64,000 bases of DNA from Roseimaritima multifibrata (GTDB lineage Bacteria > Planctomycetota > Planctomycetia > Pirellulales > Pirellulaceae). The DNA is taken from positions 7,006,001-7,070,000 of the forward strand of contig NZ_CP036262.1 in the NCBI RefSeq assembly GCF_007741495.1, written 5' to 3'. Made by a program: the position numbers and the translations under genes. The notes below the pieces were generated by a model. It saw nothing but the letters and a program-made list of their open reading frames with translations. It was not told where the DNA came from and did no database searches. This document shows, piece by piece, positions 1 to 64,000 of the stretch; position 1 is the first letter of the stretch, and every line of letters begins with the position of its first letter.

Positions 1-56
1 CGCTTAAAAAGACGTTTCTTCGATTGCCGACGTGCGGCACCTTTCGTCGTACGCAT
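1..56 (-). CDS. rplT: 50S ribosomal protein L20, N-terminal fragment (cut by window edge)
   Basis: The reverse strand from an ATG at 54-56 reads MRTTKGAARRQSKKRLFKR before the window ends. This is the basic N-terminus of bacterial L20, which binds 23S rRNA early in assembly of the large subunit. Only about 18 residues are visible. The gene follows rpmI on the same strand after a 150-bp gap, which is the usual L35-L20 order and supports the call despite the short fragment. Confidence 0.85.
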   Translation of the reverse strand, partial: MRTTKGAARRQSKKRLFK

Positions 57-206
57 CTGATTCTCTCCTCGCCACAACGGGCGACAGTTGACCAACTCAG
101 GCCGCTGCACAGCACAGCCGTTACAACCCAGTTGACTTGAAAATTTTTATTCCGAGCAAGCTCAAACGAGCCTAACCATCACTACTCAATCGAACGGACG
201 AATGAA

Positions 207-422
207 CTAGCTACTGTACTTTCCGAGTGCCGCTTTAATCATCGGCTCCATGCAGGTATCAACCGAGGTTGTTCCACGCAGGTTTCGTTTTCGCTTGTGA
301 GACATACGCCCCGCCAAGTGGCTGGTGCCACTACTGCGATGCATCGCTTTTCCTGTTGCCGACAAGCGGAACCGTTTCTTGGTTCCCTTGTGGGTCTTCA
401 TCTTCGTTTTGCCTTTGGCCAT
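207..422 (-). CDS. rpmI: 50S ribosomal protein L35
   Basis: The product is 71 residues, close to the usual 64-70 for L35, and very rich in Lys and Arg. It starts MAKGKTKMKTHKGTKKRF, the typical L35 N-terminus, and contains the RMSHKRKRNLRG region. It is a structural protein of the large ribosomal subunit. A GAGG Shine-Dalgarno lies about 10 bases before the ATG at 420-422. rplT follows downstream. infC, which often precedes rpmI, is not upstream here: the next gene (720-2276) is unrelated and about 300 bp away. Confidence 0.95.
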   Translation of the reverse strand: MAKGKTKMKTHKGTKKRFRLSATGKAMHRSSGTSHLAGRMSHKRKRNLRGTTSVDTCMEPMIKAALGKYSS

Positions 423-719
423 CGAACCAATTACCTCAGGTACGGTTTTTACGTCAAAATGTAGCCACGCACTATAAAGACCGTCGGCAATTGTAGGAAG
501 GCCTCTGCAGCTGATTTCTTATCCCCGATTATCTAACCTCCCGAAATCGCCTGGCAAGCAAGGTTTTCGCTTTCCCCCACCGCCAAAGGGCTGGCTGAAA
601 ATCGCCTATTTTCCAGCGTTTTATCTACCCCACCCCCAATCGGCGGTATCAAAAAACACCACCTGCCACCCAGCTAACGACCAACCGGAAATTACGCACG
701 GAATAGAAACCCCGGAGGA

Positions 720-2276
720 CTACAGATAATCCCGCGTCCGAAAAGCCCCCCCGCCGGACGGACGAGACTGAGAGGGGCGCGACTGAGGAGCCCGCGACGA
801 AGAGGACCGCGAAGCCGGTCGACTGGTGCTATTACCAAAGGTTCGCGAACGGCTTCCGTGATGACTAACCCGGCGAGACCCAGCCCTCCGAGCGTGCTCG
901 CTTAAAGCGCTGCCAGCAGCACTGGCCATCGCATGAATCAGGACCTGAGTCAGCGGATGTGCAGCGACCTGCGAAACCTGTTCCATCACCGACGGGCCAA
1001 AAACCTGAGCGCGGCGAAGATCAACCCAAATGGAATCGGCCGAAGTATCACCGCGACGAAATGCCTCCAAAGCTCCTGTAATGTCGAAGGTCATCCGAAA
1101 CTGACTACGCGACGACTCATACCCTGCGGCCCGATATTGCTGCAACAGCCGACCCAATTCCTGAGCCTGCTGCTCCAACCGGGTAACCCGCTGATGCCTG
1201 TCCGATACTTCATCGCCTGCGTTTTCCAACTCAGCTTCGACCCCCTGCAGGCGAGCAACGATTTGGTCATCGGAGACCTCAGGCGTCTGATCGGCTCGGC
1301 CGGCGAGCGTCCGCATGTCGGTCTTCTCAAGCACGGAGCGAAACAGATCGACGGCTTCGCGGTAGTACGGCCCCCGCGTGTCCTCCAGCTCGGTCAATTC
1401 TGAACGGACCGCGTCAAGCTTCAAACGAACGCTGTCCAAACCTTCGATCACGCCGACTCGTTCGGCACGAACCTTTTCCAGTTCTGCCGATACCGCGGTT
1501 AACCCCAACGATTCGGCTCGCTGGTCTCGCTGACTTTCCAGTTCCTCCAACACCGTGTCGACCGCTTCGCGATCTTCCTGAACGATTTCCTGCATACGCT
1601 GAGGGGTCGTTGTCAGGAAATCGTACCCTTGGCGAGCTTCCCGATAACCGATCAGCTTTCCCACCCAGCGGTCCATTCGCCTGGTAAATCCTTTTCCTGC
1701 GTAAGCCGGAGTTCCCAGACCTCGATCATACAAATATTGAAACAAGTGACTCTTTTCGTAGGCGGGTAGTTTCTGTGCGGCATCCTGCTGCACTTCACTT
1801 AGCCGACCCTCAGCCTGCTCCAAGGCCGCCTCAGCAGTCGCGGCCCGGTCCGACAAAGAAGCGAACTGCGGATCGGCAGCCAATTCGTCGGCCAACTGCC
1901 GACTGAGCACCTGCTGCTGTTCCAGCAGATCCTCTAGACGTGCATCCACATTTTCCAACAAGGCTTCCCAACGCAACTGTTCGTTCTGTTGTTCCGCCAG
2001 AACGTCGCCCGCGCGTTGTTGGTGCTCCTGTTTACGAAGCAGAATCTGCCCCACATCCTCTCGGATTTCACGCCAGGTGCCCGCCACCGATTCGGCGGTC
2101 AATTCGGCAAGATAAAACTGCGCCAATGAAGCAAGTGTTTCGCCACGATCGCGTGCCAACCGCGTGAGCTGCGCATCCTGCGTCTGCAGGTCCATCCTTT
2201 CAGACTGCAGATCCCCGACGACCCGTTGATGGGCACGGATCAAATAGTGATGGACATCAGAACCGGATAAAGTCAT
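720..2276 (-). CDS. Hypothetical coiled-coil protein with Ser/Arg-rich tail
   Basis: I do not recognise a named family. The 518-residue product has no signal peptide. Residues 1 to about 165 and about 235-390 are rich in Glu, Gln, Leu and Arg and look like long coiled coils. A segment around 200-225 (GKGFTRRMDRWVGKLIG) and one around 395-460 look globular. The last ~55 residues are a low-complexity Ser/Arg/Pro tail ending near GGGAFRTRDYL. It lies 56 bp downstream of the 337-residue membrane protein on the same strand, probably in one transcript, and both diverge from a TelA-like gene. The three may act together, as an envelope or stress complex; this is inference from context only. Confidence 0.6.
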   Translation of the reverse strand: MTLSGSDVHHYLIRAHQRVVGDLQSERMDLQTQDAQLTRLARDRGETLASLAQFYLAELTAESVAGTWREIREDVGQILLRKQEHQQRAGDVLAEQQNEQLRWEALLENVDARLEDLLEQQQVLSRQLADELAADPQFASLSDRAATAEAALEQAEGRLSEVQQDAAQKLPAYEKSHLFQYLYDRGLGTPAYAGKGFTRRMDRWVGKLIGYREARQGYDFLTTTPQRMQEIVQEDREAVDTVLEELESQRDQRAESLGLTAVSAELEKVRAERVGVIEGLDSVRLKLDAVRSELTELEDTRGPYYREAVDLFRSVLEKTDMRTLAGRADQTPEVSDDQIVARLQGVEAELENAGDEVSDRHQRVTRLEQQAQELGRLLQQYRAAGYESSRSQFRMTFDITGALEAFRRGDTSADSIWVDLRRAQVFGPSVMEQVSQVAAHPLTQVLIHAMASAAGSALSEHARRAGSRRVSHHGSRSRTFGNSTSRPASRSSSSRAPQSRPSQSRPSGGGAFRTRDYL

Positions 2277-2332
2277 TGCACAAATATCTTAGAATAGTTA
2301 ACAACAAACGATTCGAACTAGCGCGATTCGCG

Positions 2333-3346
2333 CTAACGAGGAACGTCCAACTGCGTCAGCTGAGCGGACAGCGTAATCGGTTCGCCCGCAGGACCAGGCA
2401 AGCGAATGACCGGCTCCATACGACCGCGTTGCTTTTGCGAAAACTCCGTTTCATTCAGCACTCCGTCCGACCGCTTATCTTCTGCCAGCCGGTCATAAAC
2501 CTCTTTCGGAACCCGCTCAGCCCAGCGATCGACTCGATCCACCCTGCCGGTTTCCGCATTGCGGATCGGCAGAGTCAGGACAGTCCCTTCGGGCGAAACC
2601 GCTTCAACCACTACATAATACCCTGCAGTCCGATAGCGTCCCGTCTGATCATTGCGAGCCTCGCGGTGCAACATCGATGCAGCAGTCCCACCCGATACGA
2701 TGCGAATGTCATACTCCGTCGCCAACTGCTGATGCAGGTCCTTCAGTTGCTGGATCGCGGTCACGGCAACCGCCTGATTTCCGGCATCTGCCGAAAGTAC
2801 CTGAGCCTGCAAACTAGCAGCTCGCTGCAGCGCGGCAGGATCCTCCGCAATCGCTTTGATTTGCTGGCTTAAACCCTCGGCCTGGGCGACTTTTTCGGCC
2901 AGCGATTTACGGCTTTGGACCGCCGGATTGAGAGGTGCCACCGAAGAGAAAAACAAGAACCAGATCATTGCGACCATGGCCGCCACGGCTCCTGCTGCCG
3001 CAGTTAAGTAGCGAGACCAGATCCAAGCATACGCCAACATTTTATTGAAATTAAGCGGTGGATCTTGGTAGACATTCAGTCCCGCAAAATACTGATCGAT
3101 CGCGGCATCGATTTCAGCTTCTGTCACCTGATCGCCAGAAAGCCGAGCAGACCGGAGCAATTTTTCACGAATCTGGGCACGGACACCTTCCTGCTGAAAC
3201 ATTTTTTCGGCAGTCGCACGATCGCGGCCCATCTCGCGAGCCACATCCATCACTCTCAACATTTCATTGAGGGATAGATTCTCACCGGGAATTTCCACAT
3301 TCGCCACACGAGGACGGGGAGCCGGTTGCTGAGCTCCTTGAGACAT
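2333..3346 (-). CDS. Hypothetical single-span membrane protein (possibly DUF6384-like)
   Basis: The product has 337 residues. The N-terminal ~105 residues are soluble and start MSQGAQQPAPRPRVANVEIP. One hydrophobic segment at about 114-136 (AAAGAVAAMVAMIWFLFFSS) should span the membrane. A helical region about 145-205 follows, then a C-terminal domain about 210-337 with many beta-like stretches (YDIRIVSGGTA, AGYYVVVEAVSPEG). I recall similar proteins as DUF6384 but could not check. The gene is directly upstream of the coiled-coil gene at 720-2276 and divergent from the TelA-like gene across about 610 bp. Function is unknown. Confidence 0.6.
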   Translation of the reverse strand: MSQGAQQPAPRPRVANVEIPGENLSLNEMLRVMDVAREMGRDRATAEKMFQQEGVRAQIREKLLRSARLSGDQVTEAEIDAAIDQYFAGLNVYQDPPLNFNKMLAYAWIWSRYLTAAAGAVAAMVAMIWFLFFSSVAPLNPAVQSRKSLAEKVAQAEGLSQQIKAIAEDPAALQRAASLQAQVLSADAGNQAVAVTAIQQLKDLHQQLATEYDIRIVSGGTAASMLHREARNDQTGRYRTAGYYVVVEAVSPEGTVLTLPIRNAETGRVDRVDRWAERVPKEVYDRLAEDKRSDGVLNETEFSQKQRGRMEPVIRLPGPAGEPITLSAQLTQLDVPR

Positions 3347-3439
3347 ATAGATACCTAGGCGTCGCAGGAAAAATGAAGGCCCATCCGCTGCCGCTTTCTA
3401 TCGGGACGTCTGGTTCCCGGGTTCGGGACAAGGTGCAAT

Positions 3440-3471
3440 ATCGCAGGCGTATCGGATCGCAGGCGTATCGG
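3440..3471. repeat. Tandem direct repeat, 2 x 16 bp
   Basis: The unit ATCGCAGGCGTATCGG occurs twice without a gap, at 3440-3455 and 3456-3471, and the copies are identical. Confidence 0.9.
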
Positions 3472-3621
3472 CACAAAAAACCGCCAAGCCCATTCCCATC
3501 CCTCTCCCTCAATACCAGCAACAAACCCGATCTTCAGCAGCCCCTTCGATTCTATTGGGATCCAACACCGTGCGATAGCACGCCCCACCAGAACCCACGA
3601 CAGACTTCGGCCGGGCGTCCC

Positions 3622-3691
3622 ATGCCATCTACGTTGGCACCTGCGGGCGGATTCATTCTGTTTTCGATCCAATAGCCGGACGGCTCGCGGC
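3622..3691. repeat. Degenerate copy of a dispersed intergenic repeat
   Basis: ATGCCATCTAC at 3622-3632 and the following GCGGGCGG match the left half of the element at 45681-45719, in the same order and with similar spacing. The string GCCGGACGGCTCGCG at 3675-3689 recurs at 18527-18541. The copy is partial and carries no coding capacity. Confidence 0.55.
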
Positions 3692-3958
3692 TTATCGATT
3701 TAATCGAAAACGGAGAAAGATTATAGCCTTTCGCGCCGCGAAAGTAGCTTGAAAAGGACGTTCTTTCGCGGGGTACGACGCGTCAATAAATGGCGTAGTG
3801 GACGAGGCACCAGAAAAATCCCAACCCGACGCGTCACGGGCTGGGATCTGCCTCCCCACGCCGCTCCCTCCTCCCTTCGGCTTCAGAAAGTGGTACGCTG
3901 AAAGATATGTTTTCGCCGCTTGTAGACTTGTCATATTTTCTTTTGGAGATGTCCGGTA

Positions 3959-5203
3959 ATGACCGACCAAGCCCAGCAATCTGCCCAGCAATCTGTCCCG
4001 GCCCCGGCGAAACAATCGTCGCAAAGCGATCCCGCCATGATGCGTAAGTATCTGGACCGGGCCATCGACGTCCTCGACAAATTTGGGCTCTCCACGAAGG
4101 ATTCCTCTCCTAGCGAACTGATCAGCCTGCTTGAAGGAGTCAAACACCTTGACGAGGGAAAGGTGCTAGCGATCGCAGAAGTGATCCAGCACATGAGCAC
4201 CTTCAATCAACTGGTTCGCGACAATGTCGAAAACATCAAAGTCGGCAATCGCTACATGGAAATCACCCAGCTGTTCGACAGTGTCCGCGAAGACAGCAAA
4301 ATGCTGATCAACCAACTCGACGATGGCAAGATCTCGGGGACGGAGAAATTCCAAAACTGGTGGATGAAAATTCGCCGCGGGACACCTTCAGATCGCTTCG
4401 ACACCATTAAAGATGTCTACATAGACGTCTCGAAAGATACCAAGGCGGCCCTGCAAAGCGAAAAAGAAATCATGGAGGGCTACATCGATTTTCGGTTCGC
4501 CCTCAAAGAAGCGGAAGTGCTGTCCCGTGAACTACTGGACACTCACGCCCCAATTTTGGAAAGCGCCAAACAGGGACTCGGCGACGCCCAAGTAGCGCTC
4601 GACGAGTACAAAGGCGAAGATGAAAGTGGCCGTTCGCGGATGGAACTTGCGAGAGACGAAGCAAGGCACCGCTATGAAGAAGAAGACCGTACCTACCAAC
4701 TTCTAAAAGACATCGCCGAAAACCTGCAGATCGGCTACGACGTCGGCGAAACGCTGATCACCAAACTGCGGCAGACGCACGACGTTAAAGATCGCGTCTA
4801 TCGCCGTGCCGTGACCTTCTTCACGACCAACGAACACGTCTTCACAATCCTGGGCACGGTCTACACCAGCCAACAGGGCTTGCACGAAGTCACGCAAGCG
4901 ACTGAAGCGATGAAAGAAGGAGTGAACAAAGGACTGGAAGATGTCGCCAACCTAGGTCGCGAACTCGAACGCGCCGCACTGCGAGCCGGGTACGGATCGA
5001 CCATCAATCCCGAATCGGTCCAGAAATTGGTCGATGCCATCAGCGGCTTCCAGATCGAATCGCTGCATATGATTGCGGAACTTCGCCAAGAGAGCGAAGA
5101 AAGCACCAAGCAAATTCGAACCGCCGTCGAAACCGGCAAAAAGAAATACCAACAGACGCTGGCTAAGTTTGCCCGCGGCGAATCTCTAGAAGCCAATCAC
5201 TGA
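3959..5203 (+). CDS. TelA/KlaA-like (toxic anion resistance family) protein
   Basis: The 414-residue product is soluble, acidic and almost entirely helical, with no signal peptide. Its C-terminal third (about 285-405) follows the pattern of TelA-type proteins: a conserved helical core, then an INPESVQKLVDAISGFQIES region that aligns by eye with the TelA 'VDIETLKKVNxDLxxTI' region, then a charged coiled-coil tail. TelA proteins were named for tellurite resistance and often sit in Ter-type stress clusters, but their biochemistry is unclear. GGAG ends 10 bases before the ATG. The gene diverges from two minus-strand genes for a membrane and a coiled-coil protein. The family call rests on pattern similarity only. 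Confidence 0.5.
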   Translation: MTDQAQQSAQQSVPAPAKQSSQSDPAMMRKYLDRAIDVLDKFGLSTKDSSPSELISLLEGVKHLDEGKVLAIAEVIQHMSTFNQLVRDNVENIKVGNRYMEITQLFDSVREDSKMLINQLDDGKISGTEKFQNWWMKIRRGTPSDRFDTIKDVYIDVSKDTKAALQSEKEIMEGYIDFRFALKEAEVLSRELLDTHAPILESAKQGLGDAQVALDEYKGEDESGRSRMELARDEARHRYEEEDRTYQLLKDIAENLQIGYDVGETLITKLRQTHDVKDRVYRRAVTFFTTNEHVFTILGTVYTSQQGLHEVTQATEAMKEGVNKGLEDVANLGRELERAALRAGYGSTINPESVQKLVDAISGFQIESLHMIAELRQESEESTKQIRTAVETGKKKYQQTLAKFARGESLEANH

Positions 5204-5347
5204 TACCTCGAACATCAAACAAACCTGCTGACCGATTCGTTGCTTTCACGAAACGTTTGCATAAGCAAGCCCGTTCAAGCGTCGGCAGCAGGTTGGATTC
5301 GTCGATCGAAACAGGCTAGCGTTCGCGTCCCCGCTCCTAGCCGTCTA

Positions 5348-8300
5348 CTATCGGGCCGCAACGACCTGCTCTTCCGCGTTTCCCTTCGGACTGCCGATCG
5401 ACAGATAGTCGGCGGACTCTGCTTCGATCTTATTGGCTGGCCAAATTTTGAAGGGTGCATCGTCGAACATCGACATCAACATATTACTGGCAGCAAAATA
5501 GTGTAAGAAATCGGGGCTGCTTCGCGGGCAGTCTAAAACGCCCAATTCACGCCCCGTGGCGACATCCCAAAATCGAATCGTCAAATCTGACGAAGTTGTC
5601 ACCAAAGTCGCTCCATCGTCTAAAAACAAGCAAGCATTAACCGTCCGTTGATGGCCTCGCATCAAAACTGCCGGTTTCGAACCGTCCAATGAACGAATTC
5701 GTACCGTTCGGTTCGACAAAGTCGTCGCCATCTGCTTGCCTGCAGAATCGAAGGCAATTTTCACATACTCTTCAGCGCCAGTGGCAGCCTGTTCGAAAAG
5801 ACTTAGTTTCTTTCCGTCCCAACGATAGATCTTTGCCCGACACATGATCAAAAAGGATTCGGCGTCTGGAAAGGTAAGAATTTGATTAGCGTCATTCTCT
5901 GGCAACCAAACCTCATCTTCCTGCGTGTAGTCTTTCGTATCGTAAACCAAAAAATGATCATTAAACAAAGCGAATAAACGCTCACTGAAAAACAACAAGC
6001 CTCGGCAGTATTTGTCTTTATCCACCAAAGGCAGGCGATGCACCACTTCCCCCGCGGGGACATTGACGACACAGAGGTCCGTTCCTGAAGCAACGACCAA
6101 CGTCTTTTCATCTTCCGAAACAACAATATTCCCGTATCCATCAAGCGGCAATTCAATGATCTTTTGAATCGAATCCGAGCCACCTTCATAAGAGGCTATG
6201 GTACCGTTCTCTAGCCGCAAAAAGATTTTGGAGGCCCCTGGCGAACTTACATGCATGCCAGCCACCGCGGTCGAAACATAGGGCATCCCTTCTCCGCTCG
6301 GCCGCATCGGGAAGGAGCGTGCAACGTCCCACAACTGGACTCTGCCATCTTCTGAGGTGGTTAAAAATTGAGTGTTCGAATCAGGATTCGCAATCGCACG
6401 GATACCGGTAACCTGCCCAAGGCTGGCCTGGAACAGCAACGGCTCAGCAAAATTTCCTTGCGAGTCCACCTGTTCGGTTTCCCAAACATAGACCAAACCA
6501 TCGTCGGTGCCGGCAAACGCGAGCGTGCCATCGGCACTGATATCGATACAGCGAACGCGGGCGCCGACTTTCGGTTGCCGAGCCACCGTTCTCCCCGAGG
6601 GCCAATCAACTACCGCAACCTGATGCTCGCCAGATGCCGCCAAGCGAAGATCCCCAGCGGAATTTAGCGGCAAAGAACTCCCGAATGTATTGGGCGTGAA
6701 CTGAAGCTTCACTTGCTGATAACGCTTATCCACAAAATCCCATACACGAATTTCGTTGCGATGATCCTCACGATTCAACAAGGCCAGCGACCGTTTGTCC
6801 TTTAGAAATATCAAAGATTCATTTCGAGATTCCGTCGTCTCGCGATGGACAAACCGCCCTTCACTATTGTGAACCTGGACATCGCGATAGCGATCCGCCG
6901 TCGCAAACCATTCACCATCCGGCGATACCGCGGTCGCTTCAATCGTATTTGCATGTCCAAGCAACGCAACAATCGTTTCTCCGGTCTGCATGTCTCGTCG
7001 CGACACCCCATTAAATCCCGTCAAACTTCGATTCCCTGTCAAGAACCATTTTTTATCGGGCGAAATCGCAATCCCATCCAGCGCCGTACCGACTTCGTGC
7101 TTATGCAGCACACGACGATCTTCTAGATCGATGACATACACGAAACCATCATGCCCGACCGAGACCGCCAACTGACCGTCTGTTGAAACCGCGACTTCCG
7201 CCGCCACTCCATCGTGTTGACATAACAACGTGGATTCGGGAGCCGTCGTCAAACGCCGCAAAAGTCCCCAAGCAAAATGTTGTGCCCCGTGCTCAAGCGG
7301 ATCGGGCCGATGTTGCTGGAGCAACTGCTGAACGGTGGGAAAGTTATGGGACGCATAAGCCTTAAATGCAACCGACATATCCGAAACAAACAACTGTTGA
7401 CTTAATTGTTGCTCACGAACCTCCAAACGCTTGTTCGCAACAACCAGGCTTTTATTGGAATCTTCTAATCGACTATTAACGGCAACAAGGGATCCTGAAT
7501 AAACCGCTTGCATGACAAGCACCGCGATCACCGTTGCGGCTACTCCCAACAACGACGCCAGTGCGACCAACGGGTTTCTTTCGCTCCATCGATAAAGCCT
7601 TGCAGTCCACCCAGGCAAGCGTGCCGAAACGGTTCTTCCAGCGGCAAACAACCGCAAATCTTTAGCAAAATCTTCTGCCGTGAGATACCTTCCCTCCGGC
7701 AACAACGACATCGCCTTGCAGATGATCGCTTCTAAAGGGCGAGGAATGTCTGGGCGAACTTTACTGGGAAGCGCAAGATTCCCTTGAGCAACATTGAACA
7801 GAATCTGCTCCCGATTACCGGAAAAAGGTTTCTGCAATGTGGCCCATTCATAGAGCGTCGCCCCCAAACTGTAGACGTCTGTGTAACGACTAACCTCCGT
7901 CAACGATCCGCCCGCCTGTTCGGGACTCATATAGGCAGGCGTCCCCAACAAATCGCCAGTCATCGTAATCGCAGTCTGTTCATCGCCAACCGAAGCCAAT
8001 CCGAAATCGGTGAGCCATAACTTCCCACATCGATCGAGCATCAAGTTTGAAGGCTTGATATCGCGATGAACGATTTTTCCAACATGAGCCGCATGAACGG
8101 CTTCGGCAATGTCCGCGATCGATTTCGCTATTTCAACATAGGAGAACGCTTCTCCTTCTAGATTCGACTCGCTTCCGGCCGCACCGGTTTCCGGGGAATC
8201 GTGAACCGTCGTACAAGCGGGCTGACTCTTGATCTGGGTGATATGCTCGGCAAGCGTCTTTCCTTCGATCAGTTGCATTGCAAGGTACGGAATTCCTTGC

Positions 8301-8593
8301 TCTTCGCCTGATTCAAACAGCGGAACAATATGCTCGTGCTGAAGCACCTGTACCGCTTGGGCTTCCCGCTGGAAGCGTTGGAGAAATCGCCGCTGCCCCG
8401 AATACCGGTGCCGCAACAGTTTCAAAGCGACCGATCGATTGGTGCTAACATCCTCGGCGTGATAGACCTCCCCCATCCCGCCGCGTCCAAGAAACTGCAC
8501 GATCCGGTAAGAGCCAAACTCGGTTAACGAAGAAAACAGATCTTCAGAAAAACCGTCATCGGCGCGCGTCAGATCATCAGGTAAATGTTCCAC
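5348..8593 (-). CDS. Ser/Thr protein kinase with C-terminal WD40-like repeats
   Basis: The 1081-residue product begins with a complete Hanks-type kinase domain (about 28-315). It has the Gly-rich loop LGRGGMGEV (35-43), the ATP lysine in VALK (K58), the catalytic loop HRDIKPSN (D178), DFG (196-198) and the SPE motif (223-225). A transmembrane helix at about 341-363 anchors it, so the kinase is cytoplasmic and the rest lies across the membrane. Residues ~365-410 are coiled coil, followed by many WD40-like blades (for example GTPAYM-distal repeats ending in VRIRSLDG and IRFWDVATGREL). The start codon is GTG at 8593, immediately after the TAA of the sialidase-like gene, so the two are probably translationally coupled. 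The signal it senses is unknown. Confidence 0.92.
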   Translation of the reverse strand: MEHLPDDLTRADDGFSEDLFSSLTEFGSYRIVQFLGRGGMGEVYHAEDVSTNRSVALKLLRHRYSGQRRFLQRFQREAQAVQVLQHEHIVPLFESGEEQGIPYLAMQLIEGKTLAEHITQIKSQPACTTVHDSPETGAAGSESNLEGEAFSYVEIAKSIADIAEAVHAAHVGKIVHRDIKPSNLMLDRCGKLWLTDFGLASVGDEQTAITMTGDLLGTPAYMSPEQAGGSLTEVSRYTDVYSLGATLYEWATLQKPFSGNREQILFNVAQGNLALPSKVRPDIPRPLEAIICKAMSLLPEGRYLTAEDFAKDLRLFAAGRTVSARLPGWTARLYRWSERNPLVALASLLGVAATVIAVLVMQAVYSGSLVAVNSRLEDSNKSLVVANKRLEVREQQLSQQLFVSDMSVAFKAYASHNFPTVQQLLQQHRPDPLEHGAQHFAWGLLRRLTTAPESTLLCQHDGVAAEVAVSTDGQLAVSVGHDGFVYVIDLEDRRVLHKHEVGTALDGIAISPDKKWFLTGNRSLTGFNGVSRRDMQTGETIVALLGHANTIEATAVSPDGEWFATADRYRDVQVHNSEGRFVHRETTESRNESLIFLKDKRSLALLNREDHRNEIRVWDFVDKRYQQVKLQFTPNTFGSSLPLNSAGDLRLAASGEHQVAVVDWPSGRTVARQPKVGARVRCIDISADGTLAFAGTDDGLVYVWETEQVDSQGNFAEPLLFQASLGQVTGIRAIANPDSNTQFLTTSEDGRVQLWDVARSFPMRPSGEGMPYVSTAVAGMHVSSPGASKIFLRLENGTIASYEGGSDSIQKIIELPLDGYGNIVVSEDEKTLVVASGTDLCVVNVPAGEVVHRLPLVDKDKYCRGLLFFSERLFALFNDHFLVYDTKDYTQEDEVWLPENDANQILTFPDAESFLIMCRAKIYRWDGKKLSLFEQAATGAEEYVKIAFDSAGKQMATTLSNRTVRIRSLDGSKPAVLMRGHQRTVNACLFLDDGATLVTTSSDLTIRFWDVATGRELGVLDCPRSSPDFLHYFAASNMLMSMFDDAPFKIWPANKIEAESADYLSIGSPKGNAEEQVVAAR

Positions 8594-9877
8594 TTAAATT
8601 GATTCGACCAATCGATTGGGTCGACTCCAATTAATACGAGCCATCAAAACATCGCCGCGATAATTTGCCCTGGGCATCCATTCACCAACCGTCACCCACG
8701 ATTCATGCGGAGTGGCATTAACGACACCAAAATTCCCCATCAAAGCAACGTTGTCCGCATCCTTGACACCATCGCCAACCAGCGGCAGAAGCACCTGCTC
8801 GGTCGAACGAATCAAGCATTGGTTATCCACATCCACCTGAGCCACCCAAAGGGGCGATCGCCAACGCATCACCTTTTCATTTTGGGCATCGTGCCGCGAG
8901 TAAACGAGAAACAGCCCATCGCTATGAGTCAACCAGTGCTGCTGAGTCGTCGACATTCGAATCGGTTCTCCATCGTCCCAGGCCCACGCTCGCTTGGGAC
9001 TCCACTGCAAACCGTCTTCACTTTCCGAATAGTATCCATGATCGTCTTCGGCTCGTATTGTCATCCGATAGCGATCCCCAAAACGAGTCACGCTAGGTTC
9101 TAGCAACCCACGACCAACAGCGTTATGAAGCGGAGGACCTACCGATTTCAGTGTCAACTGATTCCCGTCGTAATCGGCGTGGACTCCCGAAACCATTCGA
9201 TTTTGGGCGGTCGGTCCAAAGGTAAATGACATTTGAATCGCACCATCGGGCATGACCACCCGCTGCCCACAATTATTGGTGTAAATATAAGCCCCGCGAG
9301 GATCGTCCCATTCCAAGATCTTTCGATCCGACCAAGTCCCATCGCTTTGCCGCGTCGCATAAACCGGGTAGCGAGCCAACTGCTCGCCACGAGCGAAGTA
9401 TTTGCCTTTGTAAAAGACAACGTGGCCCAACGCCAAAACCGAATCGGTCGGCGGATGGTACTGTGGAGTGATATCACACACGCCCGCCTCCAGGCCGTCA
9501 TCACGACCGGGAACAGGCTGACGTCCCAAGGCAGGAATCGGCTCAGGTTCGCTCCACGTCTGACCAAGGTCTTTAGAAATCGAAAAATGGACGGGCCCAA
9601 AATAATCGGACCCACCGATTTCTTGCAGGGTCATCAATGCATAAGGAGTTCCCTCTTTCGTGGGCACCATACAAACTCGCGGATGGAACCAAGTTTTCTG
9701 TTTCCCATCGCGGTTTCGCCAGAGGGTCTGCTTTGAAATCGAAGCGATCAACGGGGTGCCCGCAGCATCGCCAGCATCCGCAGCGAAGCTTGGCACGCCA
9801 CCAACCAAGCCAGACTGCAACGCCCCTACCCCAATCCCTGCCAGCAATACACGACGATTCACAGAAGGCTTACTCAT
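8594..9877 (-). CDS. Secreted sialidase-like (BNR/Asp-box) protein
   Basis: The 427-residue product has an N-terminal signal (NRRVLLAGIGVGAL) with an Arg pair, possibly a Tat signal, and a likely cleavage near SFAADA (about residue 30-34). An Asp-box SKDLGQTW sits at 101-108, and repeated beta-propeller-like segments follow, as in the exo-alpha-sialidase superfamily. Similar planctomycete proteins are annotated as sialidase or neuraminidase-like, but the true substrate is unknown and need not be sialic acid. Its ATG overlaps the stop of the upstream ceramidase-like gene by 8 bp (ATGAGTAA), and its TAA directly abuts the GTG of the downstream kinase, so the three form one transcription unit. 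Confidence 0.8.
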   Translation of the reverse strand: MSKPSVNRRVLLAGIGVGALQSGLVGGVPSFAADAGDAAGTPLIASISKQTLWRNRDGKQKTWFHPRVCMVPTKEGTPYALMTLQEIGGSDYFGPVHFSISKDLGQTWSEPEPIPALGRQPVPGRDDGLEAGVCDITPQYHPPTDSVLALGHVVFYKGKYFARGEQLARYPVYATRQSDGTWSDRKILEWDDPRGAYIYTNNCGQRVVMPDGAIQMSFTFGPTAQNRMVSGVHADYDGNQLTLKSVGPPLHNAVGRGLLEPSVTRFGDRYRMTIRAEDDHGYYSESEDGLQWSPKRAWAWDDGEPIRMSTTQQHWLTHSDGLFLVYSRHDAQNEKVMRWRSPLWVAQVDVDNQCLIRSTEQVLLPLVGDGVKDADNVALMGNFGVVNATPHESWVTVGEWMPRANYRGDVLMARINWSRPNRLVESI

Positions 9878-11348
9878 TGTTGAACCCTTCGAACATATCC
9901 ATTAAGGAGTTGACTATTTTAACGGTTGCTTCCTTTTCCACGTAGTTTGTTCCCAACCACGTTTCATAACCTCCCAAGCGATGTTGCTCGGGGGTCGGCA
10001 AGTATCCAAAAGACCCGCCGGCTAATTCAATCGTAAAGGTATCGGGAAAGGGACTGCGATCTTTAATTTCCAGGCCGGTCTCCGCAAACGTTTCAAACGG
10101 GACCGCCGCGATTCCTAATTCACCAATCTGAAAAGTTTGCAGCGGGACAGAAACCTGCTTGGGTGATTTCTCCAGAGAAGCAATTCGTCTTGCATAGCTT
10201 CGTTCACGTCGATGCCCAGCGGCTTTCTCGCCACGTTCATCCACCCCAGCCAAATAAGCTCGCATCTCTTCGGTTGGTTGGCGAACCTGCAACTCCAACT
10301 CCGTTTCCTTAGCCGCCAGTTTCACGTCGGTTCGAAATTCAATCTTCTCATGAGCTTCCGCGACGCGGCTGGCAACCTTGTTGGCAACCTCTTGCATTTT
10401 TTCGTAAGCGGCATACTTCGGTGAAGTCTTTGCAGCGAAATGAATGTTATTGACATCGCCACTTGTCCCGTTGGAAAGGATGCCAACAAACCGAGGCGTC
10501 TGCTCCTGTGCATTCAGTTTCTTTTCAATCAACTTCCCGAAATACCCAAAGTAGTCTGCGGAAATTTCACCATTGGGAACCCCGCCGACGTAATGCAGCG
10601 AATAATTCCCCAAGAGTGCGATCGGGCGTCCAGAAGTGCTTTGCACGGAAAGGAAACTGATCTCGGGATCGACCGGCCCAGCGGGTCGGTCCAACTGAGC
10701 ACTACCGCGAGGCGGATTCATACGCACCCGATCGATACCACCAAACGGGTTGGTCAATAGCGAAGCATCCTTAACGAACCAACGCCGATTGAAGACCTCC
10801 GAAGGTTCATCAATTTTCCCCCAACCGATCTGAGCCGGTTCGAGGTTCCCGAGTGCACGACGAACACCGTCGACAATCCGCTGAACCAAAAACGATTGGT
10901 AAGGATTCAATTCTTCCGGCGGTGCTCCAGCGATCCTGCGCGGCCCACGGGCGGTCGTCGCGGAGTGAGTATGCGTTGAAGCGGTCAGGACATGCGAACG
11001 TTCGATGCCTGTTTTTTCGGCAATCTGTTTTTTAGCTTCGTCAAAGACCTCACGAGGGATCCCGACATTATCGCAGATGACGAAGACCAGCTTTGTCGGC
11101 CCTTCCGCCAACACCAAGCATCGGGCGTGAAGTTCATCGTGGACCTGGGCTGCGGGAACGGGTTCCCAGTTGCCAACAATCATTTCGCCAAGCGGCGGGG
11201 TGATATTGCTGGTGGCTGCACCCGCCATCAAAACGCCCGCTTCTTCGGCCGCAGTTGCGCGAGCACAAAACAGCAGACACGCGACCACGGCTCCGCACAG
11301 CAAACCGACCTCAAGAGTGCGACGCGTCAAATCGACCAAACGATACAT
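9870..11348 (-). CDS. Neutral/alkaline ceramidase N-terminal domain protein
   Basis: I place the start at the ATG at 11346-11348, giving 492 residues that begin MYRLVDLTRRTLEVGLL and run into a clear signal peptide (GAVVACLLFCARATAA). An in-frame start at 11429 would add 27 residues that bury the signal. The mature part starts with AGAATSNITPPLG and contains CDNVGIPREVFDEAK and the metal-ligand-like THTHSATT motif, typical of neutral/alkaline non-lysosomal ceramidases. In planctomycetes such proteins are common and their substrates are untested; a cell-envelope or polymer-derived lipid or ester is possible. First gene of the ceramidase-sialidase-kinase unit. Confidence 0.8.
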   Translation of the reverse strand: MYRLVDLTRRTLEVGLLCGAVVACLLFCARATAAEEAGVLMAGAATSNITPPLGEMIVGNWEPVPAAQVHDELHARCLVLAEGPTKLVFVICDNVGIPREVFDEAKKQIAEKTGIERSHVLTASTHTHSATTARGPRRIAGAPPEELNPYQSFLVQRIVDGVRRALGNLEPAQIGWGKIDEPSEVFNRRWFVKDASLLTNPFGGIDRVRMNPPRGSAQLDRPAGPVDPEISFLSVQSTSGRPIALLGNYSLHYVGGVPNGEISADYFGYFGKLIEKKLNAQEQTPRFVGILSNGTSGDVNNIHFAAKTSPKYAAYEKMQEVANKVASRVAEAHEKIEFRTDVKLAAKETELELQVRQPTEEMRAYLAGVDERGEKAAGHRRERSYARRIASLEKSPKQVSVPLQTFQIGELGIAAVPFETFAETGLEIKDRSPFPDTFTIELAGGSFGYLPTPEQHRLGGYETWLGTNYVEKEATVKIVNSLMDMFEGFNNE

Positions 11349-11509
11349 AGTGCAGATCTCAAAGGAAGGCAGGAATGGACCGGTTTCGACAAAACCCGAA
11401 CCAACAAACAGGAAGGTTAAATAACGCAAACGCGGATAGGTATTGTAGCCCCACGCCCCTCCTGGTTGCCTGTTTTCTCCTTAAAATTTCACACACGCAC
11501 CACTTAAAT

Positions 11510-12868
11510 CTACCCCTGACGGGCTAAACGCGCCAATTGACCAAGCAGGGGAGACGTCATTGCACTGCTACCATCATCCGCGGTCATCTCGCCACGATAG
11601 ATTCGCAAAACTGCAGCATCCGCCAAGCTGACCATCCCCGATTCGTGTGCCGCATTCAGGATCGTTGAGGGCGGTTTCTGCTGCTCGATCACATTCCCCA
11701 GATCATCATCAACCTTAAGAATCTCTGACAGGCAGGTCAGACCGACAAAGCCATCATTGAAGCAGGCGGGACATCCCTGGCTGGTATACAGCTTGGGCGT
11801 CTGATCCCCCAGTCGCTTCGCAACGGCCGCCGAAACAGAAAGCGGTTCAGACACTTCGACTTCTTTTCGGCAATCTTGGCATAGCCGTCGAACCAATCGT
11901 TGGCAAACAACCCCGTTCAGGGCCGCCGCGAGGAATGGGGGGCTAACCCCGTAATGCCACATCCGCTCAATCGCATCGACCGCCGTCTTTGCATGAATGG
12001 TCGCGAGCACTAACTGCCCGCTGGTTCCCGCTCGCACCGCCGCCGTTGCGGTTTTTGGATCCCGGATTTCACCGATCATGATGACATCGGGGCTGTGCCG
12101 CATGACCGTCGACAGCAGGTCGGAAAAGTCAAGATCTTGCTTCAGATTCACCTGAGACTGCATCACTCCATCGATTGCATATTCCACAGGATCTTCGATG
12201 GAATGTATTTTTTTAGCACCATTGTGCAAGTGTCGCAGCGAGGCATAAAGCGTACTACTTTTTCCGCTTGCGACCGGGCCCGCGACCAGAATCAGGCCTG
12301 CTGCAGCGTCAAGCATCTCCAGCAAAGTCGATTCTTCTTGGGCGTCCATCCCCAGTTGCTGCACGCGTCGAACCGACACTTGCCGATCGAACAACCGAAC
12401 TGCCAAGTCCATTCCAAACAGCGTAGGGATCGTACTCAACCGCAGATCAACCTCGCGGCCTCGCGGCGTCTTAATCGCTGCCCGCCCTTCGGTTGGTCGC
12501 AGCAAGTCTCCTGCATCGCTCCCTCCAACGACTCGCAAATAGCCTTGCAGTCGCCGACCGTAGCTACGTGCCAATCGAGCCACCTGCTCGATCCGCCCCA
12601 TTCGCCGCACAGAAACGATCATGCTGTTTTCGGCATCGGAAAAAAACAGGTCACTGGCATGTCGCTCGACGGCCCATTCGATCAAATTCCCTGCATAAAC
12701 ATCCGGTGGAGAATGCTCCATTTCGCCTTCGACCGGAATAAAATCAATCGCCTCCGAAGTGTCCTCATTTGGTGATTCTTGATTCATGACTGCCGCGACT
12801 TTCCGGTTAGTGGTAACGGTCGAAGATGGAACGTCTATGAAGCGAGCTAGCGATACGGTGCACTCCAT
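11510..12868 (-). CDS. GspE/PilB-family secretion ATPase (orphan)
   Basis: The 452-residue product (425 if the ATG at 12787, MNQESPNED, is used) is a hexameric-type traffic ATPase of type II secretion/type IV pilus machines. It shows the Walker A GPVASGKSS (197-205), an Asp box around SIEDPVEY (223-230), the Walker B-like DVIMIGEIRD (261-270) and the His box ATIHA (289-293). Near the C-terminus are two CxxC pairs (CQDC and CPAC), the zinc-binding tetracysteine of GspE. The N-terminal N1E domain is shorter than in typical GspE proteins. No other secretion or pilus gene is nearby, so its partners lie elsewhere or it has a different job. Confidence 0.88.
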   Translation of the reverse strand: MECTVSLARFIDVPSSTVTTNRKVAAVMNQESPNEDTSEAIDFIPVEGEMEHSPPDVYAGNLIEWAVERHASDLFFSDAENSMIVSVRRMGRIEQVARLARSYGRRLQGYLRVVGGSDAGDLLRPTEGRAAIKTPRGREVDLRLSTIPTLFGMDLAVRLFDRQVSVRRVQQLGMDAQEESTLLEMLDAAAGLILVAGPVASGKSSTLYASLRHLHNGAKKIHSIEDPVEYAIDGVMQSQVNLKQDLDFSDLLSTVMRHSPDVIMIGEIRDPKTATAAVRAGTSGQLVLATIHAKTAVDAIERMWHYGVSPPFLAAALNGVVCQRLVRRLCQDCRKEVEVSEPLSVSAAVAKRLGDQTPKLYTSQGCPACFNDGFVGLTCLSEILKVDDDLGNVIEQQKPPSTILNAAHESGMVSLADAAVLRIYRGEMTADDGSSAMTSPLLGQLARLARQG

Positions 12869-12961
12869 CCAGCGTCGAATGACCGGATGGTACGTCCCTT
12901 TTTCTTTAAAACGAATCTTAAAGTTCGGTTTGCGAGCGGTCCCCTTTCCGCGAAAACAGCC

Positions 12962-13756
12962 TTAGGATTCCGCGGCAATTCGATGTTCAAAACGCTCGAT
13001 GTGAACGCATTTCCCTGTCTCGGTATCGACCTCCATCAGGACACCACACAGCCGCACATCGTCGGTAGCGACATGGTAGTGAACGGGTTCGAAACTAATT
13101 GCCGTCTTGAGCACGCGTTCGATATTACGACCAATGATACTCTCATAGGGCCCGCTCATCCCAAGGTCACATTGAAAACCTGTTCCCCCAGGGAAGATCG
13201 TTGTATCGGCAGTGGGGACATGGGTATGGGTCCCCAAAACGGCGGAGACACGGCCATCCAGGAAGCGTCCCATCAATTGTTTTTCACTTGTCGCTTCGGC
13301 GTGCATGTCAAGAATTCGCACTTTCACATCGTCTGGAATTTCCGCCAGAATGCGTTCCGCTGCGACAAAGGGACAATCGACCGGCCGCGTGTAGACGCGT
13401 CCTAACAGCGAGAAAATCGCGACCTGCGTTCCATCGCGAGCGGTGACCACGACCGACGTTTTGCCGGGCGACCCTTCAGGGAAGTTACCCGGTTTGACAA
13501 TACGGTCGCTTGTGTCCAAACGAGTATAGATCTCCCGCTTGCGGTAGACATGGTCTCCCATAGTGAATGCGTCGACGCCTGCTTTTAACAGGGCGTCGTA
13601 CTGCCGGATCGTCAGCCCCGAACCATCGGCGGCATTTTCAGCATTGGCGATGACCAAGTCCAGATTGTGTTGGGCGCGGATCGATTTCAAATCGCTCTTC
13701 ACCGCGGCAACCCCCGGTTTGCCAACGATATCCCCCAGGACCAGAATCCGGATCAA
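12962..13756 (-). CDS. ymdB: YmdB-family metallophosphoesterase
   Basis: The 264-residue product matches the TIGR00282/YmdB family, 2',3'-cyclic nucleotide phosphodiesterases that influence RNA turnover and multicellular behaviour in Bacillus. Visible motifs are LGDIVGKPG (D9), NAENA (E40, N41), MGDHVY (66-71), the DMHAEAT region and [10 protein letters not shown]. At the usual GNH metal-ligand position this protein has GDH (D68). Its ATG overlaps the stop of rny by 4 bp (13753-13756), the rny-ymdB order known from Firmicutes, which supports both calls. Confidence 0.9.
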
Positions 13757-15315
13757 TGGGCGACCTCCGTGAAGCGGCTTTCCCGGACAACCGTGACTTT
13801 AATTTCCCCCGGAAACGTCAACTGCTGCTCGAACGCTTTGGCGATGTTTCGGCAGATCACGGCCGCTTTCGCGTCGTCGGTTTGCTGTGCACTAACAATC
13901 ACACGCAATTCACGACCAGCCTGAATTGCAAACGCCTGCTGAACGCCGGCGAACCCGGTTGCGATCGATTCCAGTTCTTCCATCCGTTTGACGTAGCGTT
14001 CCAGCGATTCACGGCGAGCCCCAGGGCGACTGGCACTGCAAGCGTCGGCGGTCGCCACCAACATCGTGTAAGGATATTCGGTGATGATTTCGTCATGGTG
14101 CCCAAAAGCGGCGTGCACCACTTCAGGTGGCTGATTGTGTCGTTTTAGCAAATCGGCCCCAATCTTTGGGTGCCCCCCTTCCAACTCATGATCCGCCGCC
14201 TTGCCAATATCGTGCAGCAATCCACAGTGCCGAGCCAAATCCCCATCCAGCCCGATCATTTCGGCCAGCATGCCCGAGATAAACGCAACCTCGACGCTAT
14301 GCCGAAGAACGTTCTGGCTATAGCTGGTGCGGAAATGCAGACGCCCCAGCATCTGAACCACCTTGGGCGGCAGCCCAGGAATATTGACCTCTTCGATCGC
14401 CTCCTGCCCTTTGGTGACAATAAAGGCATCGATCTCTTTCTGAGTCGCTTCGACGACTTCCTCGATCCGAGAGGGATGTATCCGGCCATCGGCGATCAGT
14501 TTATTCAACGACATCCTGCCGATTTCGCGTCGCACGGGATCAAATCCGCTGACGATCACAACGCCCGGCGTATCGTCGATAATGACATCCACTCCGGTCG
14601 CTTTTTCAAAGCTGCGGATGTTGCGACCTTCGCGACCAATGATCCGCCCCTTCATATCGTCGGTAGGAATATCGACGGTGCTGGTGGTCGATTCCGCCGT
14701 ATGGGCCGAAGCGTATCGCTGAAGCGCCGTCAGCAGGATTTCCCTCGCCTTACTATCGGCGATCTCCGTAACACGTCGCTCATGGCGCAGCACGATCGTG
14801 CCAACCTCTTGTTCCAATTCCTGCTGCAGGTTTTCCATCAACCGCGAAACCGCTTCCTCACGAGTCAAGCCGCTGACTTCCTGGAGTGCGGCGACCTGCT
14901 CTTTCGCTGCCGATTCCAGCTGCAGACGCTGCTTGCCGACGGTTTCCAACTGAGCGGTCAAGCGCTGCTGAGTGTTCTCCAATCCCCTTGCCTGCTTACG
15001 AAGACTCTCTTCATGAGCCACCAATTGCTCATGCTTTTGCTGAAGTTTTCGTTTATCGTTGCGAAGGTTTTCGCGAGCTTCAGAGATTTCCTTTTCCGCT
15101 TGGGATTTGATCATCATCGCGGCCTCTTTGGCTTCCAAAGCGGCTCGGTCTTTTAGGTTGGCCACTTCACCGCGGGCCAGTGTCAATATGCGTTCGCCTT
15201 CGCTTTCTGCGTCGCGTCGTTTGGTCGTTTGAACCCATTTTTGAATTCCCAGCGTCAAAAGGGAACCAAAAACGGTTGCGATCACCGCAGTGATCAGTGT
15301 CAGGGGGTCGAGCAT
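13753..15315 (-). CDS. rny: Ribonuclease Y
   Basis: The 520-residue product has the full RNase Y layout. An N-terminal membrane helix (about 3-25, [20 protein letters not shown]) anchors it to the inner membrane. A long Glu/Lys/Gln coiled coil covers about 30-205. A KH domain about 210-275 carries [13 protein letters not shown], and an HD domain has the catalytic LLHDIGKA with H368/D369. It is an endoribonuclease that starts mRNA decay. It is translated just ahead of ymdB (ATGA overlap). No other gene shares its upstream side: tilS diverges across about 200 bp. Confidence 0.97.
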
Positions 15316-15517
15316 CTTGCGATCCTGTTATGTTAAAAGAATCGCCTGGAAACCGGGGCTGGAGTGCTGGAGTAAAATCGGAAAAGAGCTGGCTGCACCC
15401 AAAAAAAGAGGCTCGAGACCCGCGGGTGGATAACCTTACCTAACCAAACAAATAATCCCGGTCAGGGCAATTCGGTGATCTTTAAGATAGTAACAGTTGT
15501 GATAGCAGGCCGAAACA

Positions 15518-16576
15518 ATGGGGACCGAAAAGCCGTACAGGAACGCCATGCAACGTCTGGAACGGGCTTTAGTGAACAGCTGGGCCCCCTCCGAATGGAC
15601 GGCAGTTCCTCTGTTAGTCGCTGTTAGCGGAGGCGCTGACAGTGTCGCGTTGCTGATCGCATTGACAAATGTTCACCGGAAGCAGAGCGGCAAGGGTCCG
15701 CTAACAGTCGCCCACTACAACCATGCCCTTCGATCCGAAGCATCGGACCAAGACGCCCTTTTTGTACAGCGATTGGCCAACAAACTGGGCTGGCCGTGCG
15801 TGTCGACCAAAGGATCTGGCCCCCCCGCAGCCGACGAAGCCTCCCTCCGAAACCTGCGCTACGATTTCCTTGCGTCCCTAGCCCACCAGATAGGTGCCCG
15901 CTTTGTGGTCACCGGACATACCCAAGAGGACAACGTGGAAACGGTGCTCCACCACCTGTTCCGCGGCACGGGACCGGCCGGACTGGGGGGGGTACCTCGA
16001 ACGCGAGACCTGGCGGAAGACGTTCTGCTAATCCGCCCCCTCCTCAATGTCCCCAAATCAAACCTCCGAGAAGCCCTCACCGAAATCGGGCAGGAGTGGC
16101 GTGAAGATGCGACCAACCAAGAATCGATCTGGAAACGAAACTGGCTTCGCAATCAGCTGCTCCCCCAGATCGAAACCGAATACCCAGGAGCGAGCGACCG
16201 GATCGCGGCCCTTATCGACCAACAACAAACCCTGCTGCTAGGCCTGGAGCAACGGGCCTGCCAGTGGACAGATGCCTACATAACCGCTCAGCAGAATGCG
16301 ATCGTCATCCAGCGTCCCGGCGATGACGATCGTTTTTCAAGCATGCACGATCACCAAGCGATCCGCATCCATGCACTGCGAGGATTGTGGGACCAACAAG
16401 GCTGGCAGCGACAAGCGATGGCCCGGCAACACTGGGAACGGCTGTCGGAGGTTTTGGGACACCAAGCGGCCGAGACCTTTGATTTGCCCGGAGGCGTCCG
16501 AGCCTCCGCACGCGAAGGCGGTCCTCTGGAACTGCAACGACCAACGAATTTGGCTTCCCCCTCTCGTCAAGAATAA
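15518..16576 (+). CDS. tilS: tRNA(Ile)-lysidine synthase
   Basis: The 352-residue product has the N-type ATP pyrophosphatase P-loop VSGGADSVALL (SGGxDS at 37-42), followed by VAHYNHALR and FVVTGHTQEDNVETVLHHLFRGTG, all hallmarks of TilS. The enzyme adds lysine to C34 of tRNA-Ile(CAU) so that it reads AUA codons. The conserved WREDATNQ and RNWLRNQLLP stretches follow. It is slightly shorter than the E. coli enzyme (about 430), with a reduced C-terminal region. It diverges from rny and converges on the aminotransferase gene. Confidence 0.95.
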   Translation: MGTEKPYRNAMQRLERALVNSWAPSEWTAVPLLVAVSGGADSVALLIALTNVHRKQSGKGPLTVAHYNHALRSEASDQDALFVQRLANKLGWPCVSTKGSGPPAADEASLRNLRYDFLASLAHQIGARFVVTGHTQEDNVETVLHHLFRGTGPAGLGGVPRTRDLAEDVLLIRPLLNVPKSNLREALTEIGQEWREDATNQESIWKRNWLRNQLLPQIETEYPGASDRIAALIDQQQTLLLGLEQRACQWTDAYITAQQNAIVIQRPGDDDRFSSMHDHQAIRIHALRGLWDQQGWQRQAMARQHWERLSEVLGHQAAETFDLPGGVRASAREGGPLELQRPTNLASPSRQE

Positions 16577-16659
16577 GCGAGAGGGGGTTGTCGCGACCGT
16601 CGCAGGCGACGTGCAGTTTACTGGCGAGGGCGGTGCAGGCCTGCCCACGCTTTGGCGAG

Positions 16660-16694
16660 CGTAGCGACGAACCGGATGACCATCCGTCGCTACG
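16660..16694. terminator. Hairpin between convergent tilS and aminotransferase genes
   Basis: CGTAGCGACG (16660-16669) pairs perfectly with CGTCGCTACG (16685-16694), with a 15-nt loop that can itself fold (CGGAT/ATCCG). It sits between two convergent genes, so a role as a bidirectional terminator is plausible. There is no clean T-run, so it could instead be a dispersed repeat. Confidence 0.45.
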
Positions 16695-16709
16695 TTCCAG
16701 TCCGTTTCT

Positions 16710-18131
16710 TTATTCTGCCTCGCCCTTTGCGAGAACTCGATCCAGGATCTGGCAAGCTTGATCGATATGTTCGTTGGTCGCGATCGCCGGCGGCGGGAGG
16801 AATCGAATTCGCGTTGGCTGGGCACCGCAGATGAACCCCAACAAACCTTCGGTATAGAGCGTATCCAACAGAGCCTTTGCGGTTTCAAACTGGCCATCCC
16901 CTGGCGTGAAGGCGATCATCATCCCCTCACCGAATGGGCCGCTAATCTTGCCTGGATACTTCTTTGCCAACCCTTCCAGAGCAGCGGCAAAATAGCGATG
17001 CCGCTGCATATTGGCTCCGTCCTCACCGAAACAGTTGGCCTGCTGCAATTGATCCAGCATGGTCAATCCTGCTGCGATCGAAGCGGACGCACCGGTAAAG
17101 GTCTGACTAAGGATCGGCCCTTTCGGTTTAAAAGCCTCGCCGTACAAAGTGGCACAGACCTGCGTGATCTTGCCGACCGTCACAATATCGACCATCGATT
17201 CCAATCCGTAATGCTGAAAGGCATACGGTCGGCTAAGTCGCGAGAAAGCTTGCACTTCATCAAAGATGATCGGCACGCCCGCTTCCTTCAGCGGTCGACA
17301 AAGGGCCATCAGAAAATCGTGACTTCCCGAATAGTAGCCTCCTTCACCGGCAAACGGTTCGGCCCAAAAAGCCCCGTACCGCCCTGGATGGCGATTCAAC
17401 AGTCGCTTCAGTTCATCAACGGCCCGCTGCTGACTTCCTACCGGATCGGCCGGATCAAGAAACGGCAGATAGTCGACCTGCAACGCCAGAGGCAGCCCCT
17501 GACGGTAATTGGGTCGATCGGTGATCGCCGCCATCGCCAACGACCGTCCGGCAAATGCATTTTCAAATGCGATCACACGATCGGCCGGAGCGGCATGATG
17601 CAGCGCAATTTTAAGTGCATTCTCATTGGCCATCGCGCCGCTGGTACTTAGCATGCAGTGATCGAGAGCAGCAGATTCTTGCTGGCTATTCGGCTGGACA
17701 GCCCATTCCAACAGGCGTTCGCTCAGCACCATTCCGGGCGGATGTTGCTGAAGGTTTCCCTGCATCAACGTATCTTCAATCGCGGCGTCGACTGCCGCAT
17801 CCAGAATCGCCGGATGACTATGCCCCGCCCCATGGACGCCGATCCCGCCAATCATATCCAGTTTGACGCTTCCATCGGCCAATTCGACCCAAGGTCCATT
17901 TCCAATCCCGCTGGCAAGGTAGGGCCAGATCGGTTTCCCTCCACGCGAAGTCTCCAGCCGTTTCAGCATCGCTTCGTAACCGGCAAGCAGCGATTCCCGA
18001 GGCGGTCGGACCTCGGTCAGCGGAGCTCCATGTTCAGCCAAAGCCTCTTGCAACAAACGCTTGGCTTCAAGAACTCGAGGGTCGGCACGTAATTTTTCGG
18101 CCTGAAGTGAATCGGATGCAGTCACTGTCAC
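16710..18131 (-). CDS. PLP-dependent class III aminotransferase
   Basis: The 473-residue product fits class III (ornithine/acetylornithine/GABA-type) aminotransferases, which swap an amino group via pyridoxal phosphate. Visible are the cofactor-binding STSGAMANENALKIA (about 162-176), EPFAGEGGYY (258-267), FDEVQ (290-294) with the Asp that contacts the PLP ring, and the probable Schiff-base lysine K321 in VTVGKITQV. The usual 'K-G/A-L-G-G-G' context after this lysine is altered. The C-terminus has IRFLPPPAIATNEHID as in the family. The substrate cannot be told from sequence; no arginine or lysine pathway genes are adjacent. Confidence 0.85.
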   Translation of the reverse strand: MTVTASDSLQAEKLRADPRVLEAKRLLQEALAEHGAPLTEVRPPRESLLAGYEAMLKRLETSRGGKPIWPYLASGIGNGPWVELADGSVKLDMIGGIGVHGAGHSHPAILDAAVDAAIEDTLMQGNLQQHPPGMVLSERLLEWAVQPNSQQESAALDHCMLSTSGAMANENALKIALHHAAPADRVIAFENAFAGRSLAMAAITDRPNYRQGLPLALQVDYLPFLDPADPVGSQQRAVDELKRLLNRHPGRYGAFWAEPFAGEGGYYSGSHDFLMALCRPLKEAGVPIIFDEVQAFSRLSRPYAFQHYGLESMVDIVTVGKITQVCATLYGEAFKPKGPILSQTFTGASASIAAGLTMLDQLQQANCFGEDGANMQRHRYFAAALEGLAKKYPGKISGPFGEGMMIAFTPGDGQFETAKALLDTLYTEGLLGFICGAQPTRIRFLPPPAIATNEHIDQACQILDRVLAKGEAE

Positions 18132-18627
18132 GGCAATCTTCCGGTTTCAATCAATAGGGAGGGAAAGGCATTTTGCTGCCCCATCGTAATGCGGGCAGCC
18201 ACTTCCGTGAATCACTTGTGCCAAAACGAAAACCATCGGCCGCCTTTTCACTGGGCGGCTGATCGTTTCGGACGAAATCAAGGCGTCAATCCCGCTTCGA
18301 TTCATAGACAAGGGACAACGGACGTCTAAACAGAGACGAACCTAGCCGGGAAGGTTCAGCGCCCAGCCGAGACGGGCTGTCGTTTTAATCGGAAGCGGAG
18401 AAACATCGACAATCCGTGCAACGGCAAACCGGCGTCTGAGGCTCAAAACGATGCGTAATTGCCGTGCGGATTCCTAGCGGATCGGTGCAAGCCGACCGGC
18501 AAATCCATTGGGTTTTCTATGCGACTGCCGGACGGCTCGCGCCGTACCGCTAAGAAAGTAAACGGCACTGGGCTCGCGGCGTACCGCTAAGAAAGTAGAC
18601 GGCATTGGGCCTGCGCCGCTCCGGAAA
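18132..18627. other. Intergenic region with repeat DNA
   Basis: I see no convincing gene here. The stretch contains short GC-rich inverted pieces (for example GCCGCC 18239-18244 with GGCGGC 18254-18259) and the two-copy 37-bp repeat at 18534-18607. The aminotransferase promoter should lie just upstream of 18131. Confidence 0.55.
18534..18607. repeat. Tandem repeat, 2 x 37 bp, member of the dispersed family
   Basis: Two 37-bp units, 18534-18570 and 18571-18607, differ at three positions only. Each contains CCGCTAAGAAAGTA and starts GGCTCGCG. The same sequence recurs with several changes at 45778-45814, downstream of the methyltransferase gene, so it belongs to a dispersed intergenic repeat family. 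Confidence 0.85.
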
Positions 18628-19026
18628 TCACCTGCGACGGTTTTGGTCCCCGGGCGATTTGATGCGTTGCAGCCACCGGCCCACCGAGGCGCTCTTCTGA
18701 GGCTTTGGTTTTTCGGACCTTTTCATCCCTGGAATTGGATGCTCCGTCACTTTCGGACGTGCGTACTTCAATTCAACCTTGCACTTGGGGCAAAAGCAGG
18801 GAGGCTTACGCACCTTCGATTTGCACTGCGGGCAGAAGTATTCCGTTGTCGACTGCGCGGCCGCTTCGAACAGCCCTCCAACCGAACCGGCTTGAAACCA
18901 AGCCGAATCGTTTTTCCGGACCATTGTGCTTTGGCAGATAGAACCGTCACGAATCCGATCGAGTAGTGCAGTACTACTAATCGGCCCCAGTTCAGTTTCC
19001 GCTTGCTGAATAAACCACTCAGACAT
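18628..19026 (-). CDS. GYF-like domain and zinc-ribbon protein
   Basis: I start at the ATG at 19024-19026, giving 132 residues beginning MSEWFIQQAETELGPIS; an in-frame upstream extension of 30 residues has no domain content. Residues about 3-55 match the bacterial GYF_2 pattern (W-F ... G-P ... DGSICQSTMVRKNDSAWFQA). A zinc ribbon follows with FCPQC and CFCPKC, then a basic, disordered tail. GYF_2 modules are common in planctomycetes and probably bind peptides. It lies about 100 bp downstream of the isomerase gene on the same strand and may share its transcript. Function unknown. Confidence 0.72.
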   Translation of the reverse strand: MSEWFIQQAETELGPISSTALLDRIRDGSICQSTMVRKNDSAWFQAGSVGGLFEAAAQSTTEYFCPQCKSKVRKPPCFCPKCKVELKYARPKVTEHPIPGMKRSEKPKPQKSASVGRWLQRIKSPGDQNRRR

Positions 19027-19124
19027 TCCTGCAGCCGCTCTACTACGAGAACCGGATAGTCCCCCCTCCAAAGAAGGGCTTTCAATAAAAGTAAACGGTC
19101 GGAACAACAAAGGCAAGCTTTAAC

Positions 19125-19871
19125 CTAGATCAGGCTTTCCAGCAATCGTCGTAACTTCCGCAGTTCCACTCGGTGATCCAAACCCTCGGTGGGAGGGATC
19201 GAAACGGTCAACGCGCGGTTGTACCGCTCCCGCTCCAACAAGGATACCCATTTTCCATAGTCAATTTCACCCTGCCCGACGCTGGCATGGAACTTGTCTG
19301 GCAAGGAATCCCGCAGATGGATGTTATAGACGTATTTTAGAATCCGATCCAAATTTTTGTTCTTTGCTGGCCCACAGATGAAGACACTCGGGTCCATCGT
19401 GATTCCCAGACCATGCACGTTGTCGCACAAGACCATCAATGTATCAGGGTCTTCGCTCAACCGCCCCAGTTCGCACTTCACAGCGACTCGAGCTCCCTGA
19501 GCTTCGGCCAGATCGACCAACCGCTGCAAATGTTCGACTTCCTCGTTGAAAGGAGTCCCCAGTTCGGCCGAAGGGACGGTCAACGTGACCACGCGAGTCG
19601 CTTTGGCGAACTTGCAAATCTCGTCGAACAGGGCGTAGTGTTCGGCACCTGATTGCTTCAGGTCAATGCTATACCCACTGATTTCCATCCGGTGCGAATG
19701 ACGCACCTGATGCACCACCTTCTCAGGGACAGTCAGTAGGTCTGCAGGATCAACATGCCCATCGGAATGCAAATCAATTTCAACCGCTGTGAACTCTAAA
19801 TCATTCAACAGCTCAATTGCATCTTCAAAACAGCGGTCAGGAAGACACTCCAAAGTTGCAGCAATTATCAT
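19125..19871 (-). CDS. Sugar phosphate isomerase/epimerase-like TIM-barrel protein
   Basis: The 248-residue product fits the xylose-isomerase-like TIM barrel superfamily (AP_endonuc_2). It shows alternating beta strands and helices: FTAVEIDLHSDGHVD, the AVKCELGRLSEDPDTL segment, GITMDPSVF and the C-terminal NIHLRDSLPDKFHASVGQGEIDY, where metal-binding Glu/Asp/His usually sit. A strong GGAGG lies about 10 bases before the ATG at 19869-19871. Such enzymes act on sugars, inositols or keto acids; the substrate is not deducible. No signal peptide, so cytoplasmic. Confidence 0.78.
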   Translation of the reverse strand: MIIAATLECLPDRCFEDAIELLNDLEFTAVEIDLHSDGHVDPADLLTVPEKVVHQVRHSHRMEISGYSIDLKQSGAEHYALFDEICKFAKATRVVTLTVPSAELGTPFNEEVEHLQRLVDLAEAQGARVAVKCELGRLSEDPDTLMVLCDNVHGLGITMDPSVFICGPAKNKNLDRILKYVYNIHLRDSLPDKFHASVGQGEIDYGKWVSLLERERYNRALTVSIPPTEGLDHRVELRKLRRLLESLI

Positions 19872-20124
19872 GATTTACCAGCCTCCATGTGGGTTCTTTG
19901 CAACAAAAAATAATTGCAGTCATAGTGAACTGGGAAGTTTAGCCATTTAAGCAGCTTTGGTAAAACCCCGGTCCTTTAAGATCGCTGGCGGAAAACCTCA
20001 GGAAATGCTAGCAAATTGGCTTGATACAATAGCTTTGCGGATCGTTTACACTAGATCCTTGGTTTGATGGATACCGCTAACAAACGCCCTGCCTACCAGG
20101 CTCCTCTTCTCTTAAAAAAGCGCC

Positions 20125-21933
20125 ATGCCAACACTAACGTCCCGCTCTATTGGCTTATTCGTTTTCGCGTGCCTGTGGGCATTTGCGTCCTATCCCGTTT
20201 CTTTGCAGGCGGCCGACCGCCCCAACGTAGTCATTGTGATCACGGACGACCAAGGCTATGGCGACCTCTCTTGCCATGGGAATCCGATCCTCAAAACACC
20301 TAACGTGGACCAGCTTTATTCCGAAGCGGTTCGGTTGACCGACTACCACGTTTCTCCCACCTGCTCGCCAACACGCAGCGCATTCCTGACAGGCCACTGG
20401 ACCAATCGCACCGGAGTCTGGCACACGATCATGGGGCGATCGATGCTCCGCGAAAACGAAGTCACAATGGGCAAGGTCTTTCAGGACGCTGGCTATGCAA
20501 CGGGAATGTTCGGCAAGTGGCACCTCGGGGACAACTACCCGTATCGCCCTGAAGACCGCGGATATGGCGAGGTCCTCCGCCACGGTGGAGGTGGAGTCGG
20601 GCAGACGCCCGATTACTGGGACAACGCCTATTTCGATGGCAGCTATTGGCACAACGGGACCCCCACCCCGGTCAAAGGATTCTGCACCGATGTCTTTTTC
20701 GATTACGCGAAAAAATTTATTAAGACTCAAAAAGAGGCAGGCAAACCGTTCTTAGCGTACGTCGCAACCAACGCCCCGCACGGTCCAATGCATGCTCCTG
20801 AAGATTCAAGTCGCCCCTACGCGGACCAATCGGTCAACTTGGCCAATTTCTATGGCATGATCGCCAACATCGATGACAACGTCGGAAAACTGCGTGCCTT
20901 CTTGGACGAAGAAGAATTGACGGACAACACGATCTTCATTTTCACAACCGACAACGGTTCGTCATCGGGATGGAAAACGTTCAACGCAGGAATGCGTGCG
21001 GGCAAAGGAAGCGAATACGATGGCGGGCATCGGGTTCCATTTTTCCTCCACTGGCCCGCCGGCAATCTGGACACCGGTCGCGATGTCGAAACGATCACCG
21101 CTCACGTCGACGTGCTGCCAACTCTGATTTCAATGTGCGATATCGCTTCCCCAAAAGACGTTCAATTTGATGGAACCGACATCAGCACGCTGATCGAGGG
21201 AAATGCAACCGACTGGCCCGACCGAATCCTGGTCACCGATTCCCAGCGAGTCAAAGATCCGATCCAGTGGCGTAAAAGCAGCGTCATGACCGATCGCTGG
21301 CGTTTGATCAACGGCAAAGAACTATACGACATCGACCAAGACCCTGGGCAGCAAAAGGACATTGCAGCCGAACACCCGCAAGTCGTCCAGCGGCTTACCG
21401 ATTTCTACGAATCATGGTGGCATGAATTGCTGCCAACGTTCGCTCAGGAAACTTCGATCTACCTAGGCCATCCACGCGACAATCCCGCCCGCCTGACGTC
21501 CCACGACTGGATCACCACGCGGATGACTCCATGGAACCAGCAGCAGGTTCGGCAGGCGATGAACGGCCCTGCGAACACTGGATTCTGGAATGTACTGGTC
21601 CACGAAGCGGGCGAATATCAAATTCGTCTTCGCCGTTGGCCTGAGGAAAACGGCAGCGCCATCCAAAGTGCGTTGCCGCCCGGAGCCGACGTGCCGGGTG
21701 TTAAACCGTACCGGGCGGCACAAGGCAAAGCGATCGCAGCGACCAAAGCTGGCATCCAAATCGGCGACCAACAGCAACAACAAGCCATTCCCCCAGACAC
21801 GGCCGAAGTCGTTTTCAACATTCAACTACCCGCCGGAAAGACTCGCTTTGAGGCGACGTTCGAAACAGCGGACGGCACCAAATTCGGAGCCTACTACGCC
21901 TATGTTGAACGATTGCCAACCGCCACTAAATAA
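20125..21933 (+). CDS. Secreted sulfatase (arylsulfatase family)
   Basis: The 602-residue product starts with a signal peptide (GLFVFACLWAFASYPVSLQAA, cleavage near residue 30). The metal site ITDDQGYGD (D41, D42) and the formylglycine motif C80-S-P-T-R84 in TCSPTRSAFLTG define a type I sulfatase, activated by a formylglycine-generating enzyme. FGKWHLGD and FIFTTDNGSSSGWK supply further active-site residues. Residues ~450-602 form an extra C-terminal beta-rich domain. It hydrolyses sulfate esters, probably of algal polysaccharides, in the periplasm or outside the cell. A second sulfatase gene follows after 13 bp. Confidence 0.95.
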   Translation: MPTLTSRSIGLFVFACLWAFASYPVSLQAADRPNVVIVITDDQGYGDLSCHGNPILKTPNVDQLYSEAVRLTDYHVSPTCSPTRSAFLTGHWTNRTGVWHTIMGRSMLRENEVTMGKVFQDAGYATGMFGKWHLGDNYPYRPEDRGYGEVLRHGGGGVGQTPDYWDNAYFDGSYWHNGTPTPVKGFCTDVFFDYAKKFIKTQKEAGKPFLAYVATNAPHGPMHAPEDSSRPYADQSVNLANFYGMIANIDDNVGKLRAFLDEEELTDNTIFIFTTDNGSSSGWKTFNAGMRAGKGSEYDGGHRVPFFLHWPAGNLDTGRDVETITAHVDVLPTLISMCDIASPKDVQFDGTDISTLIEGNATDWPDRILVTDSQRVKDPIQWRKSSVMTDRWRLINGKELYDIDQDPGQQKDIAAEHPQVVQRLTDFYESWWHELLPTFAQETSIYLGHPRDNPARLTSHDWITTRMTPWNQQQVRQAMNGPANTGFWNVLVHEAGEYQIRLRRWPEENGSAIQSALPPGADVPGVKPYRAAQGKAIAATKAGIQIGDQQQQQAIPPDTAEVVFNIQLPAGKTRFEATFETADGTKFGAYYAYVERLPTATK

Positions 21934-21946
21934 AGGTCTCTCACCG

Positions 21947-23386
21947 ATGCTGATGTTCGTTCGCTTGCAAGCTGTGCTGCTGGGACTGTTGATGGTCTCG
22001 TACAGCCAGGCCGCCACTCCGTCGACCAATTTTGTCGTGATCAATTGCGACAACTTGGGATATGGAGACACCCAGCCCTTCGGATCCGAACTGCATCGCA
22101 CGCCTTCCTTAAACCAGATGGCTGCGGAGGGACGCAAATTCACACATTTCTATTCCTCGGCAGGTGTCTGCACGCCTTCGCGTGCCAGCCTGATGACAGG
22201 TTGTTATTCACAGCGAATTGGGATGCATGACAACCCTCGCGACGGCTGGGTCCTGCGTCCGGTCTCTCGATATGGTTTGAACCCTGATGAAATGACGATT
22301 GCAGAAGTTCTTAAACAGCAAGACTATGCGACGGCGATCATTGGCAAATGGCATCTTGGCGACCAACCGGAATTCCTACCGACGCGTCAAGGGTTTGATT
22401 ACTTCTATGGGATTCCCTATAGCGATGACATGACCGCTCGGACATGGAAAAACGATGGTTCCAAGTGGCCACCACTTCCCCTGATGCAAAACGAAACGGT
22501 TATCGAAGCTCCCACGGATCGAACCACTTTGACCGAGCGATACACATCGGCGGCAACCAAGTGGATCACCGAACATCAGGACAGTCCCTTCTTCCTGTAC
22601 CTGCCGCATGCGATGCCGGGCAGCACCGCACATCCGTATGTGGGGACCGCGTTTGCGGGCAAGAGCGCGAACGGGCCATGGGGAGATTCGATAGAGGAAC
22701 TTGACTGGTCGGTTGGCCAGATATTGGATCATCTAAAGGAACTGAATCTTGCCGAAAAGACCTTGGTGATCTGGACCAGCGACAACGGAGCTCCCTCCAA
22801 CAAGAACAATTTCCAGCGGGGTTCCAACCTTCCTCTTCACGGCCGCGGCTATAGCACCAGCGAAGGAGCCTTTCGCGTTCCCATGATCGCATGGCAACCG
22901 GGCCGAATTCCCGCGGGCACCGAATGTTCAGAGCTATCAACCATGATGGACCTGCTACCAACATTCGCGCACCTGGCAGGAACAAGCCCCGATCCGAAGC
23001 GTCCCATTGACGGGTTAGACATCAGCCCTCTGCTACTGGCAGATGAAGGCGCGACAACGCCTCACGAAGCTTTCTACTATTACTCGGGGGCTCAATTGCA
23101 AGCGATTCGCAGCGGACCGTGGAAACTGTTTCTTCCGATCAAACCGGCCGGCAATCATCCCCACTTCTCAGCGGCTCAGCCCCCCGCTCCACTGCTGTTC
23201 AACGTTGTCGAAGATATCCGCTGCGAACAGAACGTCGCCCGTCAAAATCCGGACATCGTGTTTCAATTGTGGACACTTGCAGAACAGGCCCGCGATGAAC
23301 TGGGGGATCAAAATCGCCAAGGAAACGGACAACGCGTCCGAGGTGAACTACCGGTCGACAAGCAACCGGTGGCGCAATCCCTCTAG
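21947..23386 (+). CDS. Secreted sulfatase
   Basis: The reading frame is open from 21590, but I choose the ATG at 21947: it lies 13 bp after the stop of the first sulfatase, has AAAGG just upstream, and gives a 479-residue protein that begins with a signal peptide (MLMFVRLQAVLLGLLMVSYSQAA). The 119 residues upstream are an out-of-frame shadow of the first sulfatase. The formylglycine motif is C75-T-P-S-R79 (VCTPSRASLMTG), the metal site is INCDNLGYGD (D35, N36), and IIGKWHLGD and VIWTSDNGAPS follow. Probably co-transcribed with the first sulfatase and acts on a related sulfated glycan. Confidence 0.95.
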   Translation: MLMFVRLQAVLLGLLMVSYSQAATPSTNFVVINCDNLGYGDTQPFGSELHRTPSLNQMAAEGRKFTHFYSSAGVCTPSRASLMTGCYSQRIGMHDNPRDGWVLRPVSRYGLNPDEMTIAEVLKQQDYATAIIGKWHLGDQPEFLPTRQGFDYFYGIPYSDDMTARTWKNDGSKWPPLPLMQNETVIEAPTDRTTLTERYTSAATKWITEHQDSPFFLYLPHAMPGSTAHPYVGTAFAGKSANGPWGDSIEELDWSVGQILDHLKELNLAEKTLVIWTSDNGAPSNKNNFQRGSNLPLHGRGYSTSEGAFRVPMIAWQPGRIPAGTECSELSTMMDLLPTFAHLAGTSPDPKRPIDGLDISPLLLADEGATTPHEAFYYYSGAQLQAIRSGPWKLFLPIKPAGNHPHFSAAQPPAPLLFNVVEDIRCEQNVARQNPDIVFQLWTLAEQARDELGDQNRQGNGQRVRGELPVDKQPVAQSL

Positions 23387-23711
23387 CCCCGGTCGAAAGG
23401 GCATCCGCCATGACAAGTGTTGCTTCACCACAACACTTTGCTCACCACCGCTCGCTTTCGATTTTCCAGGGACGTGAAATCAATAGGTGACGGTTTACGA
23501 CCGTGGATTTACGAGCCAGCGACGCGATCCGTGCCGTCGTGACAAGAATGCAGCAGGAACCACCATCTGGCGACGGTAGCTGCGGCGGTCCCGTCACGAA
23601 CCGTTTTCATACCACCCCTTCGACAGCCCAGCATTCGACAGCCCAGCATTCGACAGACATCCGTTCGACAGACATCCCATCGAATGCTTTCACGGACTTG
23701 CGTTCGATGCG
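23387..23711. other. Intergenic region between convergent genes
   Basis: No gene is visible between the second sulfatase and the convergent Ntn hydrolase. The main feature is the 4 x 15-bp tandem repeat at 23619-23678. I see no strong terminator hairpin with a T-run. Confidence 0.55.
23619..23678. repeat. Tandem repeat, 4 x 15 bp (2 + 2 variants)
   Basis: Two copies of TTCGACAGCCCAGCA (23619-23648) are followed by two of TTCGACAGACATCCx (23649-23678). All four share TTCGACAG, so this is one 15-bp array with two sub-types, each duplicated. The copies end shortly before the stop of the Ntn hydrolase gene. Confidence 0.9.
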
Positions 23712-24770
23712 TTAAAACGGCTGCGTTGTTGGCTTGAATTCCGAATTCACACAGCCGGACAATTCGATATTGTCCGGATCCAGAACCAGCACGGAAGAGC
23801 CTGGTGACCAATCCAACTGATCAAGATTTATCCAGATGACATTGGGGCTGGTCGTCAATTCGAAGAAGTAACGGCGTGTATCGAGGTTGGCGACCGTCCG
23901 ATACTCCGTGTCGTAAATCGTTCCCGCAGTTTTATAGGGAGCGTTAAAAGGAACGGAAGCGTTACGTGCAATCGAAAACACGGATGCGACCGCCTCTCGT
24001 TCGCCCTTTGGCTTGCGAAGCGTTTTCAAAAAATAGTTAGCCCGTACAAAGCGATCGATGGGGTTCACATTTCCCGGCAATGTAGTTTGGCGGGTAGCGT
24101 TCTCAAAATCCCACTTCTTCAGCTCTAGCAACTGTTCATCGTAAGGCGGGTCATTGGTCATCACTTGATGCTCTTTGCCATGATAGACCTTTGGTTGTCC
24201 ATTCACATATTCGATGATCGCCGAATCGCCTGTCGGGTCTTCGATCGCCATGTGCAAAGAAGACTTAAACCCGGCGTGTTCCACCATAATCGGCTGAATG
24301 CCTTCCATCAGCTTCAACGCTTCCTCAACGGTGGCGGCGTTATCAAGCAGGTACTGTCCCCACAGGCCCGCCTGGACTCCAGCCTTATCGCGATCACGGG
24401 GACCGAAGTCAGCAGCCGTCAGGAACAACAGATGCATCACGAATCCTTTTTCATTCATGCCGTCGACGGAGGCAAGACCATAAGCCGAAACGACGACCGA
24501 TCCATATTTCGAAGTCCATTTCGCCGGATTCTCGTTGACGACGACGGCCGGGCCAACTTGACCGCCATTCCTCTCCAGGCCTGGCGGGAATACGTACAGC
24601 ATTGGCTCGGTCGATTCGGCCCAATCCATCGTGCGTCCGGAAATATCTGCCAATCCATTTCCGTTCCACAACACTCGCGTACACGCGAGGGCGGTCGACG
24701 CCGACAAGACTCCGGCAACGGTCAATAATTCGCAAAATAGTCGAGCAAAATCGTTGGCTGTCGCGATCAT
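23712..24770 (-). CDS. Linear amide C-N hydrolase (choloylglycine hydrolase/penicillin V acylase family)
   Basis: The 352-residue product starts with a signal peptide ending ALA before Cys30, the Ntn nucleophile that becomes the N-terminus after cleavage. Arg46 and Asp49 (SGRTMDW) lie 16 and 19 residues after it, exactly the C2/R18/D21 spacing of bile salt hydrolases and penicillin V acylases. YGSVVVSAYGLASVDGMNEKGF supplies the next conserved block. The enzyme cleaves linear amide bonds, perhaps N-acyl-homoserine lactones or N-acyl amino acids, in the periplasm. Bile salts are unlikely in this host. It is a single gene between the sulfatases and a polysaccharide-lyase-like gene. Confidence 0.9.
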   Translation of the reverse strand: MIATANDFARLFCELLTVAGVLSASTALACTRVLWNGNGLADISGRTMDWAESTEPMLYVFPPGLERNGGQVGPAVVVNENPAKWTSKYGSVVVSAYGLASVDGMNEKGFVMHLLFLTAADFGPRDRDKAGVQAGLWGQYLLDNAATVEEALKLMEGIQPIMVEHAGFKSSLHMAIEDPTGDSAIIEYVNGQPKVYHGKEHQVMTNDPPYDEQLLELKKWDFENATRQTTLPGNVNPIDRFVRANYFLKTLRKPKGEREAVASVFSIARNASVPFNAPYKTAGTIYDTEYRTVANLDTRRYFFELTTSPNVIWINLDQLDWSPGSSVLVLDPDNIELSGCVNSEFKPTTQPF

Positions 24771-25198
24771 TCAGGTTCCTCTAAGGTGTCCAAGTTTGAA
24801 AAATTAAAATTCCGCAACGAACTTGTGAATGGCAAGCGAGCGACAGAAGTCACAAAGAACTGGCGAATGCCATCCATGTCGATGAACAAACGAATCACCT
24901 GCCCTTCGCACACTCCCTGGCTTCAGCTTCGCCATGCTTCTAGCACAAGAATTTTTCCGGGAGCCGCCAATCAACCGTCAGGCCCTCTCCGGTCGCCACG
25001 CCGGTGCAGTATAGGAGATTCCGCCAATTCATTCACGTACTCCCCCACCTGTTTTGCGAAATCGGCACCGGTTTGACTGGTAGCGGCAGGCAACCACCAA
25101 GCATGGCGTCGATTGCCCTTCGCCGCTGCGTAGTCGCGTGGCAAGAACGATACGATTCGTCCTTTGTGGATACAGGAAACGCAACGACCAACGCGTCG
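24771..25198. other. Intergenic region without a recognised gene
   Basis: This 428-bp stretch lies between two minus-strand genes. It holds short ORFs in several frames, none with a family signature, a signal peptide or a clear ribosome binding site. No repeat or hairpin stands out. The Ntn hydrolase promoter is expected near 24780-24850. Confidence 0.5.
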
Positions 25199-25981
25199 CT
25201 ACGGCGTCTCATCCAAAGCAATTTCAAGGTCGTCGATATAGATCCAGTTCTCAGTATCAATGTCGGGGTGACGGTACATTCCCACCTTCAAATAGTGCTG
25301 ATAGCCGTTGTTCATGTTTGGTCCGCTTGCGATCAGAACCGGGACCTCCGATTCGTCGACAAAAACTTCGGCCTGCCCCGACATTCCCTCTGTCCAAGAA
25401 ATCCGCGTTTCGATCGTGTGCCACGTTCCCTTCGTAATAGGCGTCGGCCCTATCTGCTGCTGAACATTGCCGTCGGCTGTCAGCCCATAGTTAAGGCCGA
25501 CAACCAATTGGGAATCGACTTCGCCGATGCTAAGCGAGACGGGTGGGCTGAGCGAGTCAAAGTCCTCCCAAGATTCGCCGATTGCCCGATTCGGTTGATC
25601 GTGCCACTGGCCGATCAACCACCAGCGGTTTTCGGGGGCGTCCGACACAAAATCCTCCGCAACCATGAATCGCCAACGATAGGTCACGCAATCACCGTCT
25701 TTAAACGGAAAATCAACACTTACTTCTGCACGGATTCCGCCGTGCTGCTTGGGCATTGCAGGGAACACCCGAAGACCAAGGTGCTGTGAATCACCTTCGC
25801 CAATGACGGCCAGACTATCACGAGTGGCCACGTCAACACTCGACATTCCAACAAGCGACTCCGGCATGATCGCGCGAAGGAACCCAACCTCCTCGTCCCT
25901 CCCCCCGCGTTCGCTGCAGCCACAAAGAAACAGATTTAAGATAGCAAGGTGCGTGAATACGATTCGTCTTGCTGGAGCCAT
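25199..25981 (-). CDS. Lipoprotein with polysaccharide-lyase-like beta-sandwich
   Basis: From the ATG at 25979-25981 (260 residues) the product begins MAPARRIVFTHLAILNLFLCGC, a lipoprotein signal with lipobox L-C-G-C22; ten extra residues upstream are in frame but not needed. The mature protein resembles heparin-lyase-type jelly rolls: GDCVTYRWRFMVAEDF, WWLIGQWHDQPN, VGLNYGL, GTWHTIETRISWTE and YLKVGMYRHPDIDTENWIYIDDLEIA near the end. These proteins bind or cleave acidic polysaccharides. Catalytic residues cannot be confirmed by eye, so it may be a binding protein. It lies amid sulfatase and PSD1 genes, fitting glycan use. Confidence 0.7.
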   Translation of the reverse strand: MAPARRIVFTHLAILNLFLCGCSERGGRDEEVGFLRAIMPESLVGMSSVDVATRDSLAVIGEGDSQHLGLRVFPAMPKQHGGIRAEVSVDFPFKDGDCVTYRWRFMVAEDFVSDAPENRWWLIGQWHDQPNRAIGESWEDFDSLSPPVSLSIGEVDSQLVVGLNYGLTADGNVQQQIGPTPITKGTWHTIETRISWTEGMSGQAEVFVDESEVPVLIASGPNMNNGYQHYLKVGMYRHPDIDTENWIYIDDLEIALDETP

Positions 25982-26316
25982 AACGGTAAGGTTCGCGGTG
26001 TTGGCGTTCATTATTCAAGCATTCGGATTCAACAGGTAGCAGGAATTCACCTACCTTCTCACAGACACAAATCCCGCGACTTCGGCGGGGCGTTTCTTCT
26101 TCGCCTGCTCTTGAGAACCACCCAGCGACGATCAATGTATCCGGCCGAAACGCGATTTGATTTGAAGCAAACGATTTCGCCATCCACGACGACCTTAATG
26201 TAGTTGGTATTTGGGCAGCGTTCACGAGGCTCCTTTTCGCTGTTTTTCGGGGTATGATGGAGGAAACCCTGCCTGCGATCCATTCGGCTGTTCCGCCCCT
26301 CCTCCTTGCCTGCTCC

Positions 26317-28779
26317 ATGCACTCCCCTGCTCCGCTGCTCCGACTGCTCAGCCTGCTGCTAACCATGGGATGGTTCCTTGGTCCGCTCTCTGCTGCAGAT
26401 CCGATTGATTTCGCCAAGGATATTCGGCCAATCCTTTCAGAAAATTGCTTCTTCTGTCATGGCCCCGATACGGAGACTCGCGAGGCAGGTTTGCGACTGG
26501 ACACATCCGCAGGGGCGGACGAGGTCATTGAAGCCAATGCGAGCGAGGAGAGCGAACTGTTCCAGCGGTTGATCAGCGATGATGCAGATATGCTGATGCC
26601 TCCGCCAAGTTCCAACCGCCAGCTAAACGCTCAGCAAATTGCTCAGATCAAAGAATGGATCGACCAAGGTGCCAACTGGGAACAGCACTGGTCTTTCAAA
26701 CCGCTCATCGCTCCGGCCATTCCAACGTTGCCCGACACATCGCTGATCCGAAACCCGATCGATCAATTCGTTCAATCGCAACTTGCAGCACAGAACATCC
26801 AACCGTCGCCTGCAGCCGCACAGACCACGCTGGTGCGACGCCTGTTTCTTGACCTGACCGGATTGCCGCCGACCCCGGAACAGACAGCCGAATTTTTGGC
26901 AGACGTTTCCGAGGATGCCTACGAGCAATTGGTCGACCGGATTCTGGAATCCCCTGCCTACGGAGAACGCATGGCGTGGAACTGGTTGGAAGCGGCCAGA
27001 TATGCCGACACGAACGGCTACCAAGGGGACAACGAACGAACGATGTGGCCCTGGCGTGACTGGGTGGTGCAATCTTTTAACAACAACCTTCCCTATGACC
27101 AGTTCACTCTGTGGCAACTGGCCGGAGACCTACTTCCCGACGCAACCAACGAACAAATACTTGCAACGGGGTTCGCTCGCAATCACATGATCAACGGCGA
27201 GGGTGGACGAATCGCGGCGGAGAACCGTGCCGAATATGTGATGGACATGTCCGAAACGATGGGGACCGTGTGGCTGGGATTAACTCTTAACTGTTGCCGG
27301 TGTCACGATCACAAATACGATCCCTTGACCAACGAAGAGTACTATCAGTTCTTTGCCTTTTTTGACCAAACGCCGGTGACAGGCGCAGGAGGCAATGCTC
27401 AGACGCCGCCCACCCTGCCGGTCCCCAGCCAAAAAACAGCCAACGAATTGGAGGTGCTGCGTGCTCAGCTACAGACACATAACCAACGCCTTAAAGACCT
27501 TGCCAAACAAACGATCGACGGCGGACAGATTCCATTCTCGTTTCCGAAATCAACGGATGCGGTGATCCGAAACGGCTTCCGGCAGGCTGACCGCGCGACT
27601 GCGGAACTGGCGATTAAGCAAGACCAGCAAGCGGTTCAAGCGAAAATCACCGCGAAGGAAAAAGCGATTCCCAAGGTGATGGTCATGGCCGACATGAAAG
27701 AACCTCGGGAAAGTTTCATCCTAGAACGCGGCCTGTATAACAAACCGACCGTTCAAGTCACCGCGGGCTTCCCCAAATTCCTCCCTGCGCCGGAACCGAC
27801 CGAGAAAGCAGATCGTTTGACGCTGGCAAAATGGTTGATTGATCCAGAGCATCCGTTAACCGCTCGAGTCGCCGTCAATCGTTTTTGGCTTCAGATTTTT
27901 GGCACGGGACTGGTTAAAACAGCCGAGGATTTTGGCGTGCAAGGAGAAATCCCACCTCAACTGAACCTACTGAACTGGCTGGCTGCCGACTTTCGCGATT
28001 CAGGCTGGGACGTTAAGCGATTGATTCGTCAGATGGTAACCAGTCACACCTATCGACAATCCTCACGCATCGCATCCCCTGAAATCTATGAACGCGACCC
28101 TGAAAACCGACTGCTCGCCCGCGGTTCCCGCTACCGGCTTCCTTCCTGGATGATTCGCGACCAAGCGCTGGCCGCCAGCGGGTTGCTCTCCTCGGTTTCT
28201 GGCGGTCCATCGGTGAATACCTACCAACCGCCCGGAGTCTGGGAAGAAGCTTCCTTTGGCAAAAAGAAATACGTCCAAGACCATGGGGAGAAATTGTATC
28301 GACGCAGTCTTTATGTTTTCTGGCGAAGGATTGTCGCCCCCACAATGTTCTTTGACAGCGCATCGCGGCAAAGCTGCACCGTCAATATCCAGCGCACCAA
28401 CACTCCTTTGCATGCTCTGCAAACGCTAAACAACACGACCTATGTTGAAGCGGCCCGCGTCCTGGCAGAAAAGGTCCTGGCAGAAAAGGACCTGGTCGAA
28501 ACGGGCATCGATCCAACAAGCGATAGCGACGCTCAAAAAATCGACCGAGTGTTTCAGCGAGTTCTTGCCCGCCCCGCAACCGCGACCGAGCAGCAGGCGT
28601 TGCAAGCAGGCCTTGACCGCTCACGCACCCAGTTTCACCGAACGCCCGATGCGGCGACCGAGCTAACCGCGATTGGTGAAGCCGCACGGGACACATCGAT
28701 CCCGGTTGTCGAACATGCCGCCTGGACTGGTCTGTGCTTGGCAGTCCTCAACCTGGACGAAACTCTGAACCGAGAGTAA
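26317..28779 (+). CDS. PSD1-type planctomycete cytochrome c (DUF1549/DUF1553) protein
   Basis: I favour the ATG at 26317 (820 residues, MHSPAPLLRLLSLLLTMGWF...), which gives a normal signal peptide; 26254 would add 21 residues. A single c-type haem motif C-F-F-C-H is followed by GPDTETREAGLRLD, the Planctomycete cytochrome C (PSC) module. Then come DUF1549 (about 130-340, with YGERMAWNWLEAARYADTNGY and NCCRCHDHKYDP) and DUF1553 (about 540-800, with LTARVAVNRFWLQIFGTG). Such proteins are secreted, almost confined to planctomycetes and relatives, and their electron-transfer role is unproven. The DUF1501 partner follows after 4 bp. Confidence 0.93.
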   Translation: MHSPAPLLRLLSLLLTMGWFLGPLSAADPIDFAKDIRPILSENCFFCHGPDTETREAGLRLDTSAGADEVIEANASEESELFQRLISDDADMLMPPPSSNRQLNAQQIAQIKEWIDQGANWEQHWSFKPLIAPAIPTLPDTSLIRNPIDQFVQSQLAAQNIQPSPAAAQTTLVRRLFLDLTGLPPTPEQTAEFLADVSEDAYEQLVDRILESPAYGERMAWNWLEAARYADTNGYQGDNERTMWPWRDWVVQSFNNNLPYDQFTLWQLAGDLLPDATNEQILATGFARNHMINGEGGRIAAENRAEYVMDMSETMGTVWLGLTLNCCRCHDHKYDPLTNEEYYQFFAFFDQTPVTGAGGNAQTPPTLPVPSQKTANELEVLRAQLQTHNQRLKDLAKQTIDGGQIPFSFPKSTDAVIRNGFRQADRATAELAIKQDQQAVQAKITAKEKAIPKVMVMADMKEPRESFILERGLYNKPTVQVTAGFPKFLPAPEPTEKADRLTLAKWLIDPEHPLTARVAVNRFWLQIFGTGLVKTAEDFGVQGEIPPQLNLLNWLAADFRDSGWDVKRLIRQMVTSHTYRQSSRIASPEIYERDPENRLLARGSRYRLPSWMIRDQALAASGLLSSVSGGPSVNTYQPPGVWEEASFGKKKYVQDHGEKLYRRSLYVFWRRIVAPTMFFDSASRQSCTVNIQRTNTPLHALQTLNNTTYVEAARVLAEKVLAEKDLVETGIDPTSDSDAQKIDRVFQRVLARPATATEQQALQAGLDRSRTQFHRTPDAATELTAIGEAARDTSIPVVEHAAWTGLCLAVLNLDETLNRE

Positions 28780-28783
28780 GCCA

Positions 28784-30253
28784 ATGAATCCGCTACAACA
28801 AAACCAGCAGCATTTGAATCGTCGTCATTTCTTTGGCCGCAATGCGACCGGGATCGGGACCGCTGCGCTCGCGTCGCTATTAAGCCGAGACGGATTTGGA
28901 GCGACCGCCACGCAAGACGCCAGTGCAAATGGCGGACTTGCCTCGCTTCCGCATTTGGCTCCGAAGGCCAAGCGGGTCATCTATCTATTTCAGAATGGAG
29001 CCCCCACCCACGTCGATCTATTTGACTGGAAACCAACCCTAAAAAAGCTGCATACAGAACCGGTACCTTCGTCTTACATCGGCGACCGCCGTTTCAGCAC
29101 GATGACCGGAAACGCGGATGGCAAATTGCTGTTAGCCCCGATCGAACCTTTCGCACAACACGGGCAAAGTGGTGCTTGGGTCAGCGAGCTAATGCCACAC
29201 ACCGCAAAAATCGCCGACGAATTATGTTTTGTCAAAAGCATGCATACCGAACAGGTCAATCATGCTCCGGCGATCAATTTCATGTTAAGCGGCAGCGAGA
29301 TGCCCGGGCGTCCTACGATGGGTGCCTGGATGACTTATGGTTTGGGAAGCGAAGCGGAAGAGCTACCTTCGTTTGTCGTGATGACCAGCATCACGAAAGA
29401 CACCACCTGCGGTCAGATCTTTTACGATTTCTACTGGGGAAGCGGATTCCTTCCCTCGCGATTTCAAGGTGTCAAATTCCGTGGCAGCAGCGACCCTGTT
29501 TTGTATGCCGCCAACCCCGCGGGAATATCGCCTGACATGCGTCGCAACTGGCTGGACGTAATCTCCGAGATCAATGAACACAAACTGCAAGAATTTGGAG
29601 ACCCCGAAATAGCGACGCGAATCGCTCAATATGAAATGGGCTTCAAGATGCAATCGAGCATTCCGGAACTAGCCGACCTCTCCTCGGAATCGGAAGAGAC
29701 GCTCAACATGTACGGCCCGGGCGTTCGTGAACCGGGCACTTTTGCCTACAACTGCTTGATGGCTCGGCGTTTGGCCGAACGGGGCTGCCGATTTACGCAG
29801 CTAATGCACGCGGGCTGGGACCAACACACTTCGCTAACTACGGAACTGTACAACCAGTGCCGCGATACGGACCAGGCGAGTGCCGCATTGGTGATGGATT
29901 TGAAGCGACGCGGTTTACTGGACGACACGCTGGTGATTTGGGGAGGTGAATTTGGGCGAACGCCGTTCCTCCAGGGCGACATTAAAAATCGCGTTCGCTG
30001 GGGCCGCGACCATCACCCCTATGCCTTTACCGTCTGGATGGCAGGTGGCGGAGTCCGTCCAGGCATCAGTTACGGAGCGACCGACGATCTGGGGATCAAC
30101 GTGGCTGAAAACCCGGTCCACGTCCACGATCTTCAGGCAACCATTCTGAATCAAATGGGAATCGACCACGAACGACTAACATACAAATTTCAAGGTCGAC
30201 AATTTCGGCTGACCGATGTGCATGGGCATGTGGTTCGTGACGTGTTGATTTAG
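28784..30253 (+). CDS. DUF1501 domain protein
   Basis: The 489-residue product starts with a Tat-like leader (LNRRHFFGRNATGIGTAALASLL) and runs through the DUF1501 family: KRVIYLFQNGAPTHVDLFDWKP, MHTEQVNHAPAINFMLSG, YNCLMARRLAERGCRFTQLMHAGWDQH and VIWGGEFGRTPF. The fold is related to alkaline phosphatases and sulfatases, with metal-site-like His and Asp residues. Its activity is unknown. It is almost always paired with a DUF1549/DUF1553 gene in planctomycetes, and here the two are 4 bp apart. Possible role: secreted hydrolase linked to the haem protein. Confidence 0.92.
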   Translation: MNPLQQNQQHLNRRHFFGRNATGIGTAALASLLSRDGFGATATQDASANGGLASLPHLAPKAKRVIYLFQNGAPTHVDLFDWKPTLKKLHTEPVPSSYIGDRRFSTMTGNADGKLLLAPIEPFAQHGQSGAWVSELMPHTAKIADELCFVKSMHTEQVNHAPAINFMLSGSEMPGRPTMGAWMTYGLGSEAEELPSFVVMTSITKDTTCGQIFYDFYWGSGFLPSRFQGVKFRGSSDPVLYAANPAGISPDMRRNWLDVISEINEHKLQEFGDPEIATRIAQYEMGFKMQSSIPELADLSSESEETLNMYGPGVREPGTFAYNCLMARRLAERGCRFTQLMHAGWDQHTSLTTELYNQCRDTDQASAALVMDLKRRGLLDDTLVIWGGEFGRTPFLQGDIKNRVRWGRDHHPYAFTVWMAGGGVRPGISYGATDDLGINVAENPVHVHDLQATILNQMGIDHERLTYKFQGRQFRLTDVHGHVVRDVLI

Positions 30254-30471
30254 GCCGAGAATACGTCATCAATAAATAACGCGTCTCGGCGGATGCTTGC
30301 TAGCGGTGGGGGGCAAACGACCCGGCAAATACGTTTTGAAGTTGCGTTTTTGCGGTGATTGCTGTGGTCAATCGCCCTGATTTCCGTACTCTTGCAGATG
30401 CCAAAGGTGATGGCATTGAGCTGGCGGCGTTCCGGCAACAGAGAATGCCCGTCGATAAGGAGCACGCGCTG

Positions 30472-33400
30472 CTAGTCCTTAGACGCTTCGTGCTGCGTCT
30501 CGTACATGCGAATTTGACCACTGCCTCCTGCGATCGCCAATCGATCGCCCGCTGGCGAAAAGGCAGCCGAGCGGACGGCTTCTAGACCGGTGTCCAAGAT
30601 CAATTGGGGTTGCCAAATTGTTGTATCCCACAGCAGTAGGGAGCCACCGAAGTGCCCACTAGCAACGACAAGTCCATCGGGCGAAGCGGCCAGGCCGCCT
30701 ATCCGCCCTTCCGCCGACCCTAGGCGTTTCAAGTGTTTTAAGGGGACCGTCTGCCAAACGTCGATCGCTCCGTTGCCTCCTCCGGTCACAAACTGATTTT
30801 TTCCTGGAAGAATTGCGAGGCAGCGAGTCCCGACCGGACAGGGCAAGCGAGCGGACGTGACGCAATCGCCATCGTCTACCGTGCCAACGGCAACCATCGC
30901 ATCGCGGGCGAGCCCCACCGTAACCCGCTGTGCGTCATCCCATTCCAGAATTTGAAAAGCGTTACACGTACCAACAATGTCTTGGTCTGCGAGGAAGAAA
31001 TCACGTTGCTTAGGATCGACCGATTGCTGCTTTGAAACGTTGTCCGCCTGCAGTGGAAATTCCAACAGTCCGTTTTTGGGAACCAAGGCGAATAGCGACC
31101 GTCCCTGCGAATCAAATCGCAACCGAAACACAGACCCTCTGGATTGCTCAAAAACGGTCCTCATGGTCTGGGTATCGAAATCGTACAAATCGATATTCCC
31201 TCCGCCTCCCGAAACAGCCAGTTTTTTTCCATCGGGCGAAAAGCAAACACCGCTGATTGCCGCATACGGCGTTTGCAATAAGCGTGCAGCCGCCTGCGTT
31301 TCGGTCGGCATCAACAAAATGTCGCCCCCGCGGAGCGCACAAGCTAACAAGGGGACATCGTCAGCCACGGCAATCATCCGCGGCTCGTCGTCCACCCCAT
31401 TGCTTGCCTCCGGTGCATCGCCGTTTAGCGATTCAAGAGAGGGGACGGAAACGTTGAATTGCCAAGCATCATAAAGAACCGATTCTCGCTCTCTGCCGGC
31501 CCACCGTGAAACACGACCTCGTCCCGAGAGAATCAATTTCAGCTCCGACAGAGAGACGGATGCCGAGGACATTAAGAGTTGCGGACTGACGCCCAAATAA
31601 TTCCAGCGTTTCATCAACTTGTCACGCCGAACGTCCCAAAGAACGGTATTTGCCGTCCGCTCCGACACCGACACCCAGTGCAGTCCAGCATCCCAGCTTG
31701 CGTGAACCGCTGCGTCCAGGCCGACCTGAGCCCGATGGACCGGTTGGCCACTAACCAGCGACAGCACCTCCACTTTTCCGTCGCTTGCCACAACACCGAC
31801 ATTGTCCCCCGCCTCGTTTAAGGCGATTGAAATGATTGGCTGGTCTGAAACATCGTGAACCCACAGCAACGGTTGATCTTCACTCGCTGCCAACAGTGCC
31901 AGCGAACCTTGTGCGTCGCCGACAAGATACCGATCGGTACCGGGCACCCCACAGATAACGGTGCATTTATGCTGCGTCCCGGTAGGCAAGTCTTGGACCG
32001 TCGCTTGATCGACGTCCAGCCGAGACACCTTTTGATTACCACTGACAAACCAGACCACATCTCCGGTGGGCGAAACATCCAAGGCCTGCGAGTTCCCGGC
32101 CAGGACAATTTTCTTGTGGACCAAACATTCCAGCGATCCAGAATCCCACACGCGAATCCCAGCCAATCCCCCTGATACAACTCGCTTACCATCGGCAGAT
32201 AAACCGACGTGTGTCAGTTCCCCTCCATCCGCAGCAAATCGACGGTAATCAGGCCGGGTCATGCGATTTAGCAGACTCCAGCCAAAACCACGGACCGACG
32301 CAGGAAACGTCTCTTCGTCATCCAATTTACGCTGGACCTCTTGAGGCAAACGTTCCGCGAGCGTGCTTAACCGTAGGAGCGTCGAATTTGCATTGGACCG
32401 GAGCATCCGATCGGACGAATCCTGCAAGGCAAGCGTTGAGCGACGCAGCTCGCTTTCATTCCTCTGGATTTTTTCCAGCTGATGTTCAACCCGTTGCTTC
32501 GCAATCTTCAGGTTTATGTTCGAAGTCGTCAGTAGATCACTGCGACGGGCAGCACTACTGGCCATCCACAGGGCGATGATACTAAGTGAAACCAGCGAGA
32601 GGACGGCGGCAGCCGACAACCGGGCCGCGCGAGGATGCCTTGAACACCACCGACGAAAGGTCACCAACGCGGTAGGCCGTTTGGCGTGGACAGGAAATCC
32701 TTGAGAGTACCGCCGCAAGTCAGCGATCAAATCCTGCATCGTCGCATAACGTTCGCTGGGCTCTTTCGCCAACATCGTCAGTACGATCGTTTCCAAATCG
32801 CCGCGTAAACTTCGATCGAAAGTCGAAGGCAAGACCGGAGGGGTTTCACGAATCACTTCCGCAACTTGCACGAACGATCGTTTCCGCACGTCATAAGGCA
32901 ATTTCCCCGTCAACAGTTCGTAAAACACGACCCCCAGCCCGTAAATATCGGAGCGTGCATCCACTGCGGAGGGGTCTTCGTCAAATTGCTCGGGGCTCAT
33001 GTAGGGCCGCGTTCCGACCAAGGTCCGCGACGTCAGACCAGCGACGATGGTCATGTCAGAATGGGGTTGAACGCGAGCGATTCCGAAATCGATCAGCCGG
33101 GGCCGTCCTTCGGAATCGACAAGCATGTTTGCCGGTTTTAGATCGCGATGGATCACGCCACTTTGGTGGGCATAACAGAGGGCATCGCAAAACCCCATCA
33201 GCAGCTCGACCGTTTTCTTCGTCGACCAATCGCCCTTCTTACACTGAGCTCGCACGTAGTCGCCAACCCCGTGCCCATCGATCCACTCCATCGTGAAGAA
33301 CGCTCGCTCCTCACCATTCATTTCGACGCGTCCCGCATCGAATACTTTTACAATTCCGGGATGCTGAAGCGCCGACAACAAGCGGACCTCCAACTCAAAG

Positions 33401-33783
33401 CGGGATCGAATCCGCGGACTGGACGACGAGGCATCAAGCAACTTCAACGCGACGCGGCGACGTGGAAACGAGCTTTCCGCTTCATAAATCGACGAGGAAC
33501 CTCCACGTGCGATCTGACGGAGGACCTTATAGCTGCCCACCTGCGAAGGGACTTCTCCCCGCGGCCGCGAAACCACCTCGCCATCCGTCATCGCCGCAAT
33601 GCAAGATCGCAGGGGTTCAATCAGCTCTGGTGCGTCCCGACAAAGCTCTTCCAGCGAAACATTCTGGCCGCCCGCCCGAAGCGCGTTCCACTCGGAAAAC
33701 AGCCGGTAGATCCGCTGATCGTCGACCCAAGTATCGGTTGAAGATTTGTCGTCCGAGGCGTCATCATGAGTCGCATCGTCCAT
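30472..33783 (-). CDS. Ser/Thr protein kinase with C-terminal WD40-like repeats (second copy)
   Basis: The 1103-residue product has a short N-terminal helical region (about 20-65, RIYRLFSEWNAL...), then a kinase domain (about 84-375): VALKLL (K114), IHRDLKPAN (D214), IDFGIARV (D232) and TRPYMSPEQFDED. The Gly-rich loop is atypical, ARGGSSSIYEA, lacking the last glycine. A membrane helix lies at about 405-425 (AAVLSLVSLSIIALWMA), then a coiled coil and a WD40-like propeller region to the C-terminus (IRVWDSGSL, VDVWQT, LLLWDTTIW). It resembles the kinase at 5348-8593 in layout but not in sequence detail, so the two are paralogues. It converges on the DUF1501 gene. Confidence 0.92.
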   Translation of the reverse strand: MDDATHDDASDDKSSTDTWVDDQRIYRLFSEWNALRAGGQNVSLEELCRDAPELIEPLRSCIAAMTDGEVVSRPRGEVPSQVGSYKVLRQIARGGSSSIYEAESSFPRRRVALKLLDASSSSPRIRSRFELEVRLLSALQHPGIVKVFDAGRVEMNGEERAFFTMEWIDGHGVGDYVRAQCKKGDWSTKKTVELLMGFCDALCYAHQSGVIHRDLKPANMLVDSEGRPRLIDFGIARVQPHSDMTIVAGLTSRTLVGTRPYMSPEQFDEDPSAVDARSDIYGLGVVFYELLTGKLPYDVRKRSFVQVAEVIRETPPVLPSTFDRSLRGDLETIVLTMLAKEPSERYATMQDLIADLRRYSQGFPVHAKRPTALVTFRRWCSRHPRAARLSAAAVLSLVSLSIIALWMASSAARRSDLLTTSNINLKIAKQRVEHQLEKIQRNESELRRSTLALQDSSDRMLRSNANSTLLRLSTLAERLPQEVQRKLDDEETFPASVRGFGWSLLNRMTRPDYRRFAADGGELTHVGLSADGKRVVSGGLAGIRVWDSGSLECLVHKKIVLAGNSQALDVSPTGDVVWFVSGNQKVSRLDVDQATVQDLPTGTQHKCTVICGVPGTDRYLVGDAQGSLALLAASEDQPLLWVHDVSDQPIISIALNEAGDNVGVVASDGKVEVLSLVSGQPVHRAQVGLDAAVHASWDAGLHWVSVSERTANTVLWDVRRDKLMKRWNYLGVSPQLLMSSASVSLSELKLILSGRGRVSRWAGRERESVLYDAWQFNVSVPSLESLNGDAPEASNGVDDEPRMIAVADDVPLLACALRGGDILLMPTETQAAARLLQTPYAAISGVCFSPDGKKLAVSGGGGNIDLYDFDTQTMRTVFEQSRGSVFRLRFDSQGRSLFALVPKNGLLEFPLQADNVSKQQSVDPKQRDFFLADQDIVGTCNAFQILEWDDAQRVTVGLARDAMVAVGTVDDGDCVTSARLPCPVGTRCLAILPGKNQFVTGGGNGAIDVWQTVPLKHLKRLGSAEGRIGGLAASPDGLVVASGHFGGSLLLWDTTIWQPQLILDTGLEAVRSAAFSPAGDRLAIAGGSGQIRMYETQHEASKD

Positions 33784-34073
33784 CGAACCCGCCGCTCATT
33801 TTAATTCTGCATGGCATACGATCTACCGGTCCCGGGCGTCCGGTTTCCATGACTACCTTAGCCTAAAACAAAACCACCCGTCAGCTTGCCCATGTCGCTA
33901 GAGAATCGCTTACCCCCCAATCAGGGAGCAACCAACAGACGCTCCGTGGAAAGCCCTGGTTCTTCAAGAACGCGTGGCGGATGTTTTAGCAGCGAGAACC
34001 GACGTTGCTCCCGCTAGGCTGAACCGTCGGGAAGTTACCGTCAAAATCACACGGTGCTGCTGCAGGCCCGCAT

Positions 34074-34502
34074 TTAGGCCGCTTCGATCGCCAAACGAAA
34101 ATCGGCTTGAGGCGACGCGTGCGCGCTTAACCGGACGGCCGTTGCCCACGAGGGGAGCGACTGAACGGAGGTTGCAAATCCAAGCACAAATGGACGTTGA
34201 TTGCCCGCGGGACGACTGACCACGGCGGTTCGTTCCACCGTCACGTCCCAATTCGTACTTGCTGCCAGCGACCGTTGCAGACGTTTTAACATCCAGGCCT
34301 GCCCCCATCTTTCCAGAACCGACAACCCGGTCATGAATTCGAAATGTACCTGACGTTCCGTCTTCTCCGCCAGCTGTTCGCCGATCGCAAGGTAAAACGG
34401 AATCTGCAGGTGCAAACCTTTTTCAGCGACCAAGACGGGGCTGACAGCTTGCTGATCGGCTAGATCCACCAACCGTTGGATCAAGGTGTTCATCGAACTC
34501 AT
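34074..34502 (-). CDS. Small hypothetical protein coupled to the ExeA-like ATPase
   Basis: The 142-residue product has no signal peptide or membrane helix. The N-terminal ~55 residues contain NTLIQRLVDLADQQ and LHLQIPFYLAIGEQ; I recognise no family. Its ATG overlaps the TAA of the upstream ATPase gene by one base (TAATG at 34500-34504), so the two are translationally coupled and probably act together. Composition and codon use look like its neighbours. Function unknown. Confidence 0.65.
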   Translation of the reverse strand: MSSMNTLIQRLVDLADQQAVSPVLVAEKGLHLQIPFYLAIGEQLAEKTERQVHFEFMTGLSVLERWGQAWMLKRLQRSLAASTNWDVTVERTAVVSRPAGNQRPFVLGFATSVQSLPSWATAVRLSAHASPQADFRLAIEAA

Positions 34503-36298
34503 TACGCCTGCCGCATTCGAGTAAGCAATTTTTGATAATCGATCGTGTCGCTTGGATCGTCATCGTATGCATACGCCTGCACCGGATTCGCTTCCACATC
34601 GACGACCTCTTCGATGATCAACATGTCACTGTCGTCAATCAGGTGAATATCGTCTGCAGGTGCTGGTTTCAGATCACTAGTCCCCGTTCCGACACCATCG
34701 GTACCGATAGCAGGGACCGCCAGCGAGTCGGCCTCTGATAGTGTGTCGCTAGGCGAATCGGTATGGATCTGCAAATGAGCGGCGGCTTGGGAAAGGCTTG
34801 CAACTTCGCGATGCAACCGTTGTTCCGGCTGACATTCTAGCGAGGAAATCGACAGTTCGATTTCGTCATCCAACTGCGCCGAAATCACTTCGCCGCGTTT
34901 AACGGCTCGCTCCGCAAGCCCATCGGAGAAAGATCGAGGCATCACGGGCGGAACAGGAACGACTTCTTCTTCATCGAAATCGTCGCCGAATAGCTGAGAC
35001 GCTTCCACCCGATCGCATGCTACAGGGAACTCATCTTCGTAGAATTCGGATTGCGATTCGATGGTCCACTGTACCGGCGATTCTTCAGCAGTGGTTTCCT
35101 GGAAGGTTTCATAACCACTTTCATCCATTCCAGGATTGCGAAGACTCGCGTCCAATTCCGCAACTTCCTCTTTGGCTTCCGCGTCGTTCCACTCCACCTC
35201 CGCCTCTGGATCGGTGTAGTCGTCTTCGGAGATCCGCAGGAGGGAATCGGTGATCCGGTCTAAATCGGCAGCCACCTGGGGCATTGATTCGGACAACTCG
35301 TCCTTTACGTCTGCCTTATCCGTTTCTAAGACCTCTGGTTCCGGATCGCTTAGTTCGCCGTATTCAACAATGTCATCGACTTCGACTTGTTCGGTCACGG
35401 ACACCGGTTGCTGTTCCGAAGGTGCTTGTTCCGCTGGAGCCATCGCTTGCGATGGACCGGCGATCGGTGCAGCCTGGAATTCAGGATCTTGGATCGGGCT
35501 GGCAAGTTGCTGTGCTTGGCTCCATGCCGCGTTAACATCGGCAGCGGTGATCCGAATTTTTGGTTTGTGCGGGGCGTCGTAGCGAACGATCTGCCGCATC
35601 AATTGTTGGATCAAACGTGGGACGCCGGTCGTCGCAAAATGGACGGCCGCCGCCGCGGCATCTTCGATCTCGGCAGTCTTGGACAATCGAAGCAGACCGT
35701 TACGCAGAAACTGCTGAGTCTCTTCCTGCCGGAAAGGGTGCAGGTAACAACGGACAGCGATGCGTTGAGCCAGCGATTCCAGTTGAGGCTGTCCGAGCCG
35801 GTCTTCCAGTTCATGGTTTCCCGCCAGAACGGTTCGCACGCAGGAACGCCCTCCACGAACAATATTGGTGATCATTCGCAGCTCTTCCAAAATCGTATCC
35901 GGAAGGGACTGCGCCTCATCGACGATCAGGACCAATTGGTTTTCTCTGGAATGGGCCCCTTGGGTCAACCGGTCAATCAGGGAGAGCCGCAGCTCACCCT
36001 CACTGTGGTTCTTGTAAGGCATATTCAAATGGAACAGAATATTCTGCAGCAGACTGATCTGATCCCGAGGCGAAGATTCCGCCAGCAAAACCACCTCAAA
36101 GGAATCCCGCAGGCTCTCGGCCAATTTTTGGCACAAAAGCGACTTACCTGTCCCTGGGGGTCCGACCACCACACCGAGACCCGCATCATTTCGAAGCGCC
36201 GATTCCAACTGCTCGCGACATGATTCGATCGATCCCAATGGCTGATAATTACGGGGATCAGGAGCAGCAGAAAAAGGGGTGACGGTGGCTCGTGTCAT
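34502..36298 (-). CDS. ExeA-like AAA ATPase with long acidic tail
   Basis: The 598-residue product has an AAA+ domain (about 20-270) of the ExeA/TniB type: Walker A GPPGTGKS (46-53), Walker B LVLIVDEAQSLP (D127, E128), sensor-like TVLAGNHELE and a lid with HPFRQEETQQFLRNGL. ExeA proteins help insert secretin rings; TniB relatives serve transposons. After residue ~270 comes a ~320-residue acidic, low-complexity region with many Glu/Asp and no transmembrane helix or peptidoglycan-binding domain, unlike true ExeA. The downstream 142-residue gene is coupled to it. No secretin or transposase is nearby, so the client is unknown. Confidence 0.8.
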   Translation of the reverse strand: MTRATVTPFSAAPDPRNYQPLGSIESCREQLESALRNDAGLGVVVGPPGTGKSLLCQKLAESLRDSFEVVLLAESSPRDQISLLQNILFHLNMPYKNHSEGELRLSLIDRLTQGAHSRENQLVLIVDEAQSLPDTILEELRMITNIVRGGRSCVRTVLAGNHELEDRLGQPQLESLAQRIAVRCYLHPFRQEETQQFLRNGLLRLSKTAEIEDAAAAAVHFATTGVPRLIQQLMRQIVRYDAPHKPKIRITAADVNAAWSQAQQLASPIQDPEFQAAPIAGPSQAMAPAEQAPSEQQPVSVTEQVEVDDIVEYGELSDPEPEVLETDKADVKDELSESMPQVAADLDRITDSLLRISEDDYTDPEAEVEWNDAEAKEEVAELDASLRNPGMDESGYETFQETTAEESPVQWTIESQSEFYEDEFPVACDRVEASQLFGDDFDEEEVVPVPPVMPRSFSDGLAERAVKRGEVISAQLDDEIELSISSLECQPEQRLHREVASLSQAAAHLQIHTDSPSDTLSEADSLAVPAIGTDGVGTGTSDLKPAPADDIHLIDDSDMLIIEEVVDVEANPVQAYAYDDDPSDTIDYQKLLTRMRQA

Positions 36299-36499
36299 GA
36301 AAATGTCTTGCCGGATGGAGGAAACGCAAACGTGCGTTGATGAGACGCAGACGTCGTGAATATCGGCAAATTCGTCTTCCGACTATAACGGTTATGACGA
36401 AACTCTTCGCAAGTTCCGCTAATCTATACAGAAACCTCTCGAAACCCGCCGCCAAATGCCTTTGCTGGCATACTCAAAACGCGAATTAGGCCGTCCTCA

Positions 36500-37210
36500 A
36501 TGACTGATATGGAAAGTGTGACTCAGTTGCCCGATGACTTTGACGGCCACGTGCGCCTGTTTCCACTGCCCGACCTAGTCGTCTTTCCGCATGCGATGCA
36601 GCCGCTGAATATTTTTGAACCACGATACTGCGATTTGCTAGCTGAATCATTGGCTTCGGACCGCCTGATCACGATGTCGACCTACCATCCACGAGCACCG
36701 GGAGCTACCGGGGATCCGTCGAAAATCGAGCCGATCGTCTGTATTTCACGGATCATTTCTCACACCCCCACCGATGACAACCGGCACAACGTCCTTCTTC
36801 TGGGAGCAAAGCGTGCCAGGATTCTGCGAGAATACGATACGCAGCGTTCGTTCCGAATGGCAGAGGTAGAGATTATCGAGGACGTCTACCCACCCACGGG
36901 TGCATCGAAACGGCAGCCCCTCCGCGACCGTGTGCTGCAAGCGTTTCGCAACCTAATCCCTGCAGCGGGAGGCGTGCACGCGAATCTCCATGAATTGATG
37001 GCTTCGCAGATGCCACTCGGCGCGATCACGGACATTATCGCCTATACATTGGCATTTGACGTGCGAAAAAAAATCGAACTGCTGGAGCTTGGTGATGTCG
37101 ACCGAAGAGCGGACCTTCTGGCGAATCTATTAGAGGAACTGGCGACCAAGGAAAATCACCCCACCAATCCCCCTCCAAGCTCCTTCCCTCCTCCGTTCAG
37201 CGACAACTAG
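36500..37210 (+). CDS. LON substrate-binding domain protein
   Basis: The 236-residue product consists mainly of the N-terminal (LAN) domain of Lon proteases without the ATPase and protease parts. Hallmarks are VRLFPLPDLVVFPHAMQPLNIFEPRYCDLLAESLASDRLI, near residues 17-55, and later GAKRARILREYD. Such stand-alone proteins are common in bacteria; their role is unknown, possibly binding unfolded proteins. The C-terminus is a Pro/Ser tail (NPPPSSFPPPFSDN). folE follows on the same strand about 190 bp downstream. Confidence 0.88.
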   Translation: MTDMESVTQLPDDFDGHVRLFPLPDLVVFPHAMQPLNIFEPRYCDLLAESLASDRLITMSTYHPRAPGATGDPSKIEPIVCISRIISHTPTDDNRHNVLLLGAKRARILREYDTQRSFRMAEVEIIEDVYPPTGASKRQPLRDRVLQAFRNLIPAAGGVHANLHELMASQMPLGAITDIIAYTLAFDVRKKIELLELGDVDRRADLLANLLEELATKENHPTNPPPSSFPPPFSDN

Positions 37211-37401
37211 CGTTTTCGAGCGAATAAAAAACGGCGGCCCAGGTCGGCGCAAAGGAACTCGGATTCTGCTGTTTCAGGCCAATCGAACGAGCCGTGGAAT
37301 CGATCCTTGCCCCGCTGCTAGGGTCTAACGTAAATGGGTTGCAGAGAGTAGGCTAAACGCTACAAAACTGTCGTCTCCCGGAGAAACATGAATCCTTCCC
37401 G

Positions 37402-38067
37402 GTGAATGCGAATGGCGACATCCCCCTCCCCCTCAAACTCCGATACTCGATAGTGACATCACCAAGCAACAATCGTTTGCATACCGATCGGAATGAACCA
37501 GTTCCGCAAGGCGTCGACTTAAAGCGGATCGAAAAGGCCGTTCGCGAAATCCTGGATGCTGTCGGAGAAGATCCGGACCGAGAAGGACTTCTGGAAACGC
37601 CCGCTCGAGTTGCACGAATGTATGCCGAGATGTTTGCGGGCCTGAAATATGACGCGGGCCGTCATCTCACCAAAGTATTCACCGAACGCTACGACGAGAT
37701 CGTCCTGGTTCGCGATATCAGTTTCTGCAGCATGTGCGAACACCATCTCCTGCCGTTTACCGGAACCGCCCACATCGCCTACCTGCCAAGCGGCAAAGTC
37801 GTCGGGCTGAGCAAATTGGCTCGCGTGGTCGAAGAGGTCGCTCGCCGTCCGCAAGTCCAAGAACGGATGACCGAAACCGTAGCCGACCTGGTGGAGCAAC
37901 GCCTGGAGGCCAGAGGCGTCGCAGTCGTTTGTGAAGCAACGCATTCATGCATGACCATGCGAGGCGTCCGCAAACCGGGCAGCCTCTGCATCACTTCATC
38001 GATGCGAGGCGTTTTTCGTGACGACCCATCCAGCCGAGCCGAAGTATTAGGCCTGATCAACCGGTAA
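37402..38067 (+). CDS. folE: GTP cyclohydrolase I
   Basis: The 221-residue product matches FolE, which turns GTP into 7,8-dihydroneopterin triphosphate, the first step of folate (and here probably tetrahydromethanopterin) synthesis. Zinc and active-site residues are visible in [11 protein letters not shown] (C112, H115) and [16 protein letters not shown], with [18 protein letters not shown] and the QERMTE motif between them. The start is a GTG at 37402; a second GTG at 37453 would still keep all conserved parts, so the first 17 residues are uncertain. Methanopterin-linked fhc genes lie 10 kb away. Confidence 0.95.
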
Positions 38068-38107
38068 ACAGGGTGCTTCACCAAAACCAAACGCTTTGCA
38101 GACGTTC

Positions 38108-38133
38108 TTTCGCGGAGCGGAAGGCGACAATCA
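38108..38133. repeat. Dispersed repeat fragment
   Basis: This 26-bp stretch, with GCGGAGCG followed by AAGGCGACAATCA, matches 45737-45762 at 24 of 26 positions. At 45.7 kb the same sequence is the right half of a perfect hairpin; here the left arm is missing. Confidence 0.75.
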
Positions 38134-38190
38134 ATCGGCGACGGTTTCGGAACAGGTTGCTGATGTGCGGCAAGACTTCAAACGATCCCA

Positions 38191-38251
38191 ACCCGCTGCG
38201 TTAGCGAGGGATCGGGACCGGTTATTGCTGCCCCTCGCTTACGCAGCGGGT
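38191..38251. repeat. Inverted repeat, 20-bp arms
   Basis: ACCCGCTGCGTTAGCGAGGG (38191-38210) pairs with 38232-38251 with a single T/A mismatch and a 21-nt loop. It lies between convergent genes. It may be a REP-type mobile palindrome rather than a terminator, as no T-run follows. Confidence 0.8.
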
Positions 38252-38282
38252 AGGGATTTCGGCAGCTTAACGGCCCCTGCTT

Positions 38283-38317
38283 GTTTCCGGCGGGCAAGCC
38301 CGGAAACGGAACTTTTT
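38283..38317 (+). terminator. Candidate rho-independent terminator downstream of folE
   Basis: GTTTCCGG (38283-38290) pairs with CCGGAAAC (38300-38307) over a 9-nt loop, and a run of five T (38313-38317) follows after a short spacer. It is 215 bp past the folE stop, rather far, so the assignment is tentative. Confidence 0.4.
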
Positions 38318-38444
38318 CGGCAGGCTAGAAGCTCGACGCGTCGGCGCAGTTGATTCCAGAGCAAGCAGGGCGGAAGCAATCCTAGCCGATTCGGAGCCAG
38401 ACTTCCGTCAATTATAAACGTCACGTCCCACGCGAAAGGCGACA

Positions 38445-40670
38445 TTAGGCGACGTCGCCTAGATCCAAAACCTTGCCATAGCGTTTGAGCACTTGCTTCT
38501 TTAGCGATTCGAATTCGGGTGCGGTGAGCTCGCTGTCGGCATCGACGATTTCCTGCGCTAATTCTCGAGCGACGTGGAGAATCTTCTGGTCGCGTTGAAG
38601 GTCGGCGACCCGTAGCGGCGGCATGCCGCTCTGCTGCGTTCCCATTAAATCGCCGGGGCCTCGCAGGCGAAAATCGGCCTCGGCCAATTCGAATCCATCA
38701 CTGGTATCCGCAAAAACCTGCAACCGCTCATTCTCTTCCGGCGAACCTTCGGAATCGGTAAACACGCAGACATGCCCGGCAACTTTGCCTCGCGAGACGC
38801 GGCCGCGAAGCTGATGCAATTGAGCCAACCCAAAATGCTCGGCGCCTAAAATTGTCATGACGGTCGCGTTGGGGATATCGATACCGACTTCGATCACCGT
38901 CGTTGAAACCAAAACCTGCAATCGTCCCTGCGCAAACCGCTGCATGACAGCCGCCTTTTCGTTTGCTGACATTCGACCGTGCAACAACCCGATCCGATAC
39001 CCTTTTAATCCCCCTTCGGCAAGCTCCTGAAAAACAGACTCCGCTGACGAGATGCTCTCCAATGAATCGGGGGTCTCTCCCAGTTCCTTGTCGCCCTGCG
39101 TTGTCGAGGTTTCGGCGGACTCATCGGCGTCGTCCAGTTCCCGAGGGCTGTCGGCCACTCGCGGTGTGACCACAAACGCTTGCCGACCTTCGTCCAAATG
39201 TTCACGGACAAATTTCCACCATCGTTCACGCCAGTTATCACGCCCCAGGTAGGTCCGAACCGGTTTACGGCCCGGCGGTTTTTCACGCAAGGTACTGACA
39301 TCCAAATCCCCAAACATGGTCATTGCCATGGTTCGCGGAATCGGCGTCGCCGACAACACCAGGTAATGCGGATCCAGTCCACCACTCCGCAACATCGCTC
39401 GCTGACCAACTCCAAATTTGTGTTGTTCATCGATCACGACCAAACCCAATTTTGCGGGCGTCCATTCGCCATACAACAAGGCCTGGGTGCCAACGATCAC
39501 GTCGACCTTTCCCTCGACCGCCTCCTTTACCAAAGCCTGGCGTTGGACCGCGGGCAGCGACCCGGTCAACAATCCGATCCGAACCCGACTGTGTGCAAGA
39601 GCCTTGGTCAACGTTTCGTAATGTTGTCGCGCGAGGATTTCGGTCGGCGCCATCAACATGGCTTGGTAACCATGCGCGACGGCCAGCAACATTGCATACT
39701 GAGCGATCACCGTTTTGCCGCTCCCCACGTCCCCCTGCACCAATCGATTCATCGGGAACTGACGCCCCATATCCTGGCCGACTTCCGCGATCGTTCGAAC
39801 CTGATCACCGGTCAAAGCGAAGGGGAAACGTTTTTGAATCCGCAGATCGATTTCGGGCGTGGCGGTTAAAGGAGGCGATGCAAGATCGGTCGTTAGCCGG
39901 CGGCGACGCAGTGCCAAGGCAAGCTGCATGACAAGCAGTTCTTGAAAAACCAATCGCGTCCGAGCCTGCCGCAGGGCGTCTTCGCCACTTGGTTGATGAA
40001 TTTCTCGCAGCGCGACATCGATATCGGGCAACGCGCACCCCAGTCGCTCGCCCGCGGACTGACGAATCTCCGCCGGCAACACCTCGCGTACATGCGACGC
40101 CAAGTGAGGTGCGATACCAGCCAGCATCCGCCGCATCGCGTACTGTTTGATCCCGTCGGTCAAACCGTACAGTGGCAAAATCTTCCCCGGTGGCGGGTCT
40201 TCGTCCGGTCCGAGGGTCGTCACCTTAGGGTGCGTGAACTGCCAACGCAGACCGACCAATTTTGGCGTCCCCGAAACCAGCACTCGCATTCCTCGCTCGA
40301 TTTGATCGGCTCGGAAAGCCTGGTTATAAAAAACGATTCGGAATGCACCTTCGTCGTTTTCAACCAACACCCCCAGCGTTGATTTCCCCGCGGCCCCCGA
40401 TCTCAGTTCGACTTCCGTCACCACCCCGACCAACGACGCGGGCACCCCTTCTTTTAGGTCTGGCAGCTTCGTTTCTATCGAAGGGAATTCATAATTTCGC
40501 GGGAAGAAAAAAAGGGCCTCCCCGGCGGCTCGAAGTCCAAGCTTTGCTAGCAAAACTGCTCTGTCATGCCCCACTCCGGGGACGAACCGCAGGTCGGTCC
40601 CCAGTTCCAGGTCAGACAATTCGTGCACGACGGTACCGGGCGCCGACGCGGCAGGAATGGGATCGGTCAT
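38445..40670 (-). CDS. recG: ATP-dependent DNA helicase RecG
   Basis: The 741-residue product is a full-length RecG, which rewinds stalled replication forks and branched DNA. The wedge (OB) domain with FFPRNYE and GVVTEVE comes first, then the helicase core: Walker A GDVGSGKTVIA (about 313-323), APTEILARQHYETL, the DEQH box VIDEQHKFGVGQR (about 413), SATPIPRTMAMT, IEVGIDIPNATVM and the QLHQLRGRVSRG motif. The TRG-type end MGTQQSGMPPLRVADL is present. It diverges from the large ATPase gene. Confidence 0.97.
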   Translation of the reverse strand: MTDPIPAASAPGTVVHELSDLELGTDLRFVPGVGHDRAVLLAKLGLRAAGEALFFFPRNYEFPSIETKLPDLKEGVPASLVGVVTEVELRSGAAGKSTLGVLVENDEGAFRIVFYNQAFRADQIERGMRVLVSGTPKLVGLRWQFTHPKVTTLGPDEDPPPGKILPLYGLTDGIKQYAMRRMLAGIAPHLASHVREVLPAEIRQSAGERLGCALPDIDVALREIHQPSGEDALRQARTRLVFQELLVMQLALALRRRRLTTDLASPPLTATPEIDLRIQKRFPFALTGDQVRTIAEVGQDMGRQFPMNRLVQGDVGSGKTVIAQYAMLLAVAHGYQAMLMAPTEILARQHYETLTKALAHSRVRIGLLTGSLPAVQRQALVKEAVEGKVDVIVGTQALLYGEWTPAKLGLVVIDEQHKFGVGQRAMLRSGGLDPHYLVLSATPIPRTMAMTMFGDLDVSTLREKPPGRKPVRTYLGRDNWRERWWKFVREHLDEGRQAFVVTPRVADSPRELDDADESAETSTTQGDKELGETPDSLESISSAESVFQELAEGGLKGYRIGLLHGRMSANEKAAVMQRFAQGRLQVLVSTTVIEVGIDIPNATVMTILGAEHFGLAQLHQLRGRVSRGKVAGHVCVFTDSEGSPEENERLQVFADTSDGFELAEADFRLRGPGDLMGTQQSGMPPLRVADLQRDQKILHVARELAQEIVDADSELTAPEFESLKKQVLKRYGKVLDLGDVA

Positions 40671-40935
40671 GTAAAAGCCCCCGGAAAGCAGGAAAACGAG
40701 CTGCGAATCAGAACTTTAGCAAATCTGAAATTTTTTCGGCAGATTAGTGTTTCGGGAAAAGGGAACAATCGTGTAGATTTCCCGGACGGAATGATTGCCC
40801 AGCAATCGACCCCCCCGTTTTTCAAGGAAAGCAGGGAGACCCTTGGTCGATTGTCGCTGTTGAAATGATTCGATCGCGATATTGTTTCGTCCCGCGTTAC
40901 CGCCCGTTAGGGGTGACTAGATAGGATTGTCGGCC

Positions 40936-40942
40936 AAGGAGG
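40936..40942 (+). promoter_or_regulatory. Strong Shine-Dalgarno for the 1341-residue ATPase gene
   Basis: AAGGAGG ends 10 bases before the ATG at 40953, which fixes the start of this gene and suggests efficient translation. Strong sites like this are rare among the genes of this window. Confidence 0.8.
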
Positions 40943-40952
40943 AGCCAGACTC

Positions 40953-43900
40953 ATGTTATTGGAACGGATTGATATCGATCAGCAGGGACCCCTGCACCAA
41001 GTCCAATTAGGACCATTCTCTCATAAATTGAACGCGATTTTTGGAACCGCTGGCGTTGGCAAAACGACGGTGCTTCATTTTTTGCGTGAAACCATGCTAG
41101 GTGAACTCCAACCTAGCCAACCTCTACAAGACATCCAACGCGGGCGTGTCGTCTGGGCAGGACGCGACGGTTTGATGCACTGTGTCCGAGGATCCGACGG
41201 TGGCTTGGTGGTCGATTTCGAACCGCGCAACGGCCAACCGGTCCAGCACGGCCAGGAACATGCTCACCGCCTAGCCCATGTATCCCAGTCCGTTGTCGAC
41301 GGGATCATCACCAGCAGCAACGAACACTCGATTACGCAAGCGATCGCAGCTGCCCATCGTGCGGGCTTGGACGATTTGCAGACATCGCCACCCCAAGACA
41401 TTGAAGAACAAAACCGTCTGAAGCGACGGATTGCCGAACTGGATCGATTCCTTCATAGCGATCTGGCGGCCGGAGAAACGGTCGCTTCGCTTGATCGACG
41501 GCTGACTCAGCTGACAGCCGAACTGGCTCGAATTGATCGTTACGATGCTTATACCGAGCAACACCGCGTCAGCGCGACCCGTCGCCAGTGGGCACTGGAC
41601 CGGGAAGCCAACCTCGAACGCGACCTCCATCGTCTACTGGACCAGAAGCAAGAACTTCAGCGAATGCTGGACGAAATCGACGCCGAACGCAGTGCGATCG
41701 CCCGTCATGCAACCGTGGAACAGCCTCGCTATTCGATCACCGACGGCGACCGCCAACAACTGGAAGAACTAGACAACCAGCTGATTCGCTGGCGTCGAAC
41801 TCTGTTTGATGTCCGCCAACTTCGCAGTCGTCTGGCGAAAGAATTCGCACAGCGTAGCGATCGCCAATGCCTCGAACGGCCCGTTCGTTCCAGCTCGGCA
41901 GTCGATTCGTTGCACGCCCTGGAATCGCGACTAGAAGCGACGCAGCGTGAGATCGATTGGCTGGCAAGTCGCTATGACTTAAACGATCACGTCCTTCCAC
42001 AGCAGACGTTCCCGAATCACTCTGCCGAACTGGAATACCGCAGTTTGTCGCAGAACCTTCAAGACCTGAAGGATCAACTGCAGCAGATCAACTCGCGTTT
42101 GTTTCATCGCAGTCCGGCCCGCTCGGGCGTCGAATCCCCACTCACCTGGACCCGCGAAACCAAAAGCGACCTGTCCCGTTGCGAGCGAGAACTACTGACG
42201 TCGATCGATCATCTGATCCGGCACCGCAATACGTTGCTAGACCGAATCGCAGCGGAATACAACGTCCCGCTGGAACAGATCCGAAGCTCGTTTGGCGACT
42301 GGCGTCCCGATGTCACCTCGACTGCCTACGGTGACGGACACGCAACACTGGGCGATTGGTTGCTCAGCCCTGGTTGCCCGCCAGAAATGAGTGATCGCCG
42401 AGCCCACTCCGCTCGAGTCGCTCGCCTGGAATCCGATCGCTTGGATTACTCGCGAGAACTGGATGCAACGGTTCGCCAGATCCAATCCATCCGCGACGAA
42501 CTGACTCAATTGCAGGCGGAACGTTCGCGTCTAAGCGTTCAAGAAATCCCGGTCGACCATCGCAGTCGTCACGAGGTCATGCGAGAACGCCAACACGTCC
42601 ACGACCTCCTTTCACGGGCCGGCTCCCATAGCCGCTACCAGCAAGAACGCGACGTATGCGTGGCTCGACTACGTGAACTTCAGCAGCCGGTCGCGACATC
42701 GTCGCGTTTGGCAACCCGCGTTGCTTATTGGTTGCAGCGTCTATCGGCTGGTCGCATGAAAGTCATGCAGTGGGAAACCGCTCAGCAGACCAACCTGCAT
42801 CCGGCGGCAACCTATCAACGCGTCTATGTCGACGGCCGCAGCGACACCCAGCTTTCCTTGGAAGAACGCTACCTCGCAGCACTCGCAGTTCGGATGGCCG
42901 CCATCGATGAACTTGCACAGCGTGGCTACGTCGTTCCGCTGCTAATTGAAACGCCCAGTTCGATCGCCATCGACCGGCAGGCTCCGGTTTACGACAATCA
43001 TTCGGGATCGATCCGCCCCAGCACCCACTACCTGGATGCAAACTACCCGTACGCCGGCTATCGATTCGAGCACGCTGCTTATGATCGACCAAGCTACGAT
43101 GAAGCCGTCTACGACCATGGCTATCACCGCGCAAGCGTCGCGATGCCTAATTGGTTGGACACCGTCATGGCGTTTGCCGATGCGGGTCATCAAACGATCC
43201 TGTTGACGCGTCACCGCGAATTAGCAGATCGCGTTGCAGCGGCTGGCGGCACCGTCCACGGGCTGGATCGCCCCAACGTCCAACCTCGCGTATCGCAGCC
43301 TCAGCCAGCGGCTCGCCCCAACACGTCTTACAACCGCTCGGCAGACGTCAATCGGGACCTCGATGCGGCTTGGCAAGAAACGTACAGTTTCGACGACACC
43401 TTCGATCGTTACCCCACACGCCCGGCGACGCGTCCCCTCCACAGCGCCGAACGGCCCGCGGTCTCCGCACGCATTTACGCTCCTCCACAGGACCCTCCGT
43501 TCGGATCAAAATCCAGCCACCGGGAGGCGGCCCCAAGCCCTTTTTTCTTGACGGCCGACAGCCCCGTCGACCAAGCTCCTTCGATTGATGCCGTTGCCGG
43601 AGCTCGCCTGCGAGGCGTCGGAATTGCTCGAATCGGACAGCTATTGGTTGCCGATCCGGGACGTTTGTCCGATGCGATTGGAATGCCAAACGTCGACGAA
43701 GCAGCCATGCTTCGCTGGCAGAACGAAGCTCGACTGGTTTGCCGCGTCCCTCAATTGCGTCCTTTTGACGCTCGGGTCCTGGTTGGCTGTGGAGTCACCG
43801 ATCCGAAACATTTGGCGGGCATGCATCCAGGCGAACTGCTTGACCGTGTCGAAGCCTTCCTGGCGACCGAACGTGGCCTACAGATCCTCCGCAGCGGAAG

Positions 43901-44978
43901 CAGTTACGAACTGTCCCGCATCACCAGCTGGATCGCCGCCGCCAACCGCTCGGTTTCCCGCGAAAGCCGTCATGGCCGCCGCAACAATTCATCGCGTCGC
44001 CGCAACTTGGCCAGCCAAGAACCGAGTGTCGAATTTGCTCCAGCAGCGACGACGTCTCGATCGGAACGCACCGCTGCCAGCGACCGCGTCACCGTTCCCG
44101 CCAGCCGCCACGATCACGAAGGTTATGACCGGGACGGGTTCGACCGCTCGGGATACGATCGTGATGGCTACAACCGAAATGGATACAGCCGCGCAGGATT
44201 CAACCGTGCCGGTTACGACCGAAACGGCCACAGCCGATCGACGTCGAATGGCCAAAGCCGATCCGGACATGGTTCCGGTAACGGGTACAGTCAATCCTCC
44301 GACAACCACTCGCGCACCCCATCCGAACGTGAACCGCGAAGCCGACGTGACCGAGACAATCGAGAACGGACGCGTCGCAACGAACGGGTTCGCGCCGAAC
44401 GCCAACAGTACGAGCAAGATCGCACCGATCGTGAACGTCAACGCGTTGCCCGGGATGCCGAAGAGCGTCAAAACGCGATCGACGCTGCTGAACACGATGT
44501 CGTCCCGATGCAGGCCAGCAAAACCTCCGAATCCGCCAACTGGCGGTTCTACCTGGAACGCAATAGCCCAATTGTCGACGCCCCGACGATCGGCCCTCGT
44601 ACGGCAAACAAACTAGAAAAAATCGGTTTGATCACCGTTGGGGATCTGCTGCAAGCCGACCCCGATGACGTTGCCAATCGCCTAAACAATCGTCGCATCG
44701 ATGCCGATGAAGTCCGCCAATGGCAGCGACAGGCCGCCTTGGTCTGCCGAATCCCAATGCTCCGCGGTCACGATGCCCAGCTGCTAGTCGCGGCCGACGT
44801 CTACGACCCCGAGCGGATCGCGAGCAGCGATGCCGATTGGTTGCTAAATCTGATCGAAGAAGTCGTCGACACCAACGAAGGAAAACGAATCCTTCGCGGA
44901 TCCACGCCTCCCGATCATGCCGAAATCGTCGATTGGATTCGGTTTGCTCAGCACCATCGTGAATTGCGTGCCGCGTAG
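40953..44978 (+). CDS. RecF/SMC-like ATPase with two DUF4332 domains
   Basis: The 1341-residue product begins like RecF/SMC/YhaN-type ATPases: MLLERIDIDQQGPLHQVQLGPF, then Walker A GTAGVGKTT (31-39). Long coiled coils span about 150-620. A second ATPase half follows with LSLEERYLAALAVRMA (a weakened signature motif, about 631-646), VVPLLIETPSS (Walker B-like) and TILLTRHRELADR (His switch region). Two DUF4332 domains, paired helix-hairpin-helix folds likely to bind nucleic acid, lie at about 869-1005 and 1200-1335 and resemble each other. Between them is a disordered region with a pentapeptide repeat (1057-1096) and an Arg/Glu-rich stretch. It probably acts on DNA; recG is divergent next door. 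The exact role is unknown. Confidence 0.8.
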   Translation: MLLERIDIDQQGPLHQVQLGPFSHKLNAIFGTAGVGKTTVLHFLRETMLGELQPSQPLQDIQRGRVVWAGRDGLMHCVRGSDGGLVVDFEPRNGQPVQHGQEHAHRLAHVSQSVVDGIITSSNEHSITQAIAAAHRAGLDDLQTSPPQDIEEQNRLKRRIAELDRFLHSDLAAGETVASLDRRLTQLTAELARIDRYDAYTEQHRVSATRRQWALDREANLERDLHRLLDQKQELQRMLDEIDAERSAIARHATVEQPRYSITDGDRQQLEELDNQLIRWRRTLFDVRQLRSRLAKEFAQRSDRQCLERPVRSSSAVDSLHALESRLEATQREIDWLASRYDLNDHVLPQQTFPNHSAELEYRSLSQNLQDLKDQLQQINSRLFHRSPARSGVESPLTWTRETKSDLSRCERELLTSIDHLIRHRNTLLDRIAAEYNVPLEQIRSSFGDWRPDVTSTAYGDGHATLGDWLLSPGCPPEMSDRRAHSARVARLESDRLDYSRELDATVRQIQSIRDELTQLQAERSRLSVQEIPVDHRSRHEVMRERQHVHDLLSRAGSHSRYQQERDVCVARLRELQQPVATSSRLATRVAYWLQRLSAGRMKVMQWETAQQTNLHPAATYQRVYVDGRSDTQLSLEERYLAALAVRMAAIDELAQRGYVVPLLIETPSSIAIDRQAPVYDNHSGSIRPSTHYLDANYPYAGYRFEHAAYDRPSYDEAVYDHGYHRASVAMPNWLDTVMAFADAGHQTILLTRHRELADRVAAAGGTVHGLDRPNVQPRVSQPQPAARPNTSYNRSADVNRDLDAAWQETYSFDDTFDRYPTRPATRPLHSAERPAVSARIYAPPQDPPFGSKSSHREAAPSPFFLTADSPVDQAPSIDAVAGARLRGVGIARIGQLLVADPGRLSDAIGMPNVDEAAMLRWQNEARLVCRVPQLRPFDARVLVGCGVTDPKHLAGMHPGELLDRVEAFLATERGLQILRSGSSYELSRITSWIAAANRSVSRESRHGRRNNSSRRRNLASQEPSVEFAPAATTSRSERTAASDRVTVPASRHDHEGYDRDGFDRSGYDRDGYNRNGYSRAGFNRAGYDRNGHSRSTSNGQSRSGHGSGNGYSQSSDNHSRTPSEREPRSRRDRDNRERTRRNERVRAERQQYEQDRTDRERQRVARDAEERQNAIDAAEHDVVPMQASKTSESANWRFYLERNSPIVDAPTIGPRTANKLEKIGLITVGDLLQADPDDVANRLNNRRIDADEVRQWQRQAALVCRIPMLRGHDAQLLVAADVYDPERIASSDADWLLNLIEEVVDTNEGKRILRGSTPPDHAEIVDWIRFAQHHRELRAA
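44121..44240 (+). repeat. In-gene 15-bp repeats encoding eight pentapeptides
   Basis: Eight consecutive 15-bp units encode the pattern G-[Y/F/H]-[D/N/S]-R-x (GYDRD, GFDRS, GYDRD, GYNRN, GYSRA, GFNRA, GYDRN, GHSRS). The array lies in the linker between the two DUF4332 domains. Tyr/Gly/Arg-rich repeats of this kind are typical of disordered, RNA-binding or phase-separating segments. Confidence 0.9.
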
Positions 44979-44991
44979 GTAAACTGACGGA

Positions 44992-45633
44992 ATGCCACGC
45001 ATTGCCCTACAGTCCATCGAACTGCCTCGTCATTTGACCGACCGTCCCATCCCCGGCCCCATCCAGCAATTGCTGGATGAGTCCTTGCGGAGGACGGTCG
45101 CTTTTCATGATCGCCGTGAATCGACCGACGCCGAACATTTTGTCGCCAGCGATCATCCGCTGGTTTACCGAACGCTCGACTGGATCGCCGAAACGCGTTT
45201 AGCAACCGGCAACCGCTTCATCGAATGGGGCTGCGGTTTTGCCGTCAACGCATGTGCCGCCGCCTCTTTGGGCTGGGACGTGCTGGCCGTCGAAGTCGAA
45301 CCGAAGGTCGTTGCCGAAGCGGCAAAAATGATCGCAATGTGGCAGCAACCTGTTGAACTGCTTCAGGGCAACTTTCTCCCGCCCAACGCCGAACGTTTCA
45401 GCGAAGATCCCTACCTTCCCTCTTTGGGGCACTCGGCAGAATCGATCTATGCAAAACTGGATATGCAAATCGATGACTTCGACATCATCTTCGCCTATCC
45501 ATGGCCCGGAGAGCACCGTTTCATCGACGAACTGTTCGCCGTCACCGCCGCTCCGGGCGCCCTCCTAGTTACCTTCCTAGGCCCCAACGAAATCACCGTC
45601 CAACAAAAAATGGGGCGGGCGTTCAAGCGTTAA
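44992..45633 (+). CDS. Class I SAM-dependent methyltransferase-like protein
   Basis: The 213-residue product has a Rossmann-type methyltransferase core: motif I FIEWGCGFAVNACAAASLG (about 78-96), then VLAVEVEPKVVAEA with the acidic residue that would hold the SAM ribose, and DDFDIIFAYPWPGEH (about 162-176) as motif IV. The first ~70 residues are a helical cap. The substrate is unknown. It starts 13 bp after the large ATPase gene and is probably co-transcribed with it. Confidence 0.75.
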   Translation: MPRIALQSIELPRHLTDRPIPGPIQQLLDESLRRTVAFHDRRESTDAEHFVASDHPLVYRTLDWIAETRLATGNRFIEWGCGFAVNACAAASLGWDVLAVEVEPKVVAEAAKMIAMWQQPVELLQGNFLPPNAERFSEDPYLPSLGHSAESIYAKLDMQIDDFDIIFAYPWPGEHRFIDELFAVTAAPGALLVTFLGPNEITVQQKMGRAFKR

Positions 45634-45680
45634 GCGAAGACCTATCAGGGCCAGACTCAGCTGCCAAGCGCATCAGGCCA

Positions 45681-45811
45681 ATGCCATCTACTTTCGCATC
45701 CCCGGGCGGTTTTCTTAGCAGAGCAAGATTGTCGCCTTTGGCGGAGCGAAAGGCGACAATCACTAAATCAACATGCCGCTCGCGCCGTTCCGCTAAGAAA
45801 GCTGATGGCAT
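45681..45811. repeat. Palindromic dispersed repeat element (most complete copy)
   Basis: Nested inverted repeats are visible: ATGCCATC (45681-45688) with GATGGCAT (45804-45811), TTTCTTAGC (45711-45719) with GCTAAGAAA (45792-45800), and the central hairpin ATTGTCGCCTTT/AAAGGCGACAAT (45728-45739 and 45749-45760). The left part recurs at 3622-3660, the right part at 18534-18607, and half of the central hairpin at 38108-38133. Confidence 0.8.
45728..45760. repeat. Perfect 12-bp hairpin inside the palindromic element
   Basis: ATTGTCGCCTTT and AAAGGCGACAAT are perfectly complementary with the 9-nt loop GGCGGAGCG. No T-run follows on either strand, so a repeat or RNA-structural role is likelier than simple termination. 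Confidence 0.85.
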
Positions 45812-45976
45812 CGGGTGTCAGATGACGATTTTTGCTGTGTTGCCTGGAAACAGTAGGCTGATAAACGTGGCCCTGTGTCGGATAGCTCGAATCGATACAA
45901 TCTAAACCAGCTTTAATTGCCATTAAAACGAAATCCTTTCCGGGATCGCCTTTTAGAATTCAAGGATGGAATCACC

Positions 45977-47776
45977 ATGTCCACGACAAGTCTCCCCAAC
46001 CGTCAAGACGTCGCCGCCGAAGACACCTGGGACCTTTGCAGCCTGTACGAAAACGACGCTGCATGGGAAGAAGATTTCGCCCTCCAAGATGCCGAAATTG
46101 TTAAATATGAGCAATTCCAAGGACGGCTTGCCGAATCGGCCGAAACGCTGCTTGCAGCCCTTCGTTTTGACAGCGAATTCGATCGTCGCGGCGAACGTTT
46201 GGGAATCTATGCCTTCTTGAAAACAACTGAAAATCAGGCGGACAGCCACTACCAAGGACTGAAATCGCGATTTCAAAACCTGTCCGTGCGAGCCTCGCAG
46301 GCGGCCAGCTACATGCGGCCCGAACTGCTCGCGATCGACGACGAAACGATGAACCAGCGTCTGGCCGATCCGCTGTTGGCCCCTTTCCGTTTACAGCTGG
46401 AACGTCTCATTCGTTTTCGCCCTCACACGCTTAGCGATCGTGAAGAGCGTCTGCTGGCGATGCAAGGTGAAATGGCCGTCGCCGCTGGCAATGCATTTCG
46501 GCAACTGAACGATGCGGACCTGAAATTCGGCGACATGACCGATCACGAGGGGCGGACCTATGAGCTATCCCACGCAACGTTTGTGCAATTTTTACGGAGC
46601 CCTGACCGCGCGATCCGCAAACAAGCCTTCGATCAGTATTACCAACAATTCGAAGCTCACGAAAACACACTTGCCGCGACCCTCGGCGGCAGTATTCAGT
46701 CGGACGTCTATTACGCGAAGGCTCGCAACTACGACAGCAGCCTTTCCGCCGCACTCTTTCCCGACAATGTTCCGCAGTCCGTCTACGACAATTTGATCAC
46801 GGCTGTCCGCGATTCTTTACCCGCGGTCCATCAGTACCTTGATGTTCGCCGTCGCAAAATGAAATTGGACGACATCCATCACTACGACACCTACGTACCG
46901 ATCCTTCAGGGGATCAAAAAGCATCACACCTGGGATCAAGCGGTCAACGTTATCCTGCAATCACTGGAACCGCTCGGCAGCGAATACTGTGGCGTCCTGG
47001 AAGAAGGGCTTCGAGGCCGTTGGTCCGATCGCTATCCGAACCGCGGCAAACAAAGTGGTGCGTTCAGTTGCGGCAGTTTTGATGCCGACCCATTCATCCT
47101 GATGAACTTCAAAGAAGAGGTCCTCAACGACGTCTTCACGTTGACTCACGAAGCGGGACATTCGATGCACAGCTGGCACTCCGCTCGCAGCCAGCCATTC
47201 GAATACTACAACTACACGATTTTCGTGGCGGAAGTCGCCAGCACCTTCAACGAGCAATTGCTGACGGACCATCTGATCAAGAACGCGGCCGACGATACCG
47301 AGCGGGCTTATCTGATCAATGAAGAACTGGACAGCATTCGGGCAACGGTTGTCCGTCAGACGATGTTCGCCGAATTCGAAAAACGGACGCATGAGATGGC
47401 CGAAGCGGGTGAACCGCTAACGGTTGAATCGTTCCGTTCGGTCTACCGCGAATTGCTGACCGCCTACTTTGGGCCAGAATTTGTTATCGACAAATCTTTG
47501 GAACTGGAATGCTTCCGCATCCCTCACTTCTACCGCGCGTTCTACGTCTACAAATATGCCACCGGATTGAGCGCTGCCGTCGCACTTTCGCGACGTGTTC
47601 TCCAAGGGGGTGAACAGGAACTGGCCGATTACCTGAACTTCCTTTCCGCAGGATGCAGTAAAGATCCACTGGATCTGCTGAAAGACGCCGGAGTCGACAT
47701 GACCGCCCCCGAACCGGTTGCGACCACTCTGAAACGATTCGCCGACCTGACCACGGAACTTGATAAGCTACTGTAA
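45977..47776 (+). CDS. pepF: Oligoendopeptidase F (M3 family)
   Basis: I use the ATG at 45977 (599 residues, MSTTSLPNRQDVAAEDTWDL), which has AAGGATGG before it and matches the usual PepF N-terminus; the frame is open 20 codons further. The zinc motif H391-E-A-G-H395 in FTLTHEAGHSMHSWHS defines the M3 metallopeptidase family; the third ligand is likely in FVAEVASTFNEQLL. Near the end, PHFYRAFYVYKYATGLSAA is typical of PepF. It is a cytoplasmic enzyme that degrades short peptides. fhcA follows after about 40 bp. Confidence 0.95.
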   Translation: MSTTSLPNRQDVAAEDTWDLCSLYENDAAWEEDFALQDAEIVKYEQFQGRLAESAETLLAALRFDSEFDRRGERLGIYAFLKTTENQADSHYQGLKSRFQNLSVRASQAASYMRPELLAIDDETMNQRLADPLLAPFRLQLERLIRFRPHTLSDREERLLAMQGEMAVAAGNAFRQLNDADLKFGDMTDHEGRTYELSHATFVQFLRSPDRAIRKQAFDQYYQQFEAHENTLAATLGGSIQSDVYYAKARNYDSSLSAALFPDNVPQSVYDNLITAVRDSLPAVHQYLDVRRRKMKLDDIHHYDTYVPILQGIKKHHTWDQAVNVILQSLEPLGSEYCGVLEEGLRGRWSDRYPNRGKQSGAFSCGSFDADPFILMNFKEEVLNDVFTLTHEAGHSMHSWHSARSQPFEYYNYTIFVAEVASTFNEQLLTDHLIKNAADDTERAYLINEELDSIRATVVRQTMFAEFEKRTHEMAEAGEPLTVESFRSVYRELLTAYFGPEFVIDKSLELECFRIPHFYRAFYVYKYATGLSAAVALSRRVLQGGEQELADYLNFLSAGCSKDPLDLLKDAGVDMTAPEPVATTLKRFADLTTELDKLL

Positions 47777-47817
47777 GCGAAGTCTTTTCTTATTCGACTA
47801 CCAGAGCCCCTGCAACC

Positions 47818-49470
47818 ATGCTGTGCAAACTGACCGGTGGACGGCTGTACGATCCAACATCCGAACTGCGTGGCAAGGTGCAGGACCTGTTCTTAGAAGA
47901 CCAACGGATTGTTGCCGCTCCGCCGCCCGACCGGTCGATCGATAAAACGATCGACCTAGGCGGGCAAGTCGTTATGGCGGGTGCGATCGATATGCACACG
48001 CATATCGGTGGAGGCAAAGTTACGCTGGCAAAAATGCTACTGAGCGATTACCAGCGTGAGCGGACCATCCCCGGCGGAGTCGACGGATTCTTGCCGACGT
48101 CGGCAATTACCGGTCAGCAATACGCCAGGATGGGCTACGCGGCCTGCTTTGAACCGGCCGTGATCCCCTGCAACGCGCGGGCGGCCCATGCAGAAATGGC
48201 CGACACCCCATACATCGACACCGGCGGCTATTGCCTACTCGGTAACGACGACTGCCTGTTAAGAATGATCCGGGACGACGTCCCCCAGCCCTTCCTGAAT
48301 GACTATGTCGCCTGGATGGTCCAAGCCACACAGTGCATCGCGGTCAAAGTCGTTAATGCGGGCGGGATCAGCGCATTCAAATTCCAGCGTCAACTGCTGG
48401 ACGTCGATACGCCTCACCCCGAATATGGGATCACTCCCGGGCAGATCATTCGCCGCCTTGCGCGGGCGGTCCACGAAATCGGCCTTGTCCATCCACTTCA
48501 TGTGCACTGCAGCAACTTGGGCGTGGCGGGCAATATCGAATCCACCTTAAAAACAATCGCGGCGGCCAATGGTTACCCGCTGCATCTAACGCATGTCCAG
48601 TTCCACAGCTACGGCGCCGACGGCGAACACGGTTTCTCCTCCGCTGCGGAACGAATCGTTCAAGCCCTACAACGGCATCCTCTCGTCACGATCGACGTTG
48701 GACAGGTGATGTTTGGGCAAACGGTCACGATCTCCGCCGACACTGCCCACCAGACCACCAATCGCAAACATGCATCGCCGCGCAAGAGCGTGATCGTCGA
48801 CATTGAATGCGAAGCGGGCTGCGGAGTGGTCCCGTTCCGTTATCGCAAAAAGCGTTTTGTCTCCGCCCTGCAGTGGTCGATTGGATTGGAACTATTCTTG
48901 ATGATGGACGATCCATCGCGAGTTTTTCTGACCACCGATCATCCCAACGGCGGCGCGTTCACGACCTACCCGCACCTGCTCCGCTTGCTGGGCGATCGCA
49001 CGTTCCGTGAAACGGCACTTGCAGAAATCCACCCCGACGCGGCAGCCGCCAGCCAGCTTGGCGGGATGGATCGTGAATACAACCTGGACGACATCGCCAC
49101 CATGACCCGGTCGGCCCCTGCGGCAATCCTCGGCCTTCAAGACCGAGGTCGCTTGTCTCCAGGAGCGATCGCCGACGTGGTTTGTTACGAAGAAGACCCA
49201 GCAGGCAACTTGGAAACGATGTTCGCCGCTCCTAAAAATGTTTTCCGCCGCGGCAAACAGATTGTCACCGATGGGGAATGGACGCCGATCGATCTGCCTC
49301 ACGTCACCCTCTCGGCAAAGCCGCTTCACCATGCGGAACTGACCGATCAATTGACCGGTTCCGATTACTGGCAAGCCAGCTATCGCATTGAAAACTTAAT
49401 GATCGGTGACGACGAAATGGAACAGCACATCGGCAGCGAAGTAACCGTTGCAGGGAGGCATTCCCTTTGA
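47818..49470 (+). CDS. fhcA: Formyltransferase/hydrolase complex subunit A (formylmethanofuran dehydrogenase A-like)
   Basis: The 550-residue product is an amidohydrolase-fold protein like FwdA/FhcA. It shows IDMHTHIGGGKV (metal ligands H60, H62), GGVDGFLPTSAITGQQYARMGY, LVHPLHVHCSNLGVAGN and VFLTTDHPNGGAFTTYPHLLRLL. With FhcBCD it hydrolyses the formyl group carried by a methanofuran analogue to formate in the tetrahydromethanopterin C1 pathway, known from methylotrophs and planctomycetes. It overlaps fhcD by 4 bp (TTGA at 49467-49470). Confidence 0.93.
   Translation: MLCKLTGGRLYDPTSELRGKVQDLFLEDQRIVAAPPPDRSIDKTIDLGGQVVMAGAIDMHTHIGGGKVTLAKMLLSDYQRERTIPGGVDGFLPTSAITGQQYARMGYAACFEPAVIPCNARAAHAEMADTPYIDTGGYCLLGNDDCLLRMIRDDVPQPFLNDYVAWMVQATQCIAVKVVNAGGISAFKFQRQLLDVDTPHPEYGITPGQIIRRLARAVHEIGLVHPLHVHCSNLGVAGNIESTLKTIAAANGYPLHLTHVQFHSYGADGEHGFSSAAERIVQALQRHPLVTIDVGQVMFGQTVTISADTAHQTTNRKHASPRKSVIVDIECEAGCGVVPFRYRKKRFVSALQWSIGLELFLMMDDPSRVFLTTDHPNGGAFTTYPHLLRLLGDRTFRETALAEIHPDAAAASQLGGMDREYNLDDIATMTRSAPAAILGLQDRGRLSPGAIADVVCYEEDPAGNLETMFAAPKNVFRRGKQIVTDGEWTPIDLPHVTLSAKPLHHAELTDQLTGSDYWQASYRIENLMIGDDEMEQHIGSEVTVAGRHSL
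49452..49458 (+). promoter_or_regulatory. Shine-Dalgarno supporting the TTG start of fhcD
   Basis: AGGGAGG lies 8 bases before the TTG at 49467-49469. It is inside the end of fhcA and explains initiation at a TTG that overlaps the fhcA TGA stop. Confidence 0.7.
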
Positions 49471-50363
49471 ACATTCACGGAATCCCCATCGAGGAAACCT
49501 TTGCCGAAGCCTTCGACATGAAGGCGACGCGATTGATCCTAACGGCGCATGACCGTCAATGGGTCAGTGATGCCGCCCAAGCGTTTACAGGGTTTGCGAC
49601 CAGTGTGATCGCCTGCGGAATCGAAATGGGGATCGAACGCGAACTCACCCCACAGGAAACCCCCGACGGCCGGCCCGGAGTCGCGATCCTGGCATTTGCG
49701 GTATCCAGCAAGGAACTGGAAAAGCAAATTCCCCGCCGCGCTGGGCAGTGCGTCCTGACTTGCCCAACGACGGCATTGTTTGCAGGTATCGAAAGCCCCA
49801 AACCGGTTCCGCTGGGCAAAACGCTTCGCTTCTTTGGCGATGGATTTCAAATCAGTAAAAGCATCGGAAGCAAACGCTACTGGCGCATTCCGGTCATGGA
49901 TGGCGAATTCCTGTGTGAGCAGCAGACGGCCCGCGTCGACGCGATTGGTGGCGGCAACTTCTTCTTGTTCGGAGCCGACCTCGATTCCGTCACCATCGCC
50001 TGCCGCGCAGCAATCGCCGCAATCAAACCGCTTCCAGGGGTGATCACTCCGTTTCCCGGCGGAGCGACTCGCAGTGGTTCGAAAGTGGGATCCAAATACC
50101 CAGCCCTTTTCGCTTCGACCAACGAAGCCTACTGCCCTACGCTGCGGGGCTTGGTCGACACCAATCTTCCCGAACAAACCAACGTCGTGCTAGAAGTTGT
50201 CATCGATGGCCTGACGACCTCCGCCATCGCAGAGGCGATTCGCGTCGGTATCAGAGCGGCATGCGAAGCGAAGACCAAGCAACCATTGGTCGCCATTAGT
50301 GCAGGCAATTATGGTGGAAACTTAGGAAAGCATCACTTTCACCTGTACGAGGTACTGGCATGA
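49467..50363 (+). CDS. fhcD: Formylmethanofuran:tetrahydromethanopterin formyltransferase
   Basis: The 298-residue product matches Ftr/FhcD in length and sequence: IEETFAEAFDMKATRLILTA at the N-terminus, TSVIACGIEMGIE, RAGQCVLTCPTTALFAG, GGGNFFLFG and PFPGGATRSGSKVGSKYPALFASTNEAYCPTL. It moves the formyl group between tetrahydromethanopterin and the methanofuran analogue. Initiation is at TTG with a strong AGGGAGG site. It overlaps fhcA by 4 bp and fhcC by 4 bp, so all three are translationally coupled. Confidence 0.96.
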   Translation: MNIHGIPIEETFAEAFDMKATRLILTAHDRQWVSDAAQAFTGFATSVIACGIEMGIERELTPQETPDGRPGVAILAFAVSSKELEKQIPRRAGQCVLTCPTTALFAGIESPKPVPLGKTLRFFGDGFQISKSIGSKRYWRIPVMDGEFLCEQQTARVDAIGGGNFFLFGADLDSVTIACRAAIAAIKPLPGVITPFPGGATRSGSKVGSKYPALFASTNEAYCPTLRGLVDTNLPEQTNVVLEVVIDGLTTSAIAEAIRVGIRAACEAKTKQPLVAISAGNYGGNLGKHHFHLYEVLA

Positions 50364-51214
50364 ACCTAATCGAACTTGAATTGGTTCAGGCCCCGCGTTT
50401 TCGCATCGACATGCGGTCGATCCATCCGACAGACTTGGCAACACGAACCGCTTCCCAGATCGAACACCTTGAATTGCCAATCGGCAGACAAACGATCCCG
50501 CTGGGCGAACTATTCAAAGTCCGCTGTGGCAACGACGATCATTCGGACGCAACCATTCGGCTTCGCGGCGATTGCCAATCCTGTGATTCCATCGGCCATC
50601 GAATGTCCGCAGGAGAATGGATCGTCGAAGGAGACTGCGGCGACTACTTGGGAAAAGAGATGCAAGCGGGATCGATCACCGTTGAAGGCAACGTCGCCGA
50701 TCATACCGCCCAAGCGATGCGAGGCGGACAAATCAAAATCCGCGGCAACGTCGGCGACTACCTTGGTGGCCCCGCATCCGGCGAGCGTAGTGGGATGTCG
50801 GGCGGAGAGATACACGTCAGCGGAAATACCGGCAACCAGACGGGATATCGTCTCCGTCGAGGGACGATCATTATCGAAGGCAACGCGGGGAAAAACACAG
50901 CCGCTGAAATGGTGGCTGGGACGATCGCGATCCACGGGCGGGTTGGCGATCACATGGGACATGGAATGCGCCGCGGCACCATTCTGTTAAGCCAGCGACC
51001 TCCGCTTTCTCCGTTCGGATTCACGGAACCACGCCGCGAATCCCCTGCGATTCTGTCGATCCTGCTAACGCAATTTTCCCAAATCACCAATGGCGAATCG
51101 CAATTCGTCAATCAATTGCAAACCAACCTTCACGATTCACATAGAGTCCTTGGCGACAAAGCCGTGCAAGGTCAGGGTGAGATATTCTGGTTCGCAAACG
51201 AATTCGTAGCGTAG
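50360..51214 (+). CDS. fhcC: Formyltransferase/hydrolase complex subunit C (FwdC-like)
   Basis: The 284-residue product has the repeated G-x-x-G-x-x-x-G pattern of the glutamate-synthase-alpha C-terminal beta-helix fold, as in FwdC/FhcC: GDCGDYLGKEMQAGSI, GNVADHTAQAMRGGQI, GNVGDYLGG, GNTGNQTGYRLRRGTI, GNAGKNTAAEMVAGTI and GRVGDHMGHGMRRGTI. It is a structural subunit of the complex. It is the last gene of fhcA-D-C; fhcB is not adjacent. Its 3' end overlaps the convergent phospholipase-like gene by 43 bp. Confidence 0.94.
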   Translation: MNLIELELVQAPRFRIDMRSIHPTDLATRTASQIEHLELPIGRQTIPLGELFKVRCGNDDHSDATIRLRGDCQSCDSIGHRMSAGEWIVEGDCGDYLGKEMQAGSITVEGNVADHTAQAMRGGQIKIRGNVGDYLGGPASGERSGMSGGEIHVSGNTGNQTGYRLRRGTIIIEGNAGKNTAAEMVAGTIAIHGRVGDHMGHGMRRGTILLSQRPPLSPFGFTEPRRESPAILSILLTQFSQITNGESQFVNQLQTNLHDSHRVLGDKAVQGQGEIFWFANEFVA

Positions 51215-51570
51215 GCCAACCGCTGCGATTTATTAAATGCTTTTGTGCCAAACCGCTTCGTGGAAACATACATCAAATGGGCGGTGATCCGGCAGAGAAT
51301 CGGTTTACCAGAGCATCCGCAGCTTGATTTCATTTGGTTGTAGAAATTCCGATCACAGCTCGCTTTGTCGACCCCAGGAATGCCATAACAAGCATCATGA
51401 GCACGGCAATAGGGACGCCAGTCCGCGTTCCCAACTCCCTGTGGAATCAAATTGCGAAGCGGTCCGGTCAAACCGTCTGGACCACAGGGGCAACGATCCT
51501 TATCCGCGGAATAGACGGTACCGGAAATCGAAATTGAAACAGCCGCAAAAAGCAACAGAACGCGATTCAT
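51172..51570 (-). CDS. Small secreted phospholipase A2-like protein
   Basis: From the ATG at 51568-51570, with GAGG about 8 bases upstream, the product is 132 residues. It has a signal peptide (MNRVLLLFAAVSISISGTVYS) and then a Cys-rich domain with the calcium-loop-like CGPDGLTGPL and the catalytic pair CRAHDACYG (H58, D59), the hallmark of PLA2-fold enzymes. CDRNFYNQMKSSCGC adds the disulphide cysteines. It would hydrolyse the sn-2 ester of phospholipids outside the cytoplasm. The 3' end overlaps fhcC on the other strand. It lies about 120 bp downstream of the M50/HlyD gene on the same strand; a link to that system is possible but unproven. Confidence 0.82.
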   Translation of the reverse strand: MNRVLLLFAAVSISISGTVYSADKDRCPCGPDGLTGPLRNLIPQGVGNADWRPYCRAHDACYGIPGVDKASCDRNFYNQMKSSCGCSGKPILCRITAHLMYVSTKRFGTKAFNKSQRLAYATNSFANQNISP

Positions 51571-51687
51571 ATCAACCTCAACATTAAAAAGGGGCAGGCC
51601 TCTTCGTTTACTTACTCGACGGGCAGCAAGCTGGTTCCGTCGAACCACTCAAGTCTCTTCGAAGTCAGGACGACATACAAGGACGGA

Positions 51688-53754
51688 TCATCTTTCTCCT
51701 CTCCTGACCAATCGTGCTGGCTGACCTCCCTTGAGGCCAACGGGCGGATTCAGCAGCGTCACTTCTAGTTTCAAATGAGGCTCTACTAATTGAGTCGCTT
51801 GGTCGCTGCGAGGATCCATCTGAATCGCTAGCGGGCCGCCGTTGGAGGCAATCAGCGAACGATGAGGCGCCACCAACTGAGCATGCCTATCGACCGACAG
51901 CAGTTCTGCCGAAACCACCTTGCCAGCGACTCGCACCTGTAAATGCGAATCTAACAACTCGCTTAATCCAGGCAAATCGGTTTGCGGAATCGCGACAATC
52001 GCTTTGATCCTAGACGTATCGATCACACGTGCCACGCCATCCCCCTGCTCCACCCATCGGCCCACCATGTCTTCGATTCCCGCAGCGACCACCACCCCGT
52101 CGCGGGGAGCCAGCACGGTCAGCGAAGTCAACTTCTTTTCAATATCCTGAATTTGCAAAGCAAGTGCTTCGGCGGATTTACGTTGAGCGATTGCCAGTCC
52201 ATTTTCATGGCGTTGTTGGTAGCCGCGACGCTGCGCTTGCATCGCTTGCCATTCTGCATTGGCCGCCGCCAAACGGGTATGCAAACGAGGGTTCTCCAAT
52301 CGGAGAAGCGGGTCTCCCTCTGCGACTTGCTGGCCATCCTGAACCCAGACCTGAGCGACAAATCCTTCGACATCGGTTCGGATCGGATTTGCATCGACGA
52401 ATTCGATCGCGGCGGGATACCCCTGATCATAGAACGATGCTGCCCAAGAAACGCCAACTCCGCCACCACCCAACAACAATGCAATCAAGGTTAAACGCAG
52501 AAGGACTACCGGTCGCTGCAAACAGGCCTGTCCAGTTGCCTTATAGATTTTGCCCAACAAAGGAATCCCCAACGCAAGCACTAGCACGCCCGCCAGCACC
52601 ATGCCGAAAATCCCCAACCACTGCACCGCTGCCCACAGCAAGGCGGCGATTACAAACAGCCGGTAAAATGCCGATGCGGTCCCAAACAGCAGAATGCCAG
52701 TCGATCGCTGCTCGGCGTGGGGATCGGTTTGAGCCAAGCACAACCACGTCATCGCGGACTGGAAAGCTTGCTGCCCATCGGTCGCCAGATTCGGTTGATC
52801 CAACCAGTCGATCAATGCGTAGTAGCCATCCAATTTAATCAACGGATTCAGATTAAACAGGACCGAACCAACGCTGGCGGTAACGGCGACCGTCGCCCAG
52901 AAGTGAAGCCAAAGCGGGGATTCCGAAGCCGTCCAAGCGAAGATCGCAAACGCAGAGATCGTCAATTCCAGATAGATCCCCGCCAGCGAAGTTGCAATCC
53001 GCTTCCAGCGAGAGCGAATTCGATAGGCGTCGGTCAAATCGACATACGCGACCGGAGCCACAACCATCCAAGCGAAACCGATTTCACCAACTCGACCACC
53101 AAACTTGTGACAACTAACCGCATGAGCCGCCTCGTGCACAACCTTCAGCACGAACCACACTGCGGCCAATTTCAACCATCCCAGTGGACTCCACAATCCA
53201 GCCAGGCTATCTCCCAACTCCGGCAAACGCTCCACTGCAATCCAGCCGGCAAGCATCCACAACAGGCCGACAACACAAGCAATTGGAAAGTTAAATACCC
53301 AGCCCGTGGCGGCCGTCAGGGTGTCCAACCAACGGCCTCCCTGCAGCAGCGGCACAGGGATCCAGGTCAGCGACGCTTTCCGTCGATTGAGGCTCGGGTC
53401 CGCTTGATTTGCGGCGTTCTGAAAAGCACCGGTAAACAGTTGCTCACGCCTAGCCCACAAAACCAGACTTTCGGTTTGCTCGACGCTTAGTGCACAGCCT
53501 TCCTGGGCAGCCAGGGCCCGCGCCTCGGCAATGGTTCGTTCCCCATCCAAGCGAGCCAGCAAGAGGGCTTCGTCTTTGCCGACTCGCAAAAAGCGATCTC
53601 GGTCGGAACTCCGGCCAACCGATTTGATCGCTGGCTTCATCAATCGATACCACTGTTTACCTGACCGATCCGAATGGACCGACACGCGCACGCCCGCACT
53701 CATCCGGGGTTTGCTTTGCAGCAAATCGATGCAGTTCGGAGCGTTCGTGTTCAA
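51688..53754 (-). CDS. M50 peptidase-like membrane protein fused to HlyD-type adaptor
   Basis: The 688-residue product has an N-terminal region (about 38-110) that loosely recalls a PqqD-like winged helix. About eight membrane segments (150-440) follow, with the zinc motif H207-E-A-A-H211 and the second ligand motif NPLIKLDGYY, as in site-2-protease/M50 proteins. Residues about 460-688 form a periplasmic HlyD-type arm: VEGFVAQVWVQDGQQVAEGDPLLRLENP, a coiled-coil hairpin, then LTVLAPRDGVVVAAG. The start is TTG at 53754 with AGGGAGG upstream; an ATG at 53703 is an alternative. It belongs to the secretion cluster up to 59997, and could serve as its inner-membrane component. Confidence 0.82.
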   Translation of the reverse strand: MNTNAPNCIDLLQSKPRMSAGVRVSVHSDRSGKQWYRLMKPAIKSVGRSSDRDRFLRVGKDEALLLARLDGERTIAEARALAAQEGCALSVEQTESLVLWARREQLFTGAFQNAANQADPSLNRRKASLTWIPVPLLQGGRWLDTLTAATGWVFNFPIACVVGLLWMLAGWIAVERLPELGDSLAGLWSPLGWLKLAAVWFVLKVVHEAAHAVSCHKFGGRVGEIGFAWMVVAPVAYVDLTDAYRIRSRWKRIATSLAGIYLELTISAFAIFAWTASESPLWLHFWATVAVTASVGSVLFNLNPLIKLDGYYALIDWLDQPNLATDGQQAFQSAMTWLCLAQTDPHAEQRSTGILLFGTASAFYRLFVIAALLWAAVQWLGIFGMVLAGVLVLALGIPLLGKIYKATGQACLQRPVVLLRLTLIALLLGGGGVGVSWAASFYDQGYPAAIEFVDANPIRTDVEGFVAQVWVQDGQQVAEGDPLLRLENPRLHTRLAAANAEWQAMQAQRRGYQQRHENGLAIAQRKSAEALALQIQDIEKKLTSLTVLAPRDGVVVAAGIEDMVGRWVEQGDGVARVIDTSRIKAIVAIPQTDLPGLSELLDSHLQVRVAGKVVSAELLSVDRHAQLVAPHRSLIASNGGPLAIQMDPRSDQATQLVEPHLKLEVTLLNPPVGLKGGQPARLVRRGER

Positions 53755-53762
53755 GCGGCTAA

Positions 53763-53769
53763 CCTCCCT
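53763..53769 (-). promoter_or_regulatory. Shine-Dalgarno supporting the TTG start at 53754
   Basis: On the minus strand AGGGAGG ends 8 bases before the TTG at 53752-53754. This favours the TTG over the in-frame ATG 51 bp downstream. Confidence 0.65.
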
Positions 53770-53943
53770 AGGGACGTCCGATTTACAAGTTGACCGTTTC
53801 GCCGATCGTCATTGTTCTAAATGAGTGTGGCAGTTGTTTGATTGCAGAAACCAGCAGTCTTCCTGCTCTCCTAAAGGAGCGCAAAAACAACTTCGTCACT
53901 CGCACTTTCTAATTACACATTGCCGGAAAAATGTCATTTACGA

Positions 53944-55401
53944 TTAAATCCAAGTTCGGATCTGTTGCCACATCCTTTGCAGCAGGCACCAAGCCGCCGG
54001 TTTTCGGTCGGTCGCAATGGTTGCATTACCCTGCATTCCAGGTTTAAGATCAGAATTCGAGTTATCGACGGTCATGGTCGCGGTAAATGCGTACTTACCG
54101 GCTTCATTCAGTTCCCCTCTTGGAGCGACTCGGGCAATTTTCAATCCGGTTTGACGTCCAGCGGCCTCCAGTCGCATGGTGACTTCCTGGCCCGCTTGAA
54201 CATGCTGGATCTGATCGGAAGGAATCTCCAACTTAGCAATCATTTGCGTTAACGGAGCGATCTCCAGGAGCGTTTGCCCTTCGGTCACAGGGACACCAAC
54301 CATCGGTTGCAGGTCTTCTCCCAAGACGACGCCTGCAACGGGACTGCGGATATCCGCTTGGGATAGCTGAAGTTGCAGCTGATCGATTTCAGCTTGTAAT
54401 TTCTTCGCCTGCAATCGAGCCAATTCGGCATCGCCCTGTCGACCGGCCGCGACATGGCCTGAACGCTCGGCACCAATACGTTCGATTTCTGCCGTCAGCG
54501 CCGTCCACTGATTCAGCGCTTCCTCACGATTCAGTTCAACCAGAATCTGGCCCGCTTCGACGGTATCGCCGGGAGCAACCCGAATCCCTTTTAGGCTTCC
54601 ATCAAAGGGGACCGCTACGATTCGAGAATGCTCAGGTTGCAATGTGACATTTGCGCGCACAGGGTAATGCATCGGCAAGAAACCACAAGCGATGACGCCT
54701 CCGATTGCGGTTCCCACGACCAACGACCGTTGGGACCGCAAGCGTTTCTTCCAGCGTTCCCACCGCTGTCCCCATCGCGACGGCTGACCACGATCGATCG
54801 CCCCCAAAATGCCAGCCAACACGACTTGAATACGCAAGCAGAACGCTTCATGGTTCGGCTCCATCTGTGCGCGACCAAACCAGATCGCCTGCAGGCCGCC
54901 GATCGGCGTATCATCATCCTGCAGCAGAGGCAGGGTAAACGTCGCGTGCAGCCCCGCTTCGGGGTGATGAGCCGCCAAGGCGATTCGCAATCCGTTTGCG
55001 GCCAACGCCGAATCGGCGACCGCTTCGTTTGTTGAACCTCTCAATGGGCGTGCTGCAAACAGTGCTTCCGAAAGCGAAGCGGTTATTTCTTCGGTAAGAG
55101 CTTCGGCAATCGCGACTCGACCGGCCGCGATCGGCTGTACCGCCAGACCATTGTGCTGGCTACAGATTACGACGATGTCCGCCTGCAAGTATTCCAGGAT
55201 CAAATCAGCCGCTTGCTGTCGTACTGCGACCGGCTGGACCTGGTTCAATAACCGTCCACAAAGGTCCAAACCGGCCTCCGCGTTCAGGTCATTCGCATTC
55301 CCAGCGGCAGCCCTTTGAATCGCCTCCAGCAAACTTTGCGAGGACGATTCAGAGCCTACTTGAGGATCATGACCTTTCGTCTGGGAATCTAGCAAGTTCA
55401 T
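53944..55401 (-). CDS. GAF-like domain fused to HlyD-type membrane adaptor
   Basis: The 485-residue product starts with a ~215-residue cytoplasmic part that looks like a GAF domain (ADLILEYLQADIVVICSQ, LHATFTLPLLQDDDTPIGGLQAIWFG). A membrane helix at about 225-245 (VVGTAIGGVIACGFLPM) leads into a periplasmic HlyD arm: VPFDGSLKGIRVAPGDTVEAGQILVELN, a Gln/Leu coiled-coil hairpin, DIRSPVAGVVLGEDL and a beta-barrel domain to residue ~460. Its ATG overlaps the upstream adaptor gene by 4 bp. The fusion suggests that a cytoplasmic small-molecule or protein signal controls the adaptor; this is inference. Confidence 0.82.
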   Translation of the reverse strand: MNLLDSQTKGHDPQVGSESSSQSLLEAIQRAAAGNANDLNAEAGLDLCGRLLNQVQPVAVRQQAADLILEYLQADIVVICSQHNGLAVQPIAAGRVAIAEALTEEITASLSEALFAARPLRGSTNEAVADSALAANGLRIALAAHHPEAGLHATFTLPLLQDDDTPIGGLQAIWFGRAQMEPNHEAFCLRIQVVLAGILGAIDRGQPSRWGQRWERWKKRLRSQRSLVVGTAIGGVIACGFLPMHYPVRANVTLQPEHSRIVAVPFDGSLKGIRVAPGDTVEAGQILVELNREEALNQWTALTAEIERIGAERSGHVAAGRQGDAELARLQAKKLQAEIDQLQLQLSQADIRSPVAGVVLGEDLQPMVGVPVTEGQTLLEIAPLTQMIAKLEIPSDQIQHVQAGQEVTMRLEAAGRQTGLKIARVAPRGELNEAGKYAFTATMTVDNSNSDLKPGMQGNATIATDRKPAAWCLLQRMWQQIRTWI

Positions 55402-56366
55402 TTCCGATCCAAGAAGGGAAACTGTCGAATGGTTTGATTCAGTGACTGTTCGCGATCCAGACTGGAACGTTTGGGTTGCAAGCGCACGTCGACCGCGATA
55501 CCGGCGGAATACTCTAGATTTGGATTTGGCAAACGAAGTTTGATGTGCCGCATTCCTGATTGGGCGTCGACGACTGGCGAGACAAATTCAACGACTGCCT
55601 CAAGTGTCTTACCGCGAATCGTGACTGGCAAAGAATCGCCAACCTCAATGACTCCCAATTGGCGGGCGTTCCCGCTGGCAATAATCTTCAGTGGATCAAG
55701 CTGTACGATTCGAAGCAGATGCGGGTCGGCAGGGGAAACCGCCTGCCCGACATCTTTCACTTGTTCAACAACCACCCCATCGATCGGAGATTTGATCGTC
55801 AGCCGCGCCAATTGAGCTTCCGCCTGGGCAAGTTCTAGCTGGCGGCGATGAGTCAATTCTTCATAAGCCTGAAGACGAGCGGTCGCTTCATCCAAATCGA
55901 GCCGCGCATTCCACAGTTCTTGGTCGGTGGCATGTTCGCGAGAGTGAAGTTCCTTCACCTGCTCAAGACGTCGTTTTTTATCGGCCAGCGAATGTTTTGC
56001 CGTATCGATTTCACCCTTCGCGGTCGCTGCCGAACGGGCGACTTCGACGGCGATCCTAACGACGGAATCATTTAACTGAATCAGCGTTTGGCCCGCCTTA
56101 ACGGTCTCGCCTTCTTCGGCCCAAACATCTTGGATCACGGCCGTTTCAGAAGATCCGATCAGGATATCGCGGTATGCCTGCGTGTACGCTTCCAGCTGAA
56201 TCGGTGCCGAACCTTTCGATTCCCCGGGCGTTCCGACGCCAACAAAATCGGAGCGTTCAGGTCTTGCCGACGAGCGACCGGACTCCTGGGCCTGGGCTAC
56301 CACAGGAGCGCACGTCAGCAGGCTAAAGAGAACAAGACTCCATGGACGGGTCCTTGAATCGATCAT
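55398..56366 (-). CDS. Periplasmic adaptor (HlyD/RND membrane fusion protein)
   Basis: The 322-residue product has a signal peptide (LVLFSLLTCAPVVAQA) and a short membrane-fusion-protein layout: VIQDVWAEEGETVKAGQTLIQLND, a ~70-residue coiled-coil hairpin (about 115-170), LTIKSPIDGVVVEQVKDVGQAV and a beta-barrel domain with ASGNARQLGVIEVGDSLPVTI. Such proteins bridge inner-membrane exporters to TolC. It overlaps the SecA-like gene by 4 bp upstream and the GAF-HlyD gene by 4 bp downstream. No inner-membrane pump gene is next to it. Confidence 0.88.
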   Translation of the reverse strand: MIDSRTRPWSLVLFSLLTCAPVVAQAQESGRSSARPERSDFVGVGTPGESKGSAPIQLEAYTQAYRDILIGSSETAVIQDVWAEEGETVKAGQTLIQLNDSVVRIAVEVARSAATAKGEIDTAKHSLADKKRRLEQVKELHSREHATDQELWNARLDLDEATARLQAYEELTHRRQLELAQAEAQLARLTIKSPIDGVVVEQVKDVGQAVSPADPHLLRIVQLDPLKIIASGNARQLGVIEVGDSLPVTIRGKTLEAVVEFVSPVVDAQSGMRHIKLRLPNPNLEYSAGIAVDVRLQPKRSSLDREQSLNQTIRQFPFLDRK

Positions 56367-58201
56367 ACGGAGGCCTCTGCATTCGATGAATGAAAAAATG
56401 ATTCGTGGTCCATATCGCGACGAGCCATCGAGGCCCGAGCCGCCACGGCCCGTTTATCAGCCCGCCTGGCAGCACGACGTACGATCGCTGGCAAACTGCC
56501 TGGATCACGCACCGCGGGAGCCGCTTCCTGAACTAACGAGTCCTCAAGACAGATAAATGTTCTGGCGGTGCCCGGCTGACCTTGACGGGCGGCACGCCCG
56601 ATCAACTGCCGGTCCAAGCGAGGTGATTTTCGCGGCGAAACCACAATCACATGCAAACCACCAGCCTCTTCGACGGCGGGCGAAATTTTGATATCGGTTC
56701 CCCGACCAGCAAGGTCCGTGGCAATCGTGATCGCACCTGGATCTCCTGCCGCCGCGACGATGTCCGCTTCCTCAGCATCTTGAATGCCATTCAAAACCTG
56801 CAATCGGTAACCGACCAATCGCAAAAAGGCAGCCAATTCTTCAGACTGTCGAATCGATTCGGTCCCCAACAAAACAGGGCGACCGGAATCAATCACCTGC
56901 CCGATTTCGATCGCGATCGATTCGTACTTCTCTTGCTGCGAATGAAAAAGACTGGTTGGAAGCACTTGCCGTCGTGACGGAATACGCAGTGGAACGTTTA
57001 AGGTTTGCAAACCGTAAACGTCTAGCAATTCATCTTTCGCATCCAACGCCGTGCCGCTGCAACCGCCAAGCTGTTGGTACAAATCGAAGAATCGCCAACG
57101 CGATATCTGAGCCGTCGCATCTAGTTCGGCCGACACCGCGACGCCCTCTTTGACCTCAACTGCCTGATGCAAACCCGCCTGCCACTGTCGGTCGGACTGG
57201 ATTCTTCCGGTCGCCGGATCGATGATCTGAATTTTTCCATCAACGACAACGTAGTCGATATCACGAACCACCCGCTGCCTCGCTTCGACCGCATGCTGGA
57301 CGTATTCCTGCCAGGGGCGTAGCAGTTGCGATCGTTCGATGCCTTTAGGCGCATGCTGTGCAACACGCTGCAGACCGGCTGCGGTCCACTGGATGGCAAA
57401 GCCAGAACGTCCAGGAACCCAATCGATCGATTCCATCAGATCGGCGGCAACCGCATCGGCCTGACGAAAGATCTGCGATGCGTTCTCTTCAGCCGACGGG
57501 GGGCCGGGGTTTGAAAGAACTAACGGAGTCCCCGCTTCATCAATCAGAATATGATCGATTTCATCAATCAAAGCAAAATGGCGACGTCGATTCAAAAGTT
57601 CAAGCGGGCGTCCCTTCCCTAGGGCCGAGAGCTTGCGTTGTCGTTTGGCGGTGACGTCCCGGAGAAAATCGAAAGCGAAATCATCGGCGGTACCGTAGGT
57701 CACATCCGCTTGATACGCGTGCCGTTTATCCTTGGCAGACAACGCGGTTTCGACCAATCGAGTCCGCAGCCCTAATCGAGCGAGTGCAGGCCCGATCAGT
57801 TCGCAGTCGCGTCGCGCCAAATAACTATTGGCCGTTGCCACGTGCACGCAACCGCCACGCACCGCAACCATTGCCGCAGCCAGGCCAACCGAAATGGTTT
57901 TACCTTCACCGGTTGCCATTTCGGCAACGTTTCCCATCGCCATGACGGCAGCCGCCAAACGCTGCACATGGTAAGGAACCGGCCCGACCTCTTGCTGGAT
58001 TGCAAGGCAAGCAAGCGCTAAGGCGCGTTCGTGAATCGCATCGGTATTGGAATTCTTTCGCCGCAAAGACTGCAAACGAAGCGATTCGTAGGCAGCCGCT
58101 AACGGCACCCCAGCAAACTCTTTTTCATAGCTTGCCGAAGCGACAGCCATCCGTTCTGCTGTGGAAGCTGCAACGAGGTTCTGTTGAGGACGCCGAATCA
58201 A
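56363..58201 (-). CDS. Shortened SecA-like ATPase
   Basis: The 612-residue product clearly derives from SecA: MATGEGKTISVGLA (Walker A, 95-108), ANSYLARRD, YGTADDFAFDFLRD, LIDEIDHILIDEAGTPLVLSNP (211-231), ATDLAGRGTDIKIS and GRAARQGQPGTARTFICLED (motif VI). SecA drives proteins through SecYEG. This protein ends about 55 residues after motif VI, so it lacks the helical scaffold with the two-helix finger and the zinc-binding tail, and its N-terminus is also different. It is therefore not the housekeeping SecA (normally ~850-1000 residues in planctomycetes). Its gene is overlapped on both sides by tolC-like and hlyD-like genes (ATGA), which points to a secretion role. Confidence 0.88.
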   Translation of the reverse strand: MIRRPQQNLVAASTAERMAVASASYEKEFAGVPLAAAYESLRLQSLRRKNSNTDAIHERALALACLAIQQEVGPVPYHVQRLAAAVMAMGNVAEMATGEGKTISVGLAAAMVAVRGGCVHVATANSYLARRDCELIGPALARLGLRTRLVETALSAKDKRHAYQADVTYGTADDFAFDFLRDVTAKRQRKLSALGKGRPLELLNRRRHFALIDEIDHILIDEAGTPLVLSNPGPPSAEENASQIFRQADAVAADLMESIDWVPGRSGFAIQWTAAGLQRVAQHAPKGIERSQLLRPWQEYVQHAVEARQRVVRDIDYVVVDGKIQIIDPATGRIQSDRQWQAGLHQAVEVKEGVAVSAELDATAQISRWRFFDLYQQLGGCSGTALDAKDELLDVYGLQTLNVPLRIPSRRQVLPTSLFHSQQEKYESIAIEIGQVIDSGRPVLLGTESIRQSEELAAFLRLVGYRLQVLNGIQDAEEADIVAAAGDPGAITIATDLAGRGTDIKISPAVEEAGGLHVIVVSPRKSPRLDRQLIGRAARQGQPGTARTFICLEDSLVQEAAPAVRDPGSLPAIVRRAARRADKRAVAARASMARRDMDHESFFHSSNAEASV

Positions 58202-59967
58202 AATGCATTCTCCTCAAGCATCTGAGAATCAAGCATTGGCGTCGCGAGGTCCGCTCGTGTTTGATCATCGCTGTCATGCAGGTCACCGCTGGGCGATTGC
58301 GTGAAGTGTGCGGACCTTAACAGAGTCCCCACAGCGCGATGGTACTGCAAGATCACAATGTTTAAATCGGCCTCAGCAGCGGAGAGCGACGTTTCTTCGT
58401 CGGCGACGCGAACCTGAGCATCAATCAGATTTTCCAGTAACAGAATGGCCGATCCATCCGCAACCGCCATGGTTTGCCAACGATCTTCCAGGTACCACAG
58501 TTCCGCTCGAGCGGCCTTTGCGGAAAGCTCTCGCTGCAGCATGGTTTGATAGTTTACTTCCATTAACGAAAGAGCCAATTCAACATCGGCCCTTGTTGTT
58601 TGAAGTGCAGCATCGTATTCAGAGATCGAGCGTTGGAGTTCTAGTTCATTGCGTTGGACAAGCCCTCGAGCGGCTCGATTCCCTACCGCACGTTCCCACA
58701 CCAAGCCGACGTTTACGCTAGGGCGACCATCGACAAATTGGCGACCATAAGCCGGAAAAAGGTTTCGATGCGCATTCAAACCCGCAACATAAGTCCCTGC
58801 TAATAAATCCAGTCGTGGCAGCAACTGATTACGGCTGACACCTAATCGCAAGCTTGCTGCACGAACTTCGCGGACGGCCTTTACGATTTCCGGCCGACCT
58901 GTCAGCGCCGTTTGAACAACCGTTTCGCGGTCCCACGAAGGAGGGACGCGAGTCGGCAGTTGCGCGGGCACCAATTCGGTCTCGAAATCGACCTGCCCAA
59001 TAAATCGCTGTAGGCGTGTCTCGGCCGTATCGGCGGCGGCGGCAATCGTCATCAATTCCGCACGACGCTGGGCCGCGGCTACCTTCGCCCGCAAAATTTG
59101 TCGACTGGTTGCATCCAGTTTCGACCGCTCGGTTAACGATACAACCAATTTGTCAGCTTCCTCGACCGCGCGCCGGCGAATTAAGAAGGCTGCTCGGGTT
59201 TTATAAAGCTGCCAGTACGACGTGCCAACACTCAGCACGTGGTCTTGTAACCTGGCCAATGATTCGGCTTCGGTCGCCGCCGTACCTAGCTGGGCTTCCA
59301 CGACGCGGAAGTAGTTCACTTCTTTTCCTCGACCGGCCAACAGTGGCTGAGTGACGGTCAATTCCAACCTAGATGTCGACTGCGGGTTCGGAACAAGAAA
59401 ATCCGAATTGTTTCTTTGCCAGCCTGAACGCTGTGAGATTTCCCATTCGGCTCCGGTCGTCGACCGCTTTCGAACCCCCAAACCACCATTCAGTTGATCG
59501 TCTATAAATCGCCCGGTGGTCGAACCTGTCGTTAGCACGCTGCCGATTGGGTCACTTCGATTTGCCCAGCTTGTCTCGAGAAAGTTCGTCCAATCAAAGG
59601 CCGCTTTTTGACGGGTGATATCGGTCCGCCGGATTTGAGGTTCGACCCGAATAATCTGCACTTCGGGCGAAAATTCAAGCGATTCCGCAGTTGCGTCGTC
59701 TGCAGAAATGGCCAAAGCGCGGGGCCCAATTCCTAGTGGCAACAGAATCGGTTCGTGCCACCAAAGGTCGACGCCCGTGGGAACCAAGCGACTTTCCGCC
59801 AATTCCACGCGTTCCTGATCACGCGAATCGCGAGAGATCGGTTCAGGTAATGAACCTGGAACCGAATCCTGAGCCAGCAACTTTTTAGGGCACGGCAGAC
59901 TTCCGAAAGCGCACAGAACCAACCCCAATAGAAGGGTTTTCCCAATATTTTGATGGGGGCAGGTCAT
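58198..59967 (-). CDS. TolC-family outer-membrane efflux protein
   Basis: From the ATG at 59965-59967 (589 residues) the product has a signal peptide (IGKTLLLGLVLCAFGSLPC), whereas a TTG at 59997 would add 10 residues. After a long linker, two repeats of TolC-type helical hairpins and strands follow (about 190-575): SRLELTVTQPLLAGRGKEVNY, SVGTSYWQLYKTRAAFLIRRRAVEEADKL, LRLGVSRNQLLPRLDLLAGTYV, PSVNVGLVWERAVGNRAARG and a final helix region with DAQVRVADEETSLSAAEADLNIV. It would form the trimeric outer-membrane channel of the cluster. First gene of the unit; its 3' end overlaps the SecA-like gene by 4 bp. Confidence 0.9.
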   Translation of the reverse strand: MTCPHQNIGKTLLLGLVLCAFGSLPCPKKLLAQDSVPGSLPEPISRDSRDQERVELAESRLVPTGVDLWWHEPILLPLGIGPRALAISADDATAESLEFSPEVQIIRVEPQIRRTDITRQKAAFDWTNFLETSWANRSDPIGSVLTTGSTTGRFIDDQLNGGLGVRKRSTTGAEWEISQRSGWQRNNSDFLVPNPQSTSRLELTVTQPLLAGRGKEVNYFRVVEAQLGTAATEAESLARLQDHVLSVGTSYWQLYKTRAAFLIRRRAVEEADKLVVSLTERSKLDATSRQILRAKVAAAQRRAELMTIAAAADTAETRLQRFIGQVDFETELVPAQLPTRVPPSWDRETVVQTALTGRPEIVKAVREVRAASLRLGVSRNQLLPRLDLLAGTYVAGLNAHRNLFPAYGRQFVDGRPSVNVGLVWERAVGNRAARGLVQRNELELQRSISEYDAALQTTRADVELALSLMEVNYQTMLQRELSAKAARAELWYLEDRWQTMAVADGSAILLLENLIDAQVRVADEETSLSAAEADLNIVILQYHRAVGTLLRSAHFTQSPSGDLHDSDDQTRADLATPMLDSQMLEENAF

Positions 59968-60234
59968 GAAACGTTCAATTCCGTCGAACAGCAGCAAGCT
60001 TCTGGGGACATCCGTGCCGCCAGCGATTCTCGCATTGCCTCACTCAAACCATCGGTCCACAGATACTTTGACTTGTCCTGGAGTCCTCAATTGCCGGTTG
60101 TATCGGATGTGCGAGAAACAGAAACCGCAAGAAGTTCAACCGCATTGGTTCGGGACGCTAACAAGAATAAATCCAACCTAGGTTTTTTATGGACCGTCGC
60201 CCCGCAGTTGCCTTTCTTCACAGTCAGTTAAACG
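59968..60234. promoter_or_regulatory. Divergent promoter region of secretion operon and giant surface protein
   Basis: About 240-270 bp separate the oppositely oriented tolC-like and giant-protein genes, so both promoters must lie here and may be co-regulated. I could not pick -10/-35 elements with confidence. A TAA in frame at 60229-60231 closes the giant-protein frame just before its ATG. Confidence 0.5.
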
Positions 60235-63200
60235 ATGCCTCAAAGTCGCCAAACCGCTCGCCGCACCACACGCACCGCCACTCCGTTGACGCGGTTAAGA
60301 AATCGGTGCGAAGACTGGTCAAACCGGGCGCGATACCTACTTAGGGAAACGCTTGTCAGTGAAGCACGTCCCTCCAGCGGAATCGATGCCGCGCGACTGG
60401 AGGACCGCATCCTCTTAAGTGCTTCCCCCATCGCTCAGGCGATCGGCGAAGGAACTGAAGCGATCACGCCGCTTCAGTTTGAACCAGCTGTAACGGTTAC
60501 AACGCCAGAAAAGTCCAGTTCGATGTCGGCTCAAGCGAAAGAGCGAGCCTTGGTCATCATCGATCCTACGGTCCAAGACCTCGATGCGCTGGTAAACGAT
60601 CTTGAACTGGCCGAATCAGCCGATGTCGACTTCTTGTTGCTTGATAGTGAACAAAATGGAATCGATCAGATCAGCCAATACTTGGCAAGCCAAGACGGAA
60701 TCACCCAAATCCACTTGCTGACGCACGGCAACGAACAAGGCATCCAACTGGGCAACACCTGGTTGAACAATGAACAATTTGCAGCCCATTCCGCGTCGTT
60801 TGCCAGTTGGTCTGCAGCGTTAACTTCCGATGCCGACCTGCTCGTCTATGGATGCGATCTGGCAAGCAGCGCCGACGGCCGTCAGTTACTGCAGAATATC
60901 GCCGCAACCACCGGCGCCGACGTTGCTGCCAGCGATGACGTGACCGGGCATGCCAACCAGCACGGTGACTGGCAACTGGAATATGAAATCGGAACGATTG
61001 ACACCCTGATCCCATTCTCTGCCGAATTCCAGCAAGCGTGGCATCACGTGCTTGCGGCCAACGTTGCCCCCACGATTCAAGCCCCCAGCGGCGAAACAAT
61101 GTCCGCCGGTGGCGAAATCACCTTTTCAAACGACCGCGGAAACGCGATCACCGTAAGCGATACCGACGCGGGCAGTCTTGCGATCGAAGTTCAGATCAGC
61201 GTCGGTTCGGGGAACTTGACCCTTGCGTCCACGACAGGATTAACGTTTGTCACCGGAGATGGAACCGAAGATGGCACGGTAACGTTCCGCGGCGACCAAG
61301 CGGACATCAACACCGCCCTGGACGGCCTGCTGTACAAACGAACGAACGCTCAAACCGGGCAGCAAGCGTTACTGATTTCCGTGGACGACCTTGGAAATTC
61401 TGGCACCGGGACCGCGCTGACCGATTCACACACCGTTCAGATCGGAGTCGTCGCTGAATTCGACAATGCCAATCAGTGGATTGCCAATACATTCCTTGCA
61501 TCCGAAACGAATTCCAGCGAGCACCGCGGTTCCGCCCAGTCGCTTGCCGTTTCTAAAAGCGGCAAACAGGTAGCCGTCTGGAGCGTGATTGGATTGGCCA
61601 GCAAAAGCGAATTTTCGCTGCTGGACACAGACGGCACGTTGATCAAACGAGCCTCAACTCCGCTGCACGGAAGCCAGTTGAGTGTCGCCATCGATGATGT
61701 CGGGAATTTCGTTGTCGTTGGTGTCGACAACGATACCGACCAAATTTTTGCACAGCGATATGACTCGGCCGGCAATACCATCGGCGCTGCCTTAACACTG
61801 AACACTCTCTCTCCAGAACAGGTCGCTCCCACCGTTGCCATGAATGGGCAAGGCGATTTCGTGGTTTCTTGGGAAGCTAAAACAGCAGGCGATTCGACAA
61901 TCTATTTCCAACGATTCAATGCAGCCGGAACTGCCGTCGACGCCGCGCGAGTACAGGTCTCCTTGGGGACGAATCAACACGGTCCCTCCGTTGGTATCGA
62001 TCAAAACCAGAATGTCATCGTTTCCTGGAACGAAGATGGTGGAATGTATTACACAACCTACCGCGGAGGAATACTCTCTAACAAAATCCTCTTAAGTTCC
62101 ACCAATGAGGCCGGACGCAGTTCGTTGGCAATGAGCGAAATCGGCGAAGCGGTTATCGCCTGGGATGAATCGCCAGCGCAAATGCTTCCCAATAAATCAC
62201 AGGTCCGCTACCAGCGGATAAATGCTGCTGGCGAAAGGATCGGCAATGTTGAATTTGCTGCGGCAAACCTAACCATCGACCATCACTCTCCTGACGTAGC
62301 GTTGGATGAATCCGGCGACTTTGTCATCGCTTGGGACGGAGACGATGGGATCACGTTGCGACGGTTTGGTGCCAATGGATCGATCGGCTGGGAAGAGCAA
62401 ATCGATCTTTCTGCGCCGACAGCTAAAAACGTCAGTATCGGCATGCTGGATCAAAATAACATTGCCGTCATTTGGGCCGAATTTAATGGTCCTTCGATCT
62501 CCAATGGGATTCAACACACCACGCTCCATACTCAGGAAGTAACGGTCACCACCACCGCGGATACCAACGACGGGACAACAACAAGCATCGCGGACCTGAA
62601 ATCCAACCGCGGAGCCGACGGCCAGATCTCTTTACGAGAAGCGATCCAAGCAGCCAACAATGAAGCCCACGCCGTACGGATCATATTGCCAGCGGGAACC
62701 TACACTTTCACTGGATCGAATAGTCACACGTTTGAGCAAGACATCTTTATTGAAGGGCAAGGGATCACCGAAACGATTATCGATGGTGGGCTAATGACGA
62801 CGACATTCGTTGCGGACAACGATGCAAGTCTATCGATGTCCTCGCTGACACTCACCGGTGGCAATGGCACGTCGGGCGGCGCCATTCGCTTGGATGACGC
62901 AAGCGATTTCAGCGGGTCAAAGATTCGATTGACAGCCAATTTCTCGTCGGCCAACGGAGGCGCCATTGAAGGCAACACGGGAGAAATTGCAATCCAAAAT
63001 GCAGAACTAGATACCAACAATGCAGGTGGTAACGGCGGCGCTATTAGCCATTCAGGAGTCCTGTTTCTCGAAAATACAACGTTGCGTGCCAATCGCAGCG
63101 GGGCGAATGGCGGAGCGATTGCCAGTCTGACCACCGATGCGTCCACGTTTCTGTTCAATGTGACCATTAGCGGAAACCAAGCTGGCAGTACTGGAGGTGC

Positions 63201-64000
63201 AATCCTTACCGATCAAAACCTTACCATTTCTCAGTCGACCATCGCCTTTAACACTGCAGCGTCGACCTACGGGATTCACACGACCGACGACGGCGACAAA
63301 ATCAAGGTCTCCAATTCGATTCTCTACAATCCCGGTGGCAACAATGCGAACGCCACGTTTACGTCGTTCGGCGGAAACTTAGACGGCGATGCAACGGCCG
63401 GATTTGCGGAACTGACAGATCAAAATAACGTCGACCCGTTATTGCAAACGCTGGCCTATAACGGGGGCGTCGGGCAAACCCATGCATTGGACGCGGCAAG
63501 TACCGCGATCGATAGTGCGACGGACGTATGGACCTCCCTATTCGACCAAACCGGACAGATGCGAATGGGCGGCGCGGACATCGGAGCCTTCGAAACTCCG
63601 ACGTCACTCCTCACCGTCGACACAAAATCGGACGTCGCGGATGGCGACACCAGCTCGATTGCAAACCTGCTGCTCGATCGTGGAGCCGATGGAAAAATCT
63701 CTCTGCGTGAAGCCATCCTAGCGACGAACAATACTGCGAATACGAATTCAAGTCCCGACCGCATTCAGTTTGAAATAGGCGAAATCGGACCTTGGGTTAT
63801 CGACGTCACCTCCGCTTTGCCAACGATCACCGATGCGGTCAACATCGACGCGACAACGCAAACCGGTTACGTCGATCGCCCCCTGATCGCATTAGATGGT
63901 GGTGCAATCCTAGAAGATGGGATCAAGATAGGTACCGGCGGCAGCAACAGCACCATTCGTGGTTTACTGATTCGTGATTTTGGTTTAAGCGGAATCTCCG
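60235..64000 (+). CDS. Giant surface/extracellular protein: planctomycete leader, DUF4347, cadherin-like, CSLREA modules (3' end outside)
   Basis: The frame is open from the ATG at 60235 (in-frame stop just before) to the window end, at least 1255 codons. Residues 55-65 are LEDRILLSASP, the planctomycete extracellular-protein N-terminal motif (Planc_extracel). DUF4347 covers about 103-240 (ALVIIDPTVQDLD, IHLLTHGNEQGIQLG, DLLVYGCDLASSADG). A cadherin-like domain covers about 275-410 (VAPTIQAPSGETMSAG...). Two CSLREA segments (GADGQISLREAIQAANNE and GADGKISLREAILATNN), at about 800 and 1150, precede right-handed beta-helix-like repeats (GNGTSGGAIRLDDAS, GGAISHSG). It is probably a surface adhesin or matrix protein, and is divergent from a TolC/HlyD/SecA-like cluster that may export it. 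Confidence 0.87.
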   Translation, partial: MPQSRQTARRTTRTATPLTRLRNRCEDWSNRARYLLRETLVSEARPSSGIDAARLEDRILLSASPIAQAIGEGTEAITPLQFEPAVTVTTPEKSSSMSAQAKERALVIIDPTVQDLDALVNDLELAESADVDFLLLDSEQNGIDQISQYLASQDGITQIHLLTHGNEQGIQLGNTWLNNEQFAAHSASFASWSAALTSDADLLVYGCDLASSADGRQLLQNIAATTGADVAASDDVTGHANQHGDWQLEYEIGTIDTLIPFSAEFQQAWHHVLAANVAPTIQAPSGETMSAGGEITFSNDRGNAITVSDTDAGSLAIEVQISVGSGNLTLASTTGLTFVTGDGTEDGTVTFRGDQADINTALDGLLYKRTNAQTGQQALLISVDDLGNSGTGTALTDSHTVQIGVVAEFDNANQWIANTFLASETNSSEHRGSAQSLAVSKSGKQVAVWSVIGLASKSEFSLLDTDGTLIKRASTPLHGSQLSVAIDDVGNFVVVGVDNDTDQIFAQRYDSAGNTIGAALTLNTLSPEQVAPTVAMNGQGDFVVSWEAKTAGDSTIYFQRFNAAGTAVDAARVQVSLGTNQHGPSVGIDQNQNVIVSWNEDGGMYYTTYRGGILSNKILLSSTNEAGRSSLAMSEIGEAVIAWDESPAQMLPNKSQVRYQRINAAGERIGNVEFAAANLTIDHHSPDVALDESGDFVIAWDGDDGITLRRFGANGSIGWEEQIDLSAPTAKNVSIGMLDQNNIAVIWAEFNGPSISNGIQHTTLHTQEVTVTTTADTNDGTTTSIADLKSNRGADGQISLREAIQAANNEAHAVRIILPAGTYTFTGSNSHTFEQDIFIEGQGITETIIDGGLMTTTFVADNDASLSMSSLTLTGGNGTSGGAIRLDDASDFSGSKIRLTANFSSANGGAIEGNTGEIAIQNAELDTNNAGGNGGAISHSGVLFLENTTLRANRSGANGGAIASLTTDASTFLFNVTISGNQAGSTGGAILTDQNLTISQSTIAFNTAASTYGIHTTDDGDKIKVSNSILYNPGGNNANATFTSFGGNLDGDATAGFAELTDQNNVDPLLQTLAYNGGVGQTHALDAASTAIDSATDVWTSLFDQTGQMRMGGADIGAFETPTSLLTVDTKSDVADGDTSSIANLLLDRGADGKISLREAILATNNTANTNSSPDRIQFEIGEIGPWVIDVTSALPTITDAVNIDATTQTGYVDRPLIALDGGAILEDGIKIGTGGSNSTIRGLLIRDFGLSGIS

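Follow-up and report, generated by a model that had tools for sequence, protein, structure and literature searches.

Type I secretion systems (HlyB/HlyD/TolC) share with the gene cluster analysed here the HlyD adaptors, a TolC-like outer channel and giant adhesin-like cargo (the BapA/Bap/LapF adhesin group includes type I substrates), but the cluster contains no ABC exporter and its proposed export signal is N-terminal. Peptidase-containing (C39) ABC transporters and the proteases that cut RiPP leaders, e.g., MpaP and YydH, likewise recognize a leader and couple a protease to the exporter; in our cluster, in contrast, the protease would be a membrane enzyme of the M50 type with HlyD fused to it, and the cargo would be thousands of residues long. 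Accessory SecA2 systems likewise have a second SecA beside the canonical one. The two-helix finger and wing of accessory SecA2 engage SecY, whereas the short SecA described below lacks both and is linked to HlyD/TolC-type genes; no SecY2 was seen in the cluster.

The module itself is already in print. In the parts of their paper considered here, Kamneva, Poudel and Ward (2015; PMC4452313) describe a secondary SecA_DEAD / HlyD / M50 / GAF module, propose SecA_DEAD as a possible ATPase and the M50 protein as a possible pore, call the role unknown, and place the SecA family next to actinobacterial SecA2; the paper names the operon META1p2402-2399 of Methylobacterium extorquens AM1. The preliminary description of the present locus knew of no description of such a system; that statement falls, as both the module and the same proposal are found in those parts. 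The locus and the module as presented there share the genes, the SecA domain loss, the lack of ABC genes and, in some cases, an OEP gene. The SecA of our locus is a secondary SecA_DEAD protein without most of SecA_SW, and its neighbours are HlyD, M50-HlyD and a counterpart of GAF-HlyD, though with GAF undetected. In contrast to the present analysis, the same parts of the 2015 text report neither a cargo nor a leader and mention no PqqD-like domain and no SecA-free operon; a word search returned zero occurrences of "cadherin" and of "DUF4347". No later paper on the module was found in the openly licensed literature, and the portions seen of a 2021 review of tripartite systems (PMC8277102) and of PMC3482391 contain nothing on it. 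The likely LEPR-XLL substrate class, the PqqD-like N-terminus, the loss of the SecA wing and two-helix finger, and the SecA-free operons are apparently new.

The cluster lies at the end of the window, i.e., the whole 64-kb stretch of DNA that was analysed, and comprises the following features:

51688..53754, minus strand: M50-HlyD fusion gene (Pfam Peptidase_M50, HlyD-type)
53944..55401, minus strand: second HlyD adaptor with an extra N-terminal region, which is GAF in some relatives (Pfam)
55398..56366, minus strand: HlyD/RND_mfp-type periplasmic adaptor (Pfam; TIGR01730 116.3 bits, cut-off 94.9)
56363..58201, minus strand: short SecA with NBD1, PPXD, NBD2 and the first scaffold helix only (Pfam, alignment)
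58198..59997, minus strand: TolC-like outer membrane factor, OEP (Pfam OEP 1e-22)
60235..64000, running past the window end, plus strand: giant DUF4347/cadherin-like protein, probable cargo (Pfam DUF4347 1e-52)
60397..60441, plus strand: LEPR-XLL leader motif of the giant (LEDRILLSAS region), after a basic N-terminus (NF012209)

The four genes from OEP to the second HlyD are joined by three 4-base overlaps as originally reported, with the sequences TTGA, ATGA and ATGA rather than ATGA throughout; the last one joins the second HlyD gene to the gene preceding it. The M50-HlyD gene is indeed next in the row on the same strand, starting 189 bases downstream of its neighbour without overlap. The giant gene is divergent and encodes DUF4347 as described, at a distance of 237 bases from the OEP gene instead of 240; its cadherin-like part exists in the full 2711-aa protein (eight Cadherin_4 stretches, locus L007) and lies entirely beyond the window end, with none in the window part. 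The supposed GAF-HlyD protein is an HlyD protein in which Pfam detected no GAF; of the 15 proteins aligned with one another here, it among them, 5 do match GAF, as do other relatives. The short SecA matches SecA_DEAD (1e-69), P-loop_SecA (2e-40) and SecA_PP_bind (6e-19), HlyD_3 and HlyD_D23 were matched in three window proteins, and the OEP carries a hydrophobic segment at residues 18-36. Searches with Pfam and NCBIfam-type profiles matched no ABC or RND gene in the cluster, as had been claimed. A downstream phospholipase A2-like gene was considered as a part of the system and rejected; it has no relative in the other loci.

The M50-HlyD protein consists of an N-terminal region, a multi-span M50 domain (HEAAH; NLNPLIKLDGY) and a C-terminal HlyD/lipoyl adaptor. 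Its Peptidase_M50 match is just above the cut-off of 27.2 (28.3 bits, 1e-6), and the HExxH residues and the distal Asp (H154, E155, H158, D256) are invariant in a 27-row alignment. The N-termini of the family match PqqD-type leader-binding domains in 13 of 20 segments at E<=0.5 (best 7e-7), and the match in locus L177 is over the cut-off; against PDB they match PqqD (3g2b, E=6e-6) and TfuB1 (6jx3, E=0.013). The window protein alone gave no PqqD match in Pfam at E<=0.1; its residues ~54-110 align with the PqqD-like domain of the relatives. The NCBIfam families nearest to the M50 domain are the maturation proteases of daptides and epipeptides (YydH/LiaK). This affinity, together with the resemblance of the window HlyD to RND-type adaptors, could point to an efflux device for small molecules or RiPP-like peptides with incidental giant neighbours, a reading to which we give very little credence in view of the pairing with LEPR leader and DUF4347 seen across genomes of two phyla and of operons that begin with the giant gene (see below).

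Conserved linkage, which the preliminary description had named as a check, recurs in planctomycetes, Verrucomicrobiota and Proteobacteria. Of the 67 places with a SecA-like gene found outside the window, 60 loci were compared, and 25 of these 60 contain M50-HlyD. Conversely, at least 562 M50-HlyD relatives were confirmed, the named ones mostly planctomycetes; the best 80 loci from named genomes, many of them short contigs, contain HlyD in 71/80, SecA in 16/80 and OEP in 15/80, so that the commonest constant neighbour among these is another HlyD. Because several sets of loci were chosen by SecA or by M50, the counts of neighbours in them are not rates for all bacteria. Whole operons are found in Methylosinus (giant-DUF3467-HlyD-M50HlyD-SecA-HlyD-TolC) and in Pontibrevibacter, whose giant is annotated LEPR-XLL. 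DUF3467 as a SecB-like chaperone found no PDB match (best E 0.16). A giant with TolC, two HlyD and M50-HlyD, and with no HMM match to SecA in the operon stretch, occurs in E. coli, Kosakonia, Burkholderia, Variovorax, Niveispirillum and Thalassospira. Of 5426 E. coli genomes, 24 have HlyD-HlyD-M50 at least in part, with 21 of the 25 places located on plasmids, SecA-free operons among them. SecA is therefore not universal, and the original notion of SecA as a needed replacement of the exporter is weakened by these operons and by the low SecA count among the best M50 loci.

The short SecA keeps the ATPase core: Walker A and B are present in 14/14 aligned short SecAs and GRGTD in 13/14, the window copy having all of them. 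None of the 14, window included, has residues aligned to positions 661-870 of E. coli SecA, which we take to be the wing and two-helix finger (the aligner put a few end residues at 871-901). By this alignment, the loss of wing and finger is a truncation common to the short SecAs. In a tree of 91 of 110 SecA rows (19 standalone rows were thinned by hand) the standalone copy of the window genome groups with copies of both kinds, linked and unlinked, and the same genome has a SecA-free M50 cluster elsewhere (L108); the idea that standalone planctomycete SecA belongs to a different system was rejected on these grounds. The split between short and canonical SecAs has an SH-aLRT support of 51, or 92 without row L206. 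In the Planctomycetota sample, M50-HlyD is found in 27/28 genomes with at least two SecA matches versus 22/171 others (p=7e-19), and 22 of the 49 M50-positive genomes have fewer than two SecA matches. The intact core, and the placement next to actinobacterial SecA2 in the consulted parts of PMC4452313, would suit a two-step export in which the short SecA is an accessory, SecA2-like partner of the housekeeping SecYEG at the inner membrane and HlyD/TolC take the protein across the outer membrane only. We find this improbable: the unaligned wing and finger region, the lack of a Sec-like stretch in 43/44 cargo proteins and the SecA-free operons all speak against it.

The likely substrate class, as far as sequences indicate, consists of large proteins with a basic N-terminus followed by LExRx[LM][LF] (LEPR-XLL). 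Against the NF012209 cut-off of 17, the window giant scores 20.7 bits in the whole-genome search and 16.0 bits as the window ORF. M50-HlyD is present in 15/16 LEPR-positive Planctomycetota genomes versus 34/183 others (p=1.5e-9) and in 26/28 LEPR-positive Gammaproteobacteria genomes versus 31/340 others (p=7e-22); an NF012209 match at E<=0.01 is missing in 34 of the 49 M50-positive Planctomycetota genomes. The genome-level count for DUF4347 in that sample is 11/16 at a laxer threshold, instead of 8/8. In loci with M50-HlyD, one of them (L350) chosen for its LEPR match, the leader is present on 27/28 DUF4347 ORFs, and the single exception (L219) comes from a frame split in two, of which it is the second part, the first part having the leader. 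A hydrophobic stretch of 11 residues is missing before the motif in 43/44 large motif proteins; 36/47 OEPs have such a stretch. The original proposal of the giant as the cargo is supported as probable. The possibility that the motif is exclusive to M50 neighbourhoods was rejected: away from M50 loci it occurs in 10/74 large ORFs, and among ORFs of at least 1500 aa it is equally common there (6/7, versus 16/25 near).

In genomes in which no M50-HlyD was detected, the DUF4347 proteins mostly lack the leader and often have a Sec-like N-terminus in its place. Among gammaproteobacterial genomes without an HMM-level LEPR match (leaving out the centre genome G261, excluded from the gammaproteobacterial counts, and G462, cut by a contig end), the leader is on DUF4347 proteins in 12/12 readable M50-positive versus 3/11 M50-negative genomes (p=3.4e-4) with a pattern that, following the first leader survey, also allowed V, I and Y; with the stricter pattern G527 (QERRILFSAD) fails, giving 11/12 versus 3/11 (p=0.0028). 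DUF4347 itself as the export tag was rejected because 8/11 M50-negative genomes have DUF4347 without leader. The N-terminus was judged Sec-like by eye in five M50-negative genomes, with a maximum hydropathy of 1.9 to 2.8 in G303, G397, G455 and G574 (M50-positive G325 also reaches 1.9) and by sequence alone in G434. The three M50-negative genomes with the leader (G514, G555, G392) are drafts by their contig numbers.

The giants might alternatively leave the cell as usual type I substrates, through an ABC exporter whose genes lie in another place, with M50-HlyD processing or anchoring them. The E. coli giant does match NF045619, the C-terminus model of BapA/Bap/LapF adhesins, and the motif screen for ABC genes covered 8-kb surroundings only. 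Within that range an ABC-like ORF occurs at 8 of 175 non-redundant M50 loci, which bears on the question, raised originally, of ABC exporters near homologous clusters. Six of these were checked with Pfam (all except L213 and L239) and only one of them holds a type I exporter, a C39-type ABC exporter with its own HlyD in Phyllobacterium (L187), encoded on the strand opposite to M50-HlyD at a distance of 4.8 kb; the other five are two lone ATPases, an SMC protein, a fusion with MlaE and a set of importer genes. Considering this scarcity, the many operons that hold their own TolC and two HlyD beside M50-HlyD, and a leader that tracks M50-HlyD in two phyla, an exporter elsewhere seems unlikely.

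We conclude that the cluster fairly probably encodes a TolC/HlyD-type machine, free of ABC proteins, that exports very large proteins with an N-terminal LEPR-XLL leader, based on comparison of gene linkage, genome pairing of leader and M50-HlyD, the rarity of the leader on DUF4347 proteins of genomes in which M50-HlyD was not found, the PqqD-like domain of the family and the SecA truncation. In the proposed mechanism, 1) the PqqD-like domain of M50-HlyD would bind the leader, 2) the M50 membrane domain would receive and cleave it, as in RiPP maturation, 3) the path across the envelope would be formed by the M50/HlyD assembly together with TolC and both remaining HlyD proteins, and 4) the short SecA, where present, would push the chain with ATP. 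The least certain parts are M50 itself as the channel and the power source of SecA-free versions. More tentatively, and with somewhat less than even confidence, we suggest a general pathway across several phyla that differs from Sec, from Tat and from type I export driven by ABC proteins. In it, LEPR-XLL would be a leader dedicated to export, and M50-HlyD would act as receptor and protease for this leader and as the conduit through the membrane, with or without a SecA motor.

The leader pairing turns an orphan cluster, published in 2015 with neither a cargo nor a role in the parts of that paper considered, into a testable secretion pathway. It also yields a rule for annotation, a LEPR-XLL protein together with M50-HlyD, that can be applied to planctomycetes, verrucomicrobia, many proteobacteria and some E. 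coli. If true, the proposal would explain how proteins that are thousands of residues long exit the cell without Sec signals, would mean that the SecA core has been reused without its SecY-engaging parts, and would provide a route serving some of the largest bacterial proteins in several phyla.

The window (G000:C1:7006001-7070000, G000 being its genome, a single contig of 7.22 Mb that its relatives mark as planctomycete) carries the gene set that had been read from it, namely a TolC-like outer membrane factor (OEP), a shortened SecA ATPase, two HlyD adaptors, a fusion of a multi-span M50 metalloprotease domain with HlyD (M50-HlyD) and a divergent giant protein, the probable cargo:

Minus strand, in this order: OEP, short SecA, HlyD and second HlyD, with 4-base overlaps TTGA, ATGA and ATGA
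Minus strand: M50-HlyD, beginning 189 bases after the second HlyD
Divergent from the cluster, 237 bases upstream: giant open reading frame with DUF4347, 2711 aa in the genome
51172-51648, minus strand: small gene that follows M50-HlyD after 39 bases
47818-51214, plus strand: three overlapping genes resembling, by eye, formylmethanofuran dehydrogenase/transferase subunits (C1 metabolism)

The preliminary description made all three overlaps ATGA, which fails for the first; it rightly placed M50-HlyD next on the same strand and the giant in divergent orientation (at 240 bp). The cadherin-like repeats it gave the giant are real, and all eight Cadherin_4 stretches lie past the window's end. The small gene's product scores 25.8 bits against group XII phospholipase A2, a weak similarity below the cut-off of 34, and no relatives were found in the other loci. 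Elsewhere the genome encodes a canonical SecA (1230 aa) and a standalone short copy (740 aa). The genome holds five M50 matches and three DUF4347 proteins, all three with a motif of the LEPR-XLL leader type (basic N-terminus, then LExRx[LM][LF]) ahead of DUF4347, one of them at 16.2 bits, below the cut-off of 17. A further locus of this genome (L110, G000:C1:6978000-6997900) has OEP-HlyD-HlyD-M50HlyD, without SecA, adjoining a LEPR-type protein of 1728 aa.

Of 60 relatives, 51 gave a match to the short SecA at E<=1e-95. The expected conserved linkage was recovered, M50-HlyD being present in 25 of 60 short-SecA loci fetched (from 67 places other than the window), in two arrangements: a window-like one that includes OEP and, in many cases, a DUF4347 giant, and one in which GAF-HlyD, HlyD and M50-HlyD lie close to other LExR proteins. 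In the other loci SecA stood alone or a contig edge intervened. Across the phylum sample M50 was matched in 49 of 199 genomes, comprising 27 of the 28 with at least two SecA matches and 22 of the 171 others; HlyD partners were usual, among the matches listed, at the 58 M50 places read (54 plus four of the five in the window's genome). Short SecA also adjoins M50-HlyD in alphaproteobacterial operons (likewise, by script, in loci L175, L178 and L179) and accompanies it in Verrucomicrobiota (L253, L274, L290), and a SecA fragment lies at the edge of seven of the nine best gammaproteobacterial M50 loci, with a complete gene in L351. Plasmid records matched M50 in 80 cases and DUF4347 in 113. DUF3467 (PF11950), absent from the window cluster, matched 32 ORFs, 30 of them in M50-HlyD loci of planctomycetes and alphaproteobacteria (including L062, L080, L089, L090, L095, L103, L108, L174-L177 and L180), counts that give no rate since most loci were picked around M50; it is a possible further partner of the system.

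All 75 short SecA rows of a tree fall opposite the 16 canonical rows (SH-aLRT 51, and 92 for 74 rows), and nine alphaproteobacterial and nine planctomycete cluster-linked rows form a clade with SH-aLRT 100. The 14 aligned short SecAs all keep Walker A and B and end after the first scaffold helix. In none of them did any residue align to E. coli SecA 661-870, the region of the wing and two-helix finger, so these parts are absent.

The system had been thought undescribed. Kamneva, Poudel and Ward (2015; PMC4452313) report secondary SecA_DEAD proteins that lost the wing-scaffold domain, with HlyD, M50 and GAF as neighbours and no ABC transporter, and propose ATPase activity from SecA and a pore from M50, terming the module's biological role unknown; the central idea is therefore already in print.

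Replacement of an ABC exporter by SecA plus M50, as first proposed, is partly supported, SecA not being universal. The E. coli plasmid NZ_CP081687 encodes giant-TolC-HlyD-HlyD-M50HlyD, and the 26 kb shown contain neither a SecA nor an ABC gene; its giant begins with a basic stretch followed by LESRQLFDGA. Of 5426 E. coli genomes, 24 hold the HlyD-HlyD-M50 part, 22 of them covering 80% or more of its length, and similar operons occur in Burkholderia, Variovorax, Niveispirillum, Kosakonia and Thalassospira. The shared unit is therefore the leader plus M50-HlyD with HlyD; SecA may be an add-on, or something else may take its place in the SecA-free operons. ABC-like ORFs lie within 8 kb of 8 of 175 non-redundant M50 loci. 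Pfam identification, covering six of the eight, gave an importer set adjoining M50-HlyD on the same strand (L139), lone ATPases (L128, L163), an MlaE fusion (L232), an SMC protein (L270) and one true type I exporter, with a C39 domain and its own HlyD, on the other strand (L187, Phyllobacterium).

The leader pattern [LFM]ExRx[LMFVI][LMFI], sought in residues 1-120, was found in 44 large ORFs: 34 of 159 near M50, where shuffling predicts 0.65, and 10 of 74 elsewhere, where it predicts 0.35. A hydrophobic 11-residue stretch is missing ahead of the motif in 43 of the 44; N-terminally, it is present in 36/47 OEPs and 127/136 HlyDs. At genome level leader and M50-HlyD are strongly paired in two phyla: M50-HlyD occurs in 15 of 16 LEPR-positive genomes of the window's phylum (exception G223) versus 34 of 183 others, and in 26 of 28 (exceptions G345, G482) versus 31 of 340 in Gammaproteobacteria, a class assigned by the sample's centre. 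DUF4347 is more loosely paired with M50-HlyD in gammaproteobacterial genomes (33/44). Among complete, distinct DUF4347 ORFs from M50-HlyD loci, 27 of 28 bear the leader, in hosts that range from planctomycetes to E. coli, Burkholderia and Cupriavidus. The exception, in L219, comes from a frame split in two and is its second part. In a Phaeobacter locus (L184) the DUF4347 protein was not flagged for the leader, and the 30 kb shown contain no M50/HlyD genes. Open frames of 9,725 to 14,112 aa with LEPR motifs or DUF4347 occur in genomes G509, G322, G376 and G110, ending, by coordinates, a few kb from M50-HlyD in G509 and G376.

N-termini were read for 24 gammaproteobacterial genomes that are DUF4347-positive without an HMM-level LEPR hit. 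The 13 with M50 had the leader in all 12 readable cases (11 strictly), one being lost to a contig end, versus 3, each a draft genome, of the 11 without M50 (p=3.4e-4; strict reading p=0.0028); of the latter 11, five have a Sec-like N-terminus (G303, G397, G455, G574, G434) and three neither signal. DUF4347 cargo therefore tends to carry the LEPR leader with M50-HlyD, and not where M50-HlyD is not found.

PqqD-type domains bind leader peptides. A profile of 20 M50-HlyD N-termini had as its top three PDB matches PqqD 3g2b (E=6e-6), TfuB1 6jx3 (0.013) and PqqC/D 5sxy (0.16), and Pfam PqqD matched 13 of the 20 segments at E<=0.5; the window's protein alone gave no PqqD match at E<=0.1. Among NCBIfam families, the M50 domain lies closest to the maturation proteases of the daptide and YydH/LiaK types (28/28 and 24/28 members match), with scores for the window's protein far under the equivalog cut-offs. 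These likenesses favour a reading in which M50-HlyD would both bind and cleave the leader. Channel, motor and cleavage are putative features of the proposed export route. Within the literature searched, the pairing of cargo and leader with the module is apparently new.
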